Virus record (IMG/VR): IMGVR_UViG_3300031746_000002
Location: 62,001 to 126,000 of that record
Source of the DNA: a virus
Length of the DNA: 64,000 bases
Strand: one strand, 5' to 3'
The notes under the pieces were generated by a model. The model searched no databases. It saw only the letters and a list, made by a program, of their open reading frames with translations, and was not told the origin of the DNA. Each line of letters starts with the position of its first letter. Position 1 is the stretch's first letter. The translations under genes were made by a program, and so were the position numbers. Positions 1 through 64,000 of the stretch are shown here, one piece after another.

Positions 1-1305
1 AGAAGTGGAATGCATTTAGATTTCTTTAAAAATAAACAAGACTCTTCAAAGATAGAATATTTGCATGAAAGATTACGACCAATACTTGAAGGAACATACG
101 GTATTTTATGTTACCAAGAACAAATGATGCAGATAGCACAACAATTAGCTGACTTTGATCTAGCTGAAACTAATGTACTACGAAAAGCAATTGTAAAAAC
201 AAGTAAAGAAGATATAGACAAGAATGAAAAACTTAGAGCTGAACTTAAAATAAGATTTTTAAAAGGTTGTGCAGATAACAAAATCAATAAAGATATTGCA
301 GAAAAGATATGGGAATTGATGGCTAAGTTTGCAGGTTATGCTTTTAATAAGGCTCACAGTGCGTCATATGCTATGGTAGGTTATCAATTAGCTTTTCTTA
401 AAACATATCATCCAAAAGAATTTTATGCTGCTGTATTAAACAATGACCAGTTTGATAACTATAGTGCTATAATACAAGAGATAAAAAATAATGGTATAGA
501 GATTGAGTCTGTAGATATAAGATACAGTGAAATTAATTTCTCTCTTAAGGATGGAAAAATATATTGGGCATTTTCAAAAATCAAAGGAGTGGGAGATAAA
601 GCAGCTGAAGCCATTATAGATGTAAGAAAATCTTACGAATTTAAAGGTATTAAAACATTTTTGAAAAGTCCTATGAACTGGCGAATAGTTAATAAAAGAG
701 TGGTAGAGTCTTTGATCAGTTGTGGTGCATTTGATTTTCAAACAAATTTTGGAGGTAATGTAAAACAACTATTAGAATTTTATAACATGTGGAACAAGGG
801 ACAAAAAAATAAATTTAAGAAAAGTGAAAAGAATGATCCAGACTTAGTGAAAAGAAAAATGAATGAAACTATGCAAGAAGTTGAAGAGTTAAAAACTGAA
901 GATTATAATATTACTGAGAAATCATTTATAGAATATAATTTATTAGGCACTAATTTAAAATATTCACCTTTTAGTTTGGGTGAAAGACCAGAAATAATAA
1001 AGCAGCTTGTTGATATTGGTATAAATGGTAGTTTTAAAGATGAGAAACAATTTTTCATTGTATCACCAATGTCGATACGAGAACAACGGGATAAAAAGAA
1101 ACGATTGATGGCTTTTGTAACATTTATGGATTTTATGGGTGAAGTTAAAAATGGTATTGTGTTTTCATCAAATTATAAATCTGGAGCATTAGAAATAGGT
1201 AATGTTTATTCTGTCTGTGGAGAGTTAAAAGAAAATAATTTCTTTGTTTCAAAAATAAAAACAGTAGAACATTTAGGAAAAAAAATGTCAGGAGAGGAGG
1301 ATTAG
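1..1305 (+). CDS. dnaE: DNA polymerase III alpha subunit (DnaE type), C-terminal part, 5' truncated by window
   Basis: Replicative family C DNA polymerase. The frame is open from base 1 (R-S-G-M-H-L-D-F-F), so the catalytic palm lies upstream of the window. The visible part has the conserved fingers-region stretches 'YGILCYQEQMMQIA' and 'FAGYAFNKAHSASYA', then 'YQLAFLKTYHPKEF'. A helix-hairpin-helix-like segment (GVGDKAAEAI) and a C-terminal OB-fold-like region follow, the usual DnaE order. The ATG at position 10 is only the first Met in the window. It heads the replication cluster, and the next gene starts 1 bp after its stop behind AGGAGAGGAGG. DnaE versus PolC cannot be settled from this end alone, but nothing PolC-specific is seen. 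Confidence 0.95.
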   Translation, partial: RSGMHLDFFKNKQDSSKIEYLHERLRPILEGTYGILCYQEQMMQIAQQLADFDLAETNVLRKAIVKTSKEDIDKNEKLRAELKIRFLKGCADNKINKDIAEKIWELMAKFAGYAFNKAHSASYAMVGYQLAFLKTYHPKEFYAAVLNNDQFDNYSAIIQEIKNNGIEIESVDIRYSEINFSLKDGKIYWAFSKIKGVGDKAAEAIIDVRKSYEFKGIKTFLKSPMNWRIVNKRVVESLISCGAFDFQTNFGGNVKQLLEFYNMWNKGQKNKFKKSEKNDPDLVKRKMNETMQEVEELKTEDYNITEKSFIEYNLLGTNLKYSPFSLGERPEIIKQLVDIGINGSFKDEKQFFIVSPMSIREQRDKKKRLMAFVTFMDFMGEVKNGIVFSSNYKSGALEIGNVYSVCGELKENNFFVSKIKTVEHLGKKMSGEED

Positions 1306-1306
1306 T

Positions 1307-1582
1307 ATGTTTAAGTATGAACTTGGGCAAAAAGCAAAGGACAAGATTTCAGGATTTGCAGGTATCATAGTGGCAAGGATAGAGTTTCTTAATGGGTGTA
1401 AAAGATATTCATTAGCTCCAGAAAAACTCAAAGATGAAAAACCAATTGATAGTGAATATTTTGATGAAGAACAAATAATTGTAAAAGCATTGAATAAAGC
1501 AAAAAAAGAAAAGGAAAAAGAAGGACCAGGTGGTCCATACAAAAAACCTAATGATGGATTAAAAGTAAAAGTAAAGTTTTAA
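1307..1582 (+). CDS. Small conserved phage protein, possibly KOW/SH3-like
   Basis: 91 residues. The N-terminus (Y-E-L-G-Q-K-A-K-D-K-I-S-G-F-A-G-I-I) has the look of small beta-barrel phage proteins that begin with a 'G-x-x-V/A-x-D-x-x-S/T-G-F-x-G-x-V' pattern. The C-terminus is lysine-rich with a PGGP turn. It follows dnaE by 1 bp and has a strong RBS, so it is co-transcribed with replication genes. Function unknown. Confidence 0.8.
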   Translation: MFKYELGQKAKDKISGFAGIIVARIEFLNGCKRYSLAPEKLKDEKPIDSEYFDEEQIIVKALNKAKKEKEKEGPGGPYKKPNDGLKVKVKF

Positions 1583-1591
1583 GGAGGAACA

Positions 1592-1990
1592 ATGGCAGAT
1601 CAGGAAAAAGCTACGGATAATACTATATTGGATAGGCTGCATATAATGTTAAATTATCAGAAACAAATTTATGCTGCTGATAATGTACTTAAGACTAAAA
1701 CTCATAATGATAGAGCACATTGGTTCTGTGGTGGTATCATTATGGAAGCTTCTGAAGTAATGGATAAAACAAAGTTTCGTCATTGGAAAGATGAAGAAGA
1801 AGCACCAATAGCTGAAGTCAAAAAAGAAATAATTGATTTGATACATTATGTTTTAGATTTATGTATTGAATTTGATATGACAGCTGAAGAAATATATGAA
1901 GTCTATGTAGCTAAAGCACAGAAAAATTTAAAGAGGTTTGAAATAGGTAAAAAAGCAGCAGATAAAATTGATGAGCAGACTAATAAATAA
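1592..1990 (+). CDS. All-alpha NTP pyrophosphatase, dUTPase/MazG-like
   Basis: 132 residues, predicted all-helical. The metal-binding signature is an E-A-S-E-V-M-D helix (around residue 52) followed by E-x-x-D-x-x-H-Y (K-K-E-I-I-D-L-I-H-Y-V), the E-x-x-E/D ... E-x-x-D arrangement of the MazG / dimeric dUTPase superfamily. Such phage enzymes hydrolyse dUTP or other non-canonical dNTPs to monophosphates and protect phage DNA from uracil. Its place between polymerase and SSB-like genes supports a nucleotide-pool role. dUTP specificity is inferred; MazG-type dCTP/dUTP activity is the alternative. Confidence 0.75.
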   Translation: MADQEKATDNTILDRLHIMLNYQKQIYAADNVLKTKTHNDRAHWFCGGIIMEASEVMDKTKFRHWKDEEEAPIAEVKKEIIDLIHYVLDLCIEFDMTAEEIYEVYVAKAQKNLKRFEIGKKAADKIDEQTNK

Positions 1991-2042
1991 TTATAAAAAA
2001 GCTTATTAATTATAATAAGTTAAATTCAAAAGGAGGAAGAGT

Positions 2043-2618
2043 ATGAAAATTCACGTGGACGAAGACAAGCCGGTAGTTCAAGAAGGACGTTACAAAGTAA
2101 GGTTCATTAAACACGAAGCAGGTATTCCAGGGCAGGGACCGGGAAGTTCAGGCACAAGGTTAACATTTCAGGTTTTATCCAAAGAGTTTAAAGGTGAAAC
2201 TGTAAATTGTATAATTTGGATGAAAAAAGATGATGATAATGAATATCATATACTTGAAAGGGAACCTGGCTATAAACTTCTGTTGGGATTAAATAAAGGT
2301 AAAGAAATTTCTGATATTAAATTCAAACCTCTTTATGATGAAGTTTATTGGGTTGAAGTAATTCACAAGCAGAACAAAGATGGTGATAGAACATTCGCCA
2401 ATGTTACTGAAATAGAACCATATGAAAAAGAAGAAGAGAAAGAAGAAAAACCAGAGAAAACAGAAAAAAAGAAATCATCTGATGATGATGATAAAGACAC
2501 TGAAGACAAAGATTTTAAAGATGATGACAAAGGGAAAGACAAAGACAAGTCTTCAAAAAAGAAAGGCAAAGAAGAGGAAATAGACGACAAAGAACTAGAC
2601 GATGGAGATGATGAATAA
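2043..2618 (+). CDS. SSB-like single-stranded DNA binding protein with acidic tail
   Basis: 191 residues. The first ~125 form a beta-rich domain (G-R-Y-K-V-R-F-I opening, G-x-x-L-T-F-Q-V, then D-E-V-Y-W-V-E-V), matching phage DUF669/OB-like ssDNA-binding proteins. The last ~65 residues are a low-complexity Asp/Glu/Lys tail ending in D-D-G-D-D-E. Acidic tails of SSBs recruit partner proteins. It precedes the recombination genes. Sequence identity to a named SSB is not obvious, so the function rests on architecture and position. Confidence 0.6.
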   Translation: MKIHVDEDKPVVQEGRYKVRFIKHEAGIPGQGPGSSGTRLTFQVLSKEFKGETVNCIIWMKKDDDNEYHILEREPGYKLLLGLNKGKEISDIKFKPLYDEVYWVEVIHKQNKDGDRTFANVTEIEPYEKEEEKEEKPEKTEKKKSSDDDDKDTEDKDFKDDDKGKDKDKSSKKKGKEEEIDDKELDDGDDE

Positions 2619-2650
2619 GGAATAAAGAACAAACGAATAGGGAGGATAAC

Positions 2651-3238
2651 ATGGCAGTTAAATATGATAAGAAGTGGTTAATGGACCAGTTGAAGTTAAG
2701 GGATATTGATTTTGATACAATAATAAAACCTCTCGACCACAAGAAATACCGAGAGGAAATAAAAGAATTCAGCATAGAACTAGATGAAGACCCATGTTCT
2801 GATTTACAAGCAGTACTAGCTAACTATGCCAAAATCGATGCATTCAATCAGCGGACATTAAAAATTAGTTCTATAGCAAGGCGGTCTTTAATGCGGAAAG
2901 AACACATGTTAAAGACTATAAATTCAGTAATTGAATTGGAACTATTTAAACTTCAATCAACTGACTCTGAGATTATAGAGCTATCATCTGCTGACAAAAG
3001 GAAAGCGATGGCTGAACAAAAGATACAAGACTTAAGGTTACTAGAGGATCAAATCACTACTGACCTTGTAGAAGCTAAGGCATTCATGCATGATATTGAT
3101 ATTAAGAAAGAAGCTATCGAGTCAAGTTATAATTCACTGAGTAGGCAACAGGCTTTGATAGAGGGTCCAATACTTGTAGTTGACCCAGGTAAATTAAAGT
3201 ATCATGTAGGAAAATCAGTGAAAGTAAATCCAGATTAA
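2651..3238 (+). CDS. Helical protein between SSB-like gene and recA; candidate recombination mediator
   Basis: 195 residues, mostly helical, with a long coiled-coil stretch (about 85-165) and a short C-terminal beta segment (P-I-L-V-V-D-P-G-K-L-K-Y). No family recognised. Position directly between the SSB-like gene and recA, with an 11 bp gap, suggests a loader or mediator role like T4 UvsY, but this is inference from neighbours only. Confidence 0.75.
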   Translation: MAVKYDKKWLMDQLKLRDIDFDTIIKPLDHKKYREEIKEFSIELDEDPCSDLQAVLANYAKIDAFNQRTLKISSIARRSLMRKEHMLKTINSVIELELFKLQSTDSEIIELSSADKRKAMAEQKIQDLRLLEDQITTDLVEAKAFMHDIDIKKEAIESSYNSLSRQQALIEGPILVVDPGKLKYHVGKSVKVNPD

Positions 3239-3249
3239 GGATTACTGTT

Positions 3250-4224
3250 ATGGAAAAGAAAAATATTAAGCAAGCAATTGAAGAAGTAAGAAAGTTTGGT
3301 GTTGATATTGGCAAAGCTTCTGATGGTTCCGCTGATGATAATATTAAAGTGATACCTACTGGTTCTTTGATGTTAGATATGGCAATAGGAACTGGTGGGT
3401 ATCCTTGCGGAACATTGATAGAAGTTTTTGGCCCAGAGTCTGGTGGTAAATCAACACTATCTTTGCTTGCAGTAAAACAATGCCAAAAAGCTGGTGGCAC
3501 TGCAGCGCTTTTAGATATAGAGAATTCATTTAATAAAAAATGGGCTAGATCATTAGGTGTTGATGTGGATAATCTTTGGAGAGCACAGCCTGATAATGCA
3601 GAAAAAACTTTGGACACTGCAATTAAACTTATTGATGGTGGTTTTGATTTAATTGTAATTGATAGTACTGCTGCATTAATACCCAAAGCAGAAGTAGAGG
3701 GTAATCTTGAAGATGCAACAATGGCACCGTTAGCTAGGGTTATGTCTAAAGGTTTACGAAAAATTGTTAATCGTATAAAAAGAACAGATGCAGTGCTTAT
3801 TTTTATAAATCAGATACGTGAAAAAGTAGGAACAATGTGGGGAAGTCCAGAAGATACACCGGGTGGAAGAGCATTAAAATTTTATAGTGCATTAAGAATA
3901 AGAGTGGCAAAAGTTTCAAGATCAGAAAGGCTTAATGAACTTAATGAACCAATGGGACATAGTGTTAAATTTAAAGTAGTAAAAAATAAAGTAGGACCAC
4001 CTTTACGAGAAGGAGAATTTTATCTCAGCTATACTAAAGGTGTTAAACGAAGTGAAGAAGTCTTTGCTCTTGGCATAAAGTTTGAAATCATTGGTTTTAC
4101 TGGTGGAAAAACTTATACATTTGAAGACTATAAATGGAATGGAAAAGAACAATGCAAAATGGCGTTAAAAGAAAGCAAAGAGCTAAGACAAAAAATAACT
4201 GCATTGATACTAAAAAAATTATAA
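3250..4224 (+). CDS. recA: RecA recombinase
   Basis: 324 residues, close to the usual core length. Walker A GPESGGKST is at residues 61-69. A D-I-E-N replaces the usual D-A-E-H at the catalytic glutamate, and Walker B is L-I-V-I-D-S. Loop L1 follows (V-E-G-N-L-E-D-A-T-M-A), then I-N-Q-I-R and the glycine-rich L2 (T-P-G-G-R-A-L). It catalyses ATP-dependent strand exchange and likely supports recombination-dependent replication with the SSB-like, SbcCD-like and RuvC-like products nearby. The start lies 11 bp after the previous stop with a modest AAGG RBS. The 3' end overlaps the NusG-like gene. Confidence 0.95.
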   Translation: MEKKNIKQAIEEVRKFGVDIGKASDGSADDNIKVIPTGSLMLDMAIGTGGYPCGTLIEVFGPESGGKSTLSLLAVKQCQKAGGTAALLDIENSFNKKWARSLGVDVDNLWRAQPDNAEKTLDTAIKLIDGGFDLIVIDSTAALIPKAEVEGNLEDATMAPLARVMSKGLRKIVNRIKRTDAVLIFINQIREKVGTMWGSPEDTPGGRALKFYSALRIRVAKVSRSERLNELNEPMGHSVKFKVVKNKVGPPLREGEFYLSYTKGVKRSEEVFALGIKFEIIGFTGGKTYTFEDYKWNGKEQCKMALKESKELRQKITALILKKL

Positions 4225-4742
4225 ACGAGAAGCATTGGTTTATACTGTATTATGCAGGCATAAGATTACATAAGCTGTTAATTTTGTTAAACAGATGTTT
4301 TGCTGATACTGAAGTTTGGTACCCTACATATACAATAAGGAAATATAATAATAGGAAATTAATCTATGAAACACGATATATTCCATTTTATCCAAACTAT
4401 CTTTTTATCTATACTAATCTTGAATTTGTTTTTTCAAACAAGATTACAGATGAAACTGCTAGAGTAAGATTTATAAAAAGTAACAATGCTTATTATTATC
4501 TTGATGATGAAGAAATTGGAATAATAAAAGAATTAGAAAAAGAACTTGCTGTTTCTAAAGATATAATTGAAGATGAATGTATTTTTAAAGAGGATGATGA
4601 AGTTAGAATAATTTCAGGACCGTTCGAAAATTGTAATGGTAGAATTTTAAAAATATCCAAAGAAAAAGTTATAGTACATATCGTAATATTTGGTAGAGAA
4701 ACAAAATTTGAAACTGAAGTTAAAGGTATAGTAAAATTATGA
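4152..4742 (+). CDS. NusG/RfaH-like transcription factor (NGN + KOW)
   Basis: An NGN-like domain (K-H-W-F-I-L-Y-Y ... Y-I-P-F-Y-P-N-Y-L-F-I-Y) is followed by a KOW motif (V-R-I-I-S-G-P-F-E-N-C-N-G-R-I). NusG paralogues bind RNA polymerase and increase processivity, so this may be a phage antiterminator. The start is uncertain: the only Met codons are at 4134 and 4152, both inside recA, giving a 73-91 bp overlap. 4152 is preferred because a weak GGAAAAGA precedes it. A non-ATG start near 4203-4212 would fit the domain edge better. It overlaps the next gene by 4 bp. Confidence 0.8.
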   Translation: MQNGVKRKQRAKTKNNCIDTKKIINEKHWFILYYAGIRLHKLLILLNRCFADTEVWYPTYTIRKYNNRKLIYETRYIPFYPNYLFIYTNLEFVFSNKITDETARVRFIKSNNAYYYLDDEEIGIIKELEKELAVSKDIIEDECIFKEDDEVRIISGPFENCNGRILKISKEKVIVHIVIFGRETKFETEVKGIVKL

Positions 4743-5749
4743 AGATCAAAAGTGTAAGATTAAAAAACTTTCAGGGTTATGAAGATACTAAAATAGAATT
4801 TGCACCAACATTCAATGTAATTATTGGTAGGAATGAAAGTGGAAAATCTAGTATTGTTAGAGCATTGAACTTTGTATTTTGTAATGAATGGTCAAAAGAT
4901 TTTGTTCGTAATGATGCAGATGAAACTCAAATCATAGTTACATTAGACTCAGGTATAAAGATCTTTAGAACTAAAGGTAATACTACTAATCGATGCACAA
5001 TTAAATATAATGATGATAAAAAAGATGTTTTTGAAAATTTTGGTACAACACTTCCTAAAAAAGTATCTGAAATACTTGAAGTCAATCCATTGAAATTAGA
5101 TGAACATACAGAAATCAATATGATTGTTGCTGGACAGCATGATGGATTATTCTTATTGCAAGAACCAGGAACACTGAAAGCAAAACTATTAGGCAAAATT
5201 TCTGGCTTACATTATATAGACTTTGCATTAAGAGACATTGCAAAGGATAAGAAAAATTTAATGATTGTTACACAGGAAAGAAATAATGAACTTCAACTCA
5301 TCTCCAAAGAATTAGAACAGTTTGAAGACATCAGTATTTATGAAAAACAATTGAGTTCTATAGAAAAGGATATAATATCATTACAAGATGACGAAACGAA
5401 GTTACAAAAATTATTAGATACAAATATACAATTAAAAGAATTGAATGTTAAAATAGCTAATTTAGCAGATGATGCTGAACGATATGATAAAATAAATTTT
5501 GAAGATTATGATAAATTAGAATTACTTATGAGAAAAATGGACATGTTAAATGTATCATTTCAAACTATTAATAATTTTGAAACTCAAATAGAAAATAAAA
5601 AGCAGCAGCTTAAAGATTTAAAAGAGGATATGGACAAAGTTGTAGAACAATATGTTTCATTATTAAAGACATCAAAGACTTGCCCAGTATGTTCAGCTGA
5701 AATTACAACAGGACAAGTTAAGAAAATAATAGAGGAAATCAATGTATAA
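4739..5749 (+). CDS. SbcC/Rad50-like ATPase, N-terminal half ending at a zinc hook
   Basis: 336 residues. It starts like Rad50/SbcC (K-I-K-S-V-R-L-K-N-F-Q-G-Y), with Walker A GRNESGKSS at residues 30-38 and a Q-loop region. A coiled coil runs from about 170 to 310, and a C-P-V-C zinc hook lies at 315-318, only 18 residues before the stop. There is no Walker B or signature motif; these are in the gene at 7279. The two products should form one nucleotide-binding unit and work with the SbcD-like nuclease in end processing. It overlaps the nuclease gene by 8 bp. Confidence 0.88.
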   Translation: MKIKSVRLKNFQGYEDTKIEFAPTFNVIIGRNESGKSSIVRALNFVFCNEWSKDFVRNDADETQIIVTLDSGIKIFRTKGNTTNRCTIKYNDDKKDVFENFGTTLPKKVSEILEVNPLKLDEHTEINMIVAGQHDGLFLLQEPGTLKAKLLGKISGLHYIDFALRDIAKDKKNLMIVTQERNNELQLISKELEQFEDISIYEKQLSSIEKDIISLQDDETKLQKLLDTNIQLKELNVKIANLADDAERYDKINFEDYDKLELLMRKMDMLNVSFQTINNFETQIENKKQQLKDLKEDMDKVVEQYVSLLKTSKTCPVCSAEITTGQVKKIIEEINV

Positions 5750-6695
5750 AATTTTATACTTTACAGATACTCATTTTTCTTATCAACGACCGAAATATCG
5801 TATTGATGATTTCTTAGAAACACAAATAAATAAATTACAGCAGATACAACAAATTATAAAAGATGAAAAGATCGAATTAGTAATTTTTGGCGGAGATATG
5901 TTTCATTCATATCAACCACATAATGTAATACTTGGTGAAGTGTTACATGGATTTTTAAAATTTGATAGGTTGATATTTACTATTATGGGCAATCATGACT
6001 TAATAGGATATAATCATAATGCATTACCGGAAACAGGATTAGGAGTTATGTGTAAAGCTGGTGTAGTACAATTGATAAAGCAGGAAACAAAATTTATACC
6101 AAAAAATAATCCAGAACTAACAATGTTTGCTATACATTATAGAAAACAGCAGGATTTATCAACGTATGATTTAAAACCAGAGAAAGATAAAGTGTATGGT
6201 ACAAAAATTATTGTTAGTCATGATATGATTACACCAACTGAACAAAAATATGAATCGATTTTAATTAAAGATGTAGCAAAAGTTACAAATGCAGATATTA
6301 TTTTATGTTCACATTATCATGGTTCATTCTTAGAAAAAGTAAATAATACTTGGTTTGTAAATCCAGGTGCATTAGTAAGACGAAAGATTACTGATGCTGA
6401 TCATAAACCACAAATTGCTATCATTGAAATTGATAAAAAAATTAAAATAGATTTTATATCATTAGTTACTAAAAAGAATAATGAAATTTTTAACATTGAA
6501 GCTATGGATAAAATTAAAACTAAAAAAGTTAACCTTGAAGATTTTATAACGTTGTTAAAAGAAACAAGAATAAAGGATACAGATATTGATAAGCATATAG
6601 ACAGATTAGGAGAGAAGCTGAAGATCAGCAAGGATATAATAAGTCTAGCAAAAGAACGAGTGCAGAAGGCTAGAATAACATTAGGGGGTGATTAA
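5742..6695 (+). CDS. SbcD/Mre11-like metallophosphoesterase nuclease
   Basis: 317 residues carrying all five phosphoesterase motifs: D-T-H (D9, H11), G-G-D-M-F (D52), G-N-H-D (83-86), V-S-H-D and C-S-H-Y-H-G. The protein binds two metal ions and should be the nuclease partner of the split Rad50-like ATPase flanking it. The C-terminal helical part (about 255-317) matches where Mre11 binds the Rad50 coil base. Phage homologues (T4 gp47, T5 D12) act in recombination and host DNA degradation. Confidence 0.92.
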   Translation: MYKILYFTDTHFSYQRPKYRIDDFLETQINKLQQIQQIIKDEKIELVIFGGDMFHSYQPHNVILGEVLHGFLKFDRLIFTIMGNHDLIGYNHNALPETGLGVMCKAGVVQLIKQETKFIPKNNPELTMFAIHYRKQQDLSTYDLKPEKDKVYGTKIIVSHDMITPTEQKYESILIKDVAKVTNADIILCSHYHGSFLEKVNNTWFVNPGALVRRKITDADHKPQIAIIEIDKKIKIDFISLVTKKNNEIFNIEAMDKIKTKKVNLEDFITLLKETRIKDTDIDKHIDRLGEKLKISKDIISLAKERVQKARITLGGD

Positions 6696-6995
6696 ATGAA
6701 ACTACCAGAATTAAAAAAAGGTGAAACATATGCGAAGGTAGAGATTATGCGAATTAATTCAGTGGGTTCTGATAATAATTCTTTTTCTGAAAAAGCTATA
6801 AAGTTTTGTGTTAAAAATTGGCGTAAAACTTTAGATCCCATAATGCGAGATAAAAATAAGAAAATAATTGGAAGAATTGTTAATGTAATATACGCTCCAG
6901 CTGACAAGGCACTTCAAGCAATTGCAATCATCAAAGAAAATAGAGTAAAAGAGCAAATGCCCGTTAATATCGAATTTGTGGACAAATTGCAATAA
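6696..6995 (+). CDS. Hypothetical protein inside the SbcCD-like cluster
   Basis: 99 residues, mixed alpha/beta, with a C-terminal hydrophobic beta stretch (I-V-N-V-I-Y-A-P). It begins at the base after the nuclease stop codon (TAAATG), so it is translationally coupled. No family recognised. Location suggests a DNA-recombination accessory. Confidence 0.75.
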   Translation: MKLPELKKGETYAKVEIMRINSVGSDNNSFSEKAIKFCVKNWRKTLDPIMRDKNKKIIGRIVNVIYAPADKALQAIAIIKENRVKEQMPVNIEFVDKLQ

Positions 6996-7025
6996 ATTTT
7001 CTTAGAAAGGGCTTATTAATTAAAT

Positions 7026-7286
7026 ATGGATAATAAATTATTAGAACTTAAATCAAAGATAGATAGCATCAAGGAAAAAGTTCAGCTGTTAAAAGGTCAG
7101 CAACAATCATTGGCAAACTCTAAAAAAGAATTGCTTGATATGTTAAAGCAGAAAGAAAACATTTCAAGTACTTCAGAATTACATGATAAAATTGCAGAGC
7201 TTGAAGCTGATATTAAATCTAAGCAGGCAAAGTTAAATAAAGCACTTTCATCAATAACAATATCCGCTGGAGAAGAAGATGAGTGA
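7026..7286 (+). CDS. Coiled-coil protein next to split Rad50 C-half
   Basis: 86 residues, almost entirely heptad-like coiled coil in two helices (about 3-42 and 50-76) joined by a Ser/Thr-rich turn, with an acidic end. It overlaps the Rad50-like C-half by 8 bp. It could be a separate piece of the Rad50 coil arm, since both halves have short coils, or an unrelated scaffold. No enzymatic motif. Confidence 0.8.
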   Translation: MDNKLLELKSKIDSIKEKVQLLKGQQQSLANSKKELLDMLKQKENISSTSELHDKIAELEADIKSKQAKLNKALSSITISAGEEDE

Positions 7287-7920
7287 GATTACCACAAATG
7301 ATATTATAAGAAAGTATAATAGTTATAAGTCTGAAATAGACCAACGTAAAGGACAGAAATTACAGTTGGAAAAAACTATTGAAAATCTAAAAAAATCTAT
7401 TGAAGAAGATGCAGGTCAAGAAAAGATACTTACAGATACAAATGCTTTTCTACAAGAATTAAATATACAGCGTAGAGAAACAACTGTAACTAGAATAGAA
7501 GATATTGTTACAGAAGCATTACAAGAAATTTTAAATAATGATAACATTAATTTCAAAATTATATTTGAAGCAAAACGTAGTGCAGTTAATACAGAGTTTA
7601 AAATTTTTAATAGTATTAACATGACTGAGTATGACATATTGACTTCACGTGGAGGCGCATTAGCTCATATAGTGAGTGTTGCTTTAAAAATAATCATTTC
7701 AAAATTATTAGGTTTAGAGCATTGTTTAATATTTGATGAGTCAGCAACATTTCTTGATGATGAAAATGTTGTAAGGTTTGCAGAATTTTTACAGAAAGTA
7801 AGTAAGCAACTTGATGTACAAATAATCTTTGTAACTCATATCAAACCAATTATTTCAGCAGCTGATAATGTTATTAAAATAAATTCAGTTAAGGGAAAAA
7901 GTTATGTCGAAGAGGACTAA
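7279..7920 (+). CDS. SbcC/Rad50-like ATPase, C-terminal half
   Basis: 213 residues. A coiled coil (about 10-65) leads into the lobe-II ATPase core. This has a signature-like T-S-R-G-G-A-L (122-128), Walker B H-C-L-I-F-D-E (148-154), a D-loop around 155-161 and the switch histidine in F-V-T-H (187). It lacks Walker A, which is encoded at 4739. Together the two genes give a complete ABC-type head split at the coil. It overlaps the RuvC-like gene by 17 bp. Confidence 0.85.
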   Translation: MSEITTNDIIRKYNSYKSEIDQRKGQKLQLEKTIENLKKSIEEDAGQEKILTDTNAFLQELNIQRRETTVTRIEDIVTEALQEILNNDNINFKIIFEAKRSAVNTEFKIFNSINMTEYDILTSRGGALAHIVSVALKIIISKLLGLEHCLIFDESATFLDDENVVRFAEFLQKVSKQLDVQIIFVTHIKPIISAADNVIKINSVKGKSYVEED

Positions 7921-8530
7921 GTTTACTCAAGAATATATTACAAACTATTTATCAAAAGTATTTATACCAGCAAACCATGATGAATTAATTGTTGGGTTAG
8001 ATATGTCATTAGGAGCTTTTGGTGTTTGTGCGGTTAATACAAAAAAAGATATGCAAATGAATCAGTTGATTAAAGTAAAAACTAGAGGCGCTGAAAGATT
8101 AGCAAACATTAGAAGTCAATTAAAAATAACATTGGAACAAAATAATATTAAATTTGCTGTAATTGAAAGTTATGCTTATGGTAAAAGTGTAGGTAGATTT
8201 TTTGAAATAGGGGAATTAGGCGGAGTTATTAAACATTTATTATTTATACGAAATATACCATATATACTTATATCTCCAATGACACTTAAGAAATGGATAA
8301 CTGGTAGTGTTAAGGGAGACAAATCAGCAATACTATTACAGATATATAAAAAATATAAAGTAGAACTTAATGATAATAATTTGGGCGATGCATTTGTATT
8401 GGCACAAATTGGATGTGCTTTAAATAGTTTAGCAATAGGAAATAGTTCTATAGATGACTATCCAAAATATCAACAAGAATGTATAAAATCATTTATAGAT
8501 AAAATAAAGGAGAGAGAAAATGGCAATTGA
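7904..8530 (+). CDS. RuvC-like Holliday junction resolvase
   Basis: 208 residues with an RNase H-like fold: first catalytic Asp in I-V-G-L-D-M-S-L-G (D33), Glu in V-I-E-S-Y-A-Y-G, and the C-terminal acidic pair in N-N-L-G-D-A-F-V-L-A. The layout matches phage RuvC-family resolvases that cleave branched DNA before packaging. It is coupled to the Rad50-like gene upstream. A transposase or other RNase H-fold nuclease is a less likely reading. Confidence 0.85.
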   Translation: MSKRTKFTQEYITNYLSKVFIPANHDELIVGLDMSLGAFGVCAVNTKKDMQMNQLIKVKTRGAERLANIRSQLKITLEQNNIKFAVIESYAYGKSVGRFFEIGELGGVIKHLLFIRNIPYILISPMTLKKWITGSVKGDKSAILLQIYKKYKVELNDNNLGDAFVLAQIGCALNSLAIGNSSIDDYPKYQQECIKSFIDKIKERENGN

Positions 8531-8801
8531 TATTAATAGTGAGATTAAGGAATCATCTGAGGACTCGTATGAGGGTCAATTTTCTACAATTACCACAGTT
8601 AAAGACAAAGATGGTAAAGAAATTCAAATGCCATCTTTAGTGAAATCATTTTTTGATGTATTTAAAAAATGGTTAGAAAAATATAAAGATAAGCGTGTAT
8701 GTATTAAGATTACAACTATTGAAGGTACCAATGATGAAACAAAAATAGAAAGTCATGATACAAAAGAAGAGAGTATAACAATAGAAGGGAAACCAGAATG
8801 A
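8520..8801 (+). CDS. Hypothetical small protein
   Basis: 93 residues, acidic, with one amphipathic helix (L-V-K-S-F-F-D-V-F-K-K-W-L) and a predicted beta strand (V-C-I-K-I-T-T-I). It overlaps its neighbours by 11 and 4 bp and has a GGAGAGA RBS. No family recognised. Confidence 0.7.
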   Translation: MAIDINSEIKESSEDSYEGQFSTITTVKDKDGKEIQMPSLVKSFFDVFKKWLEKYKDKRVCIKITTIEGTNDETKIESHDTKEESITIEGKPE

Positions 8802-9139
8802 CATTTAGAATTATATTGATTGAAACAAAAACTTGGTTAAGAACTATTTGGTATAATATTAAGAATTATAAAAAGATAAAAGAAGCAAAGAAACAGGAAG
8901 AACTACAAAAAATTGCTGAAGCTAAAAAAACACCACAAGAAAAAATGCAAGAAGAATTAGCTAAAAAGTCACCACAAGAGCTTAAACGAATAAATAAAAG
9001 AATTGAAGAATTAAGACTTAGAGGCAGACCAATTATTTGTGCTAATTGTAAAAGACCGGGTATCACAAAACAAACAGGTGCTTTTATTAAAACAATGGTT
9101 GATGGTGAAGAACTTTATATTCATGAGGCATGCAAATGA
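8798..9139 (+). CDS. Hypothetical protein with C-terminal zinc-binding knuckle
   Basis: 113 residues: an amphipathic N-terminus, a charged coiled-coil middle (30-85), then C-A-N-C-K-R-P-G ... H-E-A-C near the end. This resembles a small treble-clef or zinc ribbon that may bind nucleic acid. ATGA overlaps couple it to both neighbours. Confidence 0.7.
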   Translation: MTFRIILIETKTWLRTIWYNIKNYKKIKEAKKQEELQKIAEAKKTPQEKMQEELAKKSPQELKRINKRIEELRLRGRPIICANCKRPGITKQTGAFIKTMVDGEELYIHEACK

Positions 9140-9720
9140 TTATTTTTATTCCGCAAGGTGAGCATTTAGAAAAATATGAAAATGGTATGAGAGTTGTATG
9201 TATAGAAGCTTGTGATGGTAATATGGATATAATGGGCAAGCATGGTACTGTAATAAATGATAAATATAAGCGCCCACTCATATTATTTGACCAAGAGGTT
9301 AATGGTCATGACGGATATGAAAAAGGTTCAAAGAATAGAGCTAGGTGTTGGTTAGTTAACAATCAGTATCTAATAGTAATGCCACGGCAGGCAAATAAAA
9401 AAGCCGAAGATAAAACGAAAACAAAGGAGGAAACAGAAATGGCAAAGATGAGAAAGTTGTTTGAGTTAATTGTGTTTGACCCAAAGCAGCAGAAGGTGAT
9501 TTACAAAGACATCATTCCAGCTGATGATGAGAAAGAAGTATTGATTGAAGCTGATATCAAAGCCATCATGACAAAAGAAAGCATAGCAAAGCTTCGTGAT
9601 ATTGATATTCTTATTACCGAAAGAGGAAGTGTCAGGTCTGATATTTCAGAAATTCCAGTGAAGATGGTTATTCAAGCTGGGAAAACAATATTGTTAAGAG
9701 AAGAAGAGGGGAAAAACTAA
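9136..9720 (+). CDS. Hypothetical two-part protein with strong internal start at 9439
   Basis: The start at 9136 is chosen because of the ATGA overlap and a GAGG seven bases upstream; 9130 is possible. The N-terminal ~100 residues look SH3-like (G-M-R-V-V-C-I-E-A ... G-T-V-I-N-D). A canonical AAAGGAGG RBS then precedes an in-frame ATG at 9439, so the last 93 residues are probably also made as a separate protein. That C-part has alternating strands and helices and no recognised family. Confidence 0.75.
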   Translation: MIIFIPQGEHLEKYENGMRVVCIEACDGNMDIMGKHGTVINDKYKRPLILFDQEVNGHDGYEKGSKNRARCWLVNNQYLIVMPRQANKKAEDKTKTKEETEMAKMRKLFELIVFDPKQQKVIYKDIIPADDEKEVLIEADIKAIMTKESIAKLRDIDILITERGSVRSDISEIPVKMVIQAGKTILLREEEGKN

Positions 9721-9726
9721 TTGAAT

Positions 9727-9797
9727 TTCCGGGTCGACTAATGGCAGGTCAACAGGCTTTGAACCTGTCAGTGTAGGTTCGAATCCTACCCCGGAAG
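9727..9797 (+). tRNA. tRNA-Gln (anticodon TTG)
   Basis: The 7-bp acceptor TTCCGGG/CCCGGAA folds without mismatch. The 5-bp anticodon stem ACAGG/CCTGT encloses loop CTTTGAA (anticodon TTG), and the T stem GTAGG/CCTAC encloses TTCGAAT. A short D arm closes with GAC/GTC, and the discriminator is G. CCA is not encoded. It reads CAA, the glutamine codon expected to dominate in this AT-rich genome. It sits in a short gap between genes. Confidence 0.93.
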
Positions 9798-9810
9798 TTT
9801 AGGAGAAAAC

Positions 9811-10161
9811 ATGAGTATATTAAAAATAGCTATTGGTTTGGAAGAAGACAACATAGAATTATTCAAAGAATTAAGAGCAATAGGAGTAGAACCAGAAGCA
9901 GGAGACACAGCAGTAAAATGGAATGCTAATGACCCTGATGAAGTTATAAAAGCAAAAGCTGCATTTAATGTTGCATTAAAACAATACGGAAAAGATGCTA
10001 TCATTTATTCTATAGGTAAGGATGGGAAGAAAGATAAAGAGCTTAAAGAGTTTGACCCATTAGCAGAGGAAATTTTAGTATTACCAAAACCACATCCGGG
10101 ACCAGACCCAGGTTCTGAATTTTCTTATGGCAGCGAATTTGATATGAAGGAGTTAGGATAA
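9811..10161 (+). CDS. Hypothetical protein
   Basis: 116 residues, acidic, with a helical N-terminal half and a Pro/Gly-rich segment (P-K-P-H-P-G-P-D-P-G-S-E) near the end. It starts 13 bases after the tRNA with RBS AGGAGA. No family recognised. Two bases separate it from the next gene. Confidence 0.7.
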   Translation: MSILKIAIGLEEDNIELFKELRAIGVEPEAGDTAVKWNANDPDEVIKAKAAFNVALKQYGKDAIIYSIGKDGKKDKELKEFDPLAEEILVLPKPHPGPDPGSEFSYGSEFDMKELG

Positions 10162-10163
10162 TT

Positions 10164-11663
10164 ATGCCAACACTACCTTTAGTATATACAGAACCTATGT
10201 GTTCAGACCCAATGACACAACTTATAAATTCATGCTTAGCAAGCATAGTATGTACAAGAGAAGAAGCTGCAATATTAAGAAAATTTAATGTATTACATAA
10301 TTTAAATCCATATTCACTTCAAGAGGAAATAAGTATAAGAGGTACTTTTCAAATTCCATTAGAAGTAACAAAAAGAAATGATATGAGTTGGGTTCCTTCT
10401 GGAGTACTTGATAGTGAAGCAGCTAAAAAATTATTAGAAGTAAGATTTAAGAATTGTAGGTTTATGTCTAATGTAGATGTGGCACATGAAGAACTTGTTT
10501 ATTCAAGAGATTCGCAAAAAGCAATTATAAGACGTTTATTAGATAGACAACTTCATGAGATTAAAACATTACATAGAAAAGAAATGAAGAAAGAAATGGA
10601 ACGAAGTAAACAATGCTTAGCTCCATTATCAATATTACCTACTCATGTAAAGGAGAATGATGCTATGGTTCTGCTTACAATGCAAGACATACGTCAAAGA
10701 TTTAATAAAATGGAAGCTGAACGATATGATATTGAAATGGGTTTTGGTGATACTCTTCTTGCTTATTCAGGGGCTACTAATATGGCAACAACTAATTATA
10801 AAAATTATGAAACTGCAGGTACTGTTACAAATGCTCAATACGGATACTTTGAAGAAACATTGCAACAGTATTACCCCCAAATTCAAATTAACCACATGAT
10901 GCCCGAAGGTACAATAATAATAGATGAACAAAGATTTGCTGAATATCCATTACATACTACGTATAGTACAACTACTGATACTAATAGTTATGAAGATTAT
11001 GCTTCAAGAATGCGGTATTATGAAATGATGGGAATTCCAAGTCCGTTTATGGCAAGTCCATACAATCCACAATTATTTGAAAATATTTCATCAGAAGCAT
11101 ATGAGTTACGAGAAAAACAACAGAAAGAAAGGCAATTCAAACTTCAATCAGCTGATGAAAAAGCACAGAAACTTTTGAAAGATATGATTAGTGAAATTGA
11201 TTTCAGACGATATAAAGAAAAAGGATATCTATTAGTTAAAGGTGAAAGTGGTAGAATTTATCGTATCTGGAATAATAATACAATGTTAGATGTTTATGAA
11301 CTAGAAGCGCATCAAAAAGATTATTCACAAAATGATAAAGACAGTCAAATGAGAATAATTAAACCTAATGAATTAGCTATACATTTATTGAAAGATGATA
11401 AGCTCACACTTCGTAGAAAACTTTGTATACATAGTCCAAGTAAAAATCTTCCGCAAACAGACGAAGTCATATTGAAATTTATCTTAGCTAAAAACGATGA
11501 AAAACGATTACTTGAAATGTCACATCATTTTATACAAAGTGAACAACCAACAGCACCTTCAGAACCATTTGGTTTTGGTCCATCACCAATTGATCCATCA
11601 AGAATAATGGATCCGAGATTATTTACTCCACAACCACATGAAAGGCTAGGGTTAATGAGATGA
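10164..11663 (+). CDS. Large hypothetical protein
   Basis: 499 residues. The middle has a basic coiled-coil-like region (about 125-155) and a Tyr/Thr-rich segment (about 190-300). The C-terminal third includes K-G-Y-L-L-V-K-G-E-S-G-R-I-Y-R-I-W, a beta-rich piece of a type often seen in uncharacterised phage proteins. The end is Pro-rich. No signal peptide, no leader motif of the virion set and no catalytic motif recognised. It overlaps the next gene by 4 bp. Confidence 0.75.
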   Translation: MPTLPLVYTEPMCSDPMTQLINSCLASIVCTREEAAILRKFNVLHNLNPYSLQEEISIRGTFQIPLEVTKRNDMSWVPSGVLDSEAAKKLLEVRFKNCRFMSNVDVAHEELVYSRDSQKAIIRRLLDRQLHEIKTLHRKEMKKEMERSKQCLAPLSILPTHVKENDAMVLLTMQDIRQRFNKMEAERYDIEMGFGDTLLAYSGATNMATTNYKNYETAGTVTNAQYGYFEETLQQYYPQIQINHMMPEGTIIIDEQRFAEYPLHTTYSTTTDTNSYEDYASRMRYYEMMGIPSPFMASPYNPQLFENISSEAYELREKQQKERQFKLQSADEKAQKLLKDMISEIDFRRYKEKGYLLVKGESGRIYRIWNNNTMLDVYELEAHQKDYSQNDKDSQMRIIKPNELAIHLLKDDKLTLRRKLCIHSPSKNLPQTDEVILKFILAKNDEKRLLEMSHHFIQSEQPTAPSEPFGFGPSPIDPSRIMDPRLFTPQPHERLGLMR

Positions 11664-12010
11664 AAGCTATTTACATTAAATGGGAATGTATCGAATCAGT
11701 GTTTCAACCAAAATTAATAAATGTTAATGAAATAAAAGAAACTATATATTACAGAAAATATATGGGCATAGGTATTATGGTTTCAGAAACAAAAGATAGC
11801 ATCATTTATACTCCAGCAATAAATGAAGGAAATTGTTGTTCATTAATAACAGTGCCAAAAAAATCGATTACACAATTAAAAGCTATAGACATAAACATGT
11901 TTGATGATATACTTGCAAAAGAAAATGAAAAGAAACAAAACGAACGAAAACAGAAAAAAGAAAAGAAAAAAGAAGAGAAGAACAAAGATGCAAATGGAGA
12001 TAAGAAATGA
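11660..12010 (+). CDS. Hypothetical protein with Lys/Glu-rich tail
   Basis: 116 residues. A beta-rich N-terminal ~85 residues includes Y-R-K-Y-M-G-I-G-I-M-V. A strongly charged KE/KK tail ends in D-A-N-G-D-K-K. ATGA overlaps on both sides. No family recognised. Confidence 0.7.
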   Translation: MKAIYIKWECIESVFQPKLINVNEIKETIYYRKYMGIGIMVSETKDSIIYTPAINEGNCCSLITVPKKSITQLKAIDINMFDDILAKENEKKQNERKQKKEKKKEEKNKDANGDKK

Positions 12011-12903
12011 AATATGTAGTGGACTATAATGTTAAAAAGAAATATGGTGGGTTTATTCCTACTAGTTTAATCACATATAAGATGCTTGCTAATGATGATG
12101 TATATAAAGATTATGGTAAACGGCTAGATGCTTTGATGGGAGATGAAATACCAATTCGTAGAGTGATTGGTGGTAATGTAAAGCAAAGGGGCGGTGGTAA
12201 ATTAGGTACTGACTATGATTTATCAAAGATCAATTCATTGCTTGCAAGATTTTTAATTAAGAAATTTACAATGCAAAATGATTTAATTTTAGATCCGTTT
12301 TTAAATAGAGGCGAAATAGGAATTGTAGCGAATGTATTGAAAAGACATTTTAAAGGTATAGACATCAGCAAACTTTATGTTGATTTCGTAAACAAACGAT
12401 GGGATACGTTGCTTAAAGAAAAAAATGAAATGATAAAACCAAACTATAGTTTCGATGTTTCTCTTGGAGATGCAACATTGATGACTGGTATTAAAGATAA
12501 TTCAATTGATGATATAATAACATCACCACCTTATTGGTATATGGAAATATATAATGATGTACCTGGAGAACTTAGCCATTACAAAAAATATAAAGACTTT
12601 TTAATTGAATATGAAAAATTTATTAAAAGAGCTTATGAAGTAATGAAACCACTTGACATTGGTGATTATAAACATTTCTTTGTTATTATAACTGGGAATG
12701 TCAGAGGACGAAAAGGATTTACAATACCATTTACTAATCATACGCAGCGGTTAGCTGTAAAGCATGGATTTAAATTATGGGATGAAATTATATATGTACG
12801 TAAAGAAATGGCTACAGTGTTTACTTACAAACGTGAAGAAGTGATGAAACGAGTTAAACGGGTGCATGAAACTGTTTCAATTTTTGTAAAGGTGGATAAA
12901 TAA
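12007..12903 (+). CDS. DNA methyltransferase (N4-cytosine/N6-adenine type)
   Basis: 298 residues. The AdoMet-binding motif D-P-F-L-N-R-G is at 96-102, an acidic F-K-G-I-D-I-S (about 115-121) follows motif II placement, and catalytic motif IV T-S-P-P-Y-W is at 172-177. TSPPY favours N4-cytosine, though N6-adenine members share it. No restriction partner is adjacent, so it is probably an orphan enzyme protecting phage DNA or modulating regulation. It overlaps neighbours by 4 and 1 bp. Confidence 0.88.
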   Translation: MKYVVDYNVKKKYGGFIPTSLITYKMLANDDVYKDYGKRLDALMGDEIPIRRVIGGNVKQRGGGKLGTDYDLSKINSLLARFLIKKFTMQNDLILDPFLNRGEIGIVANVLKRHFKGIDISKLYVDFVNKRWDTLLKEKNEMIKPNYSFDVSLGDATLMTGIKDNSIDDIITSPPYWYMEIYNDVPGELSHYKKYKDFLIEYEKFIKRAYEVMKPLDIGDYKHFFVIITGNVRGRKGFTIPFTNHTQRLAVKHGFKLWDEIIYVRKEMATVFTYKREEVMKRVKRVHETVSIFVKVDK

Positions 12904-13085
12904 TGGCTGATATTAAACCACAATATCTTTGGTTGATTGAAAGAATGAAAAAATTAAAACATGGAACTATGATAATTCATATTCAAGATGGTGTACCAGT
13001 TAAAACTTCAAAGGAAGAAAGTGTTGCTGATTTTACATTTCAGGAATATCTAAAAGATATAGAAAATGAAAAGGATAAAAAATAA
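12903..13085 (+). CDS. Small DUF2292-like protein
   Basis: 60 residues. The core I-E-R-M-K-K-L-K-H-G-T-M-I-I-H-I-Q-D-G-V-P-V resembles the YezD/DUF2292 pattern (I-x-x-L-x-x-x-x-x-G-S-V-x-I-x-I-x-D-G-x-V). It starts at the last base of the methyltransferase stop. Function of that family is unknown. Confidence 0.65.
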   Translation: MADIKPQYLWLIERMKKLKHGTMIIHIQDGVPVKTSKEESVADFTFQEYLKDIENEKDKK

Positions 13086-13087
13086 TT

Positions 13088-13939
13088 ATGCCAGTAGGAA
13101 TTTATAAACGAACTAAAAAAAATAGCAATAAAGGAAAGCATCTTACTAAAGAATGGTGCGATCATATAAGAAAAGGTAACTTAAAAGCTATCAAAGAAGG
13201 AAGACATAAATCTTGGAATAAGGGTTTAACAAAAGAAACAGATAAAAGATTAATGAATACAAGTAAAAATTTAAAAGGAAAAATTTCATGGAGTAAGGGA
13301 TTAACTAAAGAAAATAATTCGAGTTTAAGACATATGAGTAAATTATTAAAAAATCATACTACTTGGAATAAAGGATTAAAAAAAGATACCGACAAAAGAG
13401 TAAAAAATAGTGCAGAAAAATTAAGTAAAAAACTAATAGGACGAAAACTTTCTAAAAAGCATTGTATAAATATAGGTAAAGCAAGAATTGGTAAGCATCC
13501 GTCTATAAAAATAAGAAAAAATATGATAAAAGCTACAGCTAAAAGAATTTTTGAAGGAAAACAGAAACTTGGTACTAATGGTAAATATTCTAATGTCGTT
13601 ACTTATTTTTATTCAAAGAAAAATAATAAAACGTTTAGGACTGTTTCTAAAAACTATGAATTGAAATGTATTAAACATCTAGAAAATGATAATAATATAG
13701 TTAGTTATGATATGAATTGCTTAGCAATCAGATATTTTTATAAACAAAAATGGCATAACTATTTTCCTGATTTTATAGTAAAAGTTAAAAAAGGGAAAGA
13801 TATAATAATTGAATGTAAACCAAGTAATCATTTAAATGATGAGCAAGTCAAAATTAAGATAAAAGCAGCAAAAAAATATTGTAAGAAAAACAATACGATA
13901 TTTAAAGTTTGGACAGATGAAACAAAGGAAACCAAATGA
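13088..13939 (+). CDS. Free-standing homing endonuclease: NUMOD3 repeats + PD-(D/E)XK-like nuclease
   Basis: 283 residues, very lysine-rich. At least three copies of a W-N/S-K-G-L-T/K-K-E/D-T/N motif (NUMOD3-type DNA-binding repeat) are followed by G-R-K-L-S-K-K-H and G-K-A-R-I-G-K-H repeats. The C-terminal third holds a nuclease-like core: Y-F-P-D-F-I-V, then I-I-E-C-K-P, then K-A-A-K-K-Y-C. This resembles TnsA/Vsr-like PD-(D/E)XK enzymes. A paralogue lies at 29195. Probably a selfish mobile gene inserted after the methyltransferase operon. Confidence 0.8.
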   Translation: MPVGIYKRTKKNSNKGKHLTKEWCDHIRKGNLKAIKEGRHKSWNKGLTKETDKRLMNTSKNLKGKISWSKGLTKENNSSLRHMSKLLKNHTTWNKGLKKDTDKRVKNSAEKLSKKLIGRKLSKKHCINIGKARIGKHPSIKIRKNMIKATAKRIFEGKQKLGTNGKYSNVVTYFYSKKNNKTFRTVSKNYELKCIKHLENDNNIVSYDMNCLAIRYFYKQKWHNYFPDFIVKVKKGKDIIIECKPSNHLNDEQVKIKIKAAKKYCKKNNTIFKVWTDETKETK

Positions 13940-14103
13940 ACGAACTATATTATAAAAAAATTATTAAAATATTAAATCTTGATAGTTATGATACTGAAAA
14001 AATAGAAAATTTAATTAAACTATTTATAGACACAGATCCAGAGTTTAGTCCCACAATGTTTAGGCTTTGGGTTCGTAATAAATATTATTTAGGTGCAATA
14101 TGA
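13936..14103 (+). CDS. Hypothetical small protein
   Basis: 55 residues, helical, acidic middle (D-S-Y-D-T-E-K-I-E-N-L-I-K). It starts by an ATGA overlap with the homing endonuclease stop and ends in an ATGA overlap with the next gene. No family recognised; coding status rests on the tight coupling. Confidence 0.55.
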   Translation: MNELYYKKIIKILNLDSYDTEKIENLIKLFIDTDPEFSPTMFRLWVRNKYYLGAI

Positions 14104-14330
14104 AATCGACTAAAGCAATGAAAGAACTTGACAAACAAATTAGGAAAACTATTAAAGAAATTATTAAAGACTTTGTAGGGTCACATAACGATGAAGTTAC
14201 AAGAAGCAGAATAAATTTAAAAGTTACAGAAGTATTAAACAAATTTTATCCAAAGTGCAAAGTAAAGATTAAGTTGAAGTCTAAACGAAACAGCATATAC
14301 AAATTCGAAGTTAAAGTGACTGACCTGTAA
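14100..14330 (+). CDS. Hypothetical small basic protein
   Basis: 76 residues: a basic amphipathic helix (1-30), then two strands (K-C-K-V-K-I-K-L and Y-K-F-E-V-K-V). It is the last gene before the strong terminator at 14367, so it closes the replication/early transcription unit. No family recognised. Confidence 0.65.
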   Translation: MKSTKAMKELDKQIRKTIKEIIKDFVGSHNDEVTRSRINLKVTEVLNKFYPKCKVKIKLKSKRNSIYKFEVKVTDL

Positions 14331-14366
14331 ACAGAGGCATGCAGTAATAAGCTGACTGTAACGAGG

Positions 14367-14414
14367 AGGGCACTTCAAATAGTAGAAATACTATCTGGAG
14401 TGCCCTGTTTTTTT
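14367..14414 (+). terminator. Strong intrinsic terminator
   Basis: AGGGCACTTC...GGAGTGCCCT plus inner ATAGTA/TACTAT pairing gives a long hairpin with a GAAA loop, followed by GTTTTTTT. It ends the upstream operon. The T-tract runs directly into the ATG at 14415, so readthrough here would control the next gene. Confidence 0.9.
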
Positions 14415-14825
14415 ATGAGACTATTTAAAAGAAAAAAACGATTTATAAAATTAGATTATAAATTTTTTGAAGACCAGCTTGAATATGATAAGTTTGTCGA
14501 AATACCAATGCCGATAGATAGCATATATGCATTAGCTGAAGACGCTAATGCATTACGTATATTACGAGAACGTCAAGATAAAAATAAGGAATATGTAGAA
14601 CTATTGAAACGATACATAAAACAAAAAAGATTTACCCCAATGCAAACATATGTAGTAACACTGCGTTTAGGATATACCAGAACTACATTCAAAAAAAAGT
14701 ACTATATTGGACCGCGAACAAATGCTCAAATAGCTACGATGCTAGGAATTAGTAAAGTGATGATAACTAAACACATCAAACGAGTTCGTGATAGAGTATC
14801 TCAGATTATCAAAAACAAGGGTTAA
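14415..14825 (+). CDS. Sigma-70 region-4-like HTH regulator, candidate late-gene activator
   Basis: 136 residues from the ATG at 14415. A GTG at 14400 lies inside the terminator stem and is less likely. The C-terminal half (T-P-M-Q-T-Y-V-V-T-L-R-L-G ... N-A-Q-I-A-T-M-L-G-I-S-K-V-M-I-T-K-H-I-K-R-V-R) matches the sigma region 4 helix-turn-helix that contacts -35 elements. It stands just before virion cluster 1, so it may direct late transcription. No good RBS is seen close to the ATG. Small terminase is an alternative reading. Confidence 0.7.
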   Translation: MRLFKRKKRFIKLDYKFFEDQLEYDKFVEIPMPIDSIYALAEDANALRILRERQDKNKEYVELLKRYIKQKRFTPMQTYVVTLRLGYTRTTFKKKYYIGPRTNAQIATMLGISKVMITKHIKRVRDRVSQIIKNKG

Positions 14826-14844
14826 CCAATAATATTATTATATA
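14821..14844 (+). repeat. 24-bp AT-rich repeat, copy 1 (candidate late promoter)
   Basis: GTTAACCAATAATATTATTA plus TATA, matching 23 of 24 bases with the copy at 51233. Both copies precede the first gene of a virion gene cluster. This copy overlaps the stop codon of the sigma-like gene. Promoter or binding-site function is inferred from position. Confidence 0.6.
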
Positions 14845-14864
14845 TTATAGATACAAAGAAATAG

Positions 14865-14893
14865 CACTACAATAATTGTAAACAATTGTAGTG
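14865..14893 (+). other. Leader hairpin before virion cluster 1
   Basis: CACTACAAT pairs perfectly with ATTGTAGTG around an 11-base loop. No T-tract follows, so it is more likely an mRNA leader or stabilising structure than a terminator. It lies 30 bases before the next gene. Confidence 0.6.
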
Positions 14894-14923
14894 AGCAGAA
14901 ACTGAGAGTGAGGTAAACGAACA

Positions 14924-15736
14924 ATGATAAATGAATCAACAGGGAAGACAATCAACGATTCAAAATATTCAGATGCAGTTATTTTAATGATCCAAAAAGG
15001 AATGTCAGATAGAGCTATTGCAAGTGAACTTAAGGAAAAATATAAATTCAAAGCAGATGGACGAACAGTAAAAGCTTTTAGAGATAATTTTGTTTTGTCA
15101 AATAAAGAAACACAGAAAAAGATTGCTGAATTAAAAAAGCAACGTGAAGAAAAGATAAAGAAAATACAAGAAGAGTTACCAACAAGAATTTTTGAGTCTA
15201 TAGAGTCTAGAAATAATCATATTAAAACATTGCAAGAACAAATTAAAGTAACTTCAAAAATTCAAGGCGAAATCCATGAATTCAGAAACCAGAAGCTTAG
15301 TGATATAAAAAGTATATATGAAAAGCTTGTAGCTGAATTACTTGCTTGGAAACCAGTAATTGATAAAGAAAAAGTTGAAGACAAAAAATCAAAGCAATTA
15401 ACTCAACTAAAAGATTTGGAAATTAAGCTAGAAGAATTAAAAAAGTTACCAGTTGAAAGAGCACTTACATTATATAGAGCAAACAATGATGCACAGATTA
15501 TGAAGTGCATCGATGAAATCAGAGTGCTTCAAGGTGAGATTGAGCAATACACACAACTTTATGATTTACAAGGATTAATAGACTTCGTAGCAAAAAAGGT
15601 AATCGATATTGTTGGAATGTTAATAATCCCAGAAATAGATAAAAATAAAGTAAGCATTGTAGTACCTCGGTTTAAAGCGGAAGTATCTAAAGCAATAGAT
15701 GAGATAAAAGAAAAAACGATGCTGGAGGCAAAATGA
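14924..15736 (+). CDS. HTH + coiled-coil protein, candidate small terminase subunit
   Basis: 270 residues. The N-terminal helix-turn-helix-like part (A-V-I-L-M-I-Q-K-G-M-S-D-R-A-I-A-S-E-L) is followed by long coiled coils (about 60-210) and a hydrophobic helical end. DNA-binding HTH plus oligomerising coil, three genes ahead of the large terminase, is the usual small-terminase picture. No direct sequence match is recognised; it could also be a scaffold-like virion protein. Confidence 0.55.
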   Translation: MINESTGKTINDSKYSDAVILMIQKGMSDRAIASELKEKYKFKADGRTVKAFRDNFVLSNKETQKKIAELKKQREEKIKKIQEELPTRIFESIESRNNHIKTLQEQIKVTSKIQGEIHEFRNQKLSDIKSIYEKLVAELLAWKPVIDKEKVEDKKSKQLTQLKDLEIKLEELKKLPVERALTLYRANNDAQIMKCIDEIRVLQGEIEQYTQLYDLQGLIDFVAKKVIDIVGMLIIPEIDKNKVSIVVPRFKAEVSKAIDEIKEKTMLEAK

Positions 15737-15942
15737 AAACTAAAGAATATACAGTACCTATAGTAGCAGGTCTTCTTCAAACAGCAGCAAATCAAATTGA
15801 AGATGCATTATTAAACGATAACCGAATAACCGAGGATAATAGAGAACTACTGAAAAAATTATATCGTAGTACACAAACATCAAGTTGTTTAGCTAATCAG
15901 TTATCTCAAAACCTCAAAACACAAAAGGAGAAAATAAAATGA
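15733..15942 (+). CDS. Hypothetical small protein
   Basis: 69 residues, helical (V-P-I-V-A-G-L-L-Q-T-A-A-N-Q-I). ATGA overlaps join it to both neighbours, so it is expressed with virion cluster 1. No family recognised. Confidence 0.7.
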   Translation: MKTKEYTVPIVAGLLQTAANQIEDALLNDNRITEDNRELLKKLYRSTQTSSCLANQLSQNLKTQKEKIK

Positions 15943-18569
15943 AATGGTTATCTAGAATAACAGCAGTTGCAACTGAAGTTGAAGAGGTAACAAAAGAAGT
16001 ATATAGACGTACGTTTGAAGATATGGCAAAGCGCTACATTGAACTCAATAAAAAAATGGAAGAGTCAGAAGCATTAATAGAACAAGCAATAGAAGAGATC
16101 AATGCAAGACTTGAAATAGCAAAGCTTACTGAAGTTACTGAAAAAGAAGAAAATATACTTAAAGCAATGCTCTATAAATTAGAGGAGCATAAAAAATCTA
16201 TAGATGGTTGGGAATTAAAATTAGCTCAAGCAAAAAAGAAATCACTCAAATCAAAAGACTTCATAGAAGAAATAACCGAAACATTTACTGAAATTAATCC
16301 TGCCTATAAGCAAATGATAGAATTCATTGCTTCAAAACATACAGAATATCCAGAACTAGATGATATTGATACTTATAAAATAACTCTTAAAAAAGAAAAG
16401 AAAGCCGGACTTAAGATAAATGCTGCTTTTGTAGAAAAATTTAAAGCAGCATTGGGTAAGTTCATAAACTGGTTAAAAGATAAATGGGACAGCATAATTG
16501 GAAAGATAGATAAAAAATATGCTGACATTGAAGATGCTATGAAAGAATTAGAAAATGCCCCGATGTTGGTAGTTAAAGAAGCTTCAATAGAAAAAGAAGC
16601 AAAATCAATAACAATTGAAGAATATAAAGCTGGAATAGTTGATGCTGTTGAAAGAGCATTTCCAGGAAAAACTTTTAGTATTGGTGTTTCTAGTATTTTA
16701 ACAGATCAGAATTTTCATACTCCTTTAGAGGCATTAGTTGAAGCTGGAATATGTGCAAAGCCAACAAGCAAATATGATTTTATGGCTATCATTGATGCAG
16801 ACAAAAAAGAAGCAGATGATTTAACGACAGTAATAGCTGATCATGATAATAAAATAGGTTATATAGGAATGGGTGGGGATAAAGTTGTTTTAGAAGAAAC
16901 AGCTTCATTAAAAAAAGAAGCAAGAGATTGGAAATATAAAGTTTACATTCCTGTTAATGCAGATAAATATGAAGACCCAACTGATGAAGGTGCATTAGAA
17001 CTTGCAAAAATAGCAGTCAATGAAATTACAAGAATACTTTCTACTGTTCCTGCTGAAAAAGATGATCTTAAAGATCAGTTAGAAAGTGTTAAGATGGAAT
17101 TTGAAGATGTTGTAGCAGTCGAAGATTTCGATGCAGCTTTAGAAACATTATATGATATGGGAGATAGTGAATCTATTTGGATAGAGACATATGAAAAGAA
17201 AGGTTCATTAAGTAAAGAAGCAGAAGAAAAAACTTTTGAAATTCCAACAGGCAATGCTCAGCTAGTATATAGTATAGATGGCATAGTAGGTGAAGAGTTT
17301 GAAGTTGATAGAGGAGGCACAATGCTTCCTATTGGAAAATATAAAGTTGTTACAAAACCAAAAGTTGATGTAGAACATTCTGGACCCTGGGGAACTTATT
17401 CAACTATCCTTGTTGAAAGAATTGCAGGGAATAGAGTTACATTGAAAAAGAAAGCAGGAGCAGTATGTAAAGAATGCGGCAAAGATATGATGGACCCAAC
17501 AGCAAAATCATGTACTTATCCTAAAATTAAGATTGATGGGGAAATCTATAATAGAGACACAGAATATTTTGATGTAAATGAAAGATGTCATGATTGTAAC
17601 ATAGTAAATAAAAAAGGAAACATACATCATTTTGGCTGCGATATTGAAAGATGTCCAAAATGTAACGGTCAAATTATAAGCTGTGAATGCAAAAAAGAAT
17701 TTCTTATTGGTCCAGATGGACAGGAAAGCAAAGCATCAATGAAAAAAGAAGCAACATCATATACTGATTTCTTAACAAACCGCGGAACTGAAATTAAACA
17801 GGCTATTAAGCAGTTAAATGAAATTCATAAAATATATGATAGTCTTTCTGAAGAAATTCTTGATAAAGCTCATGACAAAGTAGCAGGAATATATGATAAA
17901 AATGTTCCAGATTATATAGAAGATTGGGTTGCTGATGGAGATGCAGACGTTGATAGTATTGCTAGTTTAGCACTTAGTAATCAGGACAATTATGGAACAG
18001 AAAAACAAATGATATTATATGCTATAGAAGATTTTTATAACGTGATTATGAGAGGTAGAAAAGAATCTTCATTGAGAAAGAAAGCAGATAGTTATAATCC
18101 TTATATGTATACCTCTCCAACTGGTCCAGCTACTTCAGATGCTAAAACTAATCATAAGAAATATATGGTTAAATTTAAAGAAGCTGATGGGTCATGGAAA
18201 TTCTCTACAATGGAAGATGATCTTGAAGCAGCTAAGTCACAGGCACAAGAAATATATAATAATGAAAAGAAGAAATCAAAGGTAATTGATACTACTACAA
18301 GCAATGTTATCTTTGTTATAGGTGCTGAAAATAGTGAAACACTTAAACGTTATGCAAGTTTAGATGCTGATATTGATGCAATGGAAAAAAATGAACATAA
18401 AAAACATGTTGAAGGATTTAAAAAAGCAGCATCTTTACAAGCTAACATAGAAAAAGAAGTATATCAATGTGATAATTGTCATATCAGGCTTGGTAGATTT
18501 ATAAAGCAGCTTCCAGACAGTTGCCCACGCTGTGGAAAGCAAGTAAAATTTGACAATGTAATAAGGTAG
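15939..18569 (+). CDS. Large modular virion-type protein with repeated processing-like motifs and two zinc ribbons
   Basis: 876 residues, starting M-K-W-L-S-R-I. A coiled-coil N-terminus (1-180) is followed by unrelated small modules separated by near-identical linkers: A-S-I-E-K-E-A, A-S-L-K-K-E-A, G-S-L-S-K-E-A, V-T-L-K-K-K-A, A-S-M-K-K-E-A and S-S-L-R-K-K-A (near 16584, 16904, 17202, 17438, 17734 and 18067). One module is Cys-rich (C-K-E-C-G ... R-C-P-K-C-N-G-Q-I-I-S-C-E-C). The C-terminus is another ribbon (C-D-N-C ... C-P-R-C). The linkers match putative processing sites in capsid, portal and protease, so this is probably a polyprotein-like internal capsid protein. Confidence 0.8.
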   Translation: MKWLSRITAVATEVEEVTKEVYRRTFEDMAKRYIELNKKMEESEALIEQAIEEINARLEIAKLTEVTEKEENILKAMLYKLEEHKKSIDGWELKLAQAKKKSLKSKDFIEEITETFTEINPAYKQMIEFIASKHTEYPELDDIDTYKITLKKEKKAGLKINAAFVEKFKAALGKFINWLKDKWDSIIGKIDKKYADIEDAMKELENAPMLVVKEASIEKEAKSITIEEYKAGIVDAVERAFPGKTFSIGVSSILTDQNFHTPLEALVEAGICAKPTSKYDFMAIIDADKKEADDLTTVIADHDNKIGYIGMGGDKVVLEETASLKKEARDWKYKVYIPVNADKYEDPTDEGALELAKIAVNEITRILSTVPAEKDDLKDQLESVKMEFEDVVAVEDFDAALETLYDMGDSESIWIETYEKKGSLSKEAEEKTFEIPTGNAQLVYSIDGIVGEEFEVDRGGTMLPIGKYKVVTKPKVDVEHSGPWGTYSTILVERIAGNRVTLKKKAGAVCKECGKDMMDPTAKSCTYPKIKIDGEIYNRDTEYFDVNERCHDCNIVNKKGNIHHFGCDIERCPKCNGQIISCECKKEFLIGPDGQESKASMKKEATSYTDFLTNRGTEIKQAIKQLNEIHKIYDSLSEEILDKAHDKVAGIYDKNVPDYIEDWVADGDADVDSIASLALSNQDNYGTEKQMILYAIEDFYNVIMRGRKESSLRKKADSYNPYMYTSPTGPATSDAKTNHKKYMVKFKEADGSWKFSTMEDDLEAAKSQAQEIYNNEKKKSKVIDTTTSNVIFVIGAENSETLKRYASLDADIDAMEKNEHKKHVEGFKKAASLQANIEKEVYQCDNCHIRLGRFIKQLPDSCPRCGKQVKFDNVIR

Positions 18570-18572
18570 GCT

Positions 18573-21491
18573 ATGCCACGCAAAGCAAATATTAGAGGTG
18601 TTGATTTTATAAAACCAAAGAAAACAAAAGAAAAATCACTCTTCGATTCTTTTGATAGATCAGTAGAAGCAAAGAGCAGCAACTTAGGAATATATTGGGA
18701 AGAAAATCCTGTTGGAATTAGAGAATTTGTAACAAGCTTTGACCATATGGGAATACCCAATGGTTTGAGTGATGAACAGTACGAACCATTAGAATTTTTA
18801 TTTGGAAATGAACCAAAGAAAATTTTTGATAATGGTAACACAACAGGAATTGAAGAGTGGGGCAAAGGATGTATAAGCGGTGATGCTAAAATTAGGGATG
18901 TAGAAACAGGAACAGAATATACTATTGAACAACTATATAAATTAAAAAAAGAAATAACAGTACAATGTATTGATGAAGAAAATAAAATTAGAATATCGCA
19001 AGCATCAGTTCCTTGGATTAAAGGAATAGATGATTTATATGAAGTAAAAACAAAATTGGGAAAATCAATTAAAGTAACTAAAGAACATAGATTTAAAACA
19101 CAAAATGGCTGGAAACAATTAAAAGATCTTAGAGTTGACAGCGTTATATTAGATGACAATGATAAAGTAGAATGTAAGTTATGTGGAGAATATGTAAAAT
19201 CGATTCCAAACCACTTACAATGGAATCATCCAGATATAAAGTTAAATGATTATAAATTATTATTTCCTAAAGCAAAGGTATTATCAGATACATGGAAAAA
19301 ATCATGTGGCAGAGCTGGAAAGAAACATTGGGCATTTGGAAAAAAACATCTTAATTCTGGTATAGGATTTGTTAAATATAATAAATCGAGAACTGGTAAA
19401 ACATTTAATGAATATTTTGGTAAAGAAAAAAGTAAGCAAATAAAAGAAAAAATAAAAAATACAGTAAATAAAAATAATAGTCTTTTAACATTAGCTGAGT
19501 CTAAAAAAAAATATGGACGATCTGGTAAAAAACATCATAATTGGAAAGGCGGCATTAGTTATACTTATAAAATCGGTGATACTTATTTAGGAACATTTGG
19601 AAAAAAGCTTCATGAATATATTAGGAAAAGAGATAAAAATCATTGTAAGTTTTGTAAGAAACCAGTTAAAAATAAATTCAAAGGTGATATACATCATATA
19701 AATTATAACAAACTAGATGGTAGATTAGAAAATTTAATATTACTTTGTAAAAGCTGTCATTGTAAAACGCAATATGGTTTACGAAAAGTATGGATCGAAA
19801 AATGTTTAAATAAGATAATTAAACCCAAATGGGACACTATAACATCTATTACATTTTGGAAACATGATAAATATTATGATTTGGAAGTTGAAAAATATCA
19901 TAATTATTTAGCAAATGGTTTATATAACCATAATTCAGGGAAAGATTTAATAGCAGCAATTGGCTTATGTTATATCACACATGTTTTGCTTTGTTGTTCA
20001 GACCCACAGAAGTTGTTAGGAATAGGCGATATATCTGGGGAACCAATTGACTTTGTAAATGTAGCAACAAATGCAGACCAAGCATCAACAGTATTCTTTA
20101 CAAAGTTTACTGAAAGAGTAAAGCGTTGGAAATGGTTAAAGGATAAATATAATTTTAAAGTATCAGGACGAAGTTTAAATGCATTGACTACTAATAAGAA
20201 TAAGGAAATAAATTTATTCAATGATGATGTAGTAATAACATCAAACGGTATTTTATTTCCAAAGATGATAAGAGCATTCAGTGGTAACTCAGAGCAAGAA
20301 GCCCAGGAAGGTAAGAACTATTTAGTATTCATATTAGATGAAGCCAGCGGCTTTGCAGAGACAAAGACATTAAGTGCAGAGAAGATATATAAATCATTAA
20401 AGAGTTCAGCAAGAACAAGGTTTGGTGATAAGTGGAAATGCTTCATACTTTCATTTCCAAGATATAAAGATGATTTCATAGAAGTAATGCACAAAAAAGC
20501 AAAGAAACATTTGCATTGGCACACAGCAAAATTAGCAACATGGCAAGTAAAACCACCACATTGTTTCAGCGGCAAATGGTTTGAATATGAAGGACATAGA
20601 ATTCCATTAGAATACAAAGAAGATTTTGATGATGATCCAAGAGATGCAAAAGCAAAGTTCTTATGTATTCCGCCAGATGCAATTAATCCATTTATAGAAG
20701 AACAGGAAAAGATAGAGCTTTGTATAAATAAACAACGAAAGCAAATGTTCACATGTTATGATTCTCAGAAAGATAATTACGTACAGAAGAAACTAACGTT
20801 AGCACCTTGGATTAGAGTATTGCCAGCACATACTTATACATTGACTATAGACTTAGGAGTTAGTCAATGTAGTTGCGCATTATCATTGCATCATAAAGAA
20901 ATAAAAGGAAATATAGATATAATAGTACAAGACCTTGTAACAAGATGGGAGCCTATACCAAAGAAAGGATTGAGAGTAGATTTCTTTAATGTAGGTTCAA
21001 CCATTTCAATGCTTGTAAAAACATTGGGAGTAAAACAAGTAAGAGTATTCTTTGACCAATGGCAGAGTGAATTACTAATAAACATTTTAAAGAAGATAGG
21101 TATCAATGCTTTAATATATTATTTGGGTTATGAAAACTATCAAGACTTAAGAGAAAGAATTTATACAGGCAGAATAGACCTGCTTGATTATGCACCACAA
21201 ACAAAAGAGTTAAAAGAGATTTCATTAATTAAAGGTAATAAAGTAGACAGACCAGAAAATGGAACAAAGGATATTTGCGATACAGTAGCTGGTGCAATTT
21301 ATGTTCTAACAAAATATGATGAAGAGCATAGAGATAATAGGAAAGATAAAAGAGCACTGCTAGCAAAATTAAATGACGGTGAATTTATTGGATCTAATAT
21401 TTCTGAAATTGATGGTGAAGGAAATTATATTAAGCAAGAAGAAAATGCATTTGAAGGCGCAATCAGCGTATGGGATATTGCTGGTAAATAA
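18573..21491 (+). CDS. terL: Terminase large subunit interrupted by an intein
   Basis: 972 codons. The intein (residues 100-454) splits the ATPase P-loop; removing it joins E-E-W-G-K-G to S-G-K-D-L, restoring G-K-G-S-G-K-D. Walker B is Y-L-V-F-I-L-D-E-A-S (about 586-595). The nuclease domain has acidic residues in L-T-I-D-L-G-V, V-F-F-D-Q-W and K-D-I-C-D-T-V-A. The mature protein (617 residues) packages DNA into proheads through the portal encoded at 24585. It lacks the linker motif found in virion proteins, as expected for a non-virion motor. Confidence 0.93.
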   Translation: MPRKANIRGVDFIKPKKTKEKSLFDSFDRSVEAKSSNLGIYWEENPVGIREFVTSFDHMGIPNGLSDEQYEPLEFLFGNEPKKIFDNGNTTGIEEWGKGCISGDAKIRDVETGTEYTIEQLYKLKKEITVQCIDEENKIRISQASVPWIKGIDDLYEVKTKLGKSIKVTKEHRFKTQNGWKQLKDLRVDSVILDDNDKVECKLCGEYVKSIPNHLQWNHPDIKLNDYKLLFPKAKVLSDTWKKSCGRAGKKHWAFGKKHLNSGIGFVKYNKSRTGKTFNEYFGKEKSKQIKEKIKNTVNKNNSLLTLAESKKKYGRSGKKHHNWKGGISYTYKIGDTYLGTFGKKLHEYIRKRDKNHCKFCKKPVKNKFKGDIHHINYNKLDGRLENLILLCKSCHCKTQYGLRKVWIEKCLNKIIKPKWDTITSITFWKHDKYYDLEVEKYHNYLANGLYNHNSGKDLIAAIGLCYITHVLLCCSDPQKLLGIGDISGEPIDFVNVATNADQASTVFFTKFTERVKRWKWLKDKYNFKVSGRSLNALTTNKNKEINLFNDDVVITSNGILFPKMIRAFSGNSEQEAQEGKNYLVFILDEASGFAETKTLSAEKIYKSLKSSARTRFGDKWKCFILSFPRYKDDFIEVMHKKAKKHLHWHTAKLATWQVKPPHCFSGKWFEYEGHRIPLEYKEDFDDDPRDAKAKFLCIPPDAINPFIEEQEKIELCINKQRKQMFTCYDSQKDNYVQKKLTLAPWIRVLPAHTYTLTIDLGVSQCSCALSLHHKEIKGNIDIIVQDLVTRWEPIPKKGLRVDFFNVGSTISMLVKTLGVKQVRVFFDQWQSELLINILKKIGINALIYYLGYENYQDLRERIYTGRIDLLDYAPQTKELKEISLIKGNKVDRPENGTKDICDTVAGAIYVLTKYDEEHRDNRKDKRALLAKLNDGEFIGSNISEIDGEGNYIKQEENAFEGAISVWDIAGK
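18870..19934 (+). mobile_element. Intein with HNH homing endonuclease in the terL P-loop
   Basis: 355 residues. It begins with Cys (C-I-S-G-D-A-K-I, block A) and has block B T-K-E-H-R-F. It ends D-L-E-V-E-K-Y-H-N-Y-L-A-N-G then Y-N-H-N, followed by Ser (+1). The insert contains C-x2-C ... N-H-L-x3-H (a MucR/Ros-like finger), NUMOD3-like G-R-A/S-G-K-K-H, and an HNH nuclease (C-K-F-C ... I-H-H-I-N-Y-N ... L-E-N-L-I-L-L-C-K-S-C-H). All splicing residues appear intact, so excision should yield active terminase. Confidence 0.93.
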
Positions 21492-21502
21492 AGGAGGAAA
21501 TA

Positions 21503-23161
21503 ATGTTAACAAAGCAAGCAATAATAAATGACCTTAAAAAGATTTTGGCTTATTCAACCCAGAAACTTAGTGCTATGTCATTAGATGATATAGAAGAAGA
21601 ATTTGGAAATTTGTATGATACTATAAAATGGTCAAAAAAGAATGTAACTGCTGAACAGCTGAAAACAATAATACTTGATATAAACAAAAGATTCAATGTT
21701 GAAGATATAGAACAAAAACTAGAAGATATATTTGATAAAATTGATAGTGTTATTAGCAGAGCTGCTTCATTAGAAAAGAAAGCAGCTATTGATAACTTGA
21801 TGGAATTGATGGATCGAGACTTTGAAATCACTGATGCAGACATGGTTGAATTAAAAGAAGATGAAATTGAATTCGTATTAAAGCACCCAGCAAAATTTGA
21901 TATGAAAGCAAATGAAATTAAAAGTCTAGAAGATAAGTTAAAGCGGCTTAGGGCATCATTGAAAAAAGAAGCAATACTCAGTGTTGGTACTGAAGTAGAA
22001 ACTCTTGATGGTTCTGGAGTAATAACTAAAGTTAAAGATATGGGATTGAACGATTCTTATTATACTGTAAAATTAGAAAATGGGGAAGAGCATGATTATT
22101 ATCCTGATGCTAAAGAAGTATGGCTTAAAGCTACATTAGAAAAAGAAGCAGGATTAGGAAAGCATATTGCAGAAACATTAGAAGCAGCTGGAATTAATGT
22201 AGCTTTTGAAATGAGTGAGGATGGAATTATAGTTGAAGATGAAAAGGATGCAAAGAAAGTAATGAAAGTTCTTGATGACTCTGGTAGCTTTGGACCCACA
22301 GCATATAATAATGAAACTAAAGAAATTATGATAGGAGAGTATAAAGAAAAGAAATCTTTATTAAAAAAAGAAGCTTCAAAATATACACGTTGGGCATCAA
22401 CTGATAGCCAAGAAGAAGCCATTGAAACTATAGAAGAAACACTTAATCTATTAGGTATTAAACTTGGCGGAGGAACTGCTATAGGTAAATCACCACAAAC
22501 TGTGATTTTAGATATTAAATATCAAGACGGTGCAATAAGTGTTAATGCTGAAGGTGAAGTTAAATTATTCGGTGATGATGTTACTGGCATAATTAATGAA
22601 AAAGATGGCATAGCAGATAAATTAAAAGAAAATGGTATTGAAGTTAAAGAATCAACTGAAGCTAATCCAAACTATGAAATCAAAACAGGTTCTGCTAATG
22701 AGCTTAAAGAAATAGAAGCAAGCATCAGGAAGAACCACCCAAACATTACAGACCTTGAAGTAGGAAGGCAGATGAGGGATATTATAACAGTAGCAAAAGG
22801 GAAAGCTACAGATAAGAAAGTTATTGCAAGATTAACAACAGCAGAAATCAGTAACATGTTTCCAGAATTTGATAAGACAGGAGGGGTATGGCAAGTGGAA
22901 GAAAAAAATGGTAAGAAGACAATCATACGACCTGACATTAAAGCTATTGAAGAAGCAGTAGAAAACAAAGGGCATATCAGAAAGGTTAATGATATAGTCC
23001 TTTATGATGATGGAAGTCCAGATAGCAAAATGTTTGAAGTCCAGATAAAAGAAATCCTTGATGGCGGCAAATACAAGGTTATAGCAATGCAAACAGGTAA
23101 AGAATTCACAGCAGTGGAATCACAGCTCCTAGATGAGTCAAAAATTGAAGAGCTAATGTAA
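21503..23161 (+). CDS. Modular virion-type protein with repeated processing-like motifs
   Basis: 552 residues. A coiled-coil N-terminus is followed by modules separated by A-S-L-E-K-K-A (21764), A-S-L-K-K-E-A (21953), A-T-L-E-K-E-A (22130) and S-L-L-K-K-E-A (22354). The module after 21973 looks like an SH3/KOW barrel (V-G-T-E-V-E-T-L-D-G-S-G-V-I). No enzymatic motif. It lies between terminase and portal and shares the linker with capsid and portal, so an internal or head protein is inferred. Confidence 0.8.
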   Translation: MLTKQAIINDLKKILAYSTQKLSAMSLDDIEEEFGNLYDTIKWSKKNVTAEQLKTIILDINKRFNVEDIEQKLEDIFDKIDSVISRAASLEKKAAIDNLMELMDRDFEITDADMVELKEDEIEFVLKHPAKFDMKANEIKSLEDKLKRLRASLKKEAILSVGTEVETLDGSGVITKVKDMGLNDSYYTVKLENGEEHDYYPDAKEVWLKATLEKEAGLGKHIAETLEAAGINVAFEMSEDGIIVEDEKDAKKVMKVLDDSGSFGPTAYNNETKEIMIGEYKEKKSLLKKEASKYTRWASTDSQEEAIETIEETLNLLGIKLGGGTAIGKSPQTVILDIKYQDGAISVNAEGEVKLFGDDVTGIINEKDGIADKLKENGIEVKESTEANPNYEIKTGSANELKEIEASIRKNHPNITDLEVGRQMRDIITVAKGKATDKKVIARLTTAEISNMFPEFDKTGGVWQVEEKNGKKTIIRPDIKAIEEAVENKGHIRKVNDIVLYDDGSPDSKMFEVQIKEILDGGKYKVIAMQTGKEFTAVESQLLDESKIEELM

Positions 23162-23166
23162 GTCAT

Positions 23167-23325
23167 ATGAAAATACCTGAATGGGTATTAAAATTGAGCA
23201 GAAGACTCCAGGAACGATATGGCGATGATGTAGGGAAGGTATTATTTATTGCTATAGGATTAATTGTAATAATAGCATTATTCGTATACATGCAATTCAC
23301 AGTTTACAGCATACTATCTAAATGA
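23167..23325 (+). CDS. Small single-pass membrane protein
   Basis: 52 residues: a charged amphipathic N-terminus (K-L-S-R-R-L-Q-E-R-Y) and one transmembrane helix (V-L-F-I-A-I-G-L-I-V-I-I-A-L-F-V). It sits between two virion genes. The RBS is poor. Function unknown. Confidence 0.6.
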   Translation: MKIPEWVLKLSRRLQERYGDDVGKVLFIAIGLIVIIALFVYMQFTVYSILSK

Positions 23326-23337
23326 GGAGGAAACAGT

Positions 23338-24558
23338 ATGGAATTCATTAAAAGCAACACAGACCTTGTTGATAACCAAAGATCTGAGGAAACAGAAAAT
23401 GGAGACCCAGTATTAAATGCACTTAAAAAGAAAGCAGGCAGCACAGGTGATTACAATGTAACAAGATGGTTGTCTGATAGAAGCTTTGCAGGAACAAACA
23501 CAAAGCAAGAAATCATTGAGCTCGACAGACAGCTTATAAAAATGATAAACGAAAAAATGTTCGGTTATAAATATATAGAAGAATATCTGTCAACAGTAGG
23601 CTACCAGAAAGCATTGATACGTGCAAGGTTTAAAGTTTTAACAGGTGCAGATTATGAGGACTTTATGCCTTATGCAAAGTTCTTAAAGACTCCTCCAACA
23701 ATTCCTGGAATTAACTACGGCTGGGGAGTAAGTAAAGATTCTAAGTACGAACATTATTTCATTCAGCCATATTATCTGGGATATTCTATCTGGGGGCAAA
23801 AGGGTTATCTTGATAGGAAAGAAGTCAATGCATTTCTTACACTGGAACTTGCACAGAAAGCAATGGAGAAACTAGTAAAAGAATTTATCTATTATGATGT
23901 AATTGTAGATGTACCAGCAACACAGAAACCAGTATTACTTACAGAGCCAGTTGGTACATATGAAAGAGGGCAGAGAAAACAAGAACAGCAAGACATTGCA
24001 ATGAAGAAAGCAATGTTAGAAATTCAAGCCGATAGTGATGCAGATGAAGAGCCTTCACCCGAAGAAACAGCGAAAAAGGAGGAAACGATGGAAGAGGCTG
24101 ATAAGAGGAAACAAATTCCATTTGACTCAATTCGAAAAGAACTTACTCCTCATGATATGTTTGAAAATGAGAAACAAGAAGTTTCTGGAGATATAGTTCC
24201 AAAGACAATAAAGAAAGTTGTTGATTACATAAAAGCAAAAGATGAAGCTATCACTGCTTATGTAGTTACAATAGATAGTTTCAAATATAAGCAAGAGGAA
24301 CTTGAGTCTATCATAAAGAATGTTACTCCTGCTATAGAAGAGGAAAAGGTTGAAGAGTATTTCACATCAAACGCAGTAATTACAGTAGTGATTAATATAC
24401 AGAATAAGAAAGCATCAACAGGCAACATGAAACAAGGCTACATGGTTTTCACAGTTTTTAATGGTGATGTAGTTAGTGATGATACATTCAAAGGTGAAGA
24501 CGATAAGATATATGGTCTTACTGAAGCTGGACTAGATCAGTACTTCAGTATAAGATAA
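23338..24558 (+). CDS. Virion-associated protein upstream of portal, with motif site and internal start
   Basis: 406 residues. A putative processing site N-A-L-K-K-K-A-G is at residues 27-34 (23416-23439), in the same place as in the portal. A folded domain (40-200) rich in aromatic residues (G-I-N-Y-G-W-G-V ... Y-L-G-Y-S-I-W-G-Q-K-G-Y) is followed by an acidic linker. In-frame ATG 24088 behind AAAAAGGAGG could produce the last 156 residues separately. Likely a head or neck component. Confidence 0.75.
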   Translation: MEFIKSNTDLVDNQRSEETENGDPVLNALKKKAGSTGDYNVTRWLSDRSFAGTNTKQEIIELDRQLIKMINEKMFGYKYIEEYLSTVGYQKALIRARFKVLTGADYEDFMPYAKFLKTPPTIPGINYGWGVSKDSKYEHYFIQPYYLGYSIWGQKGYLDRKEVNAFLTLELAQKAMEKLVKEFIYYDVIVDVPATQKPVLLTEPVGTYERGQRKQEQQDIAMKKAMLEIQADSDADEEPSPEETAKKEETMEEADKRKQIPFDSIRKELTPHDMFENEKQEVSGDIVPKTIKKVVDYIKAKDEAITAYVVTIDSFKYKQEELESIIKNVTPAIEEEKVEEYFTSNAVITVVINIQNKKASTGNMKQGYMVFTVFNGDVVSDDTFKGEDDKIYGLTEAGLDQYFSIR

Positions 24559-24584
24559 ATTGGAACAACGATAAGGAGATTACA

Positions 24585-26516
24585 ATGGCAAAGTTAGAAG
24601 ATTTTAGTGAAGCACAAAAAAAACGTGCTATAGAACGTTTGGAAAAATTAAATCCTTTAAGTCTTAAAAGGCCTTTACATAAGGGTGAAGAAAATATAGC
24701 TTCTAAAGTAGAGGAACAAATATTTAAAAGACAGGCAGCATTGAAAAGAGAAGCTGGAGACTCTTATTCATTTTCAATGGATTCTACAGCAGGTGTTTCA
24801 AGAGTACCCATTCTATTTGTAGACCCACTATTTGACCCAGTCTTGTTGTTATTTCCTACAGGCGATCTTGAACAATTAAATAAACGGTTACGACATTATT
24901 ATATGTATCATTATTTAGTAGGGAATTTAATAGACCTACACAGCGAATTTCCATTGTCTGATCATGTGCTTGAATGTGAAGATGATAGCATAAAGAAATA
25001 TTACAATGATTTCAAAGACAGAATAGGTGCATTAGATATAATGACACAACAGTTAAGAGGTTATCATTTATTGGGAGAAGCAGTACATTATGGGAACTGG
25101 GATAACAATAACTTTGAATGGGAAAGCTTCACACAGTTCCAGCCAGAAGATATAGAATTGATGGATACGTTTGTAAGTCAACCAGTATTCTTCTTGAAAG
25201 TAAAGAAAGACTCTGAAATAGGAAAGATAGTAAACAACACTTCAGATATGGTAGCAAGAGCAATCACTGAATTACTTCCAGATAAATTAGTATCAGCAGC
25301 AAGGACAGGAAGAAGGGTGCATCTCGATTCAAGCCGAGTTTTGTACTTTGCTAATAAGCCAGAAGGAAGTATGAAGCGTGGACATTCATTGCTTAAAAGA
25401 TGTTTGAAAGATCTAGTGCATGAAGATAGGTTAAGGTTACTTCAACAGAGTTTTATTGAAAGACATTCAAAGCCAATTAAGATATTTAAAGTGGGTTCAA
25501 AAGAACTTGGTTGGATCCCATCAGACAGGCATATGGTGAAACTGCAGAAGTTACTTGCGCAAGCAGCAAATGACCCTGATTTCAATTTAATATATCACCC
25601 ATTCTTAGAGGTTGATTATGTAGGGACAAAAGAAAAGATCACAAACCTCAGTGAAGAATTCGATGATGTACAGAAAAAGATTATGGTAGGATTATTTGCT
25701 AATGATGCATTAGTGCATGGGGAAGCCACTACTTACGCATCTAGTACTGTTCAGCTTAAAATCATAATGTATAGATACTTAGCACAGAGGGCGAAGCTGG
25801 AGAACCTTTGGAAGTATAGAGTGTATCTACCATTAGCAATGAAGAGGGGATTTGTAAGAAGGAGTAAAGCAGAGATAGATCACAATCTACGAATTAATAG
25901 TAAGCTTGATAAATATATAAAGGTTAAAGGACAGGATAGATTAATTGAAGCAGAATTTGTAACAGGTTCTCAAGGACAGAGACTTAATGGTGATGATGGT
26001 AAACCTTTATTAAGGATAGGGAATTCTGTTTATAGAGGCAGTGAATATGATAAATATATAATCCCAGAATATATTTGGCAGAAGAGGAACTTAGTAGACA
26101 GTTCATCTGAAAGGGACATGTTAAGACAACTTAGAGATAATAGTGAAATTCCATTTGAGATGATTGCAGATGCAATGGGTTGGGATATGAAGCATATTGA
26201 AGACATGCTTAAGAAAGAACAGTCAACAGTATTTGATCCAAAATACCGTGCAATAGTAGATGAAAAAACAAAAGATGATGATGCTTATAAAGAGCAGATA
26301 CTTTTAAAGAAGACTCCAGAAGAGGCATTGAAAGAATTAGAAAGACAAAAGCAGAAAGAGAAAGCACCAGTGGTTGAACAAGAAACAGCAGAACAACCTG
26401 AATTAAAAATTCCTGCTAAAGAAGAGACCCCAGAATTACCGCCAGAAGAGGGCGAAAAGAAAGAACCAAAGAAACCCCGAACACCAGTAGGTGGCGAGGA
26501 AACGATAAAGGAATAA
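24585..26516 (+). CDS. Portal protein
   Basis: 643 residues. The large central domain has the helix-rich clip/stem pattern of portals (D-L-E-Q-L-N-K-R-L-R-H-Y-Y, L-L-G-E-A-V-H-Y-G-N-W, G-H-S-L-L-K-R-C-L-K-D-L) and an acidic Pro-rich C-terminus. A-A-L-K-R-E-A-G at 51-58 matches the putative processing site. It forms the packaging vertex with terminase. Residues 300-346 recur in a small separate protein at 28791. The assignment rests on size, position and pattern rather than an exact family match. Confidence 0.8.
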   Translation: MAKLEDFSEAQKKRAIERLEKLNPLSLKRPLHKGEENIASKVEEQIFKRQAALKREAGDSYSFSMDSTAGVSRVPILFVDPLFDPVLLLFPTGDLEQLNKRLRHYYMYHYLVGNLIDLHSEFPLSDHVLECEDDSIKKYYNDFKDRIGALDIMTQQLRGYHLLGEAVHYGNWDNNNFEWESFTQFQPEDIELMDTFVSQPVFFLKVKKDSEIGKIVNNTSDMVARAITELLPDKLVSAARTGRRVHLDSSRVLYFANKPEGSMKRGHSLLKRCLKDLVHEDRLRLLQQSFIERHSKPIKIFKVGSKELGWIPSDRHMVKLQKLLAQAANDPDFNLIYHPFLEVDYVGTKEKITNLSEEFDDVQKKIMVGLFANDALVHGEATTYASSTVQLKIIMYRYLAQRAKLENLWKYRVYLPLAMKRGFVRRSKAEIDHNLRINSKLDKYIKVKGQDRLIEAEFVTGSQGQRLNGDDGKPLLRIGNSVYRGSEYDKYIIPEYIWQKRNLVDSSSERDMLRQLRDNSEIPFEMIADAMGWDMKHIEDMLKKEQSTVFDPKYRAIVDEKTKDDDAYKEQILLKKTPEEALKELERQKQKEKAPVVEQETAEQPELKIPAKEETPELPPEEGEKKEPKKPRTPVGGEETIKE

Positions 26517-26519
26517 ACG

Positions 26520-26672
26520 ATGAATGGTATACTCATTCCTGTTGTAACAATCATAATTGGTAGTGATGGTAAAGAATATACGACAGTTAGAACAATATTC
26601 TATACAGCTGATTATTCAACTCGTAATTGGTTAGATGAGGACTGCTATGAAATTAATAATCAAGAGCCATGA
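26520..26672 (+). CDS. Hypothetical small protein
   Basis: 50 residues starting I-L-I-P-V-V-T-I-I-I-G, beta-like then charged. RBS AAGGA is present. It overlaps the ubiquitin-like gene by 26 bp in another frame, which would make it a coupling leader. Not recognised. Confidence 0.5.
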   Translation: MNGILIPVVTIIIGSDGKEYTTVRTIFYTADYSTRNWLDEDCYEINNQEP

Positions 26673-26880
26673 GGGTGAATTTGAAGTTGATACATCAGAC
26701 ACAATAACAATTGGAGAATTAGTAGAAGTAGCAAGAAAACATTTCAAGCTTCAAAAACGCGGACATTATGTGTTAGGTAAGTTCAATCACGTATCCGTTG
26801 AATTTATGGCTTCATCAAGATTATCAGAGTTATGTTTAAAAGATAATGATGTGTTAATCTTTGAAAACTATACAAGTTAA
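26647..26880 (+). CDS. Ubiquitin-fold-like (beta-grasp) small protein
   Basis: 77 residues from the ATG at 26647 (GAGG eight bases upstream; ATG 26635 is possible). The pattern M-K-L-I-I-K-S-H-E-G-E-F-E-V, D-T-I-T-I-G-E-L-V-E-V-A, Y-V-L-G, then S-R-L-S-E-L-C-L-K-D-N-D-V-L-I-F follows the beta-hairpin, helix and late strands of ubiquitin-like domains, and the length is right. It lacks a C-terminal Gly-Gly, so conjugation is unlikely. No E1/E2 or JAB protease gene is in the window. It precedes the acyl-carrier-like gene. Confidence 0.55.
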   Translation: MKLIIKSHEGEFEVDTSDTITIGELVEVARKHFKLQKRGHYVLGKFNHVSVEFMASSRLSELCLKDNDVLIFENYTS

Positions 26881-26888
26881 CAAAAAAG

Positions 26889-26903
26889 GCTTAATAATAA
26901 GAT
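26889..26903 (+). repeat. Recurrent intergenic motif GCTTAATAAT
   Basis: GCTTAATAATAAGAT in the gap before the acyl-carrier-like gene. Related copies (GCTTA-A/T/G-TAAT) lie at 2001, 7011, 33433, 42158, 45184 and 47902, each shortly upstream of an RBS and start. Function unknown. Confidence 0.55.
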
Positions 26904-26921
26904 AAGCATAGGAGGGATTCA

Positions 26922-27167
26922 ATGAGTCAGGTTGAAGAAAGAGTAAAAGACTTGATTGATGAATTGTCAGGAATAAGTGGAAATGAAATAGTTTCTACTG
27001 ATCGTATTGAAGAAGATTTATGCATTGATGAATTAGATAAAGTAGAATTGATGATGTCTATTGAAGATGAATTTGTGCTAGATGGAATATCAGATGAAGA
27101 TACTGAGAAAATAAAAACAGTGCAAGACTTAGTGGATTATGTAGAGAAGAATAAACAAGATGAATAA
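26922..27167 (+). CDS. Acyl carrier protein-like, phosphopantetheine serine replaced by Glu
   Basis: 81 residues aligning along the whole length with bacterial ACP: V-E-E-R-V-K-D-L-I-D-E-L, then E-E-D-L-C-I-D-E-L-D-K-V-E-L-M-M-S-I-E-D-E-F, then T-V-Q-D-L-V-D-Y-V. Where ACPs have D-S-L, this has D-E-L (Glu37, codon GAA at 27030). It cannot carry the 4'-phosphopantetheine arm, so it is probably a binding mimic rather than an acyl carrier. AGGAGGG RBS; 8-bp overlap with the next gene. Confidence 0.85.
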   Translation: MSQVEERVKDLIDELSGISGNEIVSTDRIEEDLCIDELDKVELMMSIEDEFVLDGISDEDTEKIKTVQDLVDYVEKNKQDE

Positions 27168-27384
27168 TAGAATGACTGCATCAGAATACCTTAATACTCA
27201 TTGCCCTTGCGGAATGAAACTTGATAGTACTTCTACCATTCCTTCTTATCTTCAAACTATATATCATAATAATGAAATAGTTTATGCAATTTGTATGCAT
27301 GGGCATGTAGTAATTGATAAACTAAATAAAGGAGAGAACAATGAAAATCGAAACAAGGAAGAAGCGGACATTCAAAGCACATGA
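27160..27384 (+). CDS. Hypothetical Cys/His protein
   Basis: 74 residues with H-C-P-C-G near residue 14 and I-C-M-H-G-H-V later, perhaps one zinc site. It overlaps the acyl-carrier-like gene by 8 bp and the next gene by 44 bp. No family recognised. Confidence 0.6.
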   Translation: MNNRMTASEYLNTHCPCGMKLDSTSTIPSYLQTIYHNNEIVYAICMHGHVVIDKLNKGENNENRNKEEADIQST

Positions 27385-27550
27385 AGAAACAGTAATTGTA
27401 TTAGAGTCATTTGATGAAATAGCATTCATGAGGGATATAGTCGATGCATATATCTTTACAACTACAAGCGATGAACTGCAGCCCACAGCAACAAGAGAAA
27501 GATTCGTTAATGATTTAAAAGCTCTTTGCGAATCAAAACTAAAAGAATAA
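27341..27550 (+). CDS. Hypothetical small protein
   Basis: 69 residues with a basic start and then a helical acidic body. The RBS AAAGGAGAG lies inside the preceding gene, fixing this start despite the 44-bp overlap. Not recognised. Confidence 0.65.
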   Translation: MKIETRKKRTFKAHEETVIVLESFDEIAFMRDIVDAYIFTTTSDELQPTATRERFVNDLKALCESKLKE

Positions 27551-27551
27551 C

Positions 27552-27818
27552 ATGCAACTTACTCATTGTTTAAATTGCACAAAGAAAATTCCTAAGTCAA
27601 AGCAGAAACAAGGACTTCGGATATACTGCACTAAATGCAGTAAGATAGTAAATAAAAAACAGATTAGTAAAAGGGTTATGAAGTTTTATATATTTCACCC
27701 TGAAAAGAAATATAGATGGTGTAAAGTTTGTCAATCATATGGAATGCGACGTAAGATTAAAGATGGAATTAAAATATATCATTGCAAAAATTGTAATGAG
27801 ACATGGAGCAGAAAATGA
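27552..27818 (+). CDS. Zinc-ribbon protein
   Basis: 88 residues, very basic, with four CxxC pairs: C-L-N-C, C-T-K-C, C-K-V-C and C-K-N-C, giving two zinc knuckles. Likely nucleic-acid binding. No RBS is obvious before the start, 1 bp after the preceding stop. Confidence 0.65.
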   Translation: MQLTHCLNCTKKIPKSKQKQGLRIYCTKCSKIVNKKQISKRVMKFYIFHPEKKYRWCKVCQSYGMRRKIKDGIKIYHCKNCNETWSRK

Positions 27819-28225
27819 AAACAATAACATCAGATATAATCATTGATCTAATTGCAATAGGATTAGTATTAACAACTGTAACATTAGTTGGCTGTATTCA
27901 TCGACCAGCAACAACTATCACTACTACTGTAAGTACAGGAGCAGTGCATGTTGATGTGCCTATAAACAATACAGGGGTTGACGCCAGTTCAGCAACAATA
28001 AATGCTAATGATAATAAGGTAGGGGTCAATGATAACAAAGCAGGCGTCAATGATAACGTAGTAAAGGATAATAAGGTTTATATAGAACACATAGTTTATG
28101 TCCCATCAGCTACTGTAGTAGGAGTAATAGGAACATTGAAACCGTGGCAGTTCATTTTTATTGTGTTAGTTTTAGCTGTAGTTGGTATAATATGTTTTAT
28201 GATTTATATTAATAAAAAAAAATAA
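27815..28225 (+). CDS. Lipobox + C-terminal membrane segment; candidate unimolecular spanin
   Basis: 136 residues from the ATG at 27815 (ATGA overlap). The N-terminal hydrophobic stretch ends T-L-V-G-C (Cys27), a lipobox. The periplasmic-type middle is Thr/Asn-rich with tandem N-D-N-K-V/A-G-V repeats (around 27999-28065). Near the end is one transmembrane helix (F-I-F-I-V-L-V-L-A-V-V-G-I-I) followed by K-K-K. Outer-membrane lipid anchor plus inner-membrane helix is the u-spanin layout, which fuses membranes at lysis in Gram-negative hosts. The n-region is weakly basic, and no endolysin or holin is clearly adjacent. Confidence 0.5.
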   Translation: MKTITSDIIIDLIAIGLVLTTVTLVGCIHRPATTITTTVSTGAVHVDVPINNTGVDASSATINANDNKVGVNDNKAGVNDNVVKDNKVYIEHIVYVPSATVVGVIGTLKPWQFIFIVLVLAVVGIICFMIYINKKK

Positions 28226-28235
28226 AGGAGGATTT

Positions 28236-28487
28236 ATGGTAAGAGGAAAGTTTGTAGTTACACAGATCAACATTTATAAAGGAAGTAAAAAAGAAGGAGA
28301 CAAGTGGGTTGAATGCGAAGGTAGGACAATTTATTTAAGTCCAGTAATGGAAGGATCAAAAGAGAATGAAATATTTGGCAATGCAAGTCCATGTGGAAAA
28401 ATTGAAATATCTATTTTAAATTCAGATGCATTTAATCAGTTTGAATGGAATAAAGAATACTATGTCGATTTTACAAAGGCAGAATAA
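28236..28487 (+). CDS. Conserved small phage protein
   Basis: 83 residues: M-V-R-G-K-F-V-V-T-Q-I start, T-I-Y-L-S-P-V middle, then G-K-I-E-I-S-I-L-N and E-Y-Y-V-D-F-T at the end. This all-beta pattern recurs in many phage genomes. Function unknown. RBS AAAGGAGG. Confidence 0.75.
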   Translation: MVRGKFVVTQINIYKGSKKEGDKWVECEGRTIYLSPVMEGSKENEIFGNASPCGKIEISILNSDAFNQFEWNKEYYVDFTKAE

Positions 28488-28733
28488 ATGAAAGTAAAAG
28501 TTTGCGTTACTATTCCTTCAAATCTTTATATCTTAATGGAAGCATTCAGAAAAAAGATTAAGATGACAAGAAGTAAGTTCATTGAAAAAGCAATCAACAA
28601 TTTCTTGGGCCCTACATATGACATAAAAGAATTGAAGAAATGGAAGAAAGTTTACAAAGCATTAGAGAAAGACGATATAATAACCAGCAGGGAAATGATG
28701 AAGATAGTAAACAAAACATTACCAAAGAAATAA
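28488..28733 (+). CDS. Ribbon-helix-helix (CopG-like) DNA-binding protein
   Basis: 81 residues. A short strand (K-V-K-V-C-V-T-I-P) then two helices (L-Y-I-L-M-E-A-F-R-K-K and T-R-S-K-F-I-E-K-A-I-N-N-F-L) fit the ribbon-helix-helix fold of small repressors and antitoxins. The basic C-terminal helix adds charge. It could be the binder of the palindrome in the phage's repeated promoter; no direct evidence. Confidence 0.65.
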   Translation: MKVKVCVTIPSNLYILMEAFRKKIKMTRSKFIEKAINNFLGPTYDIKELKKWKKVYKALEKDDIITSREMMKIVNKTLPKK

Positions 28734-28790
28734 ATGTTTACCCGATACAAAAATATAAATAAAAAAACTAGGGTAAAAAAGGAGAACAAA

Positions 28791-29102
28791 ATGGAAACAG
28801 ATGCAGAAATTATTAAAGGGTTAGAAATGAAGAACAAGAAGTTAGTAGAGCGAAATGATGAACTACAAAAAGAAAAGCAAGATTTACAAGCAACAGTAGA
28901 TGAGTTATATGTACCATTAGCATTTGAGTATAAAGAAGGAAGAAAAACATTGCTAATAAAACTTGGATCAAAAGAACGTGGTTGGTTTCCAAGCGGTAGA
29001 CATTTTGCAGCAGCACAGAAACAATTCAAAGCTTGTATGTTGGATAAGAAATTCAATATCATATTATATCACTATGCTATTGAAACACAAATAGTAGAAT
29101 AA
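28791..29102 (+). CDS. Small coiled-coil protein carrying a portal-protein segment
   Basis: 103 residues from the ATG at 28791 (AAAAAAGGAGA RBS; an upstream Met at 28734 has none). Residues 1-45 are a coiled coil. Residues 55-102 (K-L-G-S-K-E-R-G-W-F-P-S-G-R-H ... F-N-I-I-L-Y-H) match portal residues 300-346 (K-V-G-S-K-E-L-G-W-I-P-S-D-R-H ... F-N-L-I-Y-H) with one gap. It probably arose by duplication from the portal gene and may bind portal or its partners. Function unknown. Confidence 0.75.
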   Translation: METDAEIIKGLEMKNKKLVERNDELQKEKQDLQATVDELYVPLAFEYKEGRKTLLIKLGSKERGWFPSGRHFAAAQKQFKACMLDKKFNIILYHYAIETQIVE

Positions 29103-29103
29103 A

Positions 29104-29178
29104 CGGGGTATAGCTCAGTTGGCTAGAGCACACGGTTTGGGGCCGTGGGGTCCGTCAGTTCGAATCTGACTACCCCGA
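29104..29178 (+). tRNA. tRNA-Pro (anticodon TGG)
   Basis: The acceptor CGGGGTA/TACCCCG folds fully, the D arm is GCTC/GAGC, and anticodon stem CACGG/CCGTG has loop TTTGGGG (anticodon TGG). The T arm GTCAG/CTGAC has loop TTCGAAT, and the discriminator is A. CCA is not encoded. It reads CCA/CCN codons, common in these genes. A homing endonuclease gene follows at once, a frequent insertion site type. Confidence 0.93.
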
Positions 29179-29194
29179 TTTAAAAGGAAGATTT

Positions 29195-29839
29195 ATGCCA
29201 AAAGGACAAATTGCTTGGAATAAAGGATTAACAAAAGAAACAGATGAGCGAGTTGCATTAATAGGAAAAAGCTCGGGTAGGACAAGAATAGGAATGGTAG
29301 GATCGTTTAAAGGAAAACATCATTCTAAACAATCACGTAAAAAAATTAGTAAGAAAATGATGGGTATGGTACATTCTAAAGAACGTCGTTTAAATGAAAG
29401 TAAAGGATATAATCATTCTGAGCAGCATCGTCTTAAAATAAGTATAGCAGCAGCTAAACAAGCTATACAAAATAAACAAGATCATAAATGGAGTTGGGGT
29501 AAATCGGGTTGGTTTTATTCTAAAAAGAATAATAAAAGATTTAGATATTTATCTAGTATTGAATTACAATGTTTAAAATTTTTAGAAAGTAAAGAAGATG
29601 TTTTAAAATATCAAACTAATCCATTAAGAATACTTTATACATATCAAATGCAACAAAGAAATTATATACCCGATATTTTGGTTGAATATAATAATGGTAA
29701 AAAAATATTAATAGAAGTAAAGCATAATAAAGGTTTGAAGAATAATATAGTTCAAATTAAAGCAAAAGCAGCTATAAAATATTGTAAAGAAAATAATATG
29801 GAATATAAATTTTATACAGAGTCTAAATTGCTGATGTAG
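29195..29839 (+). CDS. Free-standing homing endonuclease, paralogue of the one at 13088
   Basis: 214 residues. It opens A-W-N-K-G-L-T-K-E-T-D-E-R, the same NUMOD3 unit as in the 13088 protein, then has K-G-K-H-H-S-K-Q-S-R and further repeats. The C-terminal nuclease core is Y-I-P-D-I-L-V, then I-L-I-E-V-K-H, then K-A-A-I-K-Y-C-K-E-N-N. It is shorter, with fewer DNA-binding repeats. Inserted directly behind tRNA-Pro; likely mobile. Confidence 0.8.
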   Translation: MPKGQIAWNKGLTKETDERVALIGKSSGRTRIGMVGSFKGKHHSKQSRKKISKKMMGMVHSKERRLNESKGYNHSEQHRLKISIAAAKQAIQNKQDHKWSWGKSGWFYSKKNNKRFRYLSSIELQCLKFLESKEDVLKYQTNPLRILYTYQMQQRNYIPDILVEYNNGKKILIEVKHNKGLKNNIVQIKAKAAIKYCKENNMEYKFYTESKLLM

Positions 29840-29844
29840 CTTAT

Positions 29845-30423
29845 ATGAAAAGTAAACTTATAGAAGATGATTTTATAGATAACATTCCGCATGAGCAGAA
29901 TAAAATAGGTGCAAAAATGAGTGCTGATATAATTAAGGAAATCATAATAATCAGACAATGCAGTAAATGTGGATCATTAGATGTAACACCAGTTCCTGGC
30001 GATAATGTAATGTATACATGTAATGAATGTAGTGAAGAGATGGTACCTACAGAAACAACAAAAGAAGAACTTAAAAAAGAGGAGACGAAAATGGTAAAGG
30101 AAGAAAAGAAAGGTTGCAGTGAATGCGGCGATAAAGTTCTTGCTAAAGGATTATGCAGCAAACATTACTATTCGCCTGCATCAGTGCTTTTAATGGATGT
30201 GCAAAAAGGTGGTGTTGGACATAATCCTGTGCCTGCAGGACAATGCCCTATAGCAAAACCTGGTGATAAGATTAGGATTAAGCAAGTCGATGAAGTTGGC
30301 AGATATAAATTACTTCCTGTAAAAACTTGTGCTACATGTATACATATGCATGTTTGTTTTATACTTCAAGCAAATAAAAAAATAGATATACATGAAGTAG
30401 TATGCGAAAATCATAAGGAGTAA
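29845..30423 (+). CDS. Double zinc-finger protein with internal start at 30091
   Basis: 192 residues. The N-terminal ribbon is C-S-K-C-G ... C-N-E-C. After a charged linker, an in-frame ATG (30091) follows GAGGAGACGAAA. The C-terminal part has C-S-E-C-G ... C-S-K-H-Y-Y and C-A-T-C-I-H-M-H-V-C, a second zinc domain. It may be produced as full and short forms. Function unknown. Confidence 0.7.
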   Translation: MKSKLIEDDFIDNIPHEQNKIGAKMSADIIKEIIIIRQCSKCGSLDVTPVPGDNVMYTCNECSEEMVPTETTKEELKKEETKMVKEEKKGCSECGDKVLAKGLCSKHYYSPASVLLMDVQKGGVGHNPVPAGQCPIAKPGDKIRIKQVDEVGRYKLLPVKTCATCIHMHVCFILQANKKIDIHEVVCENHKE

Positions 30424-30428
30424 CGAAA

Positions 30429-30932
30429 ATGAAAAAACGAAAAGTAGGATTTGAAAAATATTTAACAGAAACTTTAGATGCAGACATAGAAAGCAAAGAA
30501 TTGTTTTTAAAGTTGTTTTACAAGCAACCTGTTACAACACAATTAGCAATGTTTCGTAAAGGAATGGGGTTATCCCAAGTAACATTAAGCAACAAAGCAA
30601 AGTTAAAACAATCAGGTGTAGCTAGGTTTGAGAAAGCAGAAGCAAATCCAAGAGTACAAACTATAGAAAAAATAGCAAAAGCATTGGGAGCTAAAGTAAT
30701 TTTGGCTACTCCACGAATGATCGATGTTTTAATTAACAAGGAATTATTGGCACAAGGCGAAGCATATTTTTCTAGTATAGTTTTTGGTAAGAAAAATATT
30801 AAACTTGAAGATTATGTTTCTGATAAATTTAAAAAACCAGCAGATAAAAAACGGTTAGATAAAGAGTATTGTCTAGCAAAGAAAGAACTCGAAAGAGTAG
30901 AAGCAAAGAATAAAATTAAAAGGAGGAAGTAA
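30429..30932 (+). CDS. XRE-family HTH protein
   Basis: 167 residues. A classic HTH (L-A-M-F-R-K-G-M-G-L-S-Q-V-T-L-S-N-K-A ... Q-S-G-V-A-R-F-E-K-A-E-A-N-P) is followed by T-I-E-K-I-A-K-A-L-G-A-K-V, as in HigA/Xre antitoxin-like regulators. A ~75-residue basic C-terminal extension follows. No toxin partner is visible. A regulator of phage gene expression is likely. Confidence 0.85.
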   Translation: MKKRKVGFEKYLTETLDADIESKELFLKLFYKQPVTTQLAMFRKGMGLSQVTLSNKAKLKQSGVARFEKAEANPRVQTIEKIAKALGAKVILATPRMIDVLINKELLAQGEAYFSSIVFGKKNIKLEDYVSDKFKKPADKKRLDKEYCLAKKELERVEAKNKIKRRK

Positions 30933-30935
30933 ACA

Positions 30936-31139
30936 GTGAAAGGAAAAGTCAAATGGTTCAATGAGTCCAAGGGTTATGGGTTCATCACAAGAGCAGATGA
31001 AGGTGGAGATGTATTCGTGCATTACAGCAGTCTTATTACTGACGGTTTCAAAACATTAGCTGAGGGACAAAATGTTGAGTTTGAAACTGAAGACACAGAG
31101 AAAGGATTAAAAGCAGTTAACGTTAAAGTTCTTAGCTAA
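30936..31139 (+). CDS. Cold-shock domain protein
   Basis: 67 residues, GTG start behind AGGAGG. RNP1 K-G-Y-G-F-I and RNP2 V-F-V-H-Y, with the K-G-K-V-K-W-F-N opening, are diagnostic of CspA-family RNA chaperones. Full family length. It probably melts mRNA structure during infection. Confidence 0.95.
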
Positions 31140-31170
31140 TCGAAAAGAAAAACGATAAAAGGAGTAACCG

Positions 31171-31461
31171 ATGGCTTGGAAAAAAATAGTAGCTGAAAAG
31201 GCAGATAAGTTTTTTGCTATTCACAGCAAAAGACCCAATGTAGTTATTAATCCTTCTGTAACAGAACAAGAATTTATAAATGAGCATAAACATATTTATA
31301 ATCTTTTTGAGCCAGCAGAAGCAACGATACAAATGCAGAGGGTTATCAAATCATTTCATGATGGGGATTATACGATTTATGGAATGAGAGCTATTAAGCT
31401 TCCAGAACATGGGAATGATACTGTTGGGTATCAAAATTTTGATGGCTCTGTGAATACATAA
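31171..31461 (+). CDS. Hypothetical protein
   Basis: 96 residues, mixed fold, good RBS (AAAGGAG). It is the last gene before a long hairpin and the ligase promoter. No family recognised. Confidence 0.7.
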   Translation: MAWKKIVAEKADKFFAIHSKRPNVVINPSVTEQEFINEHKHIYNLFEPAEATIQMQRVIKSFHDGDYTIYGMRAIKLPEHGNDTVGYQNFDGSVNT

Positions 31462-31464
31462 ATG

Positions 31465-31519
31465 GCAAGGCAAACCTCTATTGTTTTTTGACTGATTTCA
31501 ATAGAATGATTTGCCTTGC
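31465..31519 (+). terminator. Hairpin terminator before the ligase promoter
   Basis: GCAAGGCAAA pairs perfectly with TTTGCCTTGC, extended inside by TCTATTG/CAATAGA. A TTTTTT run lies in the loop and CCTTTTG follows. It probably separates the upstream operon from the ligase unit; the weak 3' T-tract leaves efficiency uncertain. Confidence 0.65.
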
Positions 31520-31540
31520 GCCTTTTGTTGAATTATTTTG

Positions 31541-31569
31541 TTTACGTTTTCACCGAAATATGGTATAAT
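31541..31569 (+). promoter_or_regulatory. Promoter copy 1, with TTTTC-ACC-GAAA palindrome, upstream of ligA
   Basis: TTTACG and TATAAT are separated by 17 bases that hold TTTTCACCGAAAT. Three other copies (36885, 46595, 50555) keep the boxes, the spacing and the palindrome arms while the central triplet varies. Sigma70-type promoter; the palindrome may be an operator. Confidence 0.9.
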
Positions 31570-31607
31570 ATAACTAAGGAAACAAGATAAACCGAAAGGA
31601 GCAAAAC

Positions 31608-33422
31608 ATGGAAATAGAAAAAGTGGTGAAACAGTTACTAAAAGCAAAGGAAGCTTATTACAATGAAACACCTATAATGTCAGATAATGAGTTTGATAAG
31701 TTAGAAGACCAGCTCAAAGCAGCAGACCCAAACAATGAATACTTTTCAGTAGTAGGAATTCCAACCGAAGGAAAGAAAATCAAACATTCAATCCCAATGC
31801 TTTCAATGAATAAAGTTAAAACAGCTAAAGAAGCAGTCAACTGGTTTGAAAAATTAAATGTTGAAAGCAATGTTGTAATGGAACCAAAGATAGATGGGGC
31901 AAGCGGGGAAATCTTTTACAGAAATGGAAAGCTCGAATATGTTGCAACAAGAGGAGATGGTGGAGAAGGAAGGGACATCACTCATGCAGCAAAGTATCTT
32001 TCAACAATACCAAAGACAATCAGTGCAAAATGTAATGTTTATGTAAGAGGCGAATTCTACTTTCCTAAAAATAATCCAGTAGTAAAATCAAAACTCAGAA
32101 ACAATGCATCAGGAATATTGAACAGGAAAACAGACCTTGAAAATCTTAAGTATCTCAAATTCGTTGCTTATCAGTTATTTGGAATTCCTCAGAAAACAGT
32201 AAGTGATAGTTTAATAGATTTAAGAGCACTGGGATTTAACATCATCTCATATAACATAAAGGATATAAGCAAACTGGAAGCAGAGTACAAATTTTATTTA
32301 GATGTTTTAAGGGATGAATGGGAATATGAAACAGATGGAATGGTACTTGTAATAAATGAAATAGGACTTCATGAAGAAATAGACAGCAGGTGGAAAGTAG
32401 AACATCATCATCACTATGCAATGGCATTGAAACCACCTTCAGAAGGAAAAGAAACACAACTGATGGGAATAAGTTGGGGAGTAACAAGGTATGGAAGTAT
32501 AATCCCAGTAGCAGTGCTTGACCCAATAGAAGTTGGTGGAGTAGAAATAAGTAGAGCAGCTTTAAATAACTATCAATACTTATTGGATTTGAAATTAAAC
32601 ATCGGTGATAAGCTGTACATAGAAAGAGCAAACGATGTAATACCTCATGTATCAGAGAATAGAAGCGGCTCAACAAAGTCAAACATAACATTGAAATATT
32701 GCCCATACTGCAATTCAACATTAGTCAGAGATGGAATTCATCTTAAATGCGTTAATAAAGATTGTGGCGAACAAAAGATACAGCAGATAATATTCTGGTG
32801 CAGTAAAGCAGAAATGGAAGGAGTTAAAGAAGGAACAGTAAGAAAACTATATGATACTACAGCAATTCGAAACATCAAAGATTTATATCATTTAACAAAG
32901 CATGATTTAGCAATTATACCAGGGTTTGCACTTACAAGCATTACAAAGATATTAAATGAAATAGAGAAATCAAGAACTGTTACATTTGCAAAGTTCATTG
33001 AAAGATTAGGCATCCCAATGGTAGGAATTAAAGCAGTAGAAAGTCTTGGTATAGAAACATTAGAAGATTTCATGCATTTCAATGATGACACTTATAGGAC
33101 AGGTCAAGAAGTAATGGACTGGACTTCTAAGCATATGGGAATGTTTAAGTTATTGCTCGAGGAGTTACATATCATAGACAAGGTAAAGATCGAAAAGAAG
33201 TCATCCAGGGGAACAGTGTGTATGACTGGTACAGGACCCAAAGCAAGGAAAGAACTCATTGCAGATATAAATAATAAAGGATATGAATTTGTGGACCACA
33301 TTACAAATGATTTAGGAATTCTTATTTGCGAAGATATTAATGGGAATAGCAGCAAACTACAGAAAGCAAAGAAGTGTGGAATTACGTTAATGAGTTATGA
33401 AGAGTTCTTCACTGAAAGTTAA
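31608..33422 (+). CDS. ligA: NAD+-dependent DNA ligase
   Basis: 604 residues, slightly shorter than cellular LigA. The adenylation motif K-I-D-G-A-S has Lys94. A Cys4 zinc finger (C-P-Y-C ... C-V-N-K-D-C), helix-hairpin-helix region and C-terminal BRCT domain (G-T-V-C-M-T-G-T-G-P) come in the usual order. The N-terminal Y-Y-N-E-T-P-I-M-S-D-N-E-F-D matches the NMN-binding Ia domain. Seals nicks in replication and recombination. It is transcribed from its own promoter, away from the replication cluster. Confidence 0.95.
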   Translation: MEIEKVVKQLLKAKEAYYNETPIMSDNEFDKLEDQLKAADPNNEYFSVVGIPTEGKKIKHSIPMLSMNKVKTAKEAVNWFEKLNVESNVVMEPKIDGASGEIFYRNGKLEYVATRGDGGEGRDITHAAKYLSTIPKTISAKCNVYVRGEFYFPKNNPVVKSKLRNNASGILNRKTDLENLKYLKFVAYQLFGIPQKTVSDSLIDLRALGFNIISYNIKDISKLEAEYKFYLDVLRDEWEYETDGMVLVINEIGLHEEIDSRWKVEHHHHYAMALKPPSEGKETQLMGISWGVTRYGSIIPVAVLDPIEVGGVEISRAALNNYQYLLDLKLNIGDKLYIERANDVIPHVSENRSGSTKSNITLKYCPYCNSTLVRDGIHLKCVNKDCGEQKIQQIIFWCSKAEMEGVKEGTVRKLYDTTAIRNIKDLYHLTKHDLAIIPGFALTSITKILNEIEKSRTVTFAKFIERLGIPMVGIKAVESLGIETLEDFMHFNDDTYRTGQEVMDWTSKHMGMFKLLLEELHIIDKVKIEKKSSRGTVCMTGTGPKARKELIADINNKGYEFVDHITNDLGILICEDINGNSSKLQKAKKCGITLMSYEEFFTES

Positions 33423-33466
33423 TTGATATTGGGCTTAATAATATAAGGAAAGGAAGAAAAATAGAA

Positions 33467-33931
33467 ATGAACGGTAAAACACAAAATATAATAGACATGT
33501 ATTTAAGCAGAAAATATAAACCTTTTTATATTGATAATATTATGTATGGTAGAACTTTTACAAGAATAATGAAGCGTAATTTGAAAAATATCAAATCTGA
33601 CCCAGGTGATGAAATTTATAAAAATGATTTTGATATGAAGTGGAATATACAAGGGGTTAATTACTTATCCAAAAAAGATTTAGAAAGCATCGCTTATTCA
33701 ATTATATGGTGGGTAAATCTTGAAGGTGGTGGAACTCGTCTTACAAATCATGCTGACTCTGTAAGGGAAAGATTTACAAAAGATGCTTTGAAATGGTATA
33801 AAAAGCACAGTAAGATTAAGAAGATAAAAGAATATCCATTTGAAGTATATCTTATGGATGCTATTTGTAGGTTAGCATTGTTTGCTTTAAAACAAAAAGA
33901 ATTAATGATACGAAAGAAGTTAATAGCTTAA
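33467..33931 (+). CDS. Hypothetical protein
   Basis: 154 residues, basic, with I-A-Y-S-I-I-W-W-V-N-L-E-G-G-G-T-R-L-T-N-H and a helical C-terminus. No family recognised. A GCTTAATAAT motif (33433) precedes it. Confidence 0.7.
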   Translation: MNGKTQNIIDMYLSRKYKPFYIDNIMYGRTFTRIMKRNLKNIKSDPGDEIYKNDFDMKWNIQGVNYLSKKDLESIAYSIIWWVNLEGGGTRLTNHADSVRERFTKDALKWYKKHSKIKKIKEYPFEVYLMDAICRLALFALKQKELMIRKKLIA

Positions 33932-33941
33932 GGAGGAAACT

Positions 33942-34313
33942 ATGATAAGAATACAAGCTGAAATTCCATACACAGAAGAAATTAAGACACTGAGGCTTAC
34001 AAGGAACCCATTCTATTACGGAATAGGTTTCTATACAGATACTGATGGAGTCGAATGGGATATACCAGCAATGGGAAATAATGGAACTGTGCGTTATGTA
34101 TGTGCAAGGAAGGTGGATCATAACATGCCTTATTACAGCACCTGTTCCTGGGGGAATTCATATGGTAATCACCAATGGATACCGTATTACGTTGAAATAA
34201 TAGAAGTGAAGGAGGACTCGTGGTTCATAAAAGTATTAAAAGGGTTTATAGAATATGTGACCAAGCTAAAAGTTGCACTAGCTGCAAAGCTACTAAGGAA
34301 TGCCACAAGCTAG
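33942..34313 (+). CDS. Hypothetical protein
   Basis: 123 residues, aromatic-rich beta-type N-terminal domain, helical last 30 residues. AAGGAGG RBS. Its 3' end overlaps the next gene by 94 bp in another frame, so the last helix may be of little importance. Not recognised. Confidence 0.65.
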   Translation: MIRIQAEIPYTEEIKTLRLTRNPFYYGIGFYTDTDGVEWDIPAMGNNGTVRYVCARKVDHNMPYYSTCSWGNSYGNHQWIPYYVEIIEVKEDSWFIKVLKGFIEYVTKLKVALAAKLLRNATS

Positions 34314-34468
34314 ATGATATTATCAGGAAGTTAGACCCTGATAATCAATTCAATCTTTTATCTGCAGAACTCAGTGAAATGGAGAAGGGATATAAGCGAC
34401 TTCAAATAGTAGTTAATAATTATAAGCAGCTTAAAAAATTGCTTGATGTAATGGATAACGGAGTTTAA
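34220..34468 (+). CDS. Hypothetical protein with Cys-rich start
   Basis: 82 residues, GTG start with GAAGGAGG just upstream. C-D-Q-A-K-S-C-T-S-C-K-A-T-K-E-C near the N-terminus could bind metal; the rest is coiled coil. The strong RBS supports it despite the overlap. Confidence 0.6.
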   Translation: MVHKSIKRVYRICDQAKSCTSCKATKECHKLDDIIRKLDPDNQFNLLSAELSEMEKGYKRLQIVVNNYKQLKKLLDVMDNGV

Positions 34469-34469
34469 A

Positions 34470-34613
34470 ATGAAAGACAATGAAGAGGAAGTAATATGTA
34501 GTATCTGTGGAGAAACATTCATTCGTAAAATAAATATAGAAGATGTTGGGCATCCCGATATATGCAATGAATGCAGAGGTGAAGATCTTTCAGAAGGGAA
34601 TGGTGATTGGTAA
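34470..34613 (+). CDS. Small zinc-finger protein
   Basis: 47 residues: C-S-I-C-G ... C-N-E-C-R with acidic flanks. It follows the previous stop by 1 bp and overlaps the next start (TAATG). Not recognised beyond the zinc knuckle. Confidence 0.6.
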   Translation: MKDNEEEVICSICGETFIRKINIEDVGHPDICNECRGEDLSEGNGDW

Positions 34614-34906
34614 TGGGAATGCATATTAACAAGCCAGTGATAGTACTTAATCTTTTATTAGCAGAAAGAGAAGTTGAAATTGATGGGATAGTAATGGCTA
34701 TCCGCGAATTTAATAAAGTAAAGAAGATATGTACACCAGCTACAACTAATTCAGGCGATAAAATATTTGTACCAGTAGATATGCCAATGGATCTATTCAT
34801 TAAACTTTGTGAAGCAATACCCGATGATAAATTATTCTTGATGACAGCAGGTAAAGCACTGCAAGATATGGCAGAAGAGAAAAGAAAGAAGAGGAGTAAG
34901 AAATGA
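34613..34906 (+). CDS. Hypothetical protein
   Basis: 97 residues from the ATG in TAATG at 34613 (a TTG at 34607 is possible). Two alpha/beta units, basic C-terminal tail. It overlaps the next gene by 4 bp. Not recognised. Confidence 0.6.
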   Translation: MGMHINKPVIVLNLLLAEREVEIDGIVMAIREFNKVKKICTPATTNSGDKIFVPVDMPMDLFIKLCEAIPDDKLFLMTAGKALQDMAEEKRKKRSKK

Positions 34907-35079
34907 AAATATTTAAAATCATCGTATACATATTTTATTCTATAATTTGTATAGCAGAAGGCTTATTAGTTAATAAGGTAGCAGATCATAGCCAGCATTT
35001 GGCTTGGGGTTTACTAGTAACATTTATACTGTTGCTTATCAGTACAGAATTAGTAGAATTAACAAGGAAATTGAAATGA
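34903..35079 (+). CDS. Small two-pass membrane protein
   Basis: 58 residues with two hydrophobic helices (I-I-V-Y-I-F-Y-S-I-I-C-I-A and W-G-L-L-V-T-F-I-L-L-L-I). RBS GAGGAG. Function unknown; small membrane peptides are frequent in this region. Confidence 0.6.
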   Translation: MKIFKIIVYIFYSIICIAEGLLVNKVADHSQHLAWGLLVTFILLLISTELVELTRKLK

Positions 35080-35207
35080 AGGAGTTACGAGACATCTCCG
35101 AAATTGGCGAAAGCCGTATGGGCGAAATACCCGTTAATCAAATAGTCTCCGCGTCAGGGATGAAGAAAGGTGGGACTAGTAGTGTCCATCCTCTAAAGAG
35201 TGTGTAA
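35076..35207 (+). CDS. Doubtful small ORF overlapping the rRNA-like element
   Basis: 43 codons beginning in an ATGA overlap. The peptide lacks a hydrophobic core and its composition differs from neighbours. Its 3' half coincides with the structured segment at 35152-35230, so base conservation there is better explained by RNA. Listed for completeness. Confidence 0.25.
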   Translation: MKELRDISEIGESRMGEIPVNQIVSASGMKKGGTSSVHPLKSV

Positions 35208-35230
35208 TAACTCATCTGCAATGCCTGACG
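35152..35230 (+). ncRNA. Structured RNA resembling the 23S rRNA GTPase-associated centre
   Basis: Stem CGTCAGG/CCTGACG (35152-35158 / 35224-35230) encloses a two-hairpin element that follows E. coli 23S nt 1051-1108 in order. GAT/ATC and GGAC/GTCC pair around loop TAGTAGT (rRNA loop UAGAAGC). Then TAAAGAGTG and the GTAATA loop (35204-35209) are followed by CTCA. Differences in the GGAC/GTCC stem and at the base pair closing GTAATA (T203-A210 for C-G) are compensatory. An 11-nt insertion sits in the first arm. It may act as a decoy for L11 or translational GTPases. The comparison is from memory. Confidence 0.6.
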
Positions 35231-35263
35231 TAGTTTGGTAGAGATAATAAGGAAAAATAGAAT

Positions 35264-35470
35264 ATGGATTTTAAAATAGGCGATCATGTAAAATGGGAAT
35301 GTAAAATCTGTGATTGCATGCATGCTGGAGTTATAATAGATATACATGTTGATGGAATAAATATTGATAAGGAAGAAATCAAAATGGCGAAGATTAGATT
35401 AGGTGAAGATCTTGAAATGATAAGTGGAACTATTATAGAAGCATATACAGGAGATTTAACAAAGGAGTGA
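35264..35470 (+). CDS. Hypothetical SH3-like small protein
   Basis: 68 residues opening F-K-I-G-D-H-V-K-W-E, the start typical of KOW/SH3-like barrels; C-K-I-C-D-C may bind metal. A modest AAGG lies upstream. Not recognised. Confidence 0.6.
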   Translation: MDFKIGDHVKWECKICDCMHAGVIIDIHVDGINIDKEEIKMAKIRLGEDLEMISGTIIEAYTGDLTKE

Positions 35471-35473
35471 GAA

Positions 35474-35659
35474 ATGAAAATTAAAACGAAGTATAATATA
35501 GGAGATCATATAATATACCTTTATCATAGTAAGAAAAAGCATGGGTTGATTGTAGCTATTAAAATTGATCTAGAACAACGAATATTATATAGAGTTTATT
35601 ATAATGCTACACATGCATGGGTTTATGAAAGCCAAATAGAAGGAGTGGAATACCAATGA
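35474..35659 (+). CDS. Hypothetical SH3-like small protein
   Basis: 61 residues, opening Y-N-I-G-D-H-I-I-Y-L-Y, basic then beta-rich with W-V-Y-E-S-Q-I-E. Similar style to its upstream neighbour, perhaps a diverged duplicate. RBS AAGGAG; 4-bp overlap downstream. Confidence 0.6.
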   Translation: MKIKTKYNIGDHIIYLYHSKKKHGLIVAIKIDLEQRILYRVYYNATHAWVYESQIEGVEYQ

Positions 35660-35958
35660 TAATAAATAAACTAACAAAGATTTGTCATGGACAATGGTCA
35701 TTAGATGATATAGCAAGAAGAGCAGTATATTTTCCAACACTCACTGAATGCACATTTGAATGTGATTTTGGAATTATACATGTGAAGGAAGAATTATATG
35801 ATGCTTTTCTAAAAGCAATATTTGCATTACCAGAAGAAGATAGAAAGAAATTAAACATCTCATTTGAAGAGTCACGACCAGATGTTGCATTTACACCACC
35901 ATTTAATTACGAAAGATTTAGATATGATAATGTTACAAAAGGAGTAGTGAAATTTTAA
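35656..35958 (+). CDS. Hypothetical protein
   Basis: 100 residues, alpha/beta, acidic middle (A-L-P-E-E-D-R-K-K). RBS GGAG in an ATG overlap with the previous stop. Not recognised. Confidence 0.65.
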   Translation: MIINKLTKICHGQWSLDDIARRAVYFPTLTECTFECDFGIIHVKEELYDAFLKAIFALPEEDRKKLNISFEESRPDVAFTPPFNYERFRYDNVTKGVVKF

Positions 35959-35968
35959 AGGAGGAACG

Positions 35969-36166
35969 ATGGCTAGTAATTCAATACCAGACGATGTTGT
36001 ATTCAGTACATGCAAACCAGGGAAAGGCGCAGAAACTTGCAGATATTTAGCTATGGGCTCAGAAGGATTTGAATGTTTAAAGAAAACAGATCTCAAATGG
36101 AATTTAGATGCAAGAGTAGCAGCTGATAATATAGTAGCACGCGGAGATAACTGTGAAGGAAGATAA
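35969..36166 (+). CDS. Conserved small Cys-containing phage protein
   Basis: 65 residues: C-K-P-G-K-G-A-E-T-C-R-Y-L, G-F-E-C-L-K, then D-A-R-V-A-A-D-N-I-V-A-R-G-D-N-C. The four Cys and the A-R-G-D-N-C end recur in many uncultured phage genomes. Function unknown. AAAGGAGG RBS. Confidence 0.75.
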   Translation: MASNSIPDDVVFSTCKPGKGAETCRYLAMGSEGFECLKKTDLKWNLDARVAADNIVARGDNCEGR

Positions 36167-36373
36167 ATGATTTCTTATTATGTAGATGATAAAACAGGTA
36201 AAGATATTAATCGTCGAAAAGGAAAGAACCCTAAGAAACCGTGGAAGACTTGGCAATATGCAGTAGATCATATAACAATAATTCCTTGTATATTAAGGTT
36301 TAAACCAAAATACCCTGTTAAATATATAACAGCTACTTTTGATTTGAACAATCTAAAAAGGAGGAAACGATGA
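36167..36373 (+). CDS. Hypothetical small basic protein
   Basis: 68 residues, Lys/Arg-rich, with P-W-K-T-W-Q-Y-A-V-D-H. Begins immediately after the previous stop. Not recognised. Confidence 0.55.
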   Translation: MISYYVDDKTGKDINRRKGKNPKKPWKTWQYAVDHITIIPCILRFKPKYPVKYITATFDLNNLKRRKR

Positions 36374-36876
36374 GAAAATTAGGTTGGGTATTAGTTGTGT
36401 TAAGTATTGTGCTGTTTACTGTTTATGGGTTTGGTGCATTATCAGTACATAACAGGGTAATGAATTCAAGCTTAGGTTATTGGAATTTAGCAGACAAGTC
36501 AAGTACGCTAGAAGCAAAATGCGATAACATTGACAAGTTCGTTGCAGCTATTAATAAGGAAACATTTACAACTAACAATGCATGGCTTTATCCCAATATC
36601 AATAATAGCATTGAATATAATAAAGCGGCATTACTAACATTACAGAAGAGACTACATGAAATAAAAAGGCTGGATCCGAATTCACTTGCATACGCTACAA
36701 GTATTCAGCAGATAACAGCGCAAGAACAAGGTGAAGCTCAATATATGATAGGTGAAATTTATGGATGCTTATATAAAGCAACATACCCAATGTATTGGGG
36801 CTGGTTATCTGCATTGATACTTACTTTATATAGCATTATTTTTATAGTTGGATGTGTTTTTTGTAATTGGGATTAA
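36370..36876 (+). CDS. Two-pass membrane protein with large soluble loop
   Basis: 168 residues: N-terminal membrane helix (V-L-V-V-L-S-I-V-L-F-T-V-Y-G-F), a ~110-residue helical soluble loop, and a second helix (A-L-I-L-T-L-Y-S-I-I-F-I-V-G-C). Might act in the cell envelope. Last gene before promoter copy 2. Confidence 0.7.
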   Translation: MRKLGWVLVVLSIVLFTVYGFGALSVHNRVMNSSLGYWNLADKSSTLEAKCDNIDKFVAAINKETFTTNNAWLYPNINNSIEYNKAALLTLQKRLHEIKRLDPNSLAYATSIQQITAQEQGEAQYMIGEIYGCLYKATYPMYWGWLSALILTLYSIIFIVGCVFCNWD

Positions 36877-36884
36877 TTATTCTA

Positions 36885-36913
36885 TTTACGTTTTCGCTGA
36901 AATATAGTATAAT
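36885..36913 (+). promoter_or_regulatory. Promoter copy 2, with TTTTC-GCT-GAAA palindrome
   Basis: TTTACG, 17-bp spacer containing TTTTCGCTGAAAT, then TATAAT. Same organisation as 31541, 46595 and 50555. It drives the small-gene unit from 36951. Confidence 0.9.
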
Positions 36914-36950
36914 GTAATTAAAGGAAAACGATAAATAGGAGGAAATGAAA

Positions 36951-37118
36951 ATGATTAAAGTAAGACCGGAATCACAGGCATGGAATGTTTTGGTAGATCT
37001 TTGGGAGCAAGAGGAACAGCATCCTGGTATATTTGATAAAGAAAGAAAAGAAAGAAGAAAAGGTGCTGCATGGAAGAATAGTAATATTTGTAAATCTATA
37101 GAAAGACATAAAAAATAA
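36951..37118 (+). CDS. Hypothetical small protein, first gene after promoter copy 2
   Basis: 55 residues, mixed charge, ending R-H-K-K. The start at 36951 has ideal spacing from AGGAGG; the ATG at 36945 is too close to it. As first gene of an operon it should be well expressed. Not recognised. Confidence 0.65.
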   Translation: MIKVRPESQAWNVLVDLWEQEEQHPGIFDKERKERRKGAAWKNSNICKSIERHKK

Positions 37119-37131
37119 AATAGGAGGAACG

Positions 37132-37305
37132 ATGAAATATAGCGAAGGTTTTTTTAAGAAAGCAGAATCTTATGCTAATGAATGTTTATTGGGATGTTTG
37201 AAAAGAAAGCATTATTATTCAATTGATTGCGAAGTTCCTGATGAGCTAGGGATTAAATGTCCTTTTATAAAAGTTTGTAAGCACATAAAAAAGTTGATTA
37301 AATAA
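37132..37305 (+). CDS. Small Cys-rich protein
   Basis: 57 residues with five Cys (N-E-C-L-L-G-C, I-D-C, I-K-C, V-C-K-H) and a basic end. AGGAGG RBS. Perhaps metal binding. Not recognised. Confidence 0.6.
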   Translation: MKYSEGFFKKAESYANECLLGCLKRKHYYSIDCEVPDELGIKCPFIKVCKHIKKLIK

Positions 37306-37320
37306 TAAAGGAAAACAGAA

Positions 37321-37494
37321 ATGAAAACAAAAGAAAAGAAACAAGAAGTAGCTAAAGCAAATCAAGAGACTCATGATAAGCTTACACCACAGCAGAAGAT
37401 AGCAAAGCTGGATGCAAAGTTTGGTGTAGGAAAAGGTGCAAAGAAAGAACGAGCAAGATTGATAGCATTATATATTGGTTTAAATCATCTATAA
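37321..37494 (+). CDS. Small conserved phage protein (ERAR motif)
   Basis: 57 residues: L-T-P-Q-Q-K-I-A-K-L-D-A-K-F-G-V-G-K-G-A then K-K-E-R-A-R-L. This L-D-x-x-x-G-x-x-x-G-A-x-x-E-R-x-R-L pattern is common in short phage proteins of unknown role. Lies directly upstream of the structured RNA. Confidence 0.65.
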   Translation: MKTKEKKQEVAKANQETHDKLTPQQKIAKLDAKFGVGKGAKKERARLIALYIGLNHL

Positions 37495-37504
37495 TATAAA
37501 GGAT

Positions 37505-37617
37505 AAGCCTGGAGACATGGTGAAAATCCATCTGGATGAGAAGCAAAACAATACGCTCCTCGGCAATCGTCTAGTAAGGTTCACAGCCTGTGAACAAATA
37601 TAGAGGACACCAGGCAC
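37505..37617 (+). ncRNA. Candidate structured non-coding RNA
   Basis: Closing stem GCCTGG (37507-37512) / CCAGGC (37610-37615). Inside are TCCTC (37557-37561) / GAGGA (37603-37607) and a 7-bp hairpin GTTCACA/TGTGAAC (37579-37585 / 37589-37595), plus short ATGG/CCAT pairing near 37517. The 113 bases carry no reading frame like the neighbours. Family unknown. Confidence 0.6.
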
Positions 37618-37624
37618 CATCAAA

Positions 37625-37786
37625 ATGAGGATAGTAATATATAAGCACCCATTGCAATTAAAGATTTCAATTAATAAGTTCGGCAGAGGAATTGCTGTCT
37701 TTTTCTTTGGATTAAGCTTATATATTTATATGTACGGCAATACTGAAAGAGATAAGGTTCTATGGTATACAATGTTAACATGGTAA
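37625..37786 (+). CDS. Hypothetical small membrane protein
   Basis: 53 residues with one hydrophobic segment (G-I-A-V-F-F-F-G-L-S-L-Y-I-Y). No clear RBS; its start lies just 3' of the structured RNA, which could control it. Confidence 0.5.
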   Translation: MRIVIYKHPLQLKISINKFGRGIAVFFFGLSLYIYMYGNTERDKVLWYTMLTW

Positions 37787-37796
37787 GGAGAAAACA

Positions 37797-38015
37797 ATGG
37801 GAAATGTATTTAGCTGGTTTAAACATGTAATGGGAATAGGCAGGTGGGAGAAACCAAAGACTGATGCAGTGATAGAGAAATTAATTGCAAAAACAAGAGG
37901 TCCAAGTGTGGATCAGAAAACAGCGGATTATAATAAGATGCTAAAACATCGAAGGGAAAGAGTAAAGTTTGCTAGAAGGACAAGGAAGATAAACATTGCA
38001 TTGGAGAAACAATAA
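37797..38015 (+). CDS. Hypothetical basic protein
   Basis: 72 residues, very basic C-terminal half (R-R-E-R-V-K-F-A-R-R-T-R-K) and amphipathic N-terminus (F-S-W-F-K-H-V-M). RBS AAGGAG. May bind nucleic acid or membrane. Not recognised. Confidence 0.6.
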   Translation: MGNVFSWFKHVMGIGRWEKPKTDAVIEKLIAKTRGPSVDQKTADYNKMLKHRRERVKFARRTRKINIALEKQ

Positions 38016-38018
38016 CTC

Positions 38019-38195
38019 ATGATAAAAAAGAAACGACCAGACTATAGAGGCTTCATGCTACATCTAAAGGATTTAGATAAATATGGAATTGCGTATGGAA
38101 TAAATGATTTGATAGAACTGGCAAATAAGTACAGAACACCAATTCCAAGGTTTATAGGGAGAAGGACACCGAAACTGCTTATGGTAAAAAGATAA
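38019..38195 (+). CDS. Hypothetical small basic protein
   Basis: 58 residues, basic, with L-K-D-L-D-K-Y-G-I-A-Y-G-I-N-D. It overlaps the next gene by one base (TAATG). Not recognised. Confidence 0.55.
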   Translation: MIKKKRPDYRGFMLHLKDLDKYGIAYGINDLIELANKYRTPIPRFIGRRTPKLLMVKR

Positions 38196-38374
38196 TGAAA
38201 CCTAAATTAACTGTTAAGATATTAAGGGATAAGATAGGAATGGCTAGAATACATATAGACAGTGCTAAGGCTGTTATGCATTGCGCAACAATAAAGTTTC
38301 ATGATGCAGAATACGAATATAATATATTACGAAAAAGATTAAAAGCAATGATAAGTAAAAGGAAAAACAAATGA
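38195..38374 (+). CDS. Hypothetical small basic protein
   Basis: 59 residues, helical, Lys/Arg-rich end. ATGA overlap with the SLOG-like gene suggests translational coupling. Not recognised. Confidence 0.55.
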   Translation: MKPKLTVKILRDKIGMARIHIDSAKAVMHCATIKFHDAEYEYNILRKRLKAMISKRKNK

Positions 38375-38811
38375 AAATCTGCATTGTAGGAAGTTATAAA
38401 TGGAAAGATGAAGATATTAAAGTTGCAAAGAAAGTAATTAAGTTGATCTTTGATGTTATAGAAAAATACAATGATGTAATAATCATATCAGGTGAATGTC
38501 CAAAAGGCGGAGTAGATATTTGGGCAAAAGAAGAGGCTGAAAACAGGGAAATGGAATATCAGGGGTTTTATCCTAAAGGTAATTCAAAAATGTTCTACAT
38601 GCAACGTAACAAGAAGATGGCACTTACTTGTGATGCTTTATTCAGAATAGCTTCACGTGCAAGTACTACATATGGAAGTGGAATAACAATGAAATGGGCA
38701 GCAGAGCAGAAGAAACCTTTTTATAACATAATCGTAGCAAATTATATCAATACTGATGAAATTAAAAAAGGCATTAGAAAAATATTAGACTCAATAACAG
38801 AGAGGAAATAA
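38371..38811 (+). CDS. SLOG/DUF2493-like nucleotide-binding protein
   Basis: 146 residues, Rossmann-like: I-C-I-V-G-S-Y at the start, I-I-S-G-E-C-P-K-G-G-V-D (glycine loop), a Y-P-K-G-N-S ... Q-R-N-K-K-M segment, then G-S-G-I-T-M-K-W-A-A-E. This is the order of YspA/DUF2493 SLOG proteins, which bind nucleotides or related ligands. In a phage it could process or sequester a host signalling nucleotide; that is inference. Confidence 0.7.
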   Translation: MKICIVGSYKWKDEDIKVAKKVIKLIFDVIEKYNDVIIISGECPKGGVDIWAKEEAENREMEYQGFYPKGNSKMFYMQRNKKMALTCDALFRIASRASTTYGSGITMKWAAEQKKPFYNIIVANYINTDEIKKGIRKILDSITERK

Positions 38812-39014
38812 TGGTTAAGAATAAGAGAACAAAGAAAAAGAAATCATATGAAGTTATTATAGCTATGGTATTAACAACAAAAATGAAAGATGGTGAAAGA
38901 ACAACAATACCCATAACACACTACGATGATAGTGATCTAGACAAGCTACAAGCTATAGTAATTAAACATGTCAACTGTATATTTAAGAAAGGAAAAGAGA
39001 TATGGAGAAAATAA
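38811..39014 (+). CDS. Hypothetical small basic protein
   Basis: 67 residues: basic N-terminus (K-N-K-R-T-K-K-K-K-S), then beta/alpha (Y-E-V-I-I-A-M-V). Overlaps the SLOG-like stop by one base. Not recognised. Confidence 0.55.
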   Translation: MVKNKRTKKKKSYEVIIAMVLTTKMKDGERTTIPITHYDDSDLDKLQAIVIKHVNCIFKKGKEIWRK

Positions 39015-39218
39015 ATGGGCAGGTGTATTTATAGATATAGTGTAAAAATATATTATCCAAAAATTCATATGGTACAACTTTGTCAATTAAAAGAAGCAGC
39101 GTATGGTGGCGATTATAATAAGACAGCATGTAATAGTATAAAGAAAGATTGTCCAATTCTTAGAATGGTTAATAGAGTGGAAGAGATAAGGAGAACAAAT
39201 GATAATAACAAACAATGA
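39015..39218 (+). CDS. Hypothetical Cys-containing protein
   Basis: 67 residues with C-I-Y-R-Y, L-C-Q-L, A-C-N-S and D-C-P-I-L, like small zinc-binding phage proteins. Starts at the base after the previous stop. Not recognised. Confidence 0.55.
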   Translation: MGRCIYRYSVKIYYPKIHMVQLCQLKEAAYGGDYNKTACNSIKKDCPILRMVNRVEEIRRTNDNNKQ

Positions 39219-39444
39219 TATTTTGGGATTGTGTTTACTTGGGTTAGTAATAGTAATTTTTGGAATGGGAAGTGGAGGAGGTGGTGGAGGATGTGGAGTT
39301 AATCCTCCTCCTAAAACACCGAGACCAGCAAATCCACCGCAAGGACAAGAGACAAGAATAATAACATCAATAGGTGATAACAAAATAGCGCACCAAGAAA
39401 TGAGAACTTTACAACCACCTCCAGCTACAAAGGAGAAACAATAA
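39199..39444 (+). CDS. Membrane protein with Gly and Pro tracts
   Basis: 81 residues: one membrane helix (L-G-L-C-L-L-G-L-V-I-V-I-F-G-M), a G-S-G-G-G-G-G-G-C tract, then a Pro-rich soluble tail. RBS GGAGA; 20-bp overlap with the preceding gene. Function unknown. Confidence 0.6.
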   Translation: MIITNNDILGLCLLGLVIVIFGMGSGGGGGGCGVNPPPKTPRPANPPQGQETRIITSIGDNKIAHQEMRTLQPPPATKEKQ

Positions 39445-39475
39445 GAAAAACGAAATAGCAGAACAAGAGGATAGT

Positions 39476-39658
39476 ATGGAATTTTTTGGTTTAATATTTA
39501 AAATAGTCTTTAGTATATTTGCACTGATTATACTCTATTATATATCTAACTATTTTTTAGGTCCAGTTCTATTTTATCTATTTGAAACTGAAGATAATTT
39601 ATTCTGGTTTGTAGTGGTAGGATTAATAGCTGTATTTTGCTGGAAAAAGGAGGGATAA
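39476..39658 (+). CDS. Small two-pass membrane protein
   Basis: 60 residues, two hydrophobic helices (I-V-F-S-I-F-A-L-I-I-L-Y-Y-I and F-W-F-V-V-V-G-L-I-A-V-F) and K-K-E-G end. Size and topology would suit a holin-like peptide but no lysis enzyme is adjacent. Confidence 0.6.
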   Translation: MEFFGLIFKIVFSIFALIILYYISNYFLGPVLFYLFETEDNLFWFVVVGLIAVFCWKKEG

Positions 39659-39931
39659 ATGTTATTAGCGGATTGTCTTGGTAAAAGGATTTTGTATGAT
39701 GTTAGATATAGTGAATATGGTATAGATGAAGCAACAGTAGTTGAAATATCTCCCAACAAAGAATATGCACGTTTAAGACATCCTAATGGAAACTTTACTT
39801 GGGAAAGAATAGAAACTTGGAATGGAAAACATCATGTAGTAGATACATTGATAATAAAGAATGGTGCACTATCAATACAAAAGATTATGCATGTGATGAG
39901 AACAGGTAAACCTTTAAAGGAGAAAAAGTAA
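39659..39931 (+). CDS. Hypothetical beta-rich protein
   Basis: 90 residues; E-A-T-V-V-E-I-S-P-N-K-E-Y-A-R-L-R with W-E-R-I-E-T-W resembles a small barrel. AAGGAGG RBS, one-base overlap with the next start. Not recognised. Confidence 0.65.
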   Translation: MLLADCLGKRILYDVRYSEYGIDEATVVEISPNKEYARLRHPNGNFTWERIETWNGKHHVVDTLIIKNGALSIQKIMHVMRTGKPLKEKK

Positions 39932-40065
39932 TGGAAACATTGCGTATATTAATGAAGGATCCAGGCATGGCAATATTCTTAATCATATTAGGAATATGTG
40001 CTATTGGGTGCATCATAGGAATATTCTATTCAATATTAAGGAACGACCCAGAAAGACCGTTCTAA
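39931..40065 (+). CDS. Small membrane peptide
   Basis: 44 residues, one membrane helix (A-I-F-L-I-I-L-G-I-C-A-I-G-C-I-I-G-I-F). AAAGGAG RBS. Function unknown. Confidence 0.6.
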   Translation: METLRILMKDPGMAIFLIILGICAIGCIIGIFYSILRNDPERPF

Positions 40066-40077
40066 AGGAGAAATAAC

Positions 40078-40494
40078 ATGGATTATATGGGAATGGATCC
40101 AGCTTTCGTTTGGTATAGCTTCTCATTCTTTATATTTTTAATAATAGTGTTTAGTAGTGCTATGGTTTACTGCAAGCATAGAACAGAAAAAGGTCTTGCA
40201 AGATATTTAATTGTTTATCCTATTTTTTTAACAATCGCTGCAGGTTGGTGCTACCTACAAGCAGGAATACCAGTATTTGTTAGTAGCGATAGTCTTACAT
40301 TATTTTGTGCTGGCTTCTTTTTTATAGGGGGATTTATAGTATTCATGGTTATTTATAACCAGATGAAAAAAGATTTAGGTCCTAGAATTGATATTAAAAT
40401 TAAATCAAATACACAACGGGATAATAAAGGAAGATTTAAGAAGCAGAACAAAATGACTGCAGATGAAATTGCAAGTATAGATACAATAGATTAA
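40078..40494 (+). CDS. Three-helix membrane protein
   Basis: 138 residues with three membrane segments (about 12-32, 42-62, 72-95) and a basic hydrophilic tail. Topology would allow a class I holin, but the tail is long and no endolysin is nearby. AAAGGAG RBS. Confidence 0.65.
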   Translation: MDYMGMDPAFVWYSFSFFIFLIIVFSSAMVYCKHRTEKGLARYLIVYPIFLTIAAGWCYLQAGIPVFVSSDSLTLFCAGFFFIGGFIVFMVIYNQMKKDLGPRIDIKIKSNTQRDNKGRFKKQNKMTADEIASIDTID

Positions 40495-40504
40495 AGGAGA
40501 AACA

Positions 40505-41248
40505 ATGGGAATGTATGATAATGTAACAGGCAAATGTCCCTACTGCGGAAAAGAGTTTTATACACAAACAAAGTTATTTGGGTCGATGATGATGAATTAT
40601 ACAATAGGCAGCCGGATATTTGAAAACTCATTAGCGCTTTATGCATCAGTATTACTTAAGGATGTTTGCTTTGAATGCAGGCAGCCAATAGTTATGATGA
40701 TTGAAAACAACATAATAACAGCATTTAAAAAAGTAACTGAAGAAAAACCAATGTATATTGAAGGACCGTGGGGCAGCTTTGAAAAGAATGAAGAAGCTAA
40801 TGCTGTAGACAATGATGGCAACCCAATTAAAACAGGGTTCAGCGGAGGAACAGTATCAAGTGTAATAGATGCTCCATTAGACAGTCATATCATAGACGTA
40901 ATAAAAGAAAGAATACGGTGCATTGATTTTGGACACCATGATATAAATAGCTTCTGTACTGAAAAAGAGTTCTTAAATAACTTATTAATATTAAATGAAC
41001 GAGCAGCTAAGCTACCAGCACATAGCTTACCGCCAAAAGAGATATATGATGTATTACATGCAGCAGAAGAGAATGGAATAAATATCCCACTTACAGTTGA
41101 TGAATGGTGGAAGAAAGAAACGGAGATAAACGAAATGAACAAAGGATTTACATTGCCTGAACTGGTAATTACAACGGTGATAGTAATAGTTATAGGGTTC
41201 TTATTCTGGAAGTTTGTATTGACTACAGTAATTAAATTGATAATGTAA
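40505..41248 (+). CDS. Zinc-finger protein fused to a type IV prepilin-like C-terminus
   Basis: 247 residues. An N-terminal zinc site (C-P-Y-C-G ... C-F-E-C) and soluble body (to ~205) are followed by N-K-G-F-T-L-P-E-L-V-I-T-T-V-I-V-I-V-I-G-F. That is the prepilin peptidase recognition sequence and N-methylation helix normally found at the N-terminus of pilins. An internal ATG at 41135 would place it correctly. Fusion of two genes is the likely origin. Confidence 0.7.
   Translation: MGMYDNVTGKCPYCGKEFYTQTKLFGSMMMNYTIGSRIFENSLALYASVLLKDVCFECRQPIVMMIENNIITAFKKVTEEKPMYIEGPWGSFEKNEEANAVDNDGNPIKTGFSGGTVSSVIDAPLDSHIIDVIKERIRCIDFGHHDINSFCTEKEFLNNLLILNERAAKLPAHSLPPKEIYDVLHAAEENGINIPLTVDEWWKKETEINEMNKGFTLPELVITTVIVIVIGFLFWKFVLTTVIKLIM
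41135..41248 (+). CDS. Nested mini-prepilin-like peptide
   Basis: 37 residues if started at the in-frame ATG at 41135 (GGAG 11 bases upstream): M-N-K-G-F-T-L-P-E-L-V-I-T-T-V. It has the G/F cleavage site, Glu at the +5 position and a hydrophobic helix, then almost nothing else. Could be a pilin decoy or membrane peptide. Expression as a separate product is inferred. Confidence 0.45.
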   Translation: MNKGFTLPELVITTVIVIVIGFLFWKFVLTTVIKLIM

Positions 41249-41580
41249 TGAAGATACGAAATAAAAAACAATATTTCAAAGAATATAATTGTGAGAAAGA
41301 GCTTAAACAATTCTGTAAATATGTATTCAAAGATTTAGAACTTAAGGGCTGGAAAGTTAAGAAAGCAAAAGATAGTTACTGTAACCAAAGAACAAAAACT
41401 ATCACATTAGCTGAATATCACTTTGCAGGATTATATCTTTTTGATGCTAAGATATTCTTTCTGCATGAAGTAGCACATATATTTACATATCCGAAAGATC
41501 ATTGGCATGGAGATTTATGGCAAAATAGATACAAAGATCTAGTTTTTAAATTCATCATACATGAAGGAGAAGTATATTAA
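41248..41580 (+). CDS. SprT-like zinc metallopeptidase
   Basis: 110 residues with H-E-V-A-H (H-E-x-x-H) followed by W-H-G-D-L-W, the third-ligand pattern of SprT/Spartan-type proteases. The N-terminal helix and strand (I-T-L-A-E-Y-H) precede the active site as in that fold. Phage SprT-like proteins are frequent; targets unknown. Overlaps the previous stop by one base. Confidence 0.8.
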   Translation: MKIRNKKQYFKEYNCEKELKQFCKYVFKDLELKGWKVKKAKDSYCNQRTKTITLAEYHFAGLYLFDAKIFFLHEVAHIFTYPKDHWHGDLWQNRYKDLVFKFIIHEGEVY

Positions 41581-41593
41581 AAGGAGGAGTAAC

Positions 41594-41938
41594 ATGTGGA
41601 TAACTAGGAAATATATTCAAGAACATGAAGACACAATCTTTGTATTTGGAGACAATGTAGAAGGTTATGGGAATGGAGGACAAGCAGCAGAGGCACGTGG
41701 AGAAAATAATGTAATAGGCATTCCAACTAAATGGAGTCCCAGGGAATTCTTCAAAGATGAAGACTATGATAAGGTAATACCCATTATTGATGCAGCATTC
41801 CAACAGATTAAATATCAACTGAACATAATGGGATTTAATATAGTATTCTTTCCAGACATCGGCAAAGGACTTGCAGAGCTTCCAAAGAGAGCACCCAAAA
41901 TCTACCAATATATTAAGGATAAGATAGAGAGCTTCTAA
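41594..41938 (+). CDS. Conserved phage protein with FVFGDN...GNGGQA motif
   Basis: 114 residues from the ATG at 41594 (AAAAGGAGGAG RBS). F-V-F-G-D-N-V-E-G-Y-G-N-G-G-Q-A-A-E-A-R-G, I-G-I-P-T-K and a later F-F-P-D-I-G-K-G-L-A define a widespread phage family, possibly macro-domain-like given the G-D-N and glycine loop. Ligand and role unknown. Confidence 0.75.
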   Translation: MWITRKYIQEHEDTIFVFGDNVEGYGNGGQAAEARGENNVIGIPTKWSPREFFKDEDYDKVIPIIDAAFQQIKYQLNIMGFNIVFFPDIGKGLAELPKRAPKIYQYIKDKIESF

Positions 41939-42156
41939 TGCCCAATCCAGAATTAGGTCAAGTTGTCCAAGCCACTCATTTCAAATGTCCCAAGTGTAAA
42001 ACAGATAGATTCATTCTAGATAAGATGGGTTTAATCTGCACTATATGTAAGGCATTCTTTAGTGCAGCATATATCAATTACGATAATGATAACCAACAAA
42101 ACGGAGTAGATATTTATGCTGATAATATAAACCAAGCTGAAAGTTCGACGAAATAA
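41938..42156 (+). CDS. Zinc-ribbon protein
   Basis: 72 residues: C-P-K-C ... C-T-I-C ribbon in the first half, acidic Asn/Asp-rich tail. One-base overlap with the previous stop. Probably nucleic-acid or protein binding. Confidence 0.65.
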   Translation: MPNPELGQVVQATHFKCPKCKTDRFILDKMGLICTICKAFFSAAYINYDNDNQQNGVDIYADNINQAESSTK

Positions 42157-42187
42157 AGCTTAATAATTAAATGGGAAGGATAAGAAG

Positions 42188-42856
42188 ATGGTATCTATTA
42201 AACTAACAAAAGAAGAATATGAGCTTTTGAAAAGTCCAGAGATGCAGAAATATTATATATTTAAAAAAAGTAAAGCATCACACCAGCAATGTTTAAATGC
42301 AGCTCTTACTGAATTAAGCTGGGGTAAATTCATGCAGCCCAATCATATAGATAAAACAAGATTTCCTTATCCTTTATTAAAAGAAGCACATGGGGGATTT
42401 GATTATACACGTTTTGCTGTAATGATAGATATTAAATCAACAACTATAAATGTTAAATATGTAGCAAAATATTTTCAATGCTCTATTGATGCAGGACAAA
42501 TAGATCAAAAATGTGAGATATATGTTTTTATATTTGTAAACATTGAAACTTTAACTTGTATAATTGCTGGATATATTTTAAAGAAAGATTTTATTAAGAA
42601 AGCAAGGATAATTAATCCCGGTGAATTATTAGGTAATAAAAAGCCAGCAGTTAGAAAAAGCTATACTGTTGAAGTACAAGATTTGATATTAATAGAATCA
42701 CCAAGGAATTTTAGTATTGAGATGAAAGCATTAAGTAAAAAATTAGGTTATTATAAGAAATGGAAAGAGAATCATGATTTACATCTTAATTTAACAAAGA
42801 TGAAATCTAAAACAATGCATGCAATAGATTATGATGATGAAGATGATGAGGAATAA
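42188..42856 (+). CDS. Hypothetical protein, possible PD-(D/E)XK-like nuclease
   Basis: 222 residues. The centre (D-Y-T-R-F-A-V-M-I-D-I-K-S, then I-Y-V-F-I-F-V ... C-I-I-A-G-Y-I, then I-I-N-P-G-E) has the strand order and D-I-K element seen in some phage restriction-fold proteins. The end is acidic. A GCTTAATAAT motif lies at 42158. Fold assignment is tentative. Confidence 0.6.
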   Translation: MVSIKLTKEEYELLKSPEMQKYYIFKKSKASHQQCLNAALTELSWGKFMQPNHIDKTRFPYPLLKEAHGGFDYTRFAVMIDIKSTTINVKYVAKYFQCSIDAGQIDQKCEIYVFIFVNIETLTCIIAGYILKKDFIKKARIINPGELLGNKKPAVRKSYTVEVQDLILIESPRNFSIEMKALSKKLGYYKKWKENHDLHLNLTKMKSKTMHAIDYDDEDDEE

Positions 42857-42859
42857 ACA

Positions 42860-43141
42860 ATGTCAAAACCAGAAAGAGTTCATATAACAAAGAAAATTAT
42901 AAATGAAGCAGTTGGACGTTTTAAAAAAATTGTAGCTGGCAGGTTATACCAAAAGGGATCAGGTGCTTTCATAAACAATCATGAAACTCTTGGCATTATT
43001 ACTGAAGAATATTATGAGTTGATAGAAGCAGTAAAAACAGATGATGATGAAAAAGTATTACATGAATTACAAGACATAGGCGTTGCTTGCATTTTAGGTT
43101 GGATAGGTATAGTATTAGGATGGAGGGAAATAGATAAATGA
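42860..43141 (+). CDS. MazG-like pyrophosphatase-fold protein
   Basis: 93 residues, helical. T-E-E-Y-Y-E-L-I-E-A-V ... L-H-E-L-Q-D-I-G-V gives the E-E-x-x-E-L and E-L-x-D pattern of all-alpha NTP pyrophosphatases. A second member beside the enzyme at 1592. Substrate unknown. Confidence 0.65.
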   Translation: MSKPERVHITKKIINEAVGRFKKIVAGRLYQKGSGAFINNHETLGIITEEYYELIEAVKTDDDEKVLHELQDIGVACILGWIGIVLGWREIDK

Positions 43142-43416
43142 AAACAATATACAAGTATGTAGTACCTCATGATGGCACTGAAATACAAATGCCAATAGGT
43201 GCAGAGATATTAACTGTTGCAATGCAAGTAGGTGAAATATACATCTGGGCAATAGTTGATACTGATAATAAATTTGAAACAAGAAAATTTATAGCCCAAG
43301 CTACAGGAAGAGAAATGCCAGAAGGCAAATTAAAATATATAGGAACTGTATTTATAGGGACTATGCTTATGGAGTTGGTGTTTCATGTGTTTGAGAAGCT
43401 GAAGGAGTTACAGTGA
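43138..43416 (+). CDS. Conserved phage protein (DUF7352-like)
   Basis: 92 residues: Y-K-Y-V-V, M-P-I-G-A-E-I-L-T-V-A, Y-I-W-A-I-V-D, then Y-I-G-T-V-F and V-F-H-V-F-E at the end. This set of motifs defines a common small phage family of unknown role. ATGA overlap upstream. Confidence 0.75.
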   Translation: MKTIYKYVVPHDGTEIQMPIGAEILTVAMQVGEIYIWAIVDTDNKFETRKFIAQATGREMPEGKLKYIGTVFIGTMLMELVFHVFEKLKELQ

Positions 43417-43691
43417 AAAAAGAAATAATGAATTTTAAAGATGCTATTAACATACTTAAAAATCTTACTGTTAATGATAAGAACGAATCTATAGATATAG
43501 GTATAAATCAATATGACGGTATTTATGAGCATGGTGAATTACATATAGATTTTGGTTTAGGAAATAGTTTTGAAGAAGCAGTAATTAGTGCTGCTAAGGA
43601 AGTAATAAGAAAATATCCAGAATATTCAAAATATTTAAGAATGCCAAATGATAAAATTTTAGAAAATTTTGAAAAGTTTAACTTGAGATAA
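43413..43691 (+). CDS. Hypothetical protein
   Basis: 92 residues with GTG at 43413 overlapping the previous stop, or ATG at 43428. Alpha/beta with F-E-E-A-V-I-S-A-A-K-E-V-I-R-K. RBS AAGGAG. Not recognised. Confidence 0.6.
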   Translation: MKKEIMNFKDAINILKNLTVNDKNESIDIGINQYDGIYEHGELHIDFGLGNSFEEAVISAAKEVIRKYPEYSKYLRMPNDKILENFEKFNLR

Positions 43692-43700
43692 GGAATTGCA

Positions 43701-44114
43701 ATGAGAAAAGCAATTGACATATGTGTTATCCCTTGGCATGAACGTTGGGCAGTCAAGAAGGACTCCTGCAAGCGACCAATAGTTACTTGCCAATATAAAT
43801 ACCAAGCAATTCATATTGCTGAAGAGCTGACCATCTGCGATAGGATGCCGACATCAGTAAAGATAGGATTAGATGATAGGTTATTCAATAGGGCTAAAAT
43901 CCATTATTTAGTAAGTTATAAAAAAGGAAAGATAGTAAGAACTGGTGTACATAAGTTGGTAAAGAAATTAGCACCAGCATTTGCTGCACCGCTTCGGATA
44001 AGATTGGATTATCAAGGAATTGCTAAAAGGTTGGTTCGTTCATTTAAGAAATTTAAAAGTAAGCTTCCAGTATACGATAAAGATCTGCCGAAACGAAAAA
44101 GGAGCAAACGATGA
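43701..44114 (+). CDS. Small protein carrying a major-capsid-protein segment
   Basis: 137 residues. The N-terminal ~90 look like a small alpha/beta phage domain (W-A-V-K-K-D ... Y-Q-A-I-H-I-A-E-E-L). Residues 94-130 (F-A-A-P-L-R-I-R-L-D-Y-Q-G-I-A-K-R ... L-P-V-Y-D-K-D-L-P) align without gaps to major capsid residues 61-97 (F-K-E-P-L-K-I-V-M-D-Y-Q-G-V-G-R-R ... I-P-A-Y-D-K-D-I-P), 15 of 37 identical. A very basic tail follows. Probably a domain duplicate from the capsid gene; effect on assembly unknown. Confidence 0.75.
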   Translation: MRKAIDICVIPWHERWAVKKDSCKRPIVTCQYKYQAIHIAEELTICDRMPTSVKIGLDDRLFNRAKIHYLVSYKKGKIVRTGVHKLVKKLAPAFAAPLRIRLDYQGIAKRLVRSFKKFKSKLPVYDKDLPKRKRSKR

Positions 44115-44584
44115 GAAACGAACAAGAAACAATCGAACAGTATAGAAAAGAAGAGAAAGAAGTATTTAGCTTTGCAGAGGACTTGCTTGAATTCGTAACC
44201 TTTGAAGCGGCTAAAGAATTCATAGAACCAAAGCTTCTTAAAGATTATGAAAGCGGCAAAGAGAAGTGGACATTTACAAAACCTACAAGAGCAAATATAT
44301 TAAAGAAAATAAGGGACTACATGGAATTCGCATTAGGGAAAGCAGAAGACCACAGAGGATTATCAGCGGAAAGATCTATAGAACATTTCAAACATTGGGT
44401 CTGGCTGCTTGGCGATAAGGATTATAAAGTAATTAATTGGGAGAACTATACCAATTATGGTACACCAATATTAAAACAAATCTGCGAAGTATATGAAATA
44501 GACTTTCCTGAAGACAATCATAAATTAGTGAGTATGTCACAAGGAAAGAAATGCGACATTGAGTGCGAAGGATGTGGAGAATGA
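44111..44584 (+). CDS. Hypothetical helical protein
   Basis: 157 residues, acidic, helical, with a Cys-rich end (C-D-I-E-C-E-G-C-G). Overlaps of 4 bp on both sides. No family recognised. Confidence 0.65.
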   Translation: MRNEQETIEQYRKEEKEVFSFAEDLLEFVTFEAAKEFIEPKLLKDYESGKEKWTFTKPTRANILKKIRDYMEFALGKAEDHRGLSAERSIEHFKHWVWLLGDKDYKVINWENYTNYGTPILKQICEVYEIDFPEDNHKLVSMSQGKKCDIECEGCGE

Positions 44585-44961
44585 AACAAAAAACTATAGC
44601 AGTAGATTTCGATGGAGTACTAGCATCATATAATGGCTGGAAAGGTTTTGATGTATTGGGACGACCCGATGCTTATATCATTACATTGTTACATGATTTA
44701 CACCAAGAGGGTTGGAAAATAATAATCTTCACAACACGACAAGATACCCCTACATTAAGGGAATGGTTAAAGATATATGAAGTACCATTTAATGAAATAA
44801 ATAGAAACTCAGATAATCCTGAATGTACATCTATCAAACCTATCTATGATATTATATTAGATGATAGAGCAATAAACTATCACGGGCAAAATGTTAGTGA
44901 AATAAAAGATCAGATAGCGGAAGTATTAGCAAACGATGAGAAACGAAAAGATAAAGAATGA
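44581..44961 (+). CDS. HAD-superfamily phosphatase
   Basis: 126 residues from the ATG at 44581 (GGAG RBS, ATGA overlap). Motif I D-F-D-G-V-L, motif II F-T-T-R-Q, and motif IV L-D-D-R-A are in the correct order; there is almost no cap domain. Such small HAD enzymes act on nucleotides or polynucleotide 3' phosphates. Substrate unknown. Confidence 0.85.
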   Translation: MKQKTIAVDFDGVLASYNGWKGFDVLGRPDAYIITLLHDLHQEGWKIIIFTTRQDTPTLREWLKIYEVPFNEINRNSDNPECTSIKPIYDIILDDRAINYHGQNVSEIKDQIAEVLANDEKRKDKE

Positions 44962-45179
44962 CAAAAGTTAAATTACAATTTATGGTAGCAGATTTAGATA
45001 GGGTTGCTTATGTTCCTAATAGGGTCAAGATAAAAATTACAGACCCTGAAGCAATATGTATTACAGGCATGTTGGGTGAAAGCGGCAGGAAGCTTGTCAA
45101 GCAAGGAATATATTTTTACTTCACAAAAAGACTGGCTAACAAACTTATCAGAATGGGTGTCGCTGAAAAGGTAGAATAA
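44958..45179 (+). CDS. Hypothetical small protein
   Basis: 73 residues, beta-rich start, basic helical end (T-K-R-L-A-N-K-L-I). ATGA overlap with the HAD gene. Not recognised. Confidence 0.6.
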   Translation: MTKVKLQFMVADLDRVAYVPNRVKIKITDPEAICITGMLGESGRKLVKQGIYFYFTKRLANKLIRMGVAEKVE

Positions 45180-45212
45180 AAAAGCTTAGTAATAAAATAA
45201 GGGAGCAATAAA

Positions 45213-45362
45213 ATGATTTACATATCTACAGGAACAGTTGCTATGAGCCAAGATGCAAGACAGTTCTGGATTACTGCAGGAAGTATAGGAATAGTTCTTG
45301 TAGTAATTCTTGCACTTATAGGAGTTGGTTTTTTAATAAGCAAAACAATTAAAAACGCTTAA
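45213..45362 (+). CDS. Small membrane peptide
   Basis: 49 residues with one membrane helix (I-G-I-V-L-V-V-I-L-A-L-I-G-V-G-F-L-I). A GCTTAGTAAT motif lies at 45184. Function unknown. Confidence 0.6.
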   Translation: MIYISTGTVAMSQDARQFWITAGSIGIVLVVILALIGVGFLISKTIKNA

Positions 45363-45372
45363 GGAGAAACAA

Positions 45373-45678
45373 ATGAAACAATCAGCATGGAAAAAATTAG
45401 TAGAACTTATTAATTCATTTAATACTACACCGCTTATGCACCCAAGAGTATCAAGGAAATATATAATGAAGACTTTGCAACCTTGCAAAGGATGTACTTT
45501 AGACAATTATAAACTGATACTTATGAAGTTAGGATATCTTAAGAAGGTACATGCAGGTGTTTATGAAATAATGAATAGAATACCAATGAGTCTTACAAGT
45601 GAAGAAGCATGGAAGCAATGCGGCTATCACAAAGGAAAACGAAATGCCAGAAGCAGAAAGAGTAAAATCAACAGGTAA
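45373..45678 (+). CDS. Hypothetical protein, possibly winged-helix
   Basis: 101 residues with C-K-G-C-T-L-D-N-Y-K-L-I-L-M-K-L-G-Y-L-K-K and G-V-Y-E-I, resembling a winged helix, and a basic tail. AAGGAG RBS. Its 3' 35 bases overlap the next gene. Confidence 0.6.
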   Translation: MKQSAWKKLVELINSFNTTPLMHPRVSRKYIMKTLQPCKGCTLDNYKLILMKLGYLKKVHAGVYEIMNRIPMSLTSEEAWKQCGYHKGKRNARSRKSKINR

Positions 45679-45865
45679 ATATAGCTATACCATAATGTTT
45701 TGTAATGCTGCTTATGGCAGGGAATTTAATATAAGAGCAAATAATATATTTTCTGCAATTAAGAAAGGGACAGACGTTATAAAGAAAAGAATAGCAAAGA
45801 TAAATCCAGAGTTTGAAAAAGACGGACAGGATATCCCATTAAGAATATGGAGAGATTGGGAATAA
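45644..45865 (+). CDS. Hypothetical small protein
   Basis: 73 residues from the ATG at 45644 (RBS AAAGGA). Alpha/beta, with a I-R-A-N-N-I-F-S-A-I-K-K helix. It overlaps the previous gene by 35 bp. Not recognised. Confidence 0.6.
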   Translation: MPEAERVKSTGKYSYTIMFCNAAYGREFNIRANNIFSAIKKGTDVIKKRIAKINPEFEKDGQDIPLRIWRDWE

Positions 45866-45875
45866 GGAGAAACAA

Positions 45876-46073
45876 ATGAAACTTGGAATTGAAGTAGATT
45901 TAAAGAGGTTAGAAGACGGTAAATGGCATGTGATGGATGTTCAATATCTTAGTGTTAATCCAGACGAGAAAGAAAATCAAGAGAAAGATTTATTATTTCA
46001 AGGTATAGCATCACATCTTAAAGCTACAACATTTAGTCATAGGATAGTTCCAGATGTGCCGGAGACCAAATGA
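45876..46073 (+). CDS. Hypothetical small protein
   Basis: 65 residues, beta-type start (L-G-I-E-V-D-L-K-R-L) then a charged loop. AAGGAG RBS and ATGA overlap downstream. Not recognised. Confidence 0.6.
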   Translation: MKLGIEVDLKRLEDGKWHVMDVQYLSVNPDEKENQEKDLLFQGIASHLKATTFSHRIVPDVPETK

Positions 46074-46309
46074 ATAAGAAATTATCTAGAACTAATGAGT
46101 TAAGAAAAGAAAGTGGTAAAGTAACTAGCAATGATGAATTGGTAGCATTCTTATATGTGCTTATGCGGGACCATCTTCCTTGCGGACAAGTAGAACAAAT
46201 AATCCAAGATAATATTCTTGCGCAGAAAGAAGAAAAGATTACATTTAGTAATGGCTATCTTGCAAACTATGCTAAAAATTTAGCTAACATTTTAAGGAGG
46301 AACAAATGA
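46070..46309 (+). CDS. Conserved small phage protein (RDHLP motif)
   Basis: 79 residues with L-V-A-F-L-Y-V-L-M-R-D-H-L-P-C-G-Q-V-E-Q-I, a motif recurring in many phage genomes, and Y-A-K-N-L-A at the end. Helical. Function unknown. Confidence 0.7.
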   Translation: MNKKLSRTNELRKESGKVTSNDELVAFLYVLMRDHLPCGQVEQIIQDNILAQKEEKITFSNGYLANYAKNLANILRRNK

Positions 46310-46575
46310 ACAGAACAGATTGGGTTGACATTTTTGTTAAATTGTTATTAGCGGGGTTAAGTGCAGTTGTATTGGGCGTTGCAGGTAAAACTATAGAGGC
46401 TATTCCTAAATTAGCAATTTATAATGGAATTAAACATGCATGGGAATATCTAGTTTGGATAGTGCCTATAAGTATTCCTAATGCGTTGCTTTCAATAGGT
46501 GGCTGGATAATAATAGCAGCTGTTATTTCATTGATTATTTTGTTAATGATAAACATCATAAAAAAGCATATATAA
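46306..46575 (+). CDS. Two-pass membrane protein
   Basis: 89 residues with membrane helices around 12-28 and 60-85 (I-I-I-A-A-V-I-S-L-I-I-L-L-M). Last gene before promoter copy 3. ATGA overlap upstream, RBS AAGGAGG. Function unknown. Confidence 0.65.
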   Translation: MNRTDWVDIFVKLLLAGLSAVVLGVAGKTIEAIPKLAIYNGIKHAWEYLVWIVPISIPNALLSIGGWIIIAAVISLIILLMINIIKKHI

Positions 46576-46594
46576 AAATAAATAAACTTTCCTA

Positions 46595-46623
46595 TTTACG
46601 TTTTCGTCGAAATATAGTATAAT
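46595..46623 (+). promoter_or_regulatory. Promoter copy 3, with TTTTC-GTC-GAAA palindrome
   Basis: TTTACG, a 17-bp spacer with TTTTCGTCGAAAT, then TATAAT, as in the other three copies. It drives the unit from 46671. Confidence 0.9.
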
Positions 46624-46670
46624 ATAATTAAGGAAAAGGAACAAAGACAAAACGATAAAGGAGGAAAGCA

Positions 46671-47471
46671 ATGGAACTCAAACTGGAAAACGGAAAAGTG
46701 GTGGAATTAAGTAGAGAAGATTTAATAAAACAGTTAAATCAAAAGACAGAAGAATTAAAGCAGCTTAATTTAAAGCAACGCGAAATAGATGTTAGATCGC
46801 ATGCAATCCTCGATAGTTTATTACCTCAGTTAAAATCATATTTTGTTGGACTTCCTCAAGCAGTTAAAATCGCAATAGAAGATTCAAGGATAAGATTCGG
46901 GATGCAAAAACCAGATAAGGATTATGATACTGGAATATTTGATTTGAATATCAGTCATACATATTCAGAACCAGAAGTTGTAAATATATACCTTAATTAT
47001 TATACAACGATGACAGATATCAATGATTCATTTGAGCTGATAAGATTAGAAGCACTTGGTGTTTTTGCTAACACGCTTAGAGATGTAACTTTTATAGGTA
47101 AAGTTACAGAAGGGTATAAAGCATATTGGAAGTTCGGCAATGAAAACTATGTTTCAGTTCATTCAGTTACTGAAAGCATCAAGAAGCTTCAAAAGCAAAT
47201 TAAAGAAATAAATTTCAAAGCAAAGTTAGTTCTTGGTGTAATATTTAATACTGAAAATAATTCACATGTTCCATTTTACTTTGGTGAAAGAAGTTATTTC
47301 TACGCTGATACAATAGAAATCATAAAGATAAACGCTAAGTCAGTTAAAGTTAAATACAAAAATCCAAGATATGAAGGTGAACAGATAATAGATAGGGACT
47401 GGATGGAACGCATATTTAATAAAATAGAAGAAGTTAAGAAAATTAAAGTAATCACAAAGGATATGGTGTAA
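46671..47471 (+). CDS. Hypothetical protein, first gene after promoter copy 3
   Basis: 266 residues. A coiled-coil start (E-L-S-R-E-D-L-I-K-Q-L-N-Q-K-T-E-E-L) is followed by an alpha/beta body with no recognisable motif. Strong RBS (AAAGGAGG). Its size and operon-leading position imply an important early role, but the family is unknown. Confidence 0.7.
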   Translation: MELKLENGKVVELSREDLIKQLNQKTEELKQLNLKQREIDVRSHAILDSLLPQLKSYFVGLPQAVKIAIEDSRIRFGMQKPDKDYDTGIFDLNISHTYSEPEVVNIYLNYYTTMTDINDSFELIRLEALGVFANTLRDVTFIGKVTEGYKAYWKFGNENYVSVHSVTESIKKLQKQIKEINFKAKLVLGVIFNTENNSHVPFYFGERSYFYADTIEIIKINAKSVKVKYKNPRYEGEQIIDRDWMERIFNKIEEVKKIKVITKDMV

Positions 47472-47473
47472 CA

Positions 47474-47662
47474 ATGGTTAGTATTGAACTTACAATAGCA
47501 CATATAGAGCATTGTAAAAACTGGAACATGAGTTGTTATGAATGCGAATATAGTGGTGGTGATACTGGTTGTTATGACAGTGTAGAAATCAATGGTAAGA
47601 CAAAGTATCCTAAAGATTTAACAAAGGAAGATATAAAACAGTTAACAAAGGAGCCTAAATGA
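47474..47662 (+). CDS. Small Cys-rich protein
   Basis: 62 residues with H-C-K-N-W, M-S-C-Y-E-C-E-Y and G-C-Y-D, perhaps one zinc site. Two bases after the previous stop. Not recognised. Confidence 0.6.
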   Translation: MVSIELTIAHIEHCKNWNMSCYECEYSGGDTGCYDSVEINGKTKYPKDLTKEDIKQLTKEPK

Positions 47663-47907
47663 AACTACAGATAGATGCGAAAAAGAATGAGCAGGGCGAA
47701 TATATATTCCAAGGGCAACCTATTCATATAGGAGACGACCTGATACCCCGACAATTAAGGTCTACTAAGGGTAAAGTATTTATAAAACATATTAAAGGTA
47801 TAGAAGACTCACCCAACGTTAAAGGCGTTATATTAGTAGACATAGAAGAAATTGAACTAACAACTGAACAAACAGTGCAACTATTAAAGTTAATGAAAAA
47901 GGCTTAA
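47659..47907 (+). CDS. Hypothetical small protein
   Basis: 82 residues, beta-rich with I-P-R-Q-L-R-S-T-K-G-K-V-F-I-K and a helical end. ATGA overlap. The GCTTAATAAT motif overlaps its stop codon. Not recognised. Confidence 0.6.
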   Translation: MKLQIDAKKNEQGEYIFQGQPIHIGDDLIPRQLRSTKGKVFIKHIKGIEDSPNVKGVILVDIEEIELTTEQTVQLLKLMKKA

Positions 47908-47928
47908 TAATTAAATAAGGATAAACAA

Positions 47929-48150
47929 ATGAAATGTAAAGCAACACTTATAACAAGCCATTTCAATATGCCAAGAGAGGAACCTTGCCAGAATGAAGCA
48001 AAGACAAAGGAAGGATATTGTTTAATACACGATGCAGCTAGAATGGAACAACGACGTTTAAAGAATTTAAAGAAACGTGAAATAACAATGGAAAGAAAGC
48101 ATAAATTATACATAGCTTATTTAACAACTAAACAAAGGAATAACAAATGA
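47929..48150 (+). CDS. Small Cys/His protein
   Basis: 73 residues: M-K-C-K-A, E-P-C-Q-N-E-A, G-Y-C-L-I-H-D form a likely C-C-C-H zinc site, then a basic helix. ATGA overlap downstream. Not recognised. Confidence 0.65.
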   Translation: MKCKATLITSHFNMPREEPCQNEAKTKEGYCLIHDAARMEQRRLKNLKKREITMERKHKLYIAYLTTKQRNNK

Positions 48151-48326
48151 AATATCAACCAGGCGATAGAGTGGAATTCAAAAGTTTTCCAGACAATAAG
48201 AAGGGTGAAATCATTGAAATAAGAAATGATAAATATGGTGAGCGATATCTTATTGATGGCGATAATAGAATGGGTTATAGTAGAAAAGAAGATGAAGTCA
48301 TAAGACTCATCAGGAAGAAAAAATGA
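48147..48326 (+). CDS. SH3/KOW-like small protein
   Basis: 59 residues opening Y-Q-P-G-D-R-V-E-F-K, then K-G-E-I-I-E-I and Y-L-I-D-G-D, the strand pattern of a small Tudor/KOW-type barrel. ATGA overlaps on both sides. Function unknown. Confidence 0.65.
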   Translation: MKYQPGDRVEFKSFPDNKKGEIIEIRNDKYGERYLIDGDNRMGYSRKEDEVIRLIRKKK

Positions 48327-48514
48327 AACATATATTTATTATTTACGATGGAAGAGCAGCTGGTGGAGATACTGAAGATGCAAGTGTATATGAATCTTGT
48401 GATACATTACAGGAAGCACAGAAAGATAGAAAAGAAATGTTTCCTGATGGTGTAATTTATCGTTATGATATAAATGGCAAAGAGATGACAAATGAAACGT
48501 TCATGAATAATTAA
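48323..48514 (+). CDS. Conserved small phage protein (YDGRA motif)
   Basis: 63 residues with I-Y-D-G-R-A-A-G-G-D-T-E-D-A-S-V ... L-Q-E-A-Q-K-D-R and Y-R-Y-D. This pattern is common in small phage proteins of unknown role. Confidence 0.7.
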   Translation: MKHIFIIYDGRAAGGDTEDASVYESCDTLQEAQKDRKEMFPDGVIYRYDINGKEMTNETFMNN

Positions 48515-48524
48515 AAGGAATAAC

Positions 48525-48779
48525 ATGAGCATCATATATAAAGAAAATAAAAAATTGATTGATAGAATAATTTCTGATATTTTGAAAACAAGAGATGCTG
48601 AAGGATTTAATAGTATAGCATTTATTCATAGATCAGATTGTGAAGTTATATCTCGTAAAATATTAATTAAAGAAAATATCCTATTGGATAAAATTATGGA
48701 TATTGAAGATGCTGTTTGGTATAAAATTTTAGATAAAAGAGATAAAATGAGAGCGAATCTAGACAAGGAGAATTATTAA
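48525..48779 (+). CDS. Hypothetical protein upstream of archease-like gene
   Basis: 84 residues, helical, highly charged. One-base overlap with the archease-like gene. Not recognised; it may work with it. Confidence 0.6.
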   Translation: MSIIYKENKKLIDRIISDILKTRDAEGFNSIAFIHRSDCEVISRKILIKENILLDKIMDIEDAVWYKILDKRDKMRANLDKENY

Positions 48780-49222
48780 TGGATAAAATTAAATACATAG
48801 TATTAGAACATTCAGCTGATATTCTTATTGAAGTAGAAGGTAAGACACTTGGTGAATTGTTCAGGAATGCAGCGATAGGAATGTGCGAAGAAGTATTAGA
48901 TAACAACACAGTACATTATGAATTCGTTTGTATAGGTGGTTTATTATATTGTGAAAATATTGAATATGGTGAAATCAATGTATTTGATAATATAGAGAAT
49001 GCATTAAAGAATTTTCTTGATCGTGTTAAAGAAATATTATATGATAAAAGAATGTATCCGCAAAATATTCAATTTGATGTGAATGGAATTTCATTATATA
49101 AAACTTTATTAAATCCTGAAGCAGTTTTCTGCGATGAAATAAAAGCAGTCACATTACATATGATGAAGATTACTAGGAGCGAAGATGGTATCTGGAGAAC
49201 TAAAGTATTATTTGATGTATAG
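48779..49222 (+). CDS. Archease-like protein
   Basis: 147 residues. E-H-S-A-D-I-L-I-E-V-E-G-K-T-L-G-E-L-F-R-N-A-A-x-G-M matches the archease opening (E-H-T-A-D). D-E-I-K-A-V-T-L-H and the C-terminal V-L-F-D-V match the conserved end with its metal-binding Asp (D14, D146). Archease activates the RNA ligase RtcB. No rtcB is in this window. It may support repair of cleaved tRNA or RNA during infection. Confidence 0.85.
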   Translation: MDKIKYIVLEHSADILIEVEGKTLGELFRNAAIGMCEEVLDNNTVHYEFVCIGGLLYCENIEYGEINVFDNIENALKNFLDRVKEILYDKRMYPQNIQFDVNGISLYKTLLNPEAVFCDEIKAVTLHMMKITRSEDGIWRTKVLFDV

Positions 49223-49230
49223 GAGGAACA

Positions 49231-49413
49231 ATGGATATAAAGAAAATATTAGAAAAATTTGAACAAGATATGCATGAAGCAGGAATGGAGAGAAAATTAG
49301 GAAATAGAATAACAGGTAAAGACAAAGCATATAAAGAAGCTATAGAAGCAATTGAAGAATATGGCAAAGAACGCCGTAATAGTGGCTATCCAGATGCAAA
49401 GGACGATATATAA
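49231..49413 (+). CDS. Hypothetical small protein
   Basis: 60 residues, helical, charged. AGGAGG RBS and one-base overlap downstream. Not recognised. Confidence 0.6.
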   Translation: MDIKKILEKFEQDMHEAGMERKLGNRITGKDKAYKEAIEAIEEYGKERRNSGYPDAKDDI

Positions 49414-49643
49414 TGCCAGAAAATAATAAAGTAAAGATTACTATAGTACTTGAAGCTGAAGTTGATGCTGATGGTAACTATAAAGCACTATCAATTGAAG
49501 AGTCTGAAACTAAAAGACTTAACGAACAGAAGCAAAAGGATAGCGAAGGGTTTAAAGTAATATATGAAGACATGATAAAGAAGTTTGCTAAGTCAGGATT
49601 ATTCAAAGCTTGGGTTGATGATTTTATAAAGGAGCAAAAATGA
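49413..49643 (+). CDS. Hypothetical small protein
   Basis: 76 residues: a strand (K-V-K-I-T-I-V-L-E-A-E-V) then acidic helices. Couplings of 1 and 4 bp on the two sides. Not recognised. Confidence 0.6.
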   Translation: MPENNKVKITIVLEAEVDADGNYKALSIEESETKRLNEQKQKDSEGFKVIYEDMIKKFAKSGLFKAWVDDFIKEQK

Positions 49644-49894
49644 CAGTTAAAAATATGATACTTAAAAAATTTGAAGATGAATGGTCAAAAATAATGGTAA
49701 TCAAAATGCAAGAGAAGTTTGGCTATACTCATGCTTTTAAAATATCTTTTGATTATGAAAAACAAAAAAGAACAATAGAATGGGGCGATGTTGATATAAG
49801 CACAACGATGCAAAAGAAATGGAAGCATTATGCAGAAGGATTAAATGATAGTTTAAGTGCAATGTTGATTATGTTAAAAGAAATAAAAACATAA
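49640..49894 (+). CDS. Hypothetical small protein
   Basis: 84 residues, alpha/beta, W-G-D-V-D-I-S-T-T in the middle and a helical end. RBS AAAGGAG. Not recognised. Confidence 0.6.
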   Translation: MTVKNMILKKFEDEWSKIMVIKMQEKFGYTHAFKISFDYEKQKRTIEWGDVDISTTMQKKWKHYAEGLNDSLSAMLIMLKEIKT

Positions 49895-49906
49895 AGGAGG
49901 AAACAA

Positions 49907-50197
49907 ATGAAAATAGATAAAGATTTTCCAGATTTCTTAAAGAGCTTAGCAGAGTTCTTTGGGCCAATGCTGGGAATAATAGCTATCATTGTTGTATTGG
50001 CTATTATAAATCCTATTATACTTTTCATATCTTTAATCTTAGCTGCTATATTTAGTGCTTTAGGAATAATGTGGGAAGGTTTTAAAGATATGAAAGAGGG
50101 GCGTTATCACAGTTTCACTGGTGGTTTTGGAGTTAATGTAAATAACGTTAATGAAATTGCAGATAGTATTGCAAATAAAATAAAGGAAAAGAAATGA
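49907..50197 (+). CDS. Membrane protein with long hydrophobic hairpin
   Basis: 96 residues. A hydrophobic stretch of about 45 residues (M-L-G-I-I-A-I-I-V-V-L-A-I-I ... L-I-L-A-A-I-F-S-A-L) could form two membrane helices. The soluble tail repeats N-V-N-N-V-N. AAGGAGG RBS. Function unknown. Confidence 0.65.
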   Translation: MKIDKDFPDFLKSLAEFFGPMLGIIAIIVVLAIINPIILFISLILAAIFSALGIMWEGFKDMKEGRYHSFTGGFGVNVNNVNEIADSIANKIKEKK

Positions 50198-50370
50198 TAA
50201 ATGGAAATGATATAGTCTTAATACTCATCTTAGTGGTACTCATTGAAATCATGATAGAGGTATGCCACATTGAAAAGATTTTGAAAGGGGAAAACAATGA
50301 CAAAGAAAATGAAGAACAGAATGGTAACAAAGTTTCCACTAAAAGTATTGAAAGCAAAAGCGAAGAATAA
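50194..50370 (+). CDS. Small membrane protein with charged tail
   Basis: 58 residues: membrane helix (I-V-L-I-L-I-L-V-V-L-I-E-I-M-I) then a Lys/Glu/Asn-rich tail. It overlaps the next gene by 74 bp in another frame, so the tail may be secondary. Confidence 0.55.
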   Translation: MINGNDIVLILILVVLIEIMIEVCHIEKILKGENNDKENEEQNGNKVSTKSIESKSEE

Positions 50371-50551
50371 GCATGAGTTTATTTTGCCAGAATACAAAGT
50401 TAATTTCGCTGACTTGGAACATATTGAATTTGAATTGAGAATGACAGGCATTGATTTGGGTTTGGTTGATAATAAGATTATACGTAAAAGAGTTAAACAC
50501 GCTTTAGAAACAATTAGCAGAATATATAAAAGCAATGAAATCAAAAAGTAA
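50297..50551 (+). CDS. Hypothetical basic protein
   Basis: 84 residues, basic N-terminus, then E-H-I-E-F-E-L-R-M-T-G-I-D-L-G. RBS AAAGGGG inside the previous gene fixes this start. Last gene before promoter copy 4. Not recognised. Confidence 0.6.
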   Translation: MTKKMKNRMVTKFPLKVLKAKAKNKHEFILPEYKVNFADLEHIEFELRMTGIDLGLVDNKIIRKRVKHALETISRIYKSNEIKK

Positions 50552-50554
50552 TCC

Positions 50555-50583
50555 TTTACTTTTTCACCGAAATATAGTATAAT
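50555..50583 (+). promoter_or_regulatory. Promoter copy 4, with TTTTC-ACC-GAAA palindrome
   Basis: TTTACT (one change from the other copies), a 17-bp spacer with TTTTCACCGAAAT, then TATAAT. It drives the short transcript with 50602, ending near the hairpin at 51066. Confidence 0.88.
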
Positions 50584-50601
50584 GAAGTAAAGGAGGAAAC
50601 A

Positions 50602-51054
50602 ATGAAACTAAAAAATGAATTCATGAATGTAGAAGTAAGCAAAGACAAAACAAGAGGGGAAAAACGAATAATGCCAGCGAATAAAGATAGAAAACCAGAT
50701 TACATATCTCCACAAGGCAGAAAATTTTATCTTCAAAAGATTTCTACAAATTATGCTAAAGATTTGGGATTGCAAAGAGTTCAAGTCTTTAATGTAGACA
50801 ACATGCGAATAATAGTTCAAGATGGAAAAGTAGTTTATGAGAATAGTAGTATAGAAATGATAGGGGCTCATTTAGATATTATGAGTTTAAATAAAAAGGA
50901 GGCAGTCATGGCGCAAGGAAGATGTATGAAGTGTAAGAAACAAGTTGAAATCAAGAACGGAGTTGAAGTAACAATGAAGAACGGTAGACCTGCAATGAAG
51001 GGCGAATGCCCAATCTGCGGCACAAAAGTATTCTGCATTCTTAAAAAGAAGTAA
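50602..51054 (+). CDS. Two-part protein ending in a DUF5679-like zinc ribbon, internal start 50908
   Basis: 150 residues. The first ~100 form an unrecognised basic domain. An in-frame ATG at 50908 behind AAAAAGGAGG then starts M-A-Q-G-R-C-M-K-C-K-K-Q-V-E-I-K-N-G ... G-E-C-P-I-C-G-T-K-V-F, the complete stand-alone DUF5679 zinc ribbon. The short form is probably made as well. Confidence 0.8.
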   Translation: MKLKNEFMNVEVSKDKTRGEKRIMPANKDRKPDYISPQGRKFYLQKISTNYAKDLGLQRVQVFNVDNMRIIVQDGKVVYENSSIEMIGAHLDIMSLNKKEAVMAQGRCMKCKKQVEIKNGVEVTMKNGRPAMKGECPICGTKVFCILKKK

Positions 51055-51065
51055 ATCATACGAGG

Positions 51066-51123
51066 CAAGGAAAGTGAAAGTGGGCTTTAGGTTACCAATG
51101 GGTCCATAACGACACTTTCCTTG
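51066..51123 (+). terminator. Long perfect inverted repeat, probable terminator or processing site
   Basis: CAAGGAAAGTG (51066-51076) pairs perfectly with CACTTTCCTTG (51113-51123) around 36 bases. No T-tract follows, so RNA processing or factor-dependent termination is possible. The 51055-51261 gap holds this, the 24-bp repeat and no gene. Confidence 0.55.
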
Positions 51124-51232
51124 TCCTCCATATGCCTATCCTATACATACCCAGCATACAGCCAGACCTCGTAGGCTCAATCTTTTCAACAATCTAACAT
51201 ATTACCATTCGAATCAAAATTCGTCAAACTGG

Positions 51233-51256
51233 GTTAACTAATAATATTATTATATA
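51233..51256 (+). repeat. 24-bp AT-rich repeat, copy 2 (candidate late promoter)
   Basis: Same as 14821 with one C-to-T change. It continues into TATAAATA (51253-51260), which resembles the T4-type late -10 element. It sits 5 bases before the ATG at 51262, so a promoter here would give a leaderless or very short leader transcript. Confidence 0.6.
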
Positions 51257-51261
51257 AATAT

Positions 51262-51480
51262 ATGGCTATTCTATCAGATAATGAAATTGCAGAGCTGCAA
51301 GATAACATATTAGCATCAATGAACCGTGCATTACGGGAATTAAACTTTATTAAAAGGCTACTCGATGAATACGACATTGATGCTTCATCTATTAAAAACA
51401 ACATAGCTCAAGCTGAAGGGCTAAAAAAAGAACTGTTACATAAAATCGAAGTACATAATGAAGAGCAGGAGGAAAGCTAA
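51262..51480 (+). CDS. Hypothetical helical protein, first gene of virion cluster 2
   Basis: 72 residues, coiled coil throughout. It has no RBS; the ATG follows the AT-rich repeat directly. A start at Met20 (51319) is possible. One-base overlap with the next gene. Not recognised. Confidence 0.6.
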   Translation: MAILSDNEIAELQDNILASMNRALRELNFIKRLLDEYDIDASSIKNNIAQAEGLKKELLHKIEVHNEEQEES

Positions 51481-51680
51481 TGTTTGAAAGAAAAGGAACA
51501 CCCGAAAAGATTATTGGCTTAGTTAAATTTAATGAAAAGAAAGCTACTGAAATTAAATGTCCATTTTGCGCAGCAATCGTTGGATGTGAAAATTGTGGAA
51601 TTAAAAAAGTAGGCGAATTGAAAGTGATAGGCCGAATACAAGTAAGATGTCCTTCCTGTGGTAAAGAATTCGAAATATAA
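51480..51680 (+). CDS. Zinc-ribbon protein
   Basis: 66 residues: C-P-F-C ... C-E-N-C-G ... C-P-S-C-G gives up to six Cys. AGGAGG RBS just upstream. Lies immediately before the protease gene; role unknown. Confidence 0.65.
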   Translation: MFERKGTPEKIIGLVKFNEKKATEIKCPFCAAIVGCENCGIKKVGELKVIGRIQVRCPSCGKEFEI

Positions 51681-51699
51681 AAAAGGGAGAATATAAATC

Positions 51700-54153
51700 A
51701 TGCTGAAATCGGGATATAATCAAGGCGTAGGCTTTTACAGGCAAGCAGAACTTCAAATCATATCTACACTCACTAAGCAAGGCGACTGGCAAAACTTCTT
51801 AAATAAAGAATCATCCTTCTTAAAAAAAGCTGCATTTGAATACGACCCAGAAAATTTCTTATACTTTAGAGCTAGAGCAATTTCAGGCGGAGAGAAACAT
51901 GGCCCAAATGGTAATGGAGATTATTTTCCGTGGAAAGAATTACTCGCCTCATACGATACCTTTATAGGAAAAGGTTTCTACTTAGATCACAAATCAGATA
52001 ATATAGAGAATGCAAAAGGAATTATTCTTGATGCATTTCCTGTGGAACCAGATGAATATATTGAATGCTTAGTTGCTGTTGATAGAAAATTAGCTCCAGA
52101 TGTTTGTAGGCAAATCGAATCAGGAATTCTTAATGCAGTATCAATGGGTTGTTTGGCACAATCTGCTGAATGCTGCATTTGTCATAATGTAGCTCATAAT
52201 GAAGCACAACTTTGCGATCATATGAGACCAGGTCATGCTGCTTATGTTAAAGGTAGAGAATATTCAGGGCAAGTAAAAGCTGATATGAAATTGTGGCAAG
52301 ATAAAACAGCATTTGAAATAAATAAACAAATCATATTTACAGAGTTAAGTGGAGTAACAACTGGTGCAGATAAAGGTGCTCATATATTTGAAATTATAGC
52401 AGCAGAGTTAAAAGAAAAAGTAGAGCAGCTATTAAATCATTTCAAACGATATCAAGCATTAAAACAAGGAGTTGATATGGATAAGAAAACTATAAGTGAA
52501 GCTAAGCTGAAAATGCTTGCAGAAATATTAAATGTATTTGAAGAAAAGCAGAAAGGTGCTACATCAGAGGAAATGATAAAAGCACTTGGTTCGCTTAAAG
52601 AAGAAATAGCTGGAAAGCTGGGTACACTTGATAAACAGATAGAGGATTTTGTCATTGCAAAGTTTGATGAGATACTTAATGATGAAGATCAAGGCGAAGG
52701 CCCAATAATTAATGAAGCTATAGGAACTATTGACCCAGCCAAAGCTGCGACAACTGGCGATGCGGCTGCATCTGTAGTAGTTGACCCAGCCGGTAAGACT
52801 CAAGCAGAGCTTGATAAGGATGCAATATCTGAAGAAGAAGTAAAGAATAAAGAAAAAGAAGACAAAGAAAAGAAAGTAAAAAAGATGAAAAAAGAAATGC
52901 CAAAGCTTAAATCATTAATTGAAAATATAGTAAGACGAATAGTGAAGGGCGAAGATATCGAGAGGCTAGAGAAAAAAGAAACCGAAACAGGAACTGAATT
53001 AGAAATAGCACTCGGTGATGGTTATGTCCTGAAACAATGCAAGGATGTACCCAAGTTATTAGCACAGCTTTTTGACAGAGACCAAGCGACTGGAGTATAC
53101 ATTGAATTGCTTGATCCCAAAGGCGAAATGTCAGAGGCTGATAAAGTTGTACATTACAGAAAAAGATTAATGTTAGAAGTACCAGCAGTACAATCTGAAT
53201 TAAAGGAGGAAGCAGCAATGGAACAAAAAAATGCACATTTTAAAATTGATTATGAAGATGCACAGTCAGGGTCATTGAGGGATAACTATTTTGTAGCTTC
53301 AGAAAATGGAGAAGAGAAAAGGGTTAAGGCTACTTATATTATACCTTTAGATATCCAGAAAAAAATTGAAGCTAAAGAACTGGAAGATATAATTTCAGTT
53401 GAAGAAAGTATTGAGCAAATGACAAAAGAATGCGGCGGAACAATGGACGGTTTCAGACAGTTTGTGAAATCAGCCAAAAGGGAAGCATTTTCTAGGGCTG
53501 CAAAAGAACTAATAACTTCAGTCAACCCTGCAGAAATGCCAGCACCTCCAAAGAAACAATTTGGTAAGGTTACAAAGTCAGTCAATGAAGCTGAAGAAGC
53601 TGCTGATAAGAAAGACATACCAGGCACATCAGGTGGTTCAGCTGGTAAAAGGGTAAAGGATTTTTATAGCAGGCTGCCGAATGCTGGTCCTGGCGGAGAA
53701 GATATCGTTAAAGCTATTAATCCCCAGAGCGCTCTTCTTGTTGAAGAGAATAAGAAAATAGCAGCAGACCTTAAGAAATCACAGGATGATTTAGCTGCTA
53801 GAGAAGCAGAGCTTAACTCATTGAAACAAAAAGAAACAGTAAGAGCAAGTTCAGAAACAATAGCAATGGTATTAAATGAAATCAACCAGAAACTTGGCAT
53901 AGAAGTTGGCAAGGACAGGACCAAGATACTGGTAAATGCATTAGCCCAAATGGACCAGGATAACCTGTTAAAGGTGAAATCATTCATAGGGCTGCTGACA
54001 GACAAAGAGGTAAACGAAATCGAAATCGAAGAAGAGACAGGTAATCTACCTCAGATTACTGCAAGTGCAGAAGGATCTGCTGGGGTTGAAATGGTTGAAA
54101 ACCTCAAAGATGCAATGGTAGCAAGAGAAAAATCCAAGTATGTAAAGAAGTAA
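51700..54153 (+). CDS. Prohead protease fused to scaffold/core region
   Basis: 817 residues. Residues ~48-230 are a T4 gp21-like serine protease: Y-L-D-H-K-S-D (catalytic His) and N-A-V-S-M-G-C (catalytic Ser). A possible self-cleavage site F-L-K-K-A-A is at 40-45. The remaining ~560 residues are acidic/Lys-rich and coiled coil, like a scaffold core. In-frame starts with good RBS at 52477 and 53218 would give scaffold-only products. It matures the head proteins and probably cuts the recurring L-x-K-E/A sites. Confidence 0.8.
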   Translation: MLKSGYNQGVGFYRQAELQIISTLTKQGDWQNFLNKESSFLKKAAFEYDPENFLYFRARAISGGEKHGPNGNGDYFPWKELLASYDTFIGKGFYLDHKSDNIENAKGIILDAFPVEPDEYIECLVAVDRKLAPDVCRQIESGILNAVSMGCLAQSAECCICHNVAHNEAQLCDHMRPGHAAYVKGREYSGQVKADMKLWQDKTAFEINKQIIFTELSGVTTGADKGAHIFEIIAAELKEKVEQLLNHFKRYQALKQGVDMDKKTISEAKLKMLAEILNVFEEKQKGATSEEMIKALGSLKEEIAGKLGTLDKQIEDFVIAKFDEILNDEDQGEGPIINEAIGTIDPAKAATTGDAAASVVVDPAGKTQAELDKDAISEEEVKNKEKEDKEKKVKKMKKEMPKLKSLIENIVRRIVKGEDIERLEKKETETGTELEIALGDGYVLKQCKDVPKLLAQLFDRDQATGVYIELLDPKGEMSEADKVVHYRKRLMLEVPAVQSELKEEAAMEQKNAHFKIDYEDAQSGSLRDNYFVASENGEEKRVKATYIIPLDIQKKIEAKELEDIISVEESIEQMTKECGGTMDGFRQFVKSAKREAFSRAAKELITSVNPAEMPAPPKKQFGKVTKSVNEAEEAADKKDIPGTSGGSAGKRVKDFYSRLPNAGPGGEDIVKAINPQSALLVEENKKIAADLKKSQDDLAAREAELNSLKQKETVRASSETIAMVLNEINQKLGIEVGKDRTKILVNALAQMDQDNLLKVKSFIGLLTDKEVNEIEIEEETGNLPQITASAEGSAGVEMVENLKDAMVAREKSKYVKK

Positions 54154-54190
54154 GAAACACAAAAATCCAAGAAAGGGAGGATGTAAGAAC

Positions 54191-54700
54191 ATGGTTAATG
54201 TTGATAAAGACATTTTGAATGACCCGACAAAAACAGTGAAAGCAGGCGAAGCCATAACTTCCGGAATACCATTGACAATAAGCGCTGCAGTAGATGCGTA
54301 TATTGGCCAGCTGATACTTCCAGGAGCGGAATCAAGAATTTATGGTGTAGCTCTCTTTGATCAGAACGCATATAGGAATCAGGTGATGGACACAACTGGT
54401 GGACTGTATGGTTCAGGTAAAGGAACAGTAGAAATTCAAGGTATCGTTTCTATTGGTAGGACAGTGTATCATGACCCAGATGGTACTCCTCACAATGTAG
54501 ATGTATATGATGTAACAAAGACATTTGCTTATCTCGATCTCGTAGGGATAGCAATAGTCGATGGAGTTCCAGTAGTGACAAACGCGTACAGCGATGCAGA
54601 TACAATCTTCGGGTATGTTGTAGGTATTCCTGAAGATCATACAAAGGGTACACCGCTTCAAATTCTTTTAGTACCTAATGCGAATGAACCAACAGCATAA
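54191..54700 (+). CDS. Capsid accessory (decoration-like) protein
   Basis: 169 residues, predicted all-beta. K-A-G-E-A-I-T-S-G-I-P-L-T opens a fold common in phage capsid-decoration and head-stabilising proteins; I-Y-G-V-A-L-F-D and T-I-F-G-Y-V-V-G-I-P follow. It lies between protease and major capsid gene. No leader or processing motif is seen, which suits an externally bound protein. Confidence 0.65.
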   Translation: MVNVDKDILNDPTKTVKAGEAITSGIPLTISAAVDAYIGQLILPGAESRIYGVALFDQNAYRNQVMDTTGGLYGSGKGTVEIQGIVSIGRTVYHDPDGTPHNVDVYDVTKTFAYLDLVGIAIVDGVPVVTNAYSDADTIFGYVVGIPEDHTKGTPLQILLVPNANEPTA

Positions 54701-54712
54701 AGTAAATACTTT

Positions 54713-54761
54713 ACTCTTAGTTAAAGAGTTGAAGCAAAGAGTGTTACTCAATAATTTGAGT
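54713..54761 (+). other. Tandem hairpins between decoration-like and capsid genes
   Basis: ACTCTT/AAGAGT (54713-54729) and ACTCAA/TTGAGT (54746-54761), each with a 4-5 base loop and no T-tract. The 170-bp gap otherwise has only the AAAGGGAGG RBS of the capsid gene. Possible mRNA processing or stabilisation before a highly expressed gene. Confidence 0.55.
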
Positions 54762-54869
54762 TAGATGACCACTCCCCCGATAAAAAGAAAAAACGATTAA
54801 CAGAGTTCGAATTACAGGAGTATGAAGTTGAAACAAAAAATCGTTATATGAAAGGGAGGAACAGAGGTC

Positions 54870-55823
54870 ATGTATACACAAAAACAAATCGATCAAATAA
54901 TTAACGGCATAGTCCAGTTGTCCGACTCAGTTCGTGGCGCTGGATTACAGAGGCAAGCAGGTTTAAGTTCAGTACCAGCTCCAGAACTAGAACAATGGTT
55001 CGAGCAGACATTTGATGGTCCAAACGGACTCAAGAGAATAGCGTATGCATTCAAAGAGCCGTTGAAGATAGTAATGGATTATCAGGGTGTAGGCAGGAGA
55101 ATACTGAAAGTTGACGACATGCCAGTAGGCGAAATCCCGGCGTATGATAAAGATATTCCGGAATTTGCAGCAGTCCGAATGGCACAGCGCGGCGCACCAC
55201 CGCAGGTTGAGTGGGAACTTGAAAGGCTTGCAATACCAACAACTAAAATCATGGTCAATGATAAAGTTGACTATGAAGAAATTCAAATCAGAAGGTACCC
55301 TGTATTTGACAGAGCAAAAGAAAGAACAGGTATCGCAATTGCAATAGCAGAAGACAGGGAAATATTCCAGCTTCTGGAAACAGCAGCACTTGTAGGACCC
55401 AATGATAGCATCGACATTGGTACTGACCCATTCTCAAAGACAGCATTTGCAGAAGCATTTGGTATAATCACTGGTAACCAGCTTGCAGCTGGAGCCATAC
55501 TGATGCATCCAAAAGATTATGCAGATATTTTGACATGGAACAGTACTGATCTTGACCAAGTAACGTTGAATGAAATAATTTCAACGGGAGCAGCAGGAAG
55601 CATATGGAATATGCCGTTCATAGTTTCAACAAAGATGCCAATAGGCGTAGCATATGCAGTTACAACGCCTGATAAGCTTGGTAGGATTCCTGAAAGGAAG
55701 CCAGTAGAACTGAAGATATTTGACTATGTTCCAAAGGCACATTATGCATTCATGGCTTGGGAACAGGTTGGATTTGGCTGCCATAACACGCAAGGTGTCG
55801 TCAAGATTTACAGATCAGCGTAA
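54870..55823 (+). CDS. Major capsid protein (HK97-like)
   Basis: 317 residues. The N-terminal ~29 residues form a helical propeptide ending G-L-Q-R-Q then A-G (putative cleavage 29/30). The remainder has HK97-type features: F-K-E-P-L-K-I-V-M-D-Y-Q-G (N-arm/E-loop region), a spine helix (T-G-I-A-I-A-I-A-E-D-R) and a C-terminal beta region (F-D-Y-V-P-K-A-H-Y-A-F). GC content rises here and codons look more optimised. It is followed by a strong terminator. Residues 61-97 recur in the protein at 43701. Confidence 0.85.
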   Translation: MYTQKQIDQIINGIVQLSDSVRGAGLQRQAGLSSVPAPELEQWFEQTFDGPNGLKRIAYAFKEPLKIVMDYQGVGRRILKVDDMPVGEIPAYDKDIPEFAAVRMAQRGAPPQVEWELERLAIPTTKIMVNDKVDYEEIQIRRYPVFDRAKERTGIAIAIAEDREIFQLLETAALVGPNDSIDIGTDPFSKTAFAEAFGIITGNQLAAGAILMHPKDYADILTWNSTDLDQVTLNEIISTGAAGSIWNMPFIVSTKMPIGVAYAVTTPDKLGRIPERKPVELKIFDYVPKAHYAFMAWEQVGFGCHNTQGVVKIYRSA

Positions 55824-55853
55824 AAGATGGCCTGAGTAGTAAATAATATCAAT

Positions 55854-55889
55854 GTAGGAGAGGTAGTAAATCTACCTCTCCTACTTTTT
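55854..55889 (+). terminator. Strong intrinsic terminator after major capsid gene
   Basis: GTAGGAGAGGTAG and CTACCTCTCCTAC form a perfect 13-bp stem with loop TAAAT, followed by TTTTT. It ends the capsid transcript. Confidence 0.95.
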
Positions 55890-55964
55890 AAAATGAATAA
55901 CACAGGTAGTTACCTTTAATATAGTTTGCAAAGCAGTAAAATAGATAAAAGGAGGAACGAACAA

Positions 55965-56420
55965 ATGAAAGTAAAAACAACAAGAACAAAGGGATTTATT
56001 ATTCAAGGGACAGGCGGTTGGTCAATTCACCCTGGAGAAGTTAGAGTTATTAGTACAGTACAGCAGAAGAATCCTAAGTTTGAACATTTAATTGACATCG
56101 GAGCATTAGTAGTTGTATCAGAAAAAACACCAGTTGCAAAACCAGCAATAACTAAAGGAAAGAAAGATGTAGTTATTGGTAATGCAAAAGAAAGTAAAGA
56201 GTTTCAAACTGATGCAAAAGGTGCAGTAGTAGCCGGTGTTAATGATATACCAACAGGACCAAGAAAGAAAACAGTTGATGAATTAGCTAATGGACCTTCT
56301 CCTGATGATGATGAAGATGAAGGAACACCAGCTCCAAAAAATACGGAGGGTGCACTACCAAAAAAAGCGAAGGGCCCAAGGACTCCAACTTCAAGGAAAG
56401 TAAGAATAGCCCAGAAGTAA
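55965..56420 (+). CDS. Head-associated protein, possible upstream partner of a -1 frameshift
   Basis: 151 residues from the ATG at 55965 (AAAAGGAGG RBS). A beta-rich N-terminus (G-F-I-I-Q-G-T-G-G-W-S-I-H-P-G-E-V-R-V) and a disordered acidic-then-basic tail follow. An A7-G slippery run at 56360-56367 lies 18 codons before the stop. A long open frame in -1 continues to 56761. Confidence 0.7.
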   Translation: MKVKTTRTKGFIIQGTGGWSIHPGEVRVISTVQQKNPKFEHLIDIGALVVVSEKTPVAKPAITKGKKDVVIGNAKESKEFQTDAKGAVVAGVNDIPTGPRKKTVDELANGPSPDDDEDEGTPAPKNTEGALPKKAKGPRTPTSRKVRIAQK

Positions 56421-56761
56421 TCTTTGAAGATGAAGATACTGGTGATGGGCCTTCATTGATTGTTAATGGCGAAGAGAAAACTCTTGGAACTATCAGCAAA
56501 GAAATTGGCAACCAGATAAAACAATCAATTGACAAAGTAGACAATGATGCTATTGATATAGAGAAACATTATCAAGAGGTGAAGGCCCTAAAGCAGCCAA
56601 AAGGCAAAGTAAAAGAATTTTTAGATATGCCTTTGATGACACTTAAAACAGAAATAACAAAATGTAAAGATGTTAAGCTTCTAAAGAAAATAGCTGATGC
56701 AACAATTGATGATAATGTAATAAGCCTTTGCGACCAACGTATTAAAGAATTAAAACATTGA
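56321..56761 (+). CDS. Downstream frame reached by -1 frameshift (or TTG start at 56456)
   Basis: This frame is open from 56321 and lacks any ATG or GTG near its beginning. The first plausible independent start is TTG at 56456 with no good RBS. Residues after the slip include E-D-E-D-T-G-D-G-P-S-L-I-V-N-G-E-E-K and a helical C-terminus ending R-I-K-E-L-K-H. Translation through A7-G would fuse it to the 55965 product (about 265 residues). An indel in a homopolymer is the alternative. Confidence 0.6.
   Translation, partial: RNTSSKKYGGCTTKKSEGPKDSNFKESKNSPEVIFEDEDTGDGPSLIVNGEEKTLGTISKEIGNQIKQSIDKVDNDAIDIEKHYQEVKALKQPKGKVKEFLDMPLMTLKTEITKCKDVKLLKKIADATIDDNVISLCDQRIKELKH
56360..56367 (+). other. 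Candidate -1 frameshift slippery site
   Basis: CCA AAA AAA GCG in the upstream frame contains A-AAA-AAG, the most efficient class of bacterial -1 slip sequence. Shifting continues as AAA AAA AGC GAA in the long downstream frame. No obvious stimulatory pseudoknot was identified. Confidence 0.55.
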
Positions 56762-56780
56762 TGATAGGAGAAACGATAAA

Positions 56781-57257
56781 ATGAATCGAGATAATAACAT
56801 TATGCATTTCCGCGTTTATCGTCGGGAAAAAGGAAACATAGTTTTTTGTTGGAACAATGAAAAACTAACCGACGATCAGCGAAGTAACGTAGGTATTTTT
56901 GTTGAACAAAATGGTGAGTGGAAAGTAGTTATTCATCACTTAGTAGACTCATTACAATATCCAAGAATTGCAACAGAAAGTAAACAGATTATTGGAGCTG
57001 TAGTGAAGGAAAGTGAGAACCAACTAGTTTCTACGAAACCCTACGACTTCGTTCTAAGACTGGGGAAAAAAGAACCAGTAGAAGGGTACAAAACAGTTTT
57101 TCCAGAAAACGACTTGAAAGAGACTAGCGACGATAAAAAGAAAGATGTCCATTTAAGGTTATGGGACAGCAACGAAAAAGTCTGGAGAAAAGCTGAAGGC
57201 AAATTTAATAAGGACGGAAAATTTTGCCTACTTACACTGCCCAGCAACGAAGCGTAG
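56781..57257 (+). CDS. Hypothetical virion-region protein
   Basis: 158 residues, beta-rich (F-R-V-Y-R-R-E-K-G-N-I-V-F-C-W and D-V-H-L-R-L-W-D). Codon use differs slightly from neighbours (several TAC, ACG, AAC). RBS AGGAGA. It has no leader motif. Possibly a head-completion protein, by position only. Confidence 0.65.
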   Translation: MNRDNNIMHFRVYRREKGNIVFCWNNEKLTDDQRSNVGIFVEQNGEWKVVIHHLVDSLQYPRIATESKQIIGAVVKESENQLVSTKPYDFVLRLGKKEPVEGYKTVFPENDLKETSDDKKKDVHLRLWDSNEKVWRKAEGKFNKDGKFCLLTLPSNEA

Positions 57258-57304
57258 TTCTTCTATAGTCTAAAGTAATATGAATTAATGGAGGAACTAC
57301 CAAT

Positions 57305-58066
57305 ATGTCAACCAGAGTCAAGTGGCTCATCCCTGCTATCATCCAAGCAGATGTTCAATATAATAAAATAAGATTATTCCGTGCAAATACAGAACAGTCT
57401 GCACAAGAGGCTGGCGGTTATGAATTAAAGAAAACTGTTGATATTCAAACAGGTGGTGTTTATAATACATATGTAGATGATGACACAACAGATAATGGAA
57501 AGAATAAATATTATTACATCAGGTTTTTTAAATCAGTTCAAGTAGTTGAAAGCGATATATACCTTACATTCTTCGAAATCACCCCGCGAGAGTTACGAAT
57601 TATTAATCAAGCATACACATTCATGCCAACAAAACTTCAAGGAATACTAGTTCAAGAAGATTACAGAGCTGGTATAAAATTAGCAATTGATGCATTCAAT
57701 GTTGTTCCTCCTATAACACAATTCGATATTAATGGCTATCCTTATTATGGTTATGAAATATTTTTAGCACTGGGTACATGTGTATTTACAGTACTATATA
57801 AATATATGTATATAGCATTTAAAGATTTCCAATTTACTGATAGTGGATTATCATTTAATGTAGCACGCGGTGAAAAGATAAATACTGTTGTAGATAAATT
57901 AATGGGAATATATAATCCTTTATTAAAAGCAGCTAAGTTAGATCTGATGAGTGAAATTCAAATGGGCAGTGGATTAGGTACATTCCAGCTGCCTATTTCT
58001 ATGGGTGGGAGAATTTCAGCAGGACTATTAAATGTGCTTGACGTATTCACACATTTCAGTCAATAA
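57305..58066 (+). CDS. Virion-region protein with fibronectin-like start
   Basis: 253 residues. I-R-L-F-R-A-N-T ... G-G-V-Y-N-T-Y-V-D-D-D-T-T-D-N-G-K-N-K-Y-Y-Y-I-R-F resembles a fibronectin-type III or connector beta domain. The C-terminal half is helical with a long hydrophobic stretch (Y-E-I-F-L-A-L-G-T-C-V-F-T-V-L-Y). Lacks the leader motif. Neck or tail-linked role inferred from position. Confidence 0.65.
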   Translation: MSTRVKWLIPAIIQADVQYNKIRLFRANTEQSAQEAGGYELKKTVDIQTGGVYNTYVDDDTTDNGKNKYYYIRFFKSVQVVESDIYLTFFEITPRELRIINQAYTFMPTKLQGILVQEDYRAGIKLAIDAFNVVPPITQFDINGYPYYGYEIFLALGTCVFTVLYKYMYIAFKDFQFTDSGLSFNVARGEKINTVVDKLMGIYNPLLKAAKLDLMSEIQMGSGLGTFQLPISMGGRISAGLLNVLDVFTHFSQ

Positions 58067-58077
58067 GGAGTACTAAG

Positions 58078-58464
58078 ATGGAATGGTTAAAAAAGATTGC
58101 TAAGGCAAAATATGAAAAGGACGACATTGTAATTCTTGATGATAAGACACAAGGAAAAATAGAAGATATACGATCTGAAAGAGTATGGCAAAAAGTTGTT
58201 TATGTCTATGATCTTAAAATACTCGATGGCCCAGATAAAGGAAAAAAATTGGAGAATGTAAATGAAAGAGCAATAGTTAAGAAAGCATCATTACATAAGA
58301 AAGCAGAAGAGACTGATGCTGAAAGAGCTTCAGGTATTATAATGCTCGCATTAGACAATTTTAGTGATGGAAAATTAAAAATTACAAAAAAGGGTCCTCA
58401 GATTTTAAAAGTTGAAACACCAGATGGGTTTAAATTTGAAATAAATATTGCATTAATATATTAA
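58078..58464 (+). CDS. Leader-motif protein with KOW-like domain
   Basis: 128 residues: leader M-E-W-L-K-K-I-A, a KOW/SH3-like module (Y-E-K-D-D-I-V-I-L-D-D-K-T-Q-G-K-I), then a processing-like site A-S-L-H-K-K-A at 70-76 and a second small alpha/beta module. Likely packaged and cut in two by the prohead protease. AAGGAG RBS. Confidence 0.7.
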   Translation: MEWLKKIAKAKYEKDDIVILDDKTQGKIEDIRSERVWQKVVYVYDLKILDGPDKGKKLENVNERAIVKKASLHKKAEETDAERASGIIMLALDNFSDGKLKITKKGPQILKVETPDGFKFEINIALIY

Positions 58465-58473
58465 GGAGCTAAC

Positions 58474-58701
58474 ATGAACTGGTTAAATAGAAAGGCAATG
58501 CAAACTGTTACTGTAGAAATTTCATCTCATGAATTTAGTAAAATTATAACTAAATTACAAAAGCTTACTAATAAGCCAATTAATTTTGATAAGGCAATAA
58601 AAATCATTGTTCAAAATTTTCTTAATAAGCATTTTCAAATAGAACAATTTGATGAAACAGATATTCAATGGCTGAAAGATGATATAGATAAAATGGTATA
58701 A
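58474..58701 (+). CDS. Leader-motif small protein
   Basis: 75 residues: leader M-N-W-L-N-R-K-A followed by a helical domain (H-E-F-S-K-I-I-T-K-L-Q-K-L). AAGGAG RBS. One of a run of genes from 58 kb onward sharing this N-terminal octapeptide. No other similarity noted. Confidence 0.7.
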   Translation: MNWLNRKAMQTVTVEISSHEFSKIITKLQKLTNKPINFDKAIKIIVQNFLNKHFQIEQFDETDIQWLKDDIDKMV

Positions 58702-58711
58702 GGAGAATAAC

Positions 58712-59155
58712 ATGAAATGGTTAAAAATAGAATCTCAGCCAGAAGCATCAGTAATGTTAAATGAAAACCAATATAATCGCATTACAGATTTTATTGGTAA
58801 TTTAGCATTAACACTTAAACAGGATAAAGCTTGGGATAAATCAATTGAAGATGCAATTAATGAACTTAAGAAAAGACTGGACAAAAAAGTAGTTGTTACT
58901 GAGACTATTCAAAACAGTTTAAATAAAGAAGCAGCTGGTGAAAGAGCTAATGTTCTTAAAGCGCTTGAAAAGATGAAAGCATCGTTGGAAGATTTGTATG
59001 AACTTGGAAATGTGTTGGTTCCACAAATGAAAGAAATTGGGTTAGAGTATAATACAACAGATATGTTTCAAAAGCAGATAGTAAATGTAATAGGATTACG
59101 AATCATAGATATATTAGAAGATATTACTGAAGATGTACGACATCTAGAAATGTAA
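58712..59155 (+). CDS. Leader-motif helical protein with internal site
   Basis: 147 residues: M-K-W-L-K-I-E-S leader, first module similar in style to the 58474 product (N-E-N-Q-Y-N-R-I-T-D-F-I), then N-S-L-N-K-E-A (58919-58933) and a second helical module. AAGGAGA RBS. Probably cut into two at the internal site. Confidence 0.7.
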   Translation: MKWLKIESQPEASVMLNENQYNRITDFIGNLALTLKQDKAWDKSIEDAINELKKRLDKKVVVTETIQNSLNKEAAGERANVLKALEKMKASLEDLYELGNVLVPQMKEIGLEYNTTDMFQKQIVNVIGLRIIDILEDITEDVRHLEM

Positions 59156-59163
59156 GGTATATA

Positions 59164-60525
59164 ATGAAATGGTTAGACAAGCAATCATCAATACTAGATT
59201 ATGGAAAGCCGGGACTAGACGAAGCAGTCTGGGACCCGACGAGTGATTTTAAACTATATCCAGAACATAAGATACAAATTCTTAAAAGACTCTATGATTA
59301 TTTAGAAGCAAATAAATATACACATCATAATGAATGGATATTAACAGGCAGAATAGTTGGTTCGTTAACAAGTTGGAGATATAGTTCATGGACAGACATT
59401 GACTGTCATTTCATTATAAGCTATGGTAAGTTTGGTGAAGTAGAACTTAATGGAACACATGATACAGAAACAATTCAAGAGTCATTGAATGAAATTCAGA
59501 AAAGTCTTAATCGACATAATGTTCCAACACTGGGAAATACACGGCATCCAATAGAATATTATTTTGAAAACCGTGATGACCTTACTGAAGCTGAATTAAA
59601 ACGGTTGAAACTTATAGCAGCAAAAGCAGTTGTTAAGGACGGTGAATATAATTTTGACCCAAAAGATTTTACAGTCAAGAATGATAAATGGACAGTGCCT
59701 GCAAGAAAGATAGATGTAGATTATGATTATGAAGAAATATATAAAAATCTTATTCCTGTTGTAGAAGAAACAATGGAAGAGTTTGATATTTCATTGGGTA
59801 AGATAGATAGGAAGATAACGCAGGTAGAATATTTGGATGATTCGCTTAAAGCATTTAGCAATGACCAAAAGAAGTTATTCAAAGAAAAGATAGAAAAGAA
59901 GCTTGATGAAATTGAAGCTGAAATTCATAATCTTATTAAAACAGGTGAAGCGGCCCATGAGAAAAACAAGGAAGAATTCTTAGCAGATGATTTTGAAGAA
60001 GGCGGAATAGGGAACCTCACATTTAAGTGCCTTCAGAAATATGGATATTATTATATTTTAGTTAAATTGAAAGAGCTGCTTGGAGAAGATAAAGAAGTAA
60101 CAATGGAAAATGTAGATGAGGTAAAAGATATCGTTGAAACAAGGAGGGAAAGCAAAATGGAATGGTTAAATATTAAAGCAGGCGGATTAAACCAAAAAAC
60201 AATAGACTCTGTTGATATAACAGATTTAGAAACAAAAGTTATGGGAATAGTTGGAACAGAAGTTAAATTTAAAAAATCTCTTAGCAATAAGGGAAATTTA
60301 GAACTTGAAAGTCAAGACTTAGTTAATAAAGCTGGTGTCATGAGTCCAGTTTTTAAAACATTGAAAATAGAAACATTCAATACAGAATACAGTGCTAAAG
60401 AAGATGTTATATGGATAACACTTGATTTTCGTTTTGAATTAAAAAATGGTGGGTCTAATGGTGTTCATTTATTAACAGCATGGTATAACTTTGATACTAA
60501 TGATTGGACATTCAGAGAGGAATAA
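59164..60525 (+). CDS. Leader-motif protein with nucleotidyltransferase domain; internal start 60157
   Basis: 453 residues. M-K-W-L-D-K-Q-S leader. Residues 60-85 carry I-V-G-S-L-T-S-W-R-Y-S-S-W-T-D-I-D-C-H-F, the G-S ... D-x-D signature of the pol-beta nucleotidyltransferase superfamily (D78, D80). A helical region follows. At 60157 an in-frame ATG behind ACAAGGAGG begins a second unit with its own leader M-E-W-L-N-I-K-A. The enzyme may be packaged and delivered into the host like T4 Alt; substrate unknown. Confidence 0.7.
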   Translation: MKWLDKQSSILDYGKPGLDEAVWDPTSDFKLYPEHKIQILKRLYDYLEANKYTHHNEWILTGRIVGSLTSWRYSSWTDIDCHFIISYGKFGEVELNGTHDTETIQESLNEIQKSLNRHNVPTLGNTRHPIEYYFENRDDLTEAELKRLKLIAAKAVVKDGEYNFDPKDFTVKNDKWTVPARKIDVDYDYEEIYKNLIPVVEETMEEFDISLGKIDRKITQVEYLDDSLKAFSNDQKKLFKEKIEKKLDEIEAEIHNLIKTGEAAHEKNKEEFLADDFEEGGIGNLTFKCLQKYGYYYILVKLKELLGEDKEVTMENVDEVKDIVETRRESKMEWLNIKAGGLNQKTIDSVDITDLETKVMGIVGTEVKFKKSLSNKGNLELESQDLVNKAGVMSPVFKTLKIETFNTEYSAKEDVIWITLDFRFELKNGGSNGVHLLTAWYNFDTNDWTFREE

Positions 60526-60526
60526 T

Positions 60527-61108
60527 ATGAACTGGTTAAACATCAAAGCAAAGAACGATATCCTTTATAAAATAACATTCGATGGTAAGGAATATTATAA
60601 ACGTGCAGATTCTGAAAGCCAAGCATTCAGATATTTCGTTGCATCAAAAATAAAAGAAAGTACTGATGGAATATTCTGGTTCAATCGAAATAGTTATAAT
60701 AAAGACATGATAGGATTAGCAGTTAAGAAACTTATGGAATCTGATGTCAAAATTGAGATTGTCAAGGAGGCGAGTATGAACTGGAATAAAAGAGAAGCAA
60801 ATGAACTAAGCAATAAAGAAATAAAAGATTGTATAAAGGCAATGAGTAAAGAAGAATTAGAAGAAAACCTTATTTATTTAGTTAATGAAATGAGTGATGA
60901 AGATACAAAAGAATTTTTAGGATTAGAAATGAAAGCTGTATTATTAAATAAAAAAGCAGACGAAGAGAAAAAGAAAATACATGTAGAAAAATTACAGGAA
61001 GATGCATATAATTGGTGGAACAACCTTGATGATGGTACAACACAAAAAATAATTACTGAATTATATATGAAAGAAAATAATATTACTGATAAAGATGTTG
61101 ACTGGTAA
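60527..61108 (+). CDS. Double-unit leader-motif protein (internal start 60776)
   Basis: 193 residues from the ATG at 60527 (GAGAGGAA RBS). Leader M-N-W-L-N-I-K-A, a small alpha/beta domain, then at 60776 an in-frame ATG after CAAGGAGG with leader M-N-W-N-K-R-E-A and a second helical unit. That unit includes a further site L-N-K-K-A (60944-60958). At least three chain segments are predicted if all sites are cut. Confidence 0.7.
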   Translation: MNWLNIKAKNDILYKITFDGKEYYKRADSESQAFRYFVASKIKESTDGIFWFNRNSYNKDMIGLAVKKLMESDVKIEIVKEASMNWNKREANELSNKEIKDCIKAMSKEELEENLIYLVNEMSDEDTKEFLGLEMKAVLLNKKADEEKKKIHVEKLQEDAYNWWNNLDDGTTQKIITELYMKENNITDKDVDW

Positions 61109-61119
61109 AGGAGATTAAC

Positions 61120-61677
61120 ATGAAATGGTTAAAGATAAATGCAGATGTTACACCTTCACAAGTCTTTGATGAACTAACAGCAGACATGATTGAGGGAATA
61201 ATTAAGTATCATGAAAGATGGTACAAAAAAGAAGAACCAATTAAAATGGAAACAGTTGATAAATATATATTAGGTTATATGGGTGATATAAAATCTGCTG
61301 TAGTTGAAGGGTTAAAAAAGAAGGGAATTAAAATTGAGGGAGGTTTGAATATGAATTGGAATAAAAGAGAAGCACAGGAAAAAACAGTGTATTCAAAAAT
61401 AATTGATATATTTGGAAGGGAAGCAAAAGTTATAGCTTTTTATTATCCTGATGAGTTGAAAGATATGACTCGTATTCATGCACGTATTGATTGCAGAATA
61501 GATACACCCAAAGAACAATATGCATCACAGACTATAGTTCTATATACTATCCCTGTAATAATAATTACAAAAGATACTGAAGTAAGGAAGAATTATTTTG
61601 AAAAAGGATATAAAGTTTTTGAAATTATTGAACAGGCTGAAAAATACATAACAGATTTTGCAGAAGGACTTGAATAA
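61120..61677 (+). CDS. Double-unit leader-motif protein (internal start 61351)
   Basis: 185 residues: leader M-K-W-L-K-I-N-A and a helical unit. At 61351 is an in-frame ATG behind GAGGGAGG with leader M-N-W-N-K-R-E-A, nearly identical to that at 60776, then an alpha/beta unit. The second leader repeats at DNA level (AATTGGAATAAAAGAGAAGC versus AACTGGAATAAAAGAGAAGC), pointing to recent duplication. Confidence 0.7.
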   Translation: MKWLKINADVTPSQVFDELTADMIEGIIKYHERWYKKEEPIKMETVDKYILGYMGDIKSAVVEGLKKKGIKIEGGLNMNWNKREAQEKTVYSKIIDIFGREAKVIAFYYPDELKDMTRIHARIDCRIDTPKEQYASQTIVLYTIPVIIITKDTEVRKNYFEKGYKVFEIIEQAEKYITDFAEGLE

Positions 61678-61688
61678 AGGGAGGAATA

Positions 61689-64000
61689 ATGAATTTTAAT
61701 CTAATTGGGTTAATAAAGCAGGCAAGTAATGCAATATTTGCTAATAAGGGAAAAGAAGAAGCACTAAAAGAATGGGCGCAAGATAAATTTGTAAAAGAAA
61801 CAAAAGAAGGTGTCACATATGATTTTGACTGGGCTGAAATTAAGAAAGAAGGACAGTCGATTGAGATGACAGACAAGCAGATAGATAATGTAATCGAGAA
61901 ACTGAAGAAGGTATCTTCATTGAAAGTGGAAGCAGGCAAACAAATTGTAAAAATATATTATAAAGATCATGTTGAAATGAGAGGCACAGGAATTACTAAA
62001 GTTGAGATTGATGGAGAGCAAGAAACAGCAGACAGATTTTTTGAAAGTTTATTAGAGAATATTTCTGCTGACTTACCAGAATTTTCAGATGAAGATGTTC
62101 ACATATACGTTGGAAACTTAACGCTTTGGACATATGATATTATGTTTGATGCGCAGCCAGAAGTTGATTTGGATAAATATGAGAAATGGCTTGATGAAAA
62201 TTATAAGATAGAATTTATAAAAGAGACCGAAACTTCATTAAAACAATCTTGGCTCGAAACAGAAGAAGCAGTTGGGCCAGATACAGAATATGCTGCAATT
62301 AGATTTCCTGAAGAAGTATCGCAAGGACTTGTTTTTAGGCTTCCTAAAGATTTTGCTTATAATAAAAAAGACCCGCAGGCTGGTCATGAAGTTACAGTTC
62401 AATTATCCTATCCAGAAACAGCAGAAATATTACGGCTCAATGATGATGGCACTATAAATATTAAGATAAAGTATAATGGAGATATTGTCAAAAATTTAAA
62501 TCCAAAAGAATTAAAAGCATCGTTAGAAATAGAAGCATCAGCATACACTGATTTTGTAAAGAGTTATTATAAGGAACATGAAGGTGCAAAGCCTGGAGAT
62601 AAAAAAACAATGCAAGAAATAGGCAAGGCATGGAAAGCATGGAAAATAAAGCATCCTAAAAAGAAAGCATGGTTAAGTAACAAAGCTTATGGTAAATTTC
62701 AAATAGGTGATCAAGTTATAGATGATAATAATGACATAGGTTATGTTAGTGAAGTTAATACAAATAATACATATGATATTGAATATACAAAACTTGATAA
62801 CTTAAAAAGAATTGAAACTGTTCCTGAAGACGAATTAAAAAAAGTAGAATCGAGATTAACCAAAGCAGACTATGAAGAATTTCCTACATATTTTACAGGA
62901 AATGATTTACATCTTACGTTGAGTGCTGAGTCTGTTCCTGATAAAATAAATGATATTGAACAAACAATTTGGGATAGTGATAATCAACAAGCAACAGATG
63001 AATGGGATAGAGAAGCAGAAAAAGTTTTAGATTTAGCTGGTAAAGAATATTGGGAAGAAGCTTTTAAGAATGATCCAAGAGTTGAAGAGATAGTTAGCTT
63101 CGGAATAGAATTAATGAAAAGATATAATATTCCATATCCAAAAAGAAAAGGTTCATTTAATAAAGAAGCAGCTACAAAATCAATAGATGAAATGTCCAAA
63201 GATGAAGCAAAGGAATTATGGAAATCATATGGCGGAGATTTTGATAAATGTGTAAAGAAGGCAGGTAGCTGGGCAAAATCACCAGAGTCATACTGTGCAG
63301 CACTCGCAAAGAAGGCTACAGGTAAAACACCAAAAGAATTAGCTGCATGCCCAGAATGTGGATTGAATATTGAAGCTTCAGCATATACTGATTTTGTAAG
63401 TAAATATTTTAAGTCTCATCCTGGTGCAAAGTTTAAAGATATTGCGAAAGCATGGAGAGCTGGTAAAAAACCATCTAAGAAAGAAGCACCAAAAGAGAAA
63501 GCTCCAGAAAAAGAAGAAAAGAAAGCATGGTTAACTAAAGCAGATGTTGATGATATTCCATCAGCTATCACAAGAGATACGTTGCATTTAGATGCAGATA
63601 AAGAAAAAGCAAGAAAAAGAGAAGAATTTGGATTTCTTCCAATATATGAAATTGGAGATAAAGTAGAAGATATGTATAGCAAACCTGGTAGGAAGGGAAA
63701 GATTTTAGAATTTTCATCAGAAGGAACAGTATTAATAAAATGGGATAATGGTGAAAAGTCTTATCAAGATATGGGTGATATTAAAAAGGCATCATTGCAT
63801 TTGGATGCTGATGATGAATTAAAGATTGGTGATAAAGTAGAATGGAAAGAAGATGTTAGTCAATTACACGATATAGCAGACATGCAAGAATATTGTGGAA
63901 AAGTATTATCAATTAAACCTGGTAGAGGAATGAGTCCCATTGTTGAAGTGAAATTAGAAGACTCTGGTGAAATAGTAGATGTAGAAAGAAATTTCTTGCA
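61689..64000 (+). CDS. Large modular packaged-type protein, 3' end beyond window
   Basis: Open from the ATG at 61689 (GGGAGGAATA RBS) to the window end, over 770 residues. N-terminus M-N-F-N-L-I-G-L-I-K-Q-A. Internal sites include S-L-K-V-E-A, S-L-E-I-E-A, W-L-S-N-K-A, F-N-K-E-A, L-N-I-E-A, W-L-T-K-A and S-L-H-L-D-A. Two modules start A-S-A-Y-T-D-F-V and end in I-G/A-K-A-W-K/R, resembling HMG-box-like DNA-binding domains. Three are SH3/KOW-like (I-G-D-Q-V, I-G-D-K-V-E-D, I-G-D-K-V-E-W). One has C-V-K-K-A ... S-P-E-S-Y-C-A-A-L-A and C-P-E-C-G. Probably a polyprotein of capsid-internal DNA-binding units. Confidence 0.75.
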   Translation, partial: MNFNLIGLIKQASNAIFANKGKEEALKEWAQDKFVKETKEGVTYDFDWAEIKKEGQSIEMTDKQIDNVIEKLKKVSSLKVEAGKQIVKIYYKDHVEMRGTGITKVEIDGEQETADRFFESLLENISADLPEFSDEDVHIYVGNLTLWTYDIMFDAQPEVDLDKYEKWLDENYKIEFIKETETSLKQSWLETEEAVGPDTEYAAIRFPEEVSQGLVFRLPKDFAYNKKDPQAGHEVTVQLSYPETAEILRLNDDGTINIKIKYNGDIVKNLNPKELKASLEIEASAYTDFVKSYYKEHEGAKPGDKKTMQEIGKAWKAWKIKHPKKKAWLSNKAYGKFQIGDQVIDDNNDIGYVSEVNTNNTYDIEYTKLDNLKRIETVPEDELKKVESRLTKADYEEFPTYFTGNDLHLTLSAESVPDKINDIEQTIWDSDNQQATDEWDREAEKVLDLAGKEYWEEAFKNDPRVEEIVSFGIELMKRYNIPYPKRKGSFNKEAATKSIDEMSKDEAKELWKSYGGDFDKCVKKAGSWAKSPESYCAALAKKATGKTPKELAACPECGLNIEASAYTDFVSKYFKSHPGAKFKDIAKAWRAGKKPSKKEAPKEKAPEKEEKKAWLTKADVDDIPSAITRDTLHLDADKEKARKREEFGFLPIYEIGDKVEDMYSKPGRKGKILEFSSEGTVLIKWDNGEKSYQDMGDIKKASLHLDADDELKIGDKVEWKEDVSQLHDIADMQEYCGKVLSIKPGRGMSPIVEVKLEDSGEIVDVERNFL

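What the first reader, a model, noticed from the sequence alone, without database searches (positions are those of the whole stretch)
35152..35230. Possible phage RNA mimic of the 23S rRNA GTPase-associated centre
The ~80-nt segment reproduces the E. coli 23S 1051-1108 order: GAU/AUC, a GG..CC stem with a UAG-AG- loop, UAAAGA, a GUAAUA loop, CUCA. About 31 of 44 core positions match the rRNA consensus I recall. The GGAC/GUCC stem and the U-A pair closing GUAAUA differ from rRNA by compensatory changes, which argues for selection on RNA structure. Its own CGTCAGG/CCTGACG stem closes it. That rRNA site binds L11, EF-G, EF-Tu and RelA-dependent signalling factors, so a free copy could act as a decoy affecting translation or the stringent response, or autoregulate. 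I know of no described phage element of this kind.
Basis: partly seen in the sequence, partly recalled or inferred. Interest (0 to 1): 0.88.

Follow-up and report, generated by a model that had tools for sequence, protein, structure and literature searches.

The report
Phage RNA copying a ribosome site
This virus carries a small RNA that folds like the part of the bacterial ribosome where translation factors dock, and over a hundred other large phages turn out to carry relatives of it, usually beside their tRNA genes, so phages seem to make a free copy of a key ribosome site, probably as a decoy.

Summary
Positions 35151-35231 (+) fold into the 23S rRNA GTPase-associated centre (GAC, H43/H44): Rfam's archaeal LSU model hits at 31.8 bits (E 3.9e-8), and the minimum-energy fold is the GAC fold (z -3.9, 0/200 shuffles).

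It belongs to a widespread, unannotated RNA class. Pattern scans found about 140 distinct non-rRNA GAC copies, mostly in large phages (including cultured GAP32, CBB, XacN1, pf16). Most have a 28-366-nt arm inserted in H44 and a closing stem private to each phage, and 72% lie within 1.5 kb of a tRNA gene (32% at control positions). The stems co-vary. The GAC's tertiary triple 1072/1092-1099 also co-varies: C/C-G 81, U/U-A 33, 5 exceptions in 119. The window carries the U/U-A form. A model built only from other phages finds the window element as the sole hit in its 139-kb record (E 8e-10). Four phages, and copies in cyanobacterial tRNA arrays, also carry the sarcin-ricin loop, the other half of the factor-binding site.

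None of 49 searched carriers encodes uL11. Best reading: a trans-acting decoy that binds host uL11 or its site's partners. Fold and family are shown; partner and effect are inferred. No description was found in the open-access literature held; preprints were not searchable.

The parts
35151..35231 (+). GAC-mimic RNA, whole closed domain
   Evidence: fold z -3.86, 0/200 shuffles; Rfam LSU archaea 31.8 bits; phage-only covariance model 48.3 bits
35151..35158 (+). 5' strand of the phage's own closing stem (GCGUCAGG), takes the place of rRNA helix H42
   Evidence: pairs with 35224-35231 in minimum-energy and centroid folds
35224..35231 (+). 3' strand of the closing stem (CCUGACGU)
35164..35166 (+). 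inner H42-like stem, pairs with 35215-35217 (1053-1055 with 1104-1106)
35168..35192 (+). H43 hairpin: AGG/CCU (1057-1059 with 1079-1081) and GGAC/GUCC (1062-1065 with 1073-1076)
   Evidence: the 37-nt stretch 35165-35201 is 94.6% identical to phage contig locus L276
35178..35178 (+). equivalent of A1067 (thiostrepton / tRNA-elbow contact), kept as A
   Evidence: ungapped alignment
35183..35183 (+). equivalent of nt 1072 = U, third partner of the tertiary triple
35198..35213 (+). H44: G1087-C1102, bulged A1088 (35199), G1091-C1100, U1092-A1099 and the GUAAUA loop (35204-35209); compact, without the inserted arm of most phage members
35081..35099 (+). uncertain: GGAG-UUACGAGACAU-CUCC hairpin holding UACGAGA, the centre of the sarcin-ricin loop, where cyanobacterial members carry a true copy; the pair closing the tetraloop (C2658-G2663) is lost
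   Evidence: direct reading and alignment; fewer than 10 of 12 positions match, so not found; inconclusive
35076..35207 (+). overlapping 43-codon ORF ending at the UAA of GUAAUA; probably incidental
   Evidence: inside the longer ORF 35004-35207; no PHROGs family
35264..35470 (+). next gene downstream, 68 aa, no family

Best explanation
It is a small structured RNA that reproduces the GTPase-associated centre of 23S rRNA, including its tertiary core, and is the compact form of a widespread phage RNA class usually made from tRNA regions. Proposed mechanism: during infection the RNA accumulates free of ribosomes, folds like the 58-nt GAC, binds host ribosomal protein uL11, and by that competition (or by offering a spare copy of the site) weakens host processes that depend on the uL11-GAC site, such as RelA signalling, or shields that site. 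Shown here: sequence, fold, co-variation, family, phage distribution, absence of a phage uL11. Inferred: transcription, uL11 binding, direction of the effect.
For: GAC fold and Rfam hit. Independent phage-derived model hits the window only here. Class-wide co-variation: 94.4% of cells paired against 70.2% in shuffles, score 0.611 against 0.154, 0/500; pair 1058-1080 is G-C 48, U-A 22, A-U 16, C-G 1. Tertiary triple 1072/(1092-1099) consistent in 114 of 119 elements against a shuffled mean of 66 and maximum of 83. H43/H44 is an autonomously folding 58-nt RNA and the uL11 binding site (PMC4409310). No carrier among 49 encodes uL11, so a partner must be the host's. No common downstream gene and association with tRNA genes (38/53 against 32% of control positions) favour a trans-acting stable RNA. 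The buried core is kept while the factor-facing apex is looser (1068 G to A in 33 of 119, 1067 A to G or U in 13, 1096-1097 variable), as expected if uL11, not elongation factors, is the main ligand.
Against: No expression or binding data. Most relatives have a long arm in H44 that this proposal does not explain. Members that also carry the sarcin-ricin loop suggest a target recognising more than the uL11 site. The window element is not near a tRNA gene (nearest 29104-29178) and sits between small ORFs, so it may be part of an mRNA. The first scan fixed A1067 and G1068 in its pattern, so their true variability is underestimated.
Confidence: 0.5

Rival explanations
1. Anti-defence decoy: the RNA is a spare substrate for a host enzyme (toxin, nuclease or modifying enzyme) that attacks the ribosome's factor-binding site, as phage tRNA arrays are thought to counter tRNA-cutting defences.
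For: 72% of elements lie within 1.5 kb of tRNA genes; tRNA arrays are regarded as putative antidefence units (PMC12803027); four phages and the cyanobacterial arrays carry both GAC and sarcin-ricin loop, the latter a known target of ribosome-cleaving toxins (PMC5829649); RNA-repair genes in some carriers (RtcB in 5 of 49; a 2'-5' RNA ligase directly upstream in XacN1).
Against: No enzyme known to me attacks the GAC as a bacterial defence; most elements lack the sarcin-ricin loop; nothing here shows cleavage or protection.
Confidence: 0.22
2. Scaffold: the GAC part only anchors the RNA to uL11 or another host protein, and the variable inserted arm carries the activity; the window's compact form would be a reduced member.
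For: Arms of 28-366 nt joined through a co-varying helix paired in 75-76 of 76 elements, very different between phages.
Against: Compact members without an arm exist: the window, L246, cyanobacterial copies.
Confidence: 0.12
3. Cis-acting leader: host uL11 binds the element in the mRNA and controls the downstream gene (68-aa ORF), like ribosomal-protein leaders.
For: In the window it lies 33 nt upstream of the ORF at 35264 in a run of co-directional genes.
Against: Downstream ORFs differ in nearly all relatives (64 clusters for 67 ORFs); many relatives are followed by tRNA genes.
Confidence: 0.08
4. A captured rRNA fragment without function.
For: Clear homology to LSU rRNA.
Against: Compensatory and triple co-variation in 119 elements; closing stems private to each phage; nearest relatives are other phage elements rather than any rRNA seen.
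Confidence: 0.04
5. The segment codes the C-terminus of a 43-aa peptide and the likeness is incidental.
For: An ATG overlapping the upstream stop, behind a plausible ribosome-binding site.
Against: Covariance-model E-values; no protein family; by reading, the conserved core holds UAG (1066) and UAA (1083, 1094), in three different frames in compact members, so it cannot be coding as a class.
Confidence: 0.02

Closest known systems
23S rRNA GTPase-associated centre (H43/H44, E. coli 1051-1108)
   Same: Same secondary structure, tertiary triple, bulged A1088, U1060, GUAAUA loop; ungapped Rfam alignment
   Different: Free 81-nt domain outside any rRNA, own closing stem in place of H42; most relatives carry a long arm in H44
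Ribosomal-protein mRNA leaders that mimic rRNA sites
   Same: rRNA binding site copied in another RNA
   Different: No ribosomal protein gene downstream, no common downstream gene, carriers lack uL11
Phage tRNA arrays
   Same: Phage copies of host translation RNAs; most relatives lie among them
   Different: Copies a piece of rRNA, not a tRNA
GOLLD / ROOL ornate RNAs of phages and prophages (PMC12286853)
   Same: Large structured RNAs of phages, reported near tRNA genes (my recollection)
   Different: No Rfam match to either family in the 15 carrier loci scanned; the core here is GAC
T4 stable RNAs rnaC and rnaD
   Same: Unexplained stable RNAs in a phage tRNA cluster
   Different: No GAC by eye or with model R1

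Membership tests
23S rRNA GTPase-associated centre fold | H43 and H44 hairpins at a junction inside a closing helix | tested here: met
   minimum-energy and centroid fold; Rfam alignment
23S rRNA GTPase-associated centre fold | Tertiary triple 1072 with 1092-1099 (C/C-G or U/U-A) | tested here: met
   window U/U-A; 114 of 119 relatives consistent
23S rRNA GTPase-associated centre fold | U1060, bulged A1088, A1067, A1095, GUAAUA loop | tested here: met
   all present in the window
23S rRNA GTPase-associated centre fold | Binds uL11 and thiostrepton | not testable with these tools
   needs biochemistry
Part of a ribosomal RNA gene | Flanked by the rest of LSU rRNA | tested here: not met
   no other LSU segment reports in the window; 0 of 114 relatives have LSU-like flanks
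Phage GAC-mimic class described here | Matches a model built from other phage elements | tested here: met
   48.3 bits, E 3.7e-10
Phage GAC-mimic class described here | Inserted arm in H44 | tested here: not met
   window has 2 nt there, like L246 and cyanobacterial copies; a compact variant
Phage GAC-mimic class described here | Close to tRNA genes | tested here: not met
   nearest tRNA at 29104-29178, 6 kb away; 64 of 89 relatives within 1.5 kb
Ribosomal-protein leader (autoregulation) | Upstream of the gene of the binding protein | tested here: not met
   no uL11 in the window's record or 48 other carriers
Combined SRL + GAC mimic (cyanobacteria, 4 phages) | AGUACGAGAGGA hairpin in the same RNA | tested here: inconclusive
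   no match within 2 mismatches near the element; degenerate UACGAGA hairpin at 35081-35099

The most novel reading that the evidence does not exclude
Phages, and mobile tRNA arrays of cyanobacteria, make a stand-alone copy of the ribosome's whole translation-factor site (GAC, in some with the sarcin-ricin loop) as a molecular decoy that draws off host proteins or ribosome-attacking defence enzymes: an RNA counter-weapon class alongside phage tRNAs.
Probability: 0.4. Interest if true: 0.95.

Novelty: categorically new. Interest (0 to 1): 0.9.

Why it matters
Phages are known to carry tRNAs, some ribosomal proteins and ornate RNAs; to my knowledge no recurrent class of phage RNAs copying a functional rRNA site with its tertiary contacts has been described. 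The GAC is where uL11, EF-G, EF-Tu and RelA-bound tRNA meet, so a free copy would be a new way of taking over translation or the stringent response, or of blunting ribosome-targeting defence. It is directly testable: several carriers infect cultivable laboratory hosts, uL11 and the 58-nt GAC are classic biochemical reagents, and the co-variation predicts which bases matter.

Tried and rejected
Close relatives of this phage: LigA, capsid and portal searches gave only distant phages, so the window element itself could not be aligned with near kin. T4 rnaC/rnaD as members: no GAC. Presence in phage G, LR745208, Tunturi_5, Rctr197k, 121Q, KVP40: no hits; they serve as negative controls. Phage-encoded uL11 as partner: absent in 49 carriers. 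TROVE/Ro60 or RtcB as constant companions: 1 of 49 and 5 of 49. A cis target gene: rejected for the class. Own promoter for every element: only weak enrichment (TATAAT-like 17/74 against 15% in controls), though a U-tract follows the closing stem in 10/74 against 3.5%, and L223 and L244 have a perfect promoter just upstream. True sarcin-ricin loop in the window: not found. Sequence search with the window element alone in cultured phages: nothing significant.

Full report
WHAT IS THERE. Rfam's archaeal LSU model matches 35164-35217 without a gap, 31.8 bits, E 3.9e-8; default thresholds miss it. The stretch 35150-35232 folds into the GAC: an outer stem GCGUCAGG/CCUGACGU, an inner H42-like stem, H43 (AGG/CCU, GGAC/GUCC) and H44 with a GUAAUA loop; -29.1 kcal/mol, z -3.86, no shuffle as good.

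TERTIARY CORE. In E. coli numbering G1062 is 35173 and G1091 is 35202. The window keeps U1060, U1066, A1067, G1068, A1070, G1071, A1077, the AAAGA of 1084-1088, and G1093-A1098. Its differences from rRNA are coordinated: 1064-1074 C-G to A-U, 1065/1073 to C-G, and the 1092-1099 pair C-G to U-A together with 1072 C to U. The last three form a tertiary triple in the GAC (established knowledge of the GAC structure). In true rRNAs found with a U1092-A1099 pattern (108 of 114 loci gave an LSU match, though for the cyanobacterial ones only through the GAC itself; mostly Parcubacteria, Poribacteria and Nanoarchaea), nt 1072 is nearly always U as well, so U/U-A is a natural alternative.

A CLASS, NOT A SINGLETON. 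The genome scan also returned eight cyanobacterial loci whose GAC is not in rRNA; five of them lie in dense tRNA arrays and a true sarcin-ricin loop stands upstream in these copies (75 nt before H43 in L136). A search with that element found GAC pieces in cultured Pseudomonas and Xanthomonas phages. A scan of viral contigs with an H43 pattern gave 115 contigs; none of the 114 matches has LSU-like flanks. Most elements read H43-UUUAAAGA, then an inserted arm, then CUUUGGCGUAAUAGCAC, all inside a closing stem whose sequence is private to each phage. Cultured carriers include GAP32, CBB, BF, Erwinia SNUABM phages, XaC1, XacN1, pf16, UNO-G1W1, Milchi, Astolliot, Aeromonas 4_4572 and Vibrio 2.275.O, where the element is in unannotated intergenic gaps or under dubious ORFs.

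CO-VARIATION. On 68 phage elements with the arm removed, 94.4% of paired cells are standard pairs against 70.2% in shuffles; co-variation score 0.611 against 0.154, 0/500, and sliding the structure destroys it. The closing stems were chosen by best pairing, which inflates that helix, but pairs 1058-1080 and 1064-1074 and the triple were not used in the choice. With the loop left unconstrained, 119 elements give triple states C/C-G 81, U/U-A 33, others 5; shuffles average 66 consistent and never exceed 83. The first helix of the arm pairs in 76, 76 and 75 of 76 elements with several pair types, and its constant U.U mismatch becomes C.C in two. These elements are related to one another to unknown degree, so shuffle counts are not probabilities. 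A covariance model from the 68 phage elements, window excluded, finds the window element alone in the record, 48.3 bits, E 8.1e-10, and gives no hit in T4, KVP40, 121Q, phage G and three others.

PLACE OF THE WINDOW ELEMENT. It is compact: H44 is uninterrupted, as in L246 and the cyanobacterial copies. Its H43 is nearest to other phage elements: 32 of 34 bases to L223 and 94.6% over 37 bases to L276. That suggests descent within the phage class rather than a fresh capture of host rRNA. L276 carries a perfect sarcin-ricin sequence (AGUACGAGAGGA with its own stem) downstream of its H43, as do L162, L273 and L275 with one change; together with cyanobacterial L136 these are five such hits near 141 elements against 0.37 expected. 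Upstream of the window element a hairpin at 35081-35099 holds UACGAGA, the centre of that loop, but without the closing pair of its tetraloop; I leave this open.

HOW IT MAY WORK. H43/H44 is an autonomously folding 58-nt RNA and the binding site of uL11 (PMC4409310). The RelA-bound tRNA stacks its elbow on A1067 and its acceptor stem on the sarcin-ricin loop (PMC5829649). No carrier among 49 encodes uL11, there is no common downstream gene, and elements lie near tRNA genes in 64 of 89 cases (38 of 53 against 32% of control positions in the same loci). This favours a trans-acting stable RNA that engages a host partner, most simply uL11. The tertiary core is kept while the apex facing factors and thiostrepton is looser, which fits uL11 better than elongation factors. 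The members with a sarcin-ricin loop and the neighbourhood of tRNA arrays, thought to be antidefence units (PMC12803027), keep open a decoy against ribosome-attacking enzymes. Fold and family are demonstrated; transcription, partner and effect are not.

NOVELTY. Rfam 15 has no such family; Rfam matches to these elements were LSU hits near or below the gathering score. Ten full-text searches found no description, but preprints and most subscription papers are not held. Ribosomal-protein leaders mimic rRNA sites in cis, and phage tRNAs copy tRNA; a trans-acting copy of a functional rRNA centre spread over many phages appears to be a new kind.

Noticed in passing
L016, L065, L136, L137 (cyanobacterial chromosome, MAG and plasmids): The combined SRL + GAC RNA is followed by a conserved 274-285-aa protein without Pfam family (two of them scanned) and a ThiF adenylyltransferase; a vWA protein (weak Ro60-vWA match in L137) and, in L137, a poly(A)-polymerase/CCA-like gene lie upstream. 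It looks like an RNA-protein operon of its own.
   Followed up: partly
L023, L051, L059, L089, L116: Cyanobacterial tRNA arrays contain the SRL + GAC RNA among up to about 30 tRNA genes.
   Followed up: partly
L276, L162, L273, L275: Phage elements with a sarcin-ricin loop hairpin 226-252 nt after the start of H43.
   Followed up: partly
L131 2440-2475: Milchi has a second H44-like end (CCCGUAGAGCAUUUGGUGUCAUAACACGCC) just upstream of its element, perhaps a remnant tandem copy.
   Followed up: no
L223 6120-6150, L244: Perfect TTGACA-TATAAT promoters directly before the closing stem; in L223 the stem's 3' strand runs into a U-tract, so the RNA may be its own transcription unit.
   Followed up: partly
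window 18573-21491: Terminase-like ORF of 972 aa that seems to carry an intein with an HNH-type insert (read by eye).
   Followed up: no
window 13088-13939 and 29195-29839: Two related ORFs with WNKGLTKETD repeats, likely homing endonucleases; the second lies next to tRNA-Pro at 29104-29178.
   Followed up: no
L018, L052, L053 and others (Poribacteria); L015, L019 and others (Parcubacteria): Whole groups of bacteria carry the U1072/U1092-A1099 form of the GAC triple in their own 23S rRNA.
   Followed up: no
L138 1409-1672 (T4): T4 rnaC folds far better than chance (z -4.6) and ends in a tRNA-like T arm; it is not a GAC mimic and remains unexplained.
   Followed up: partly
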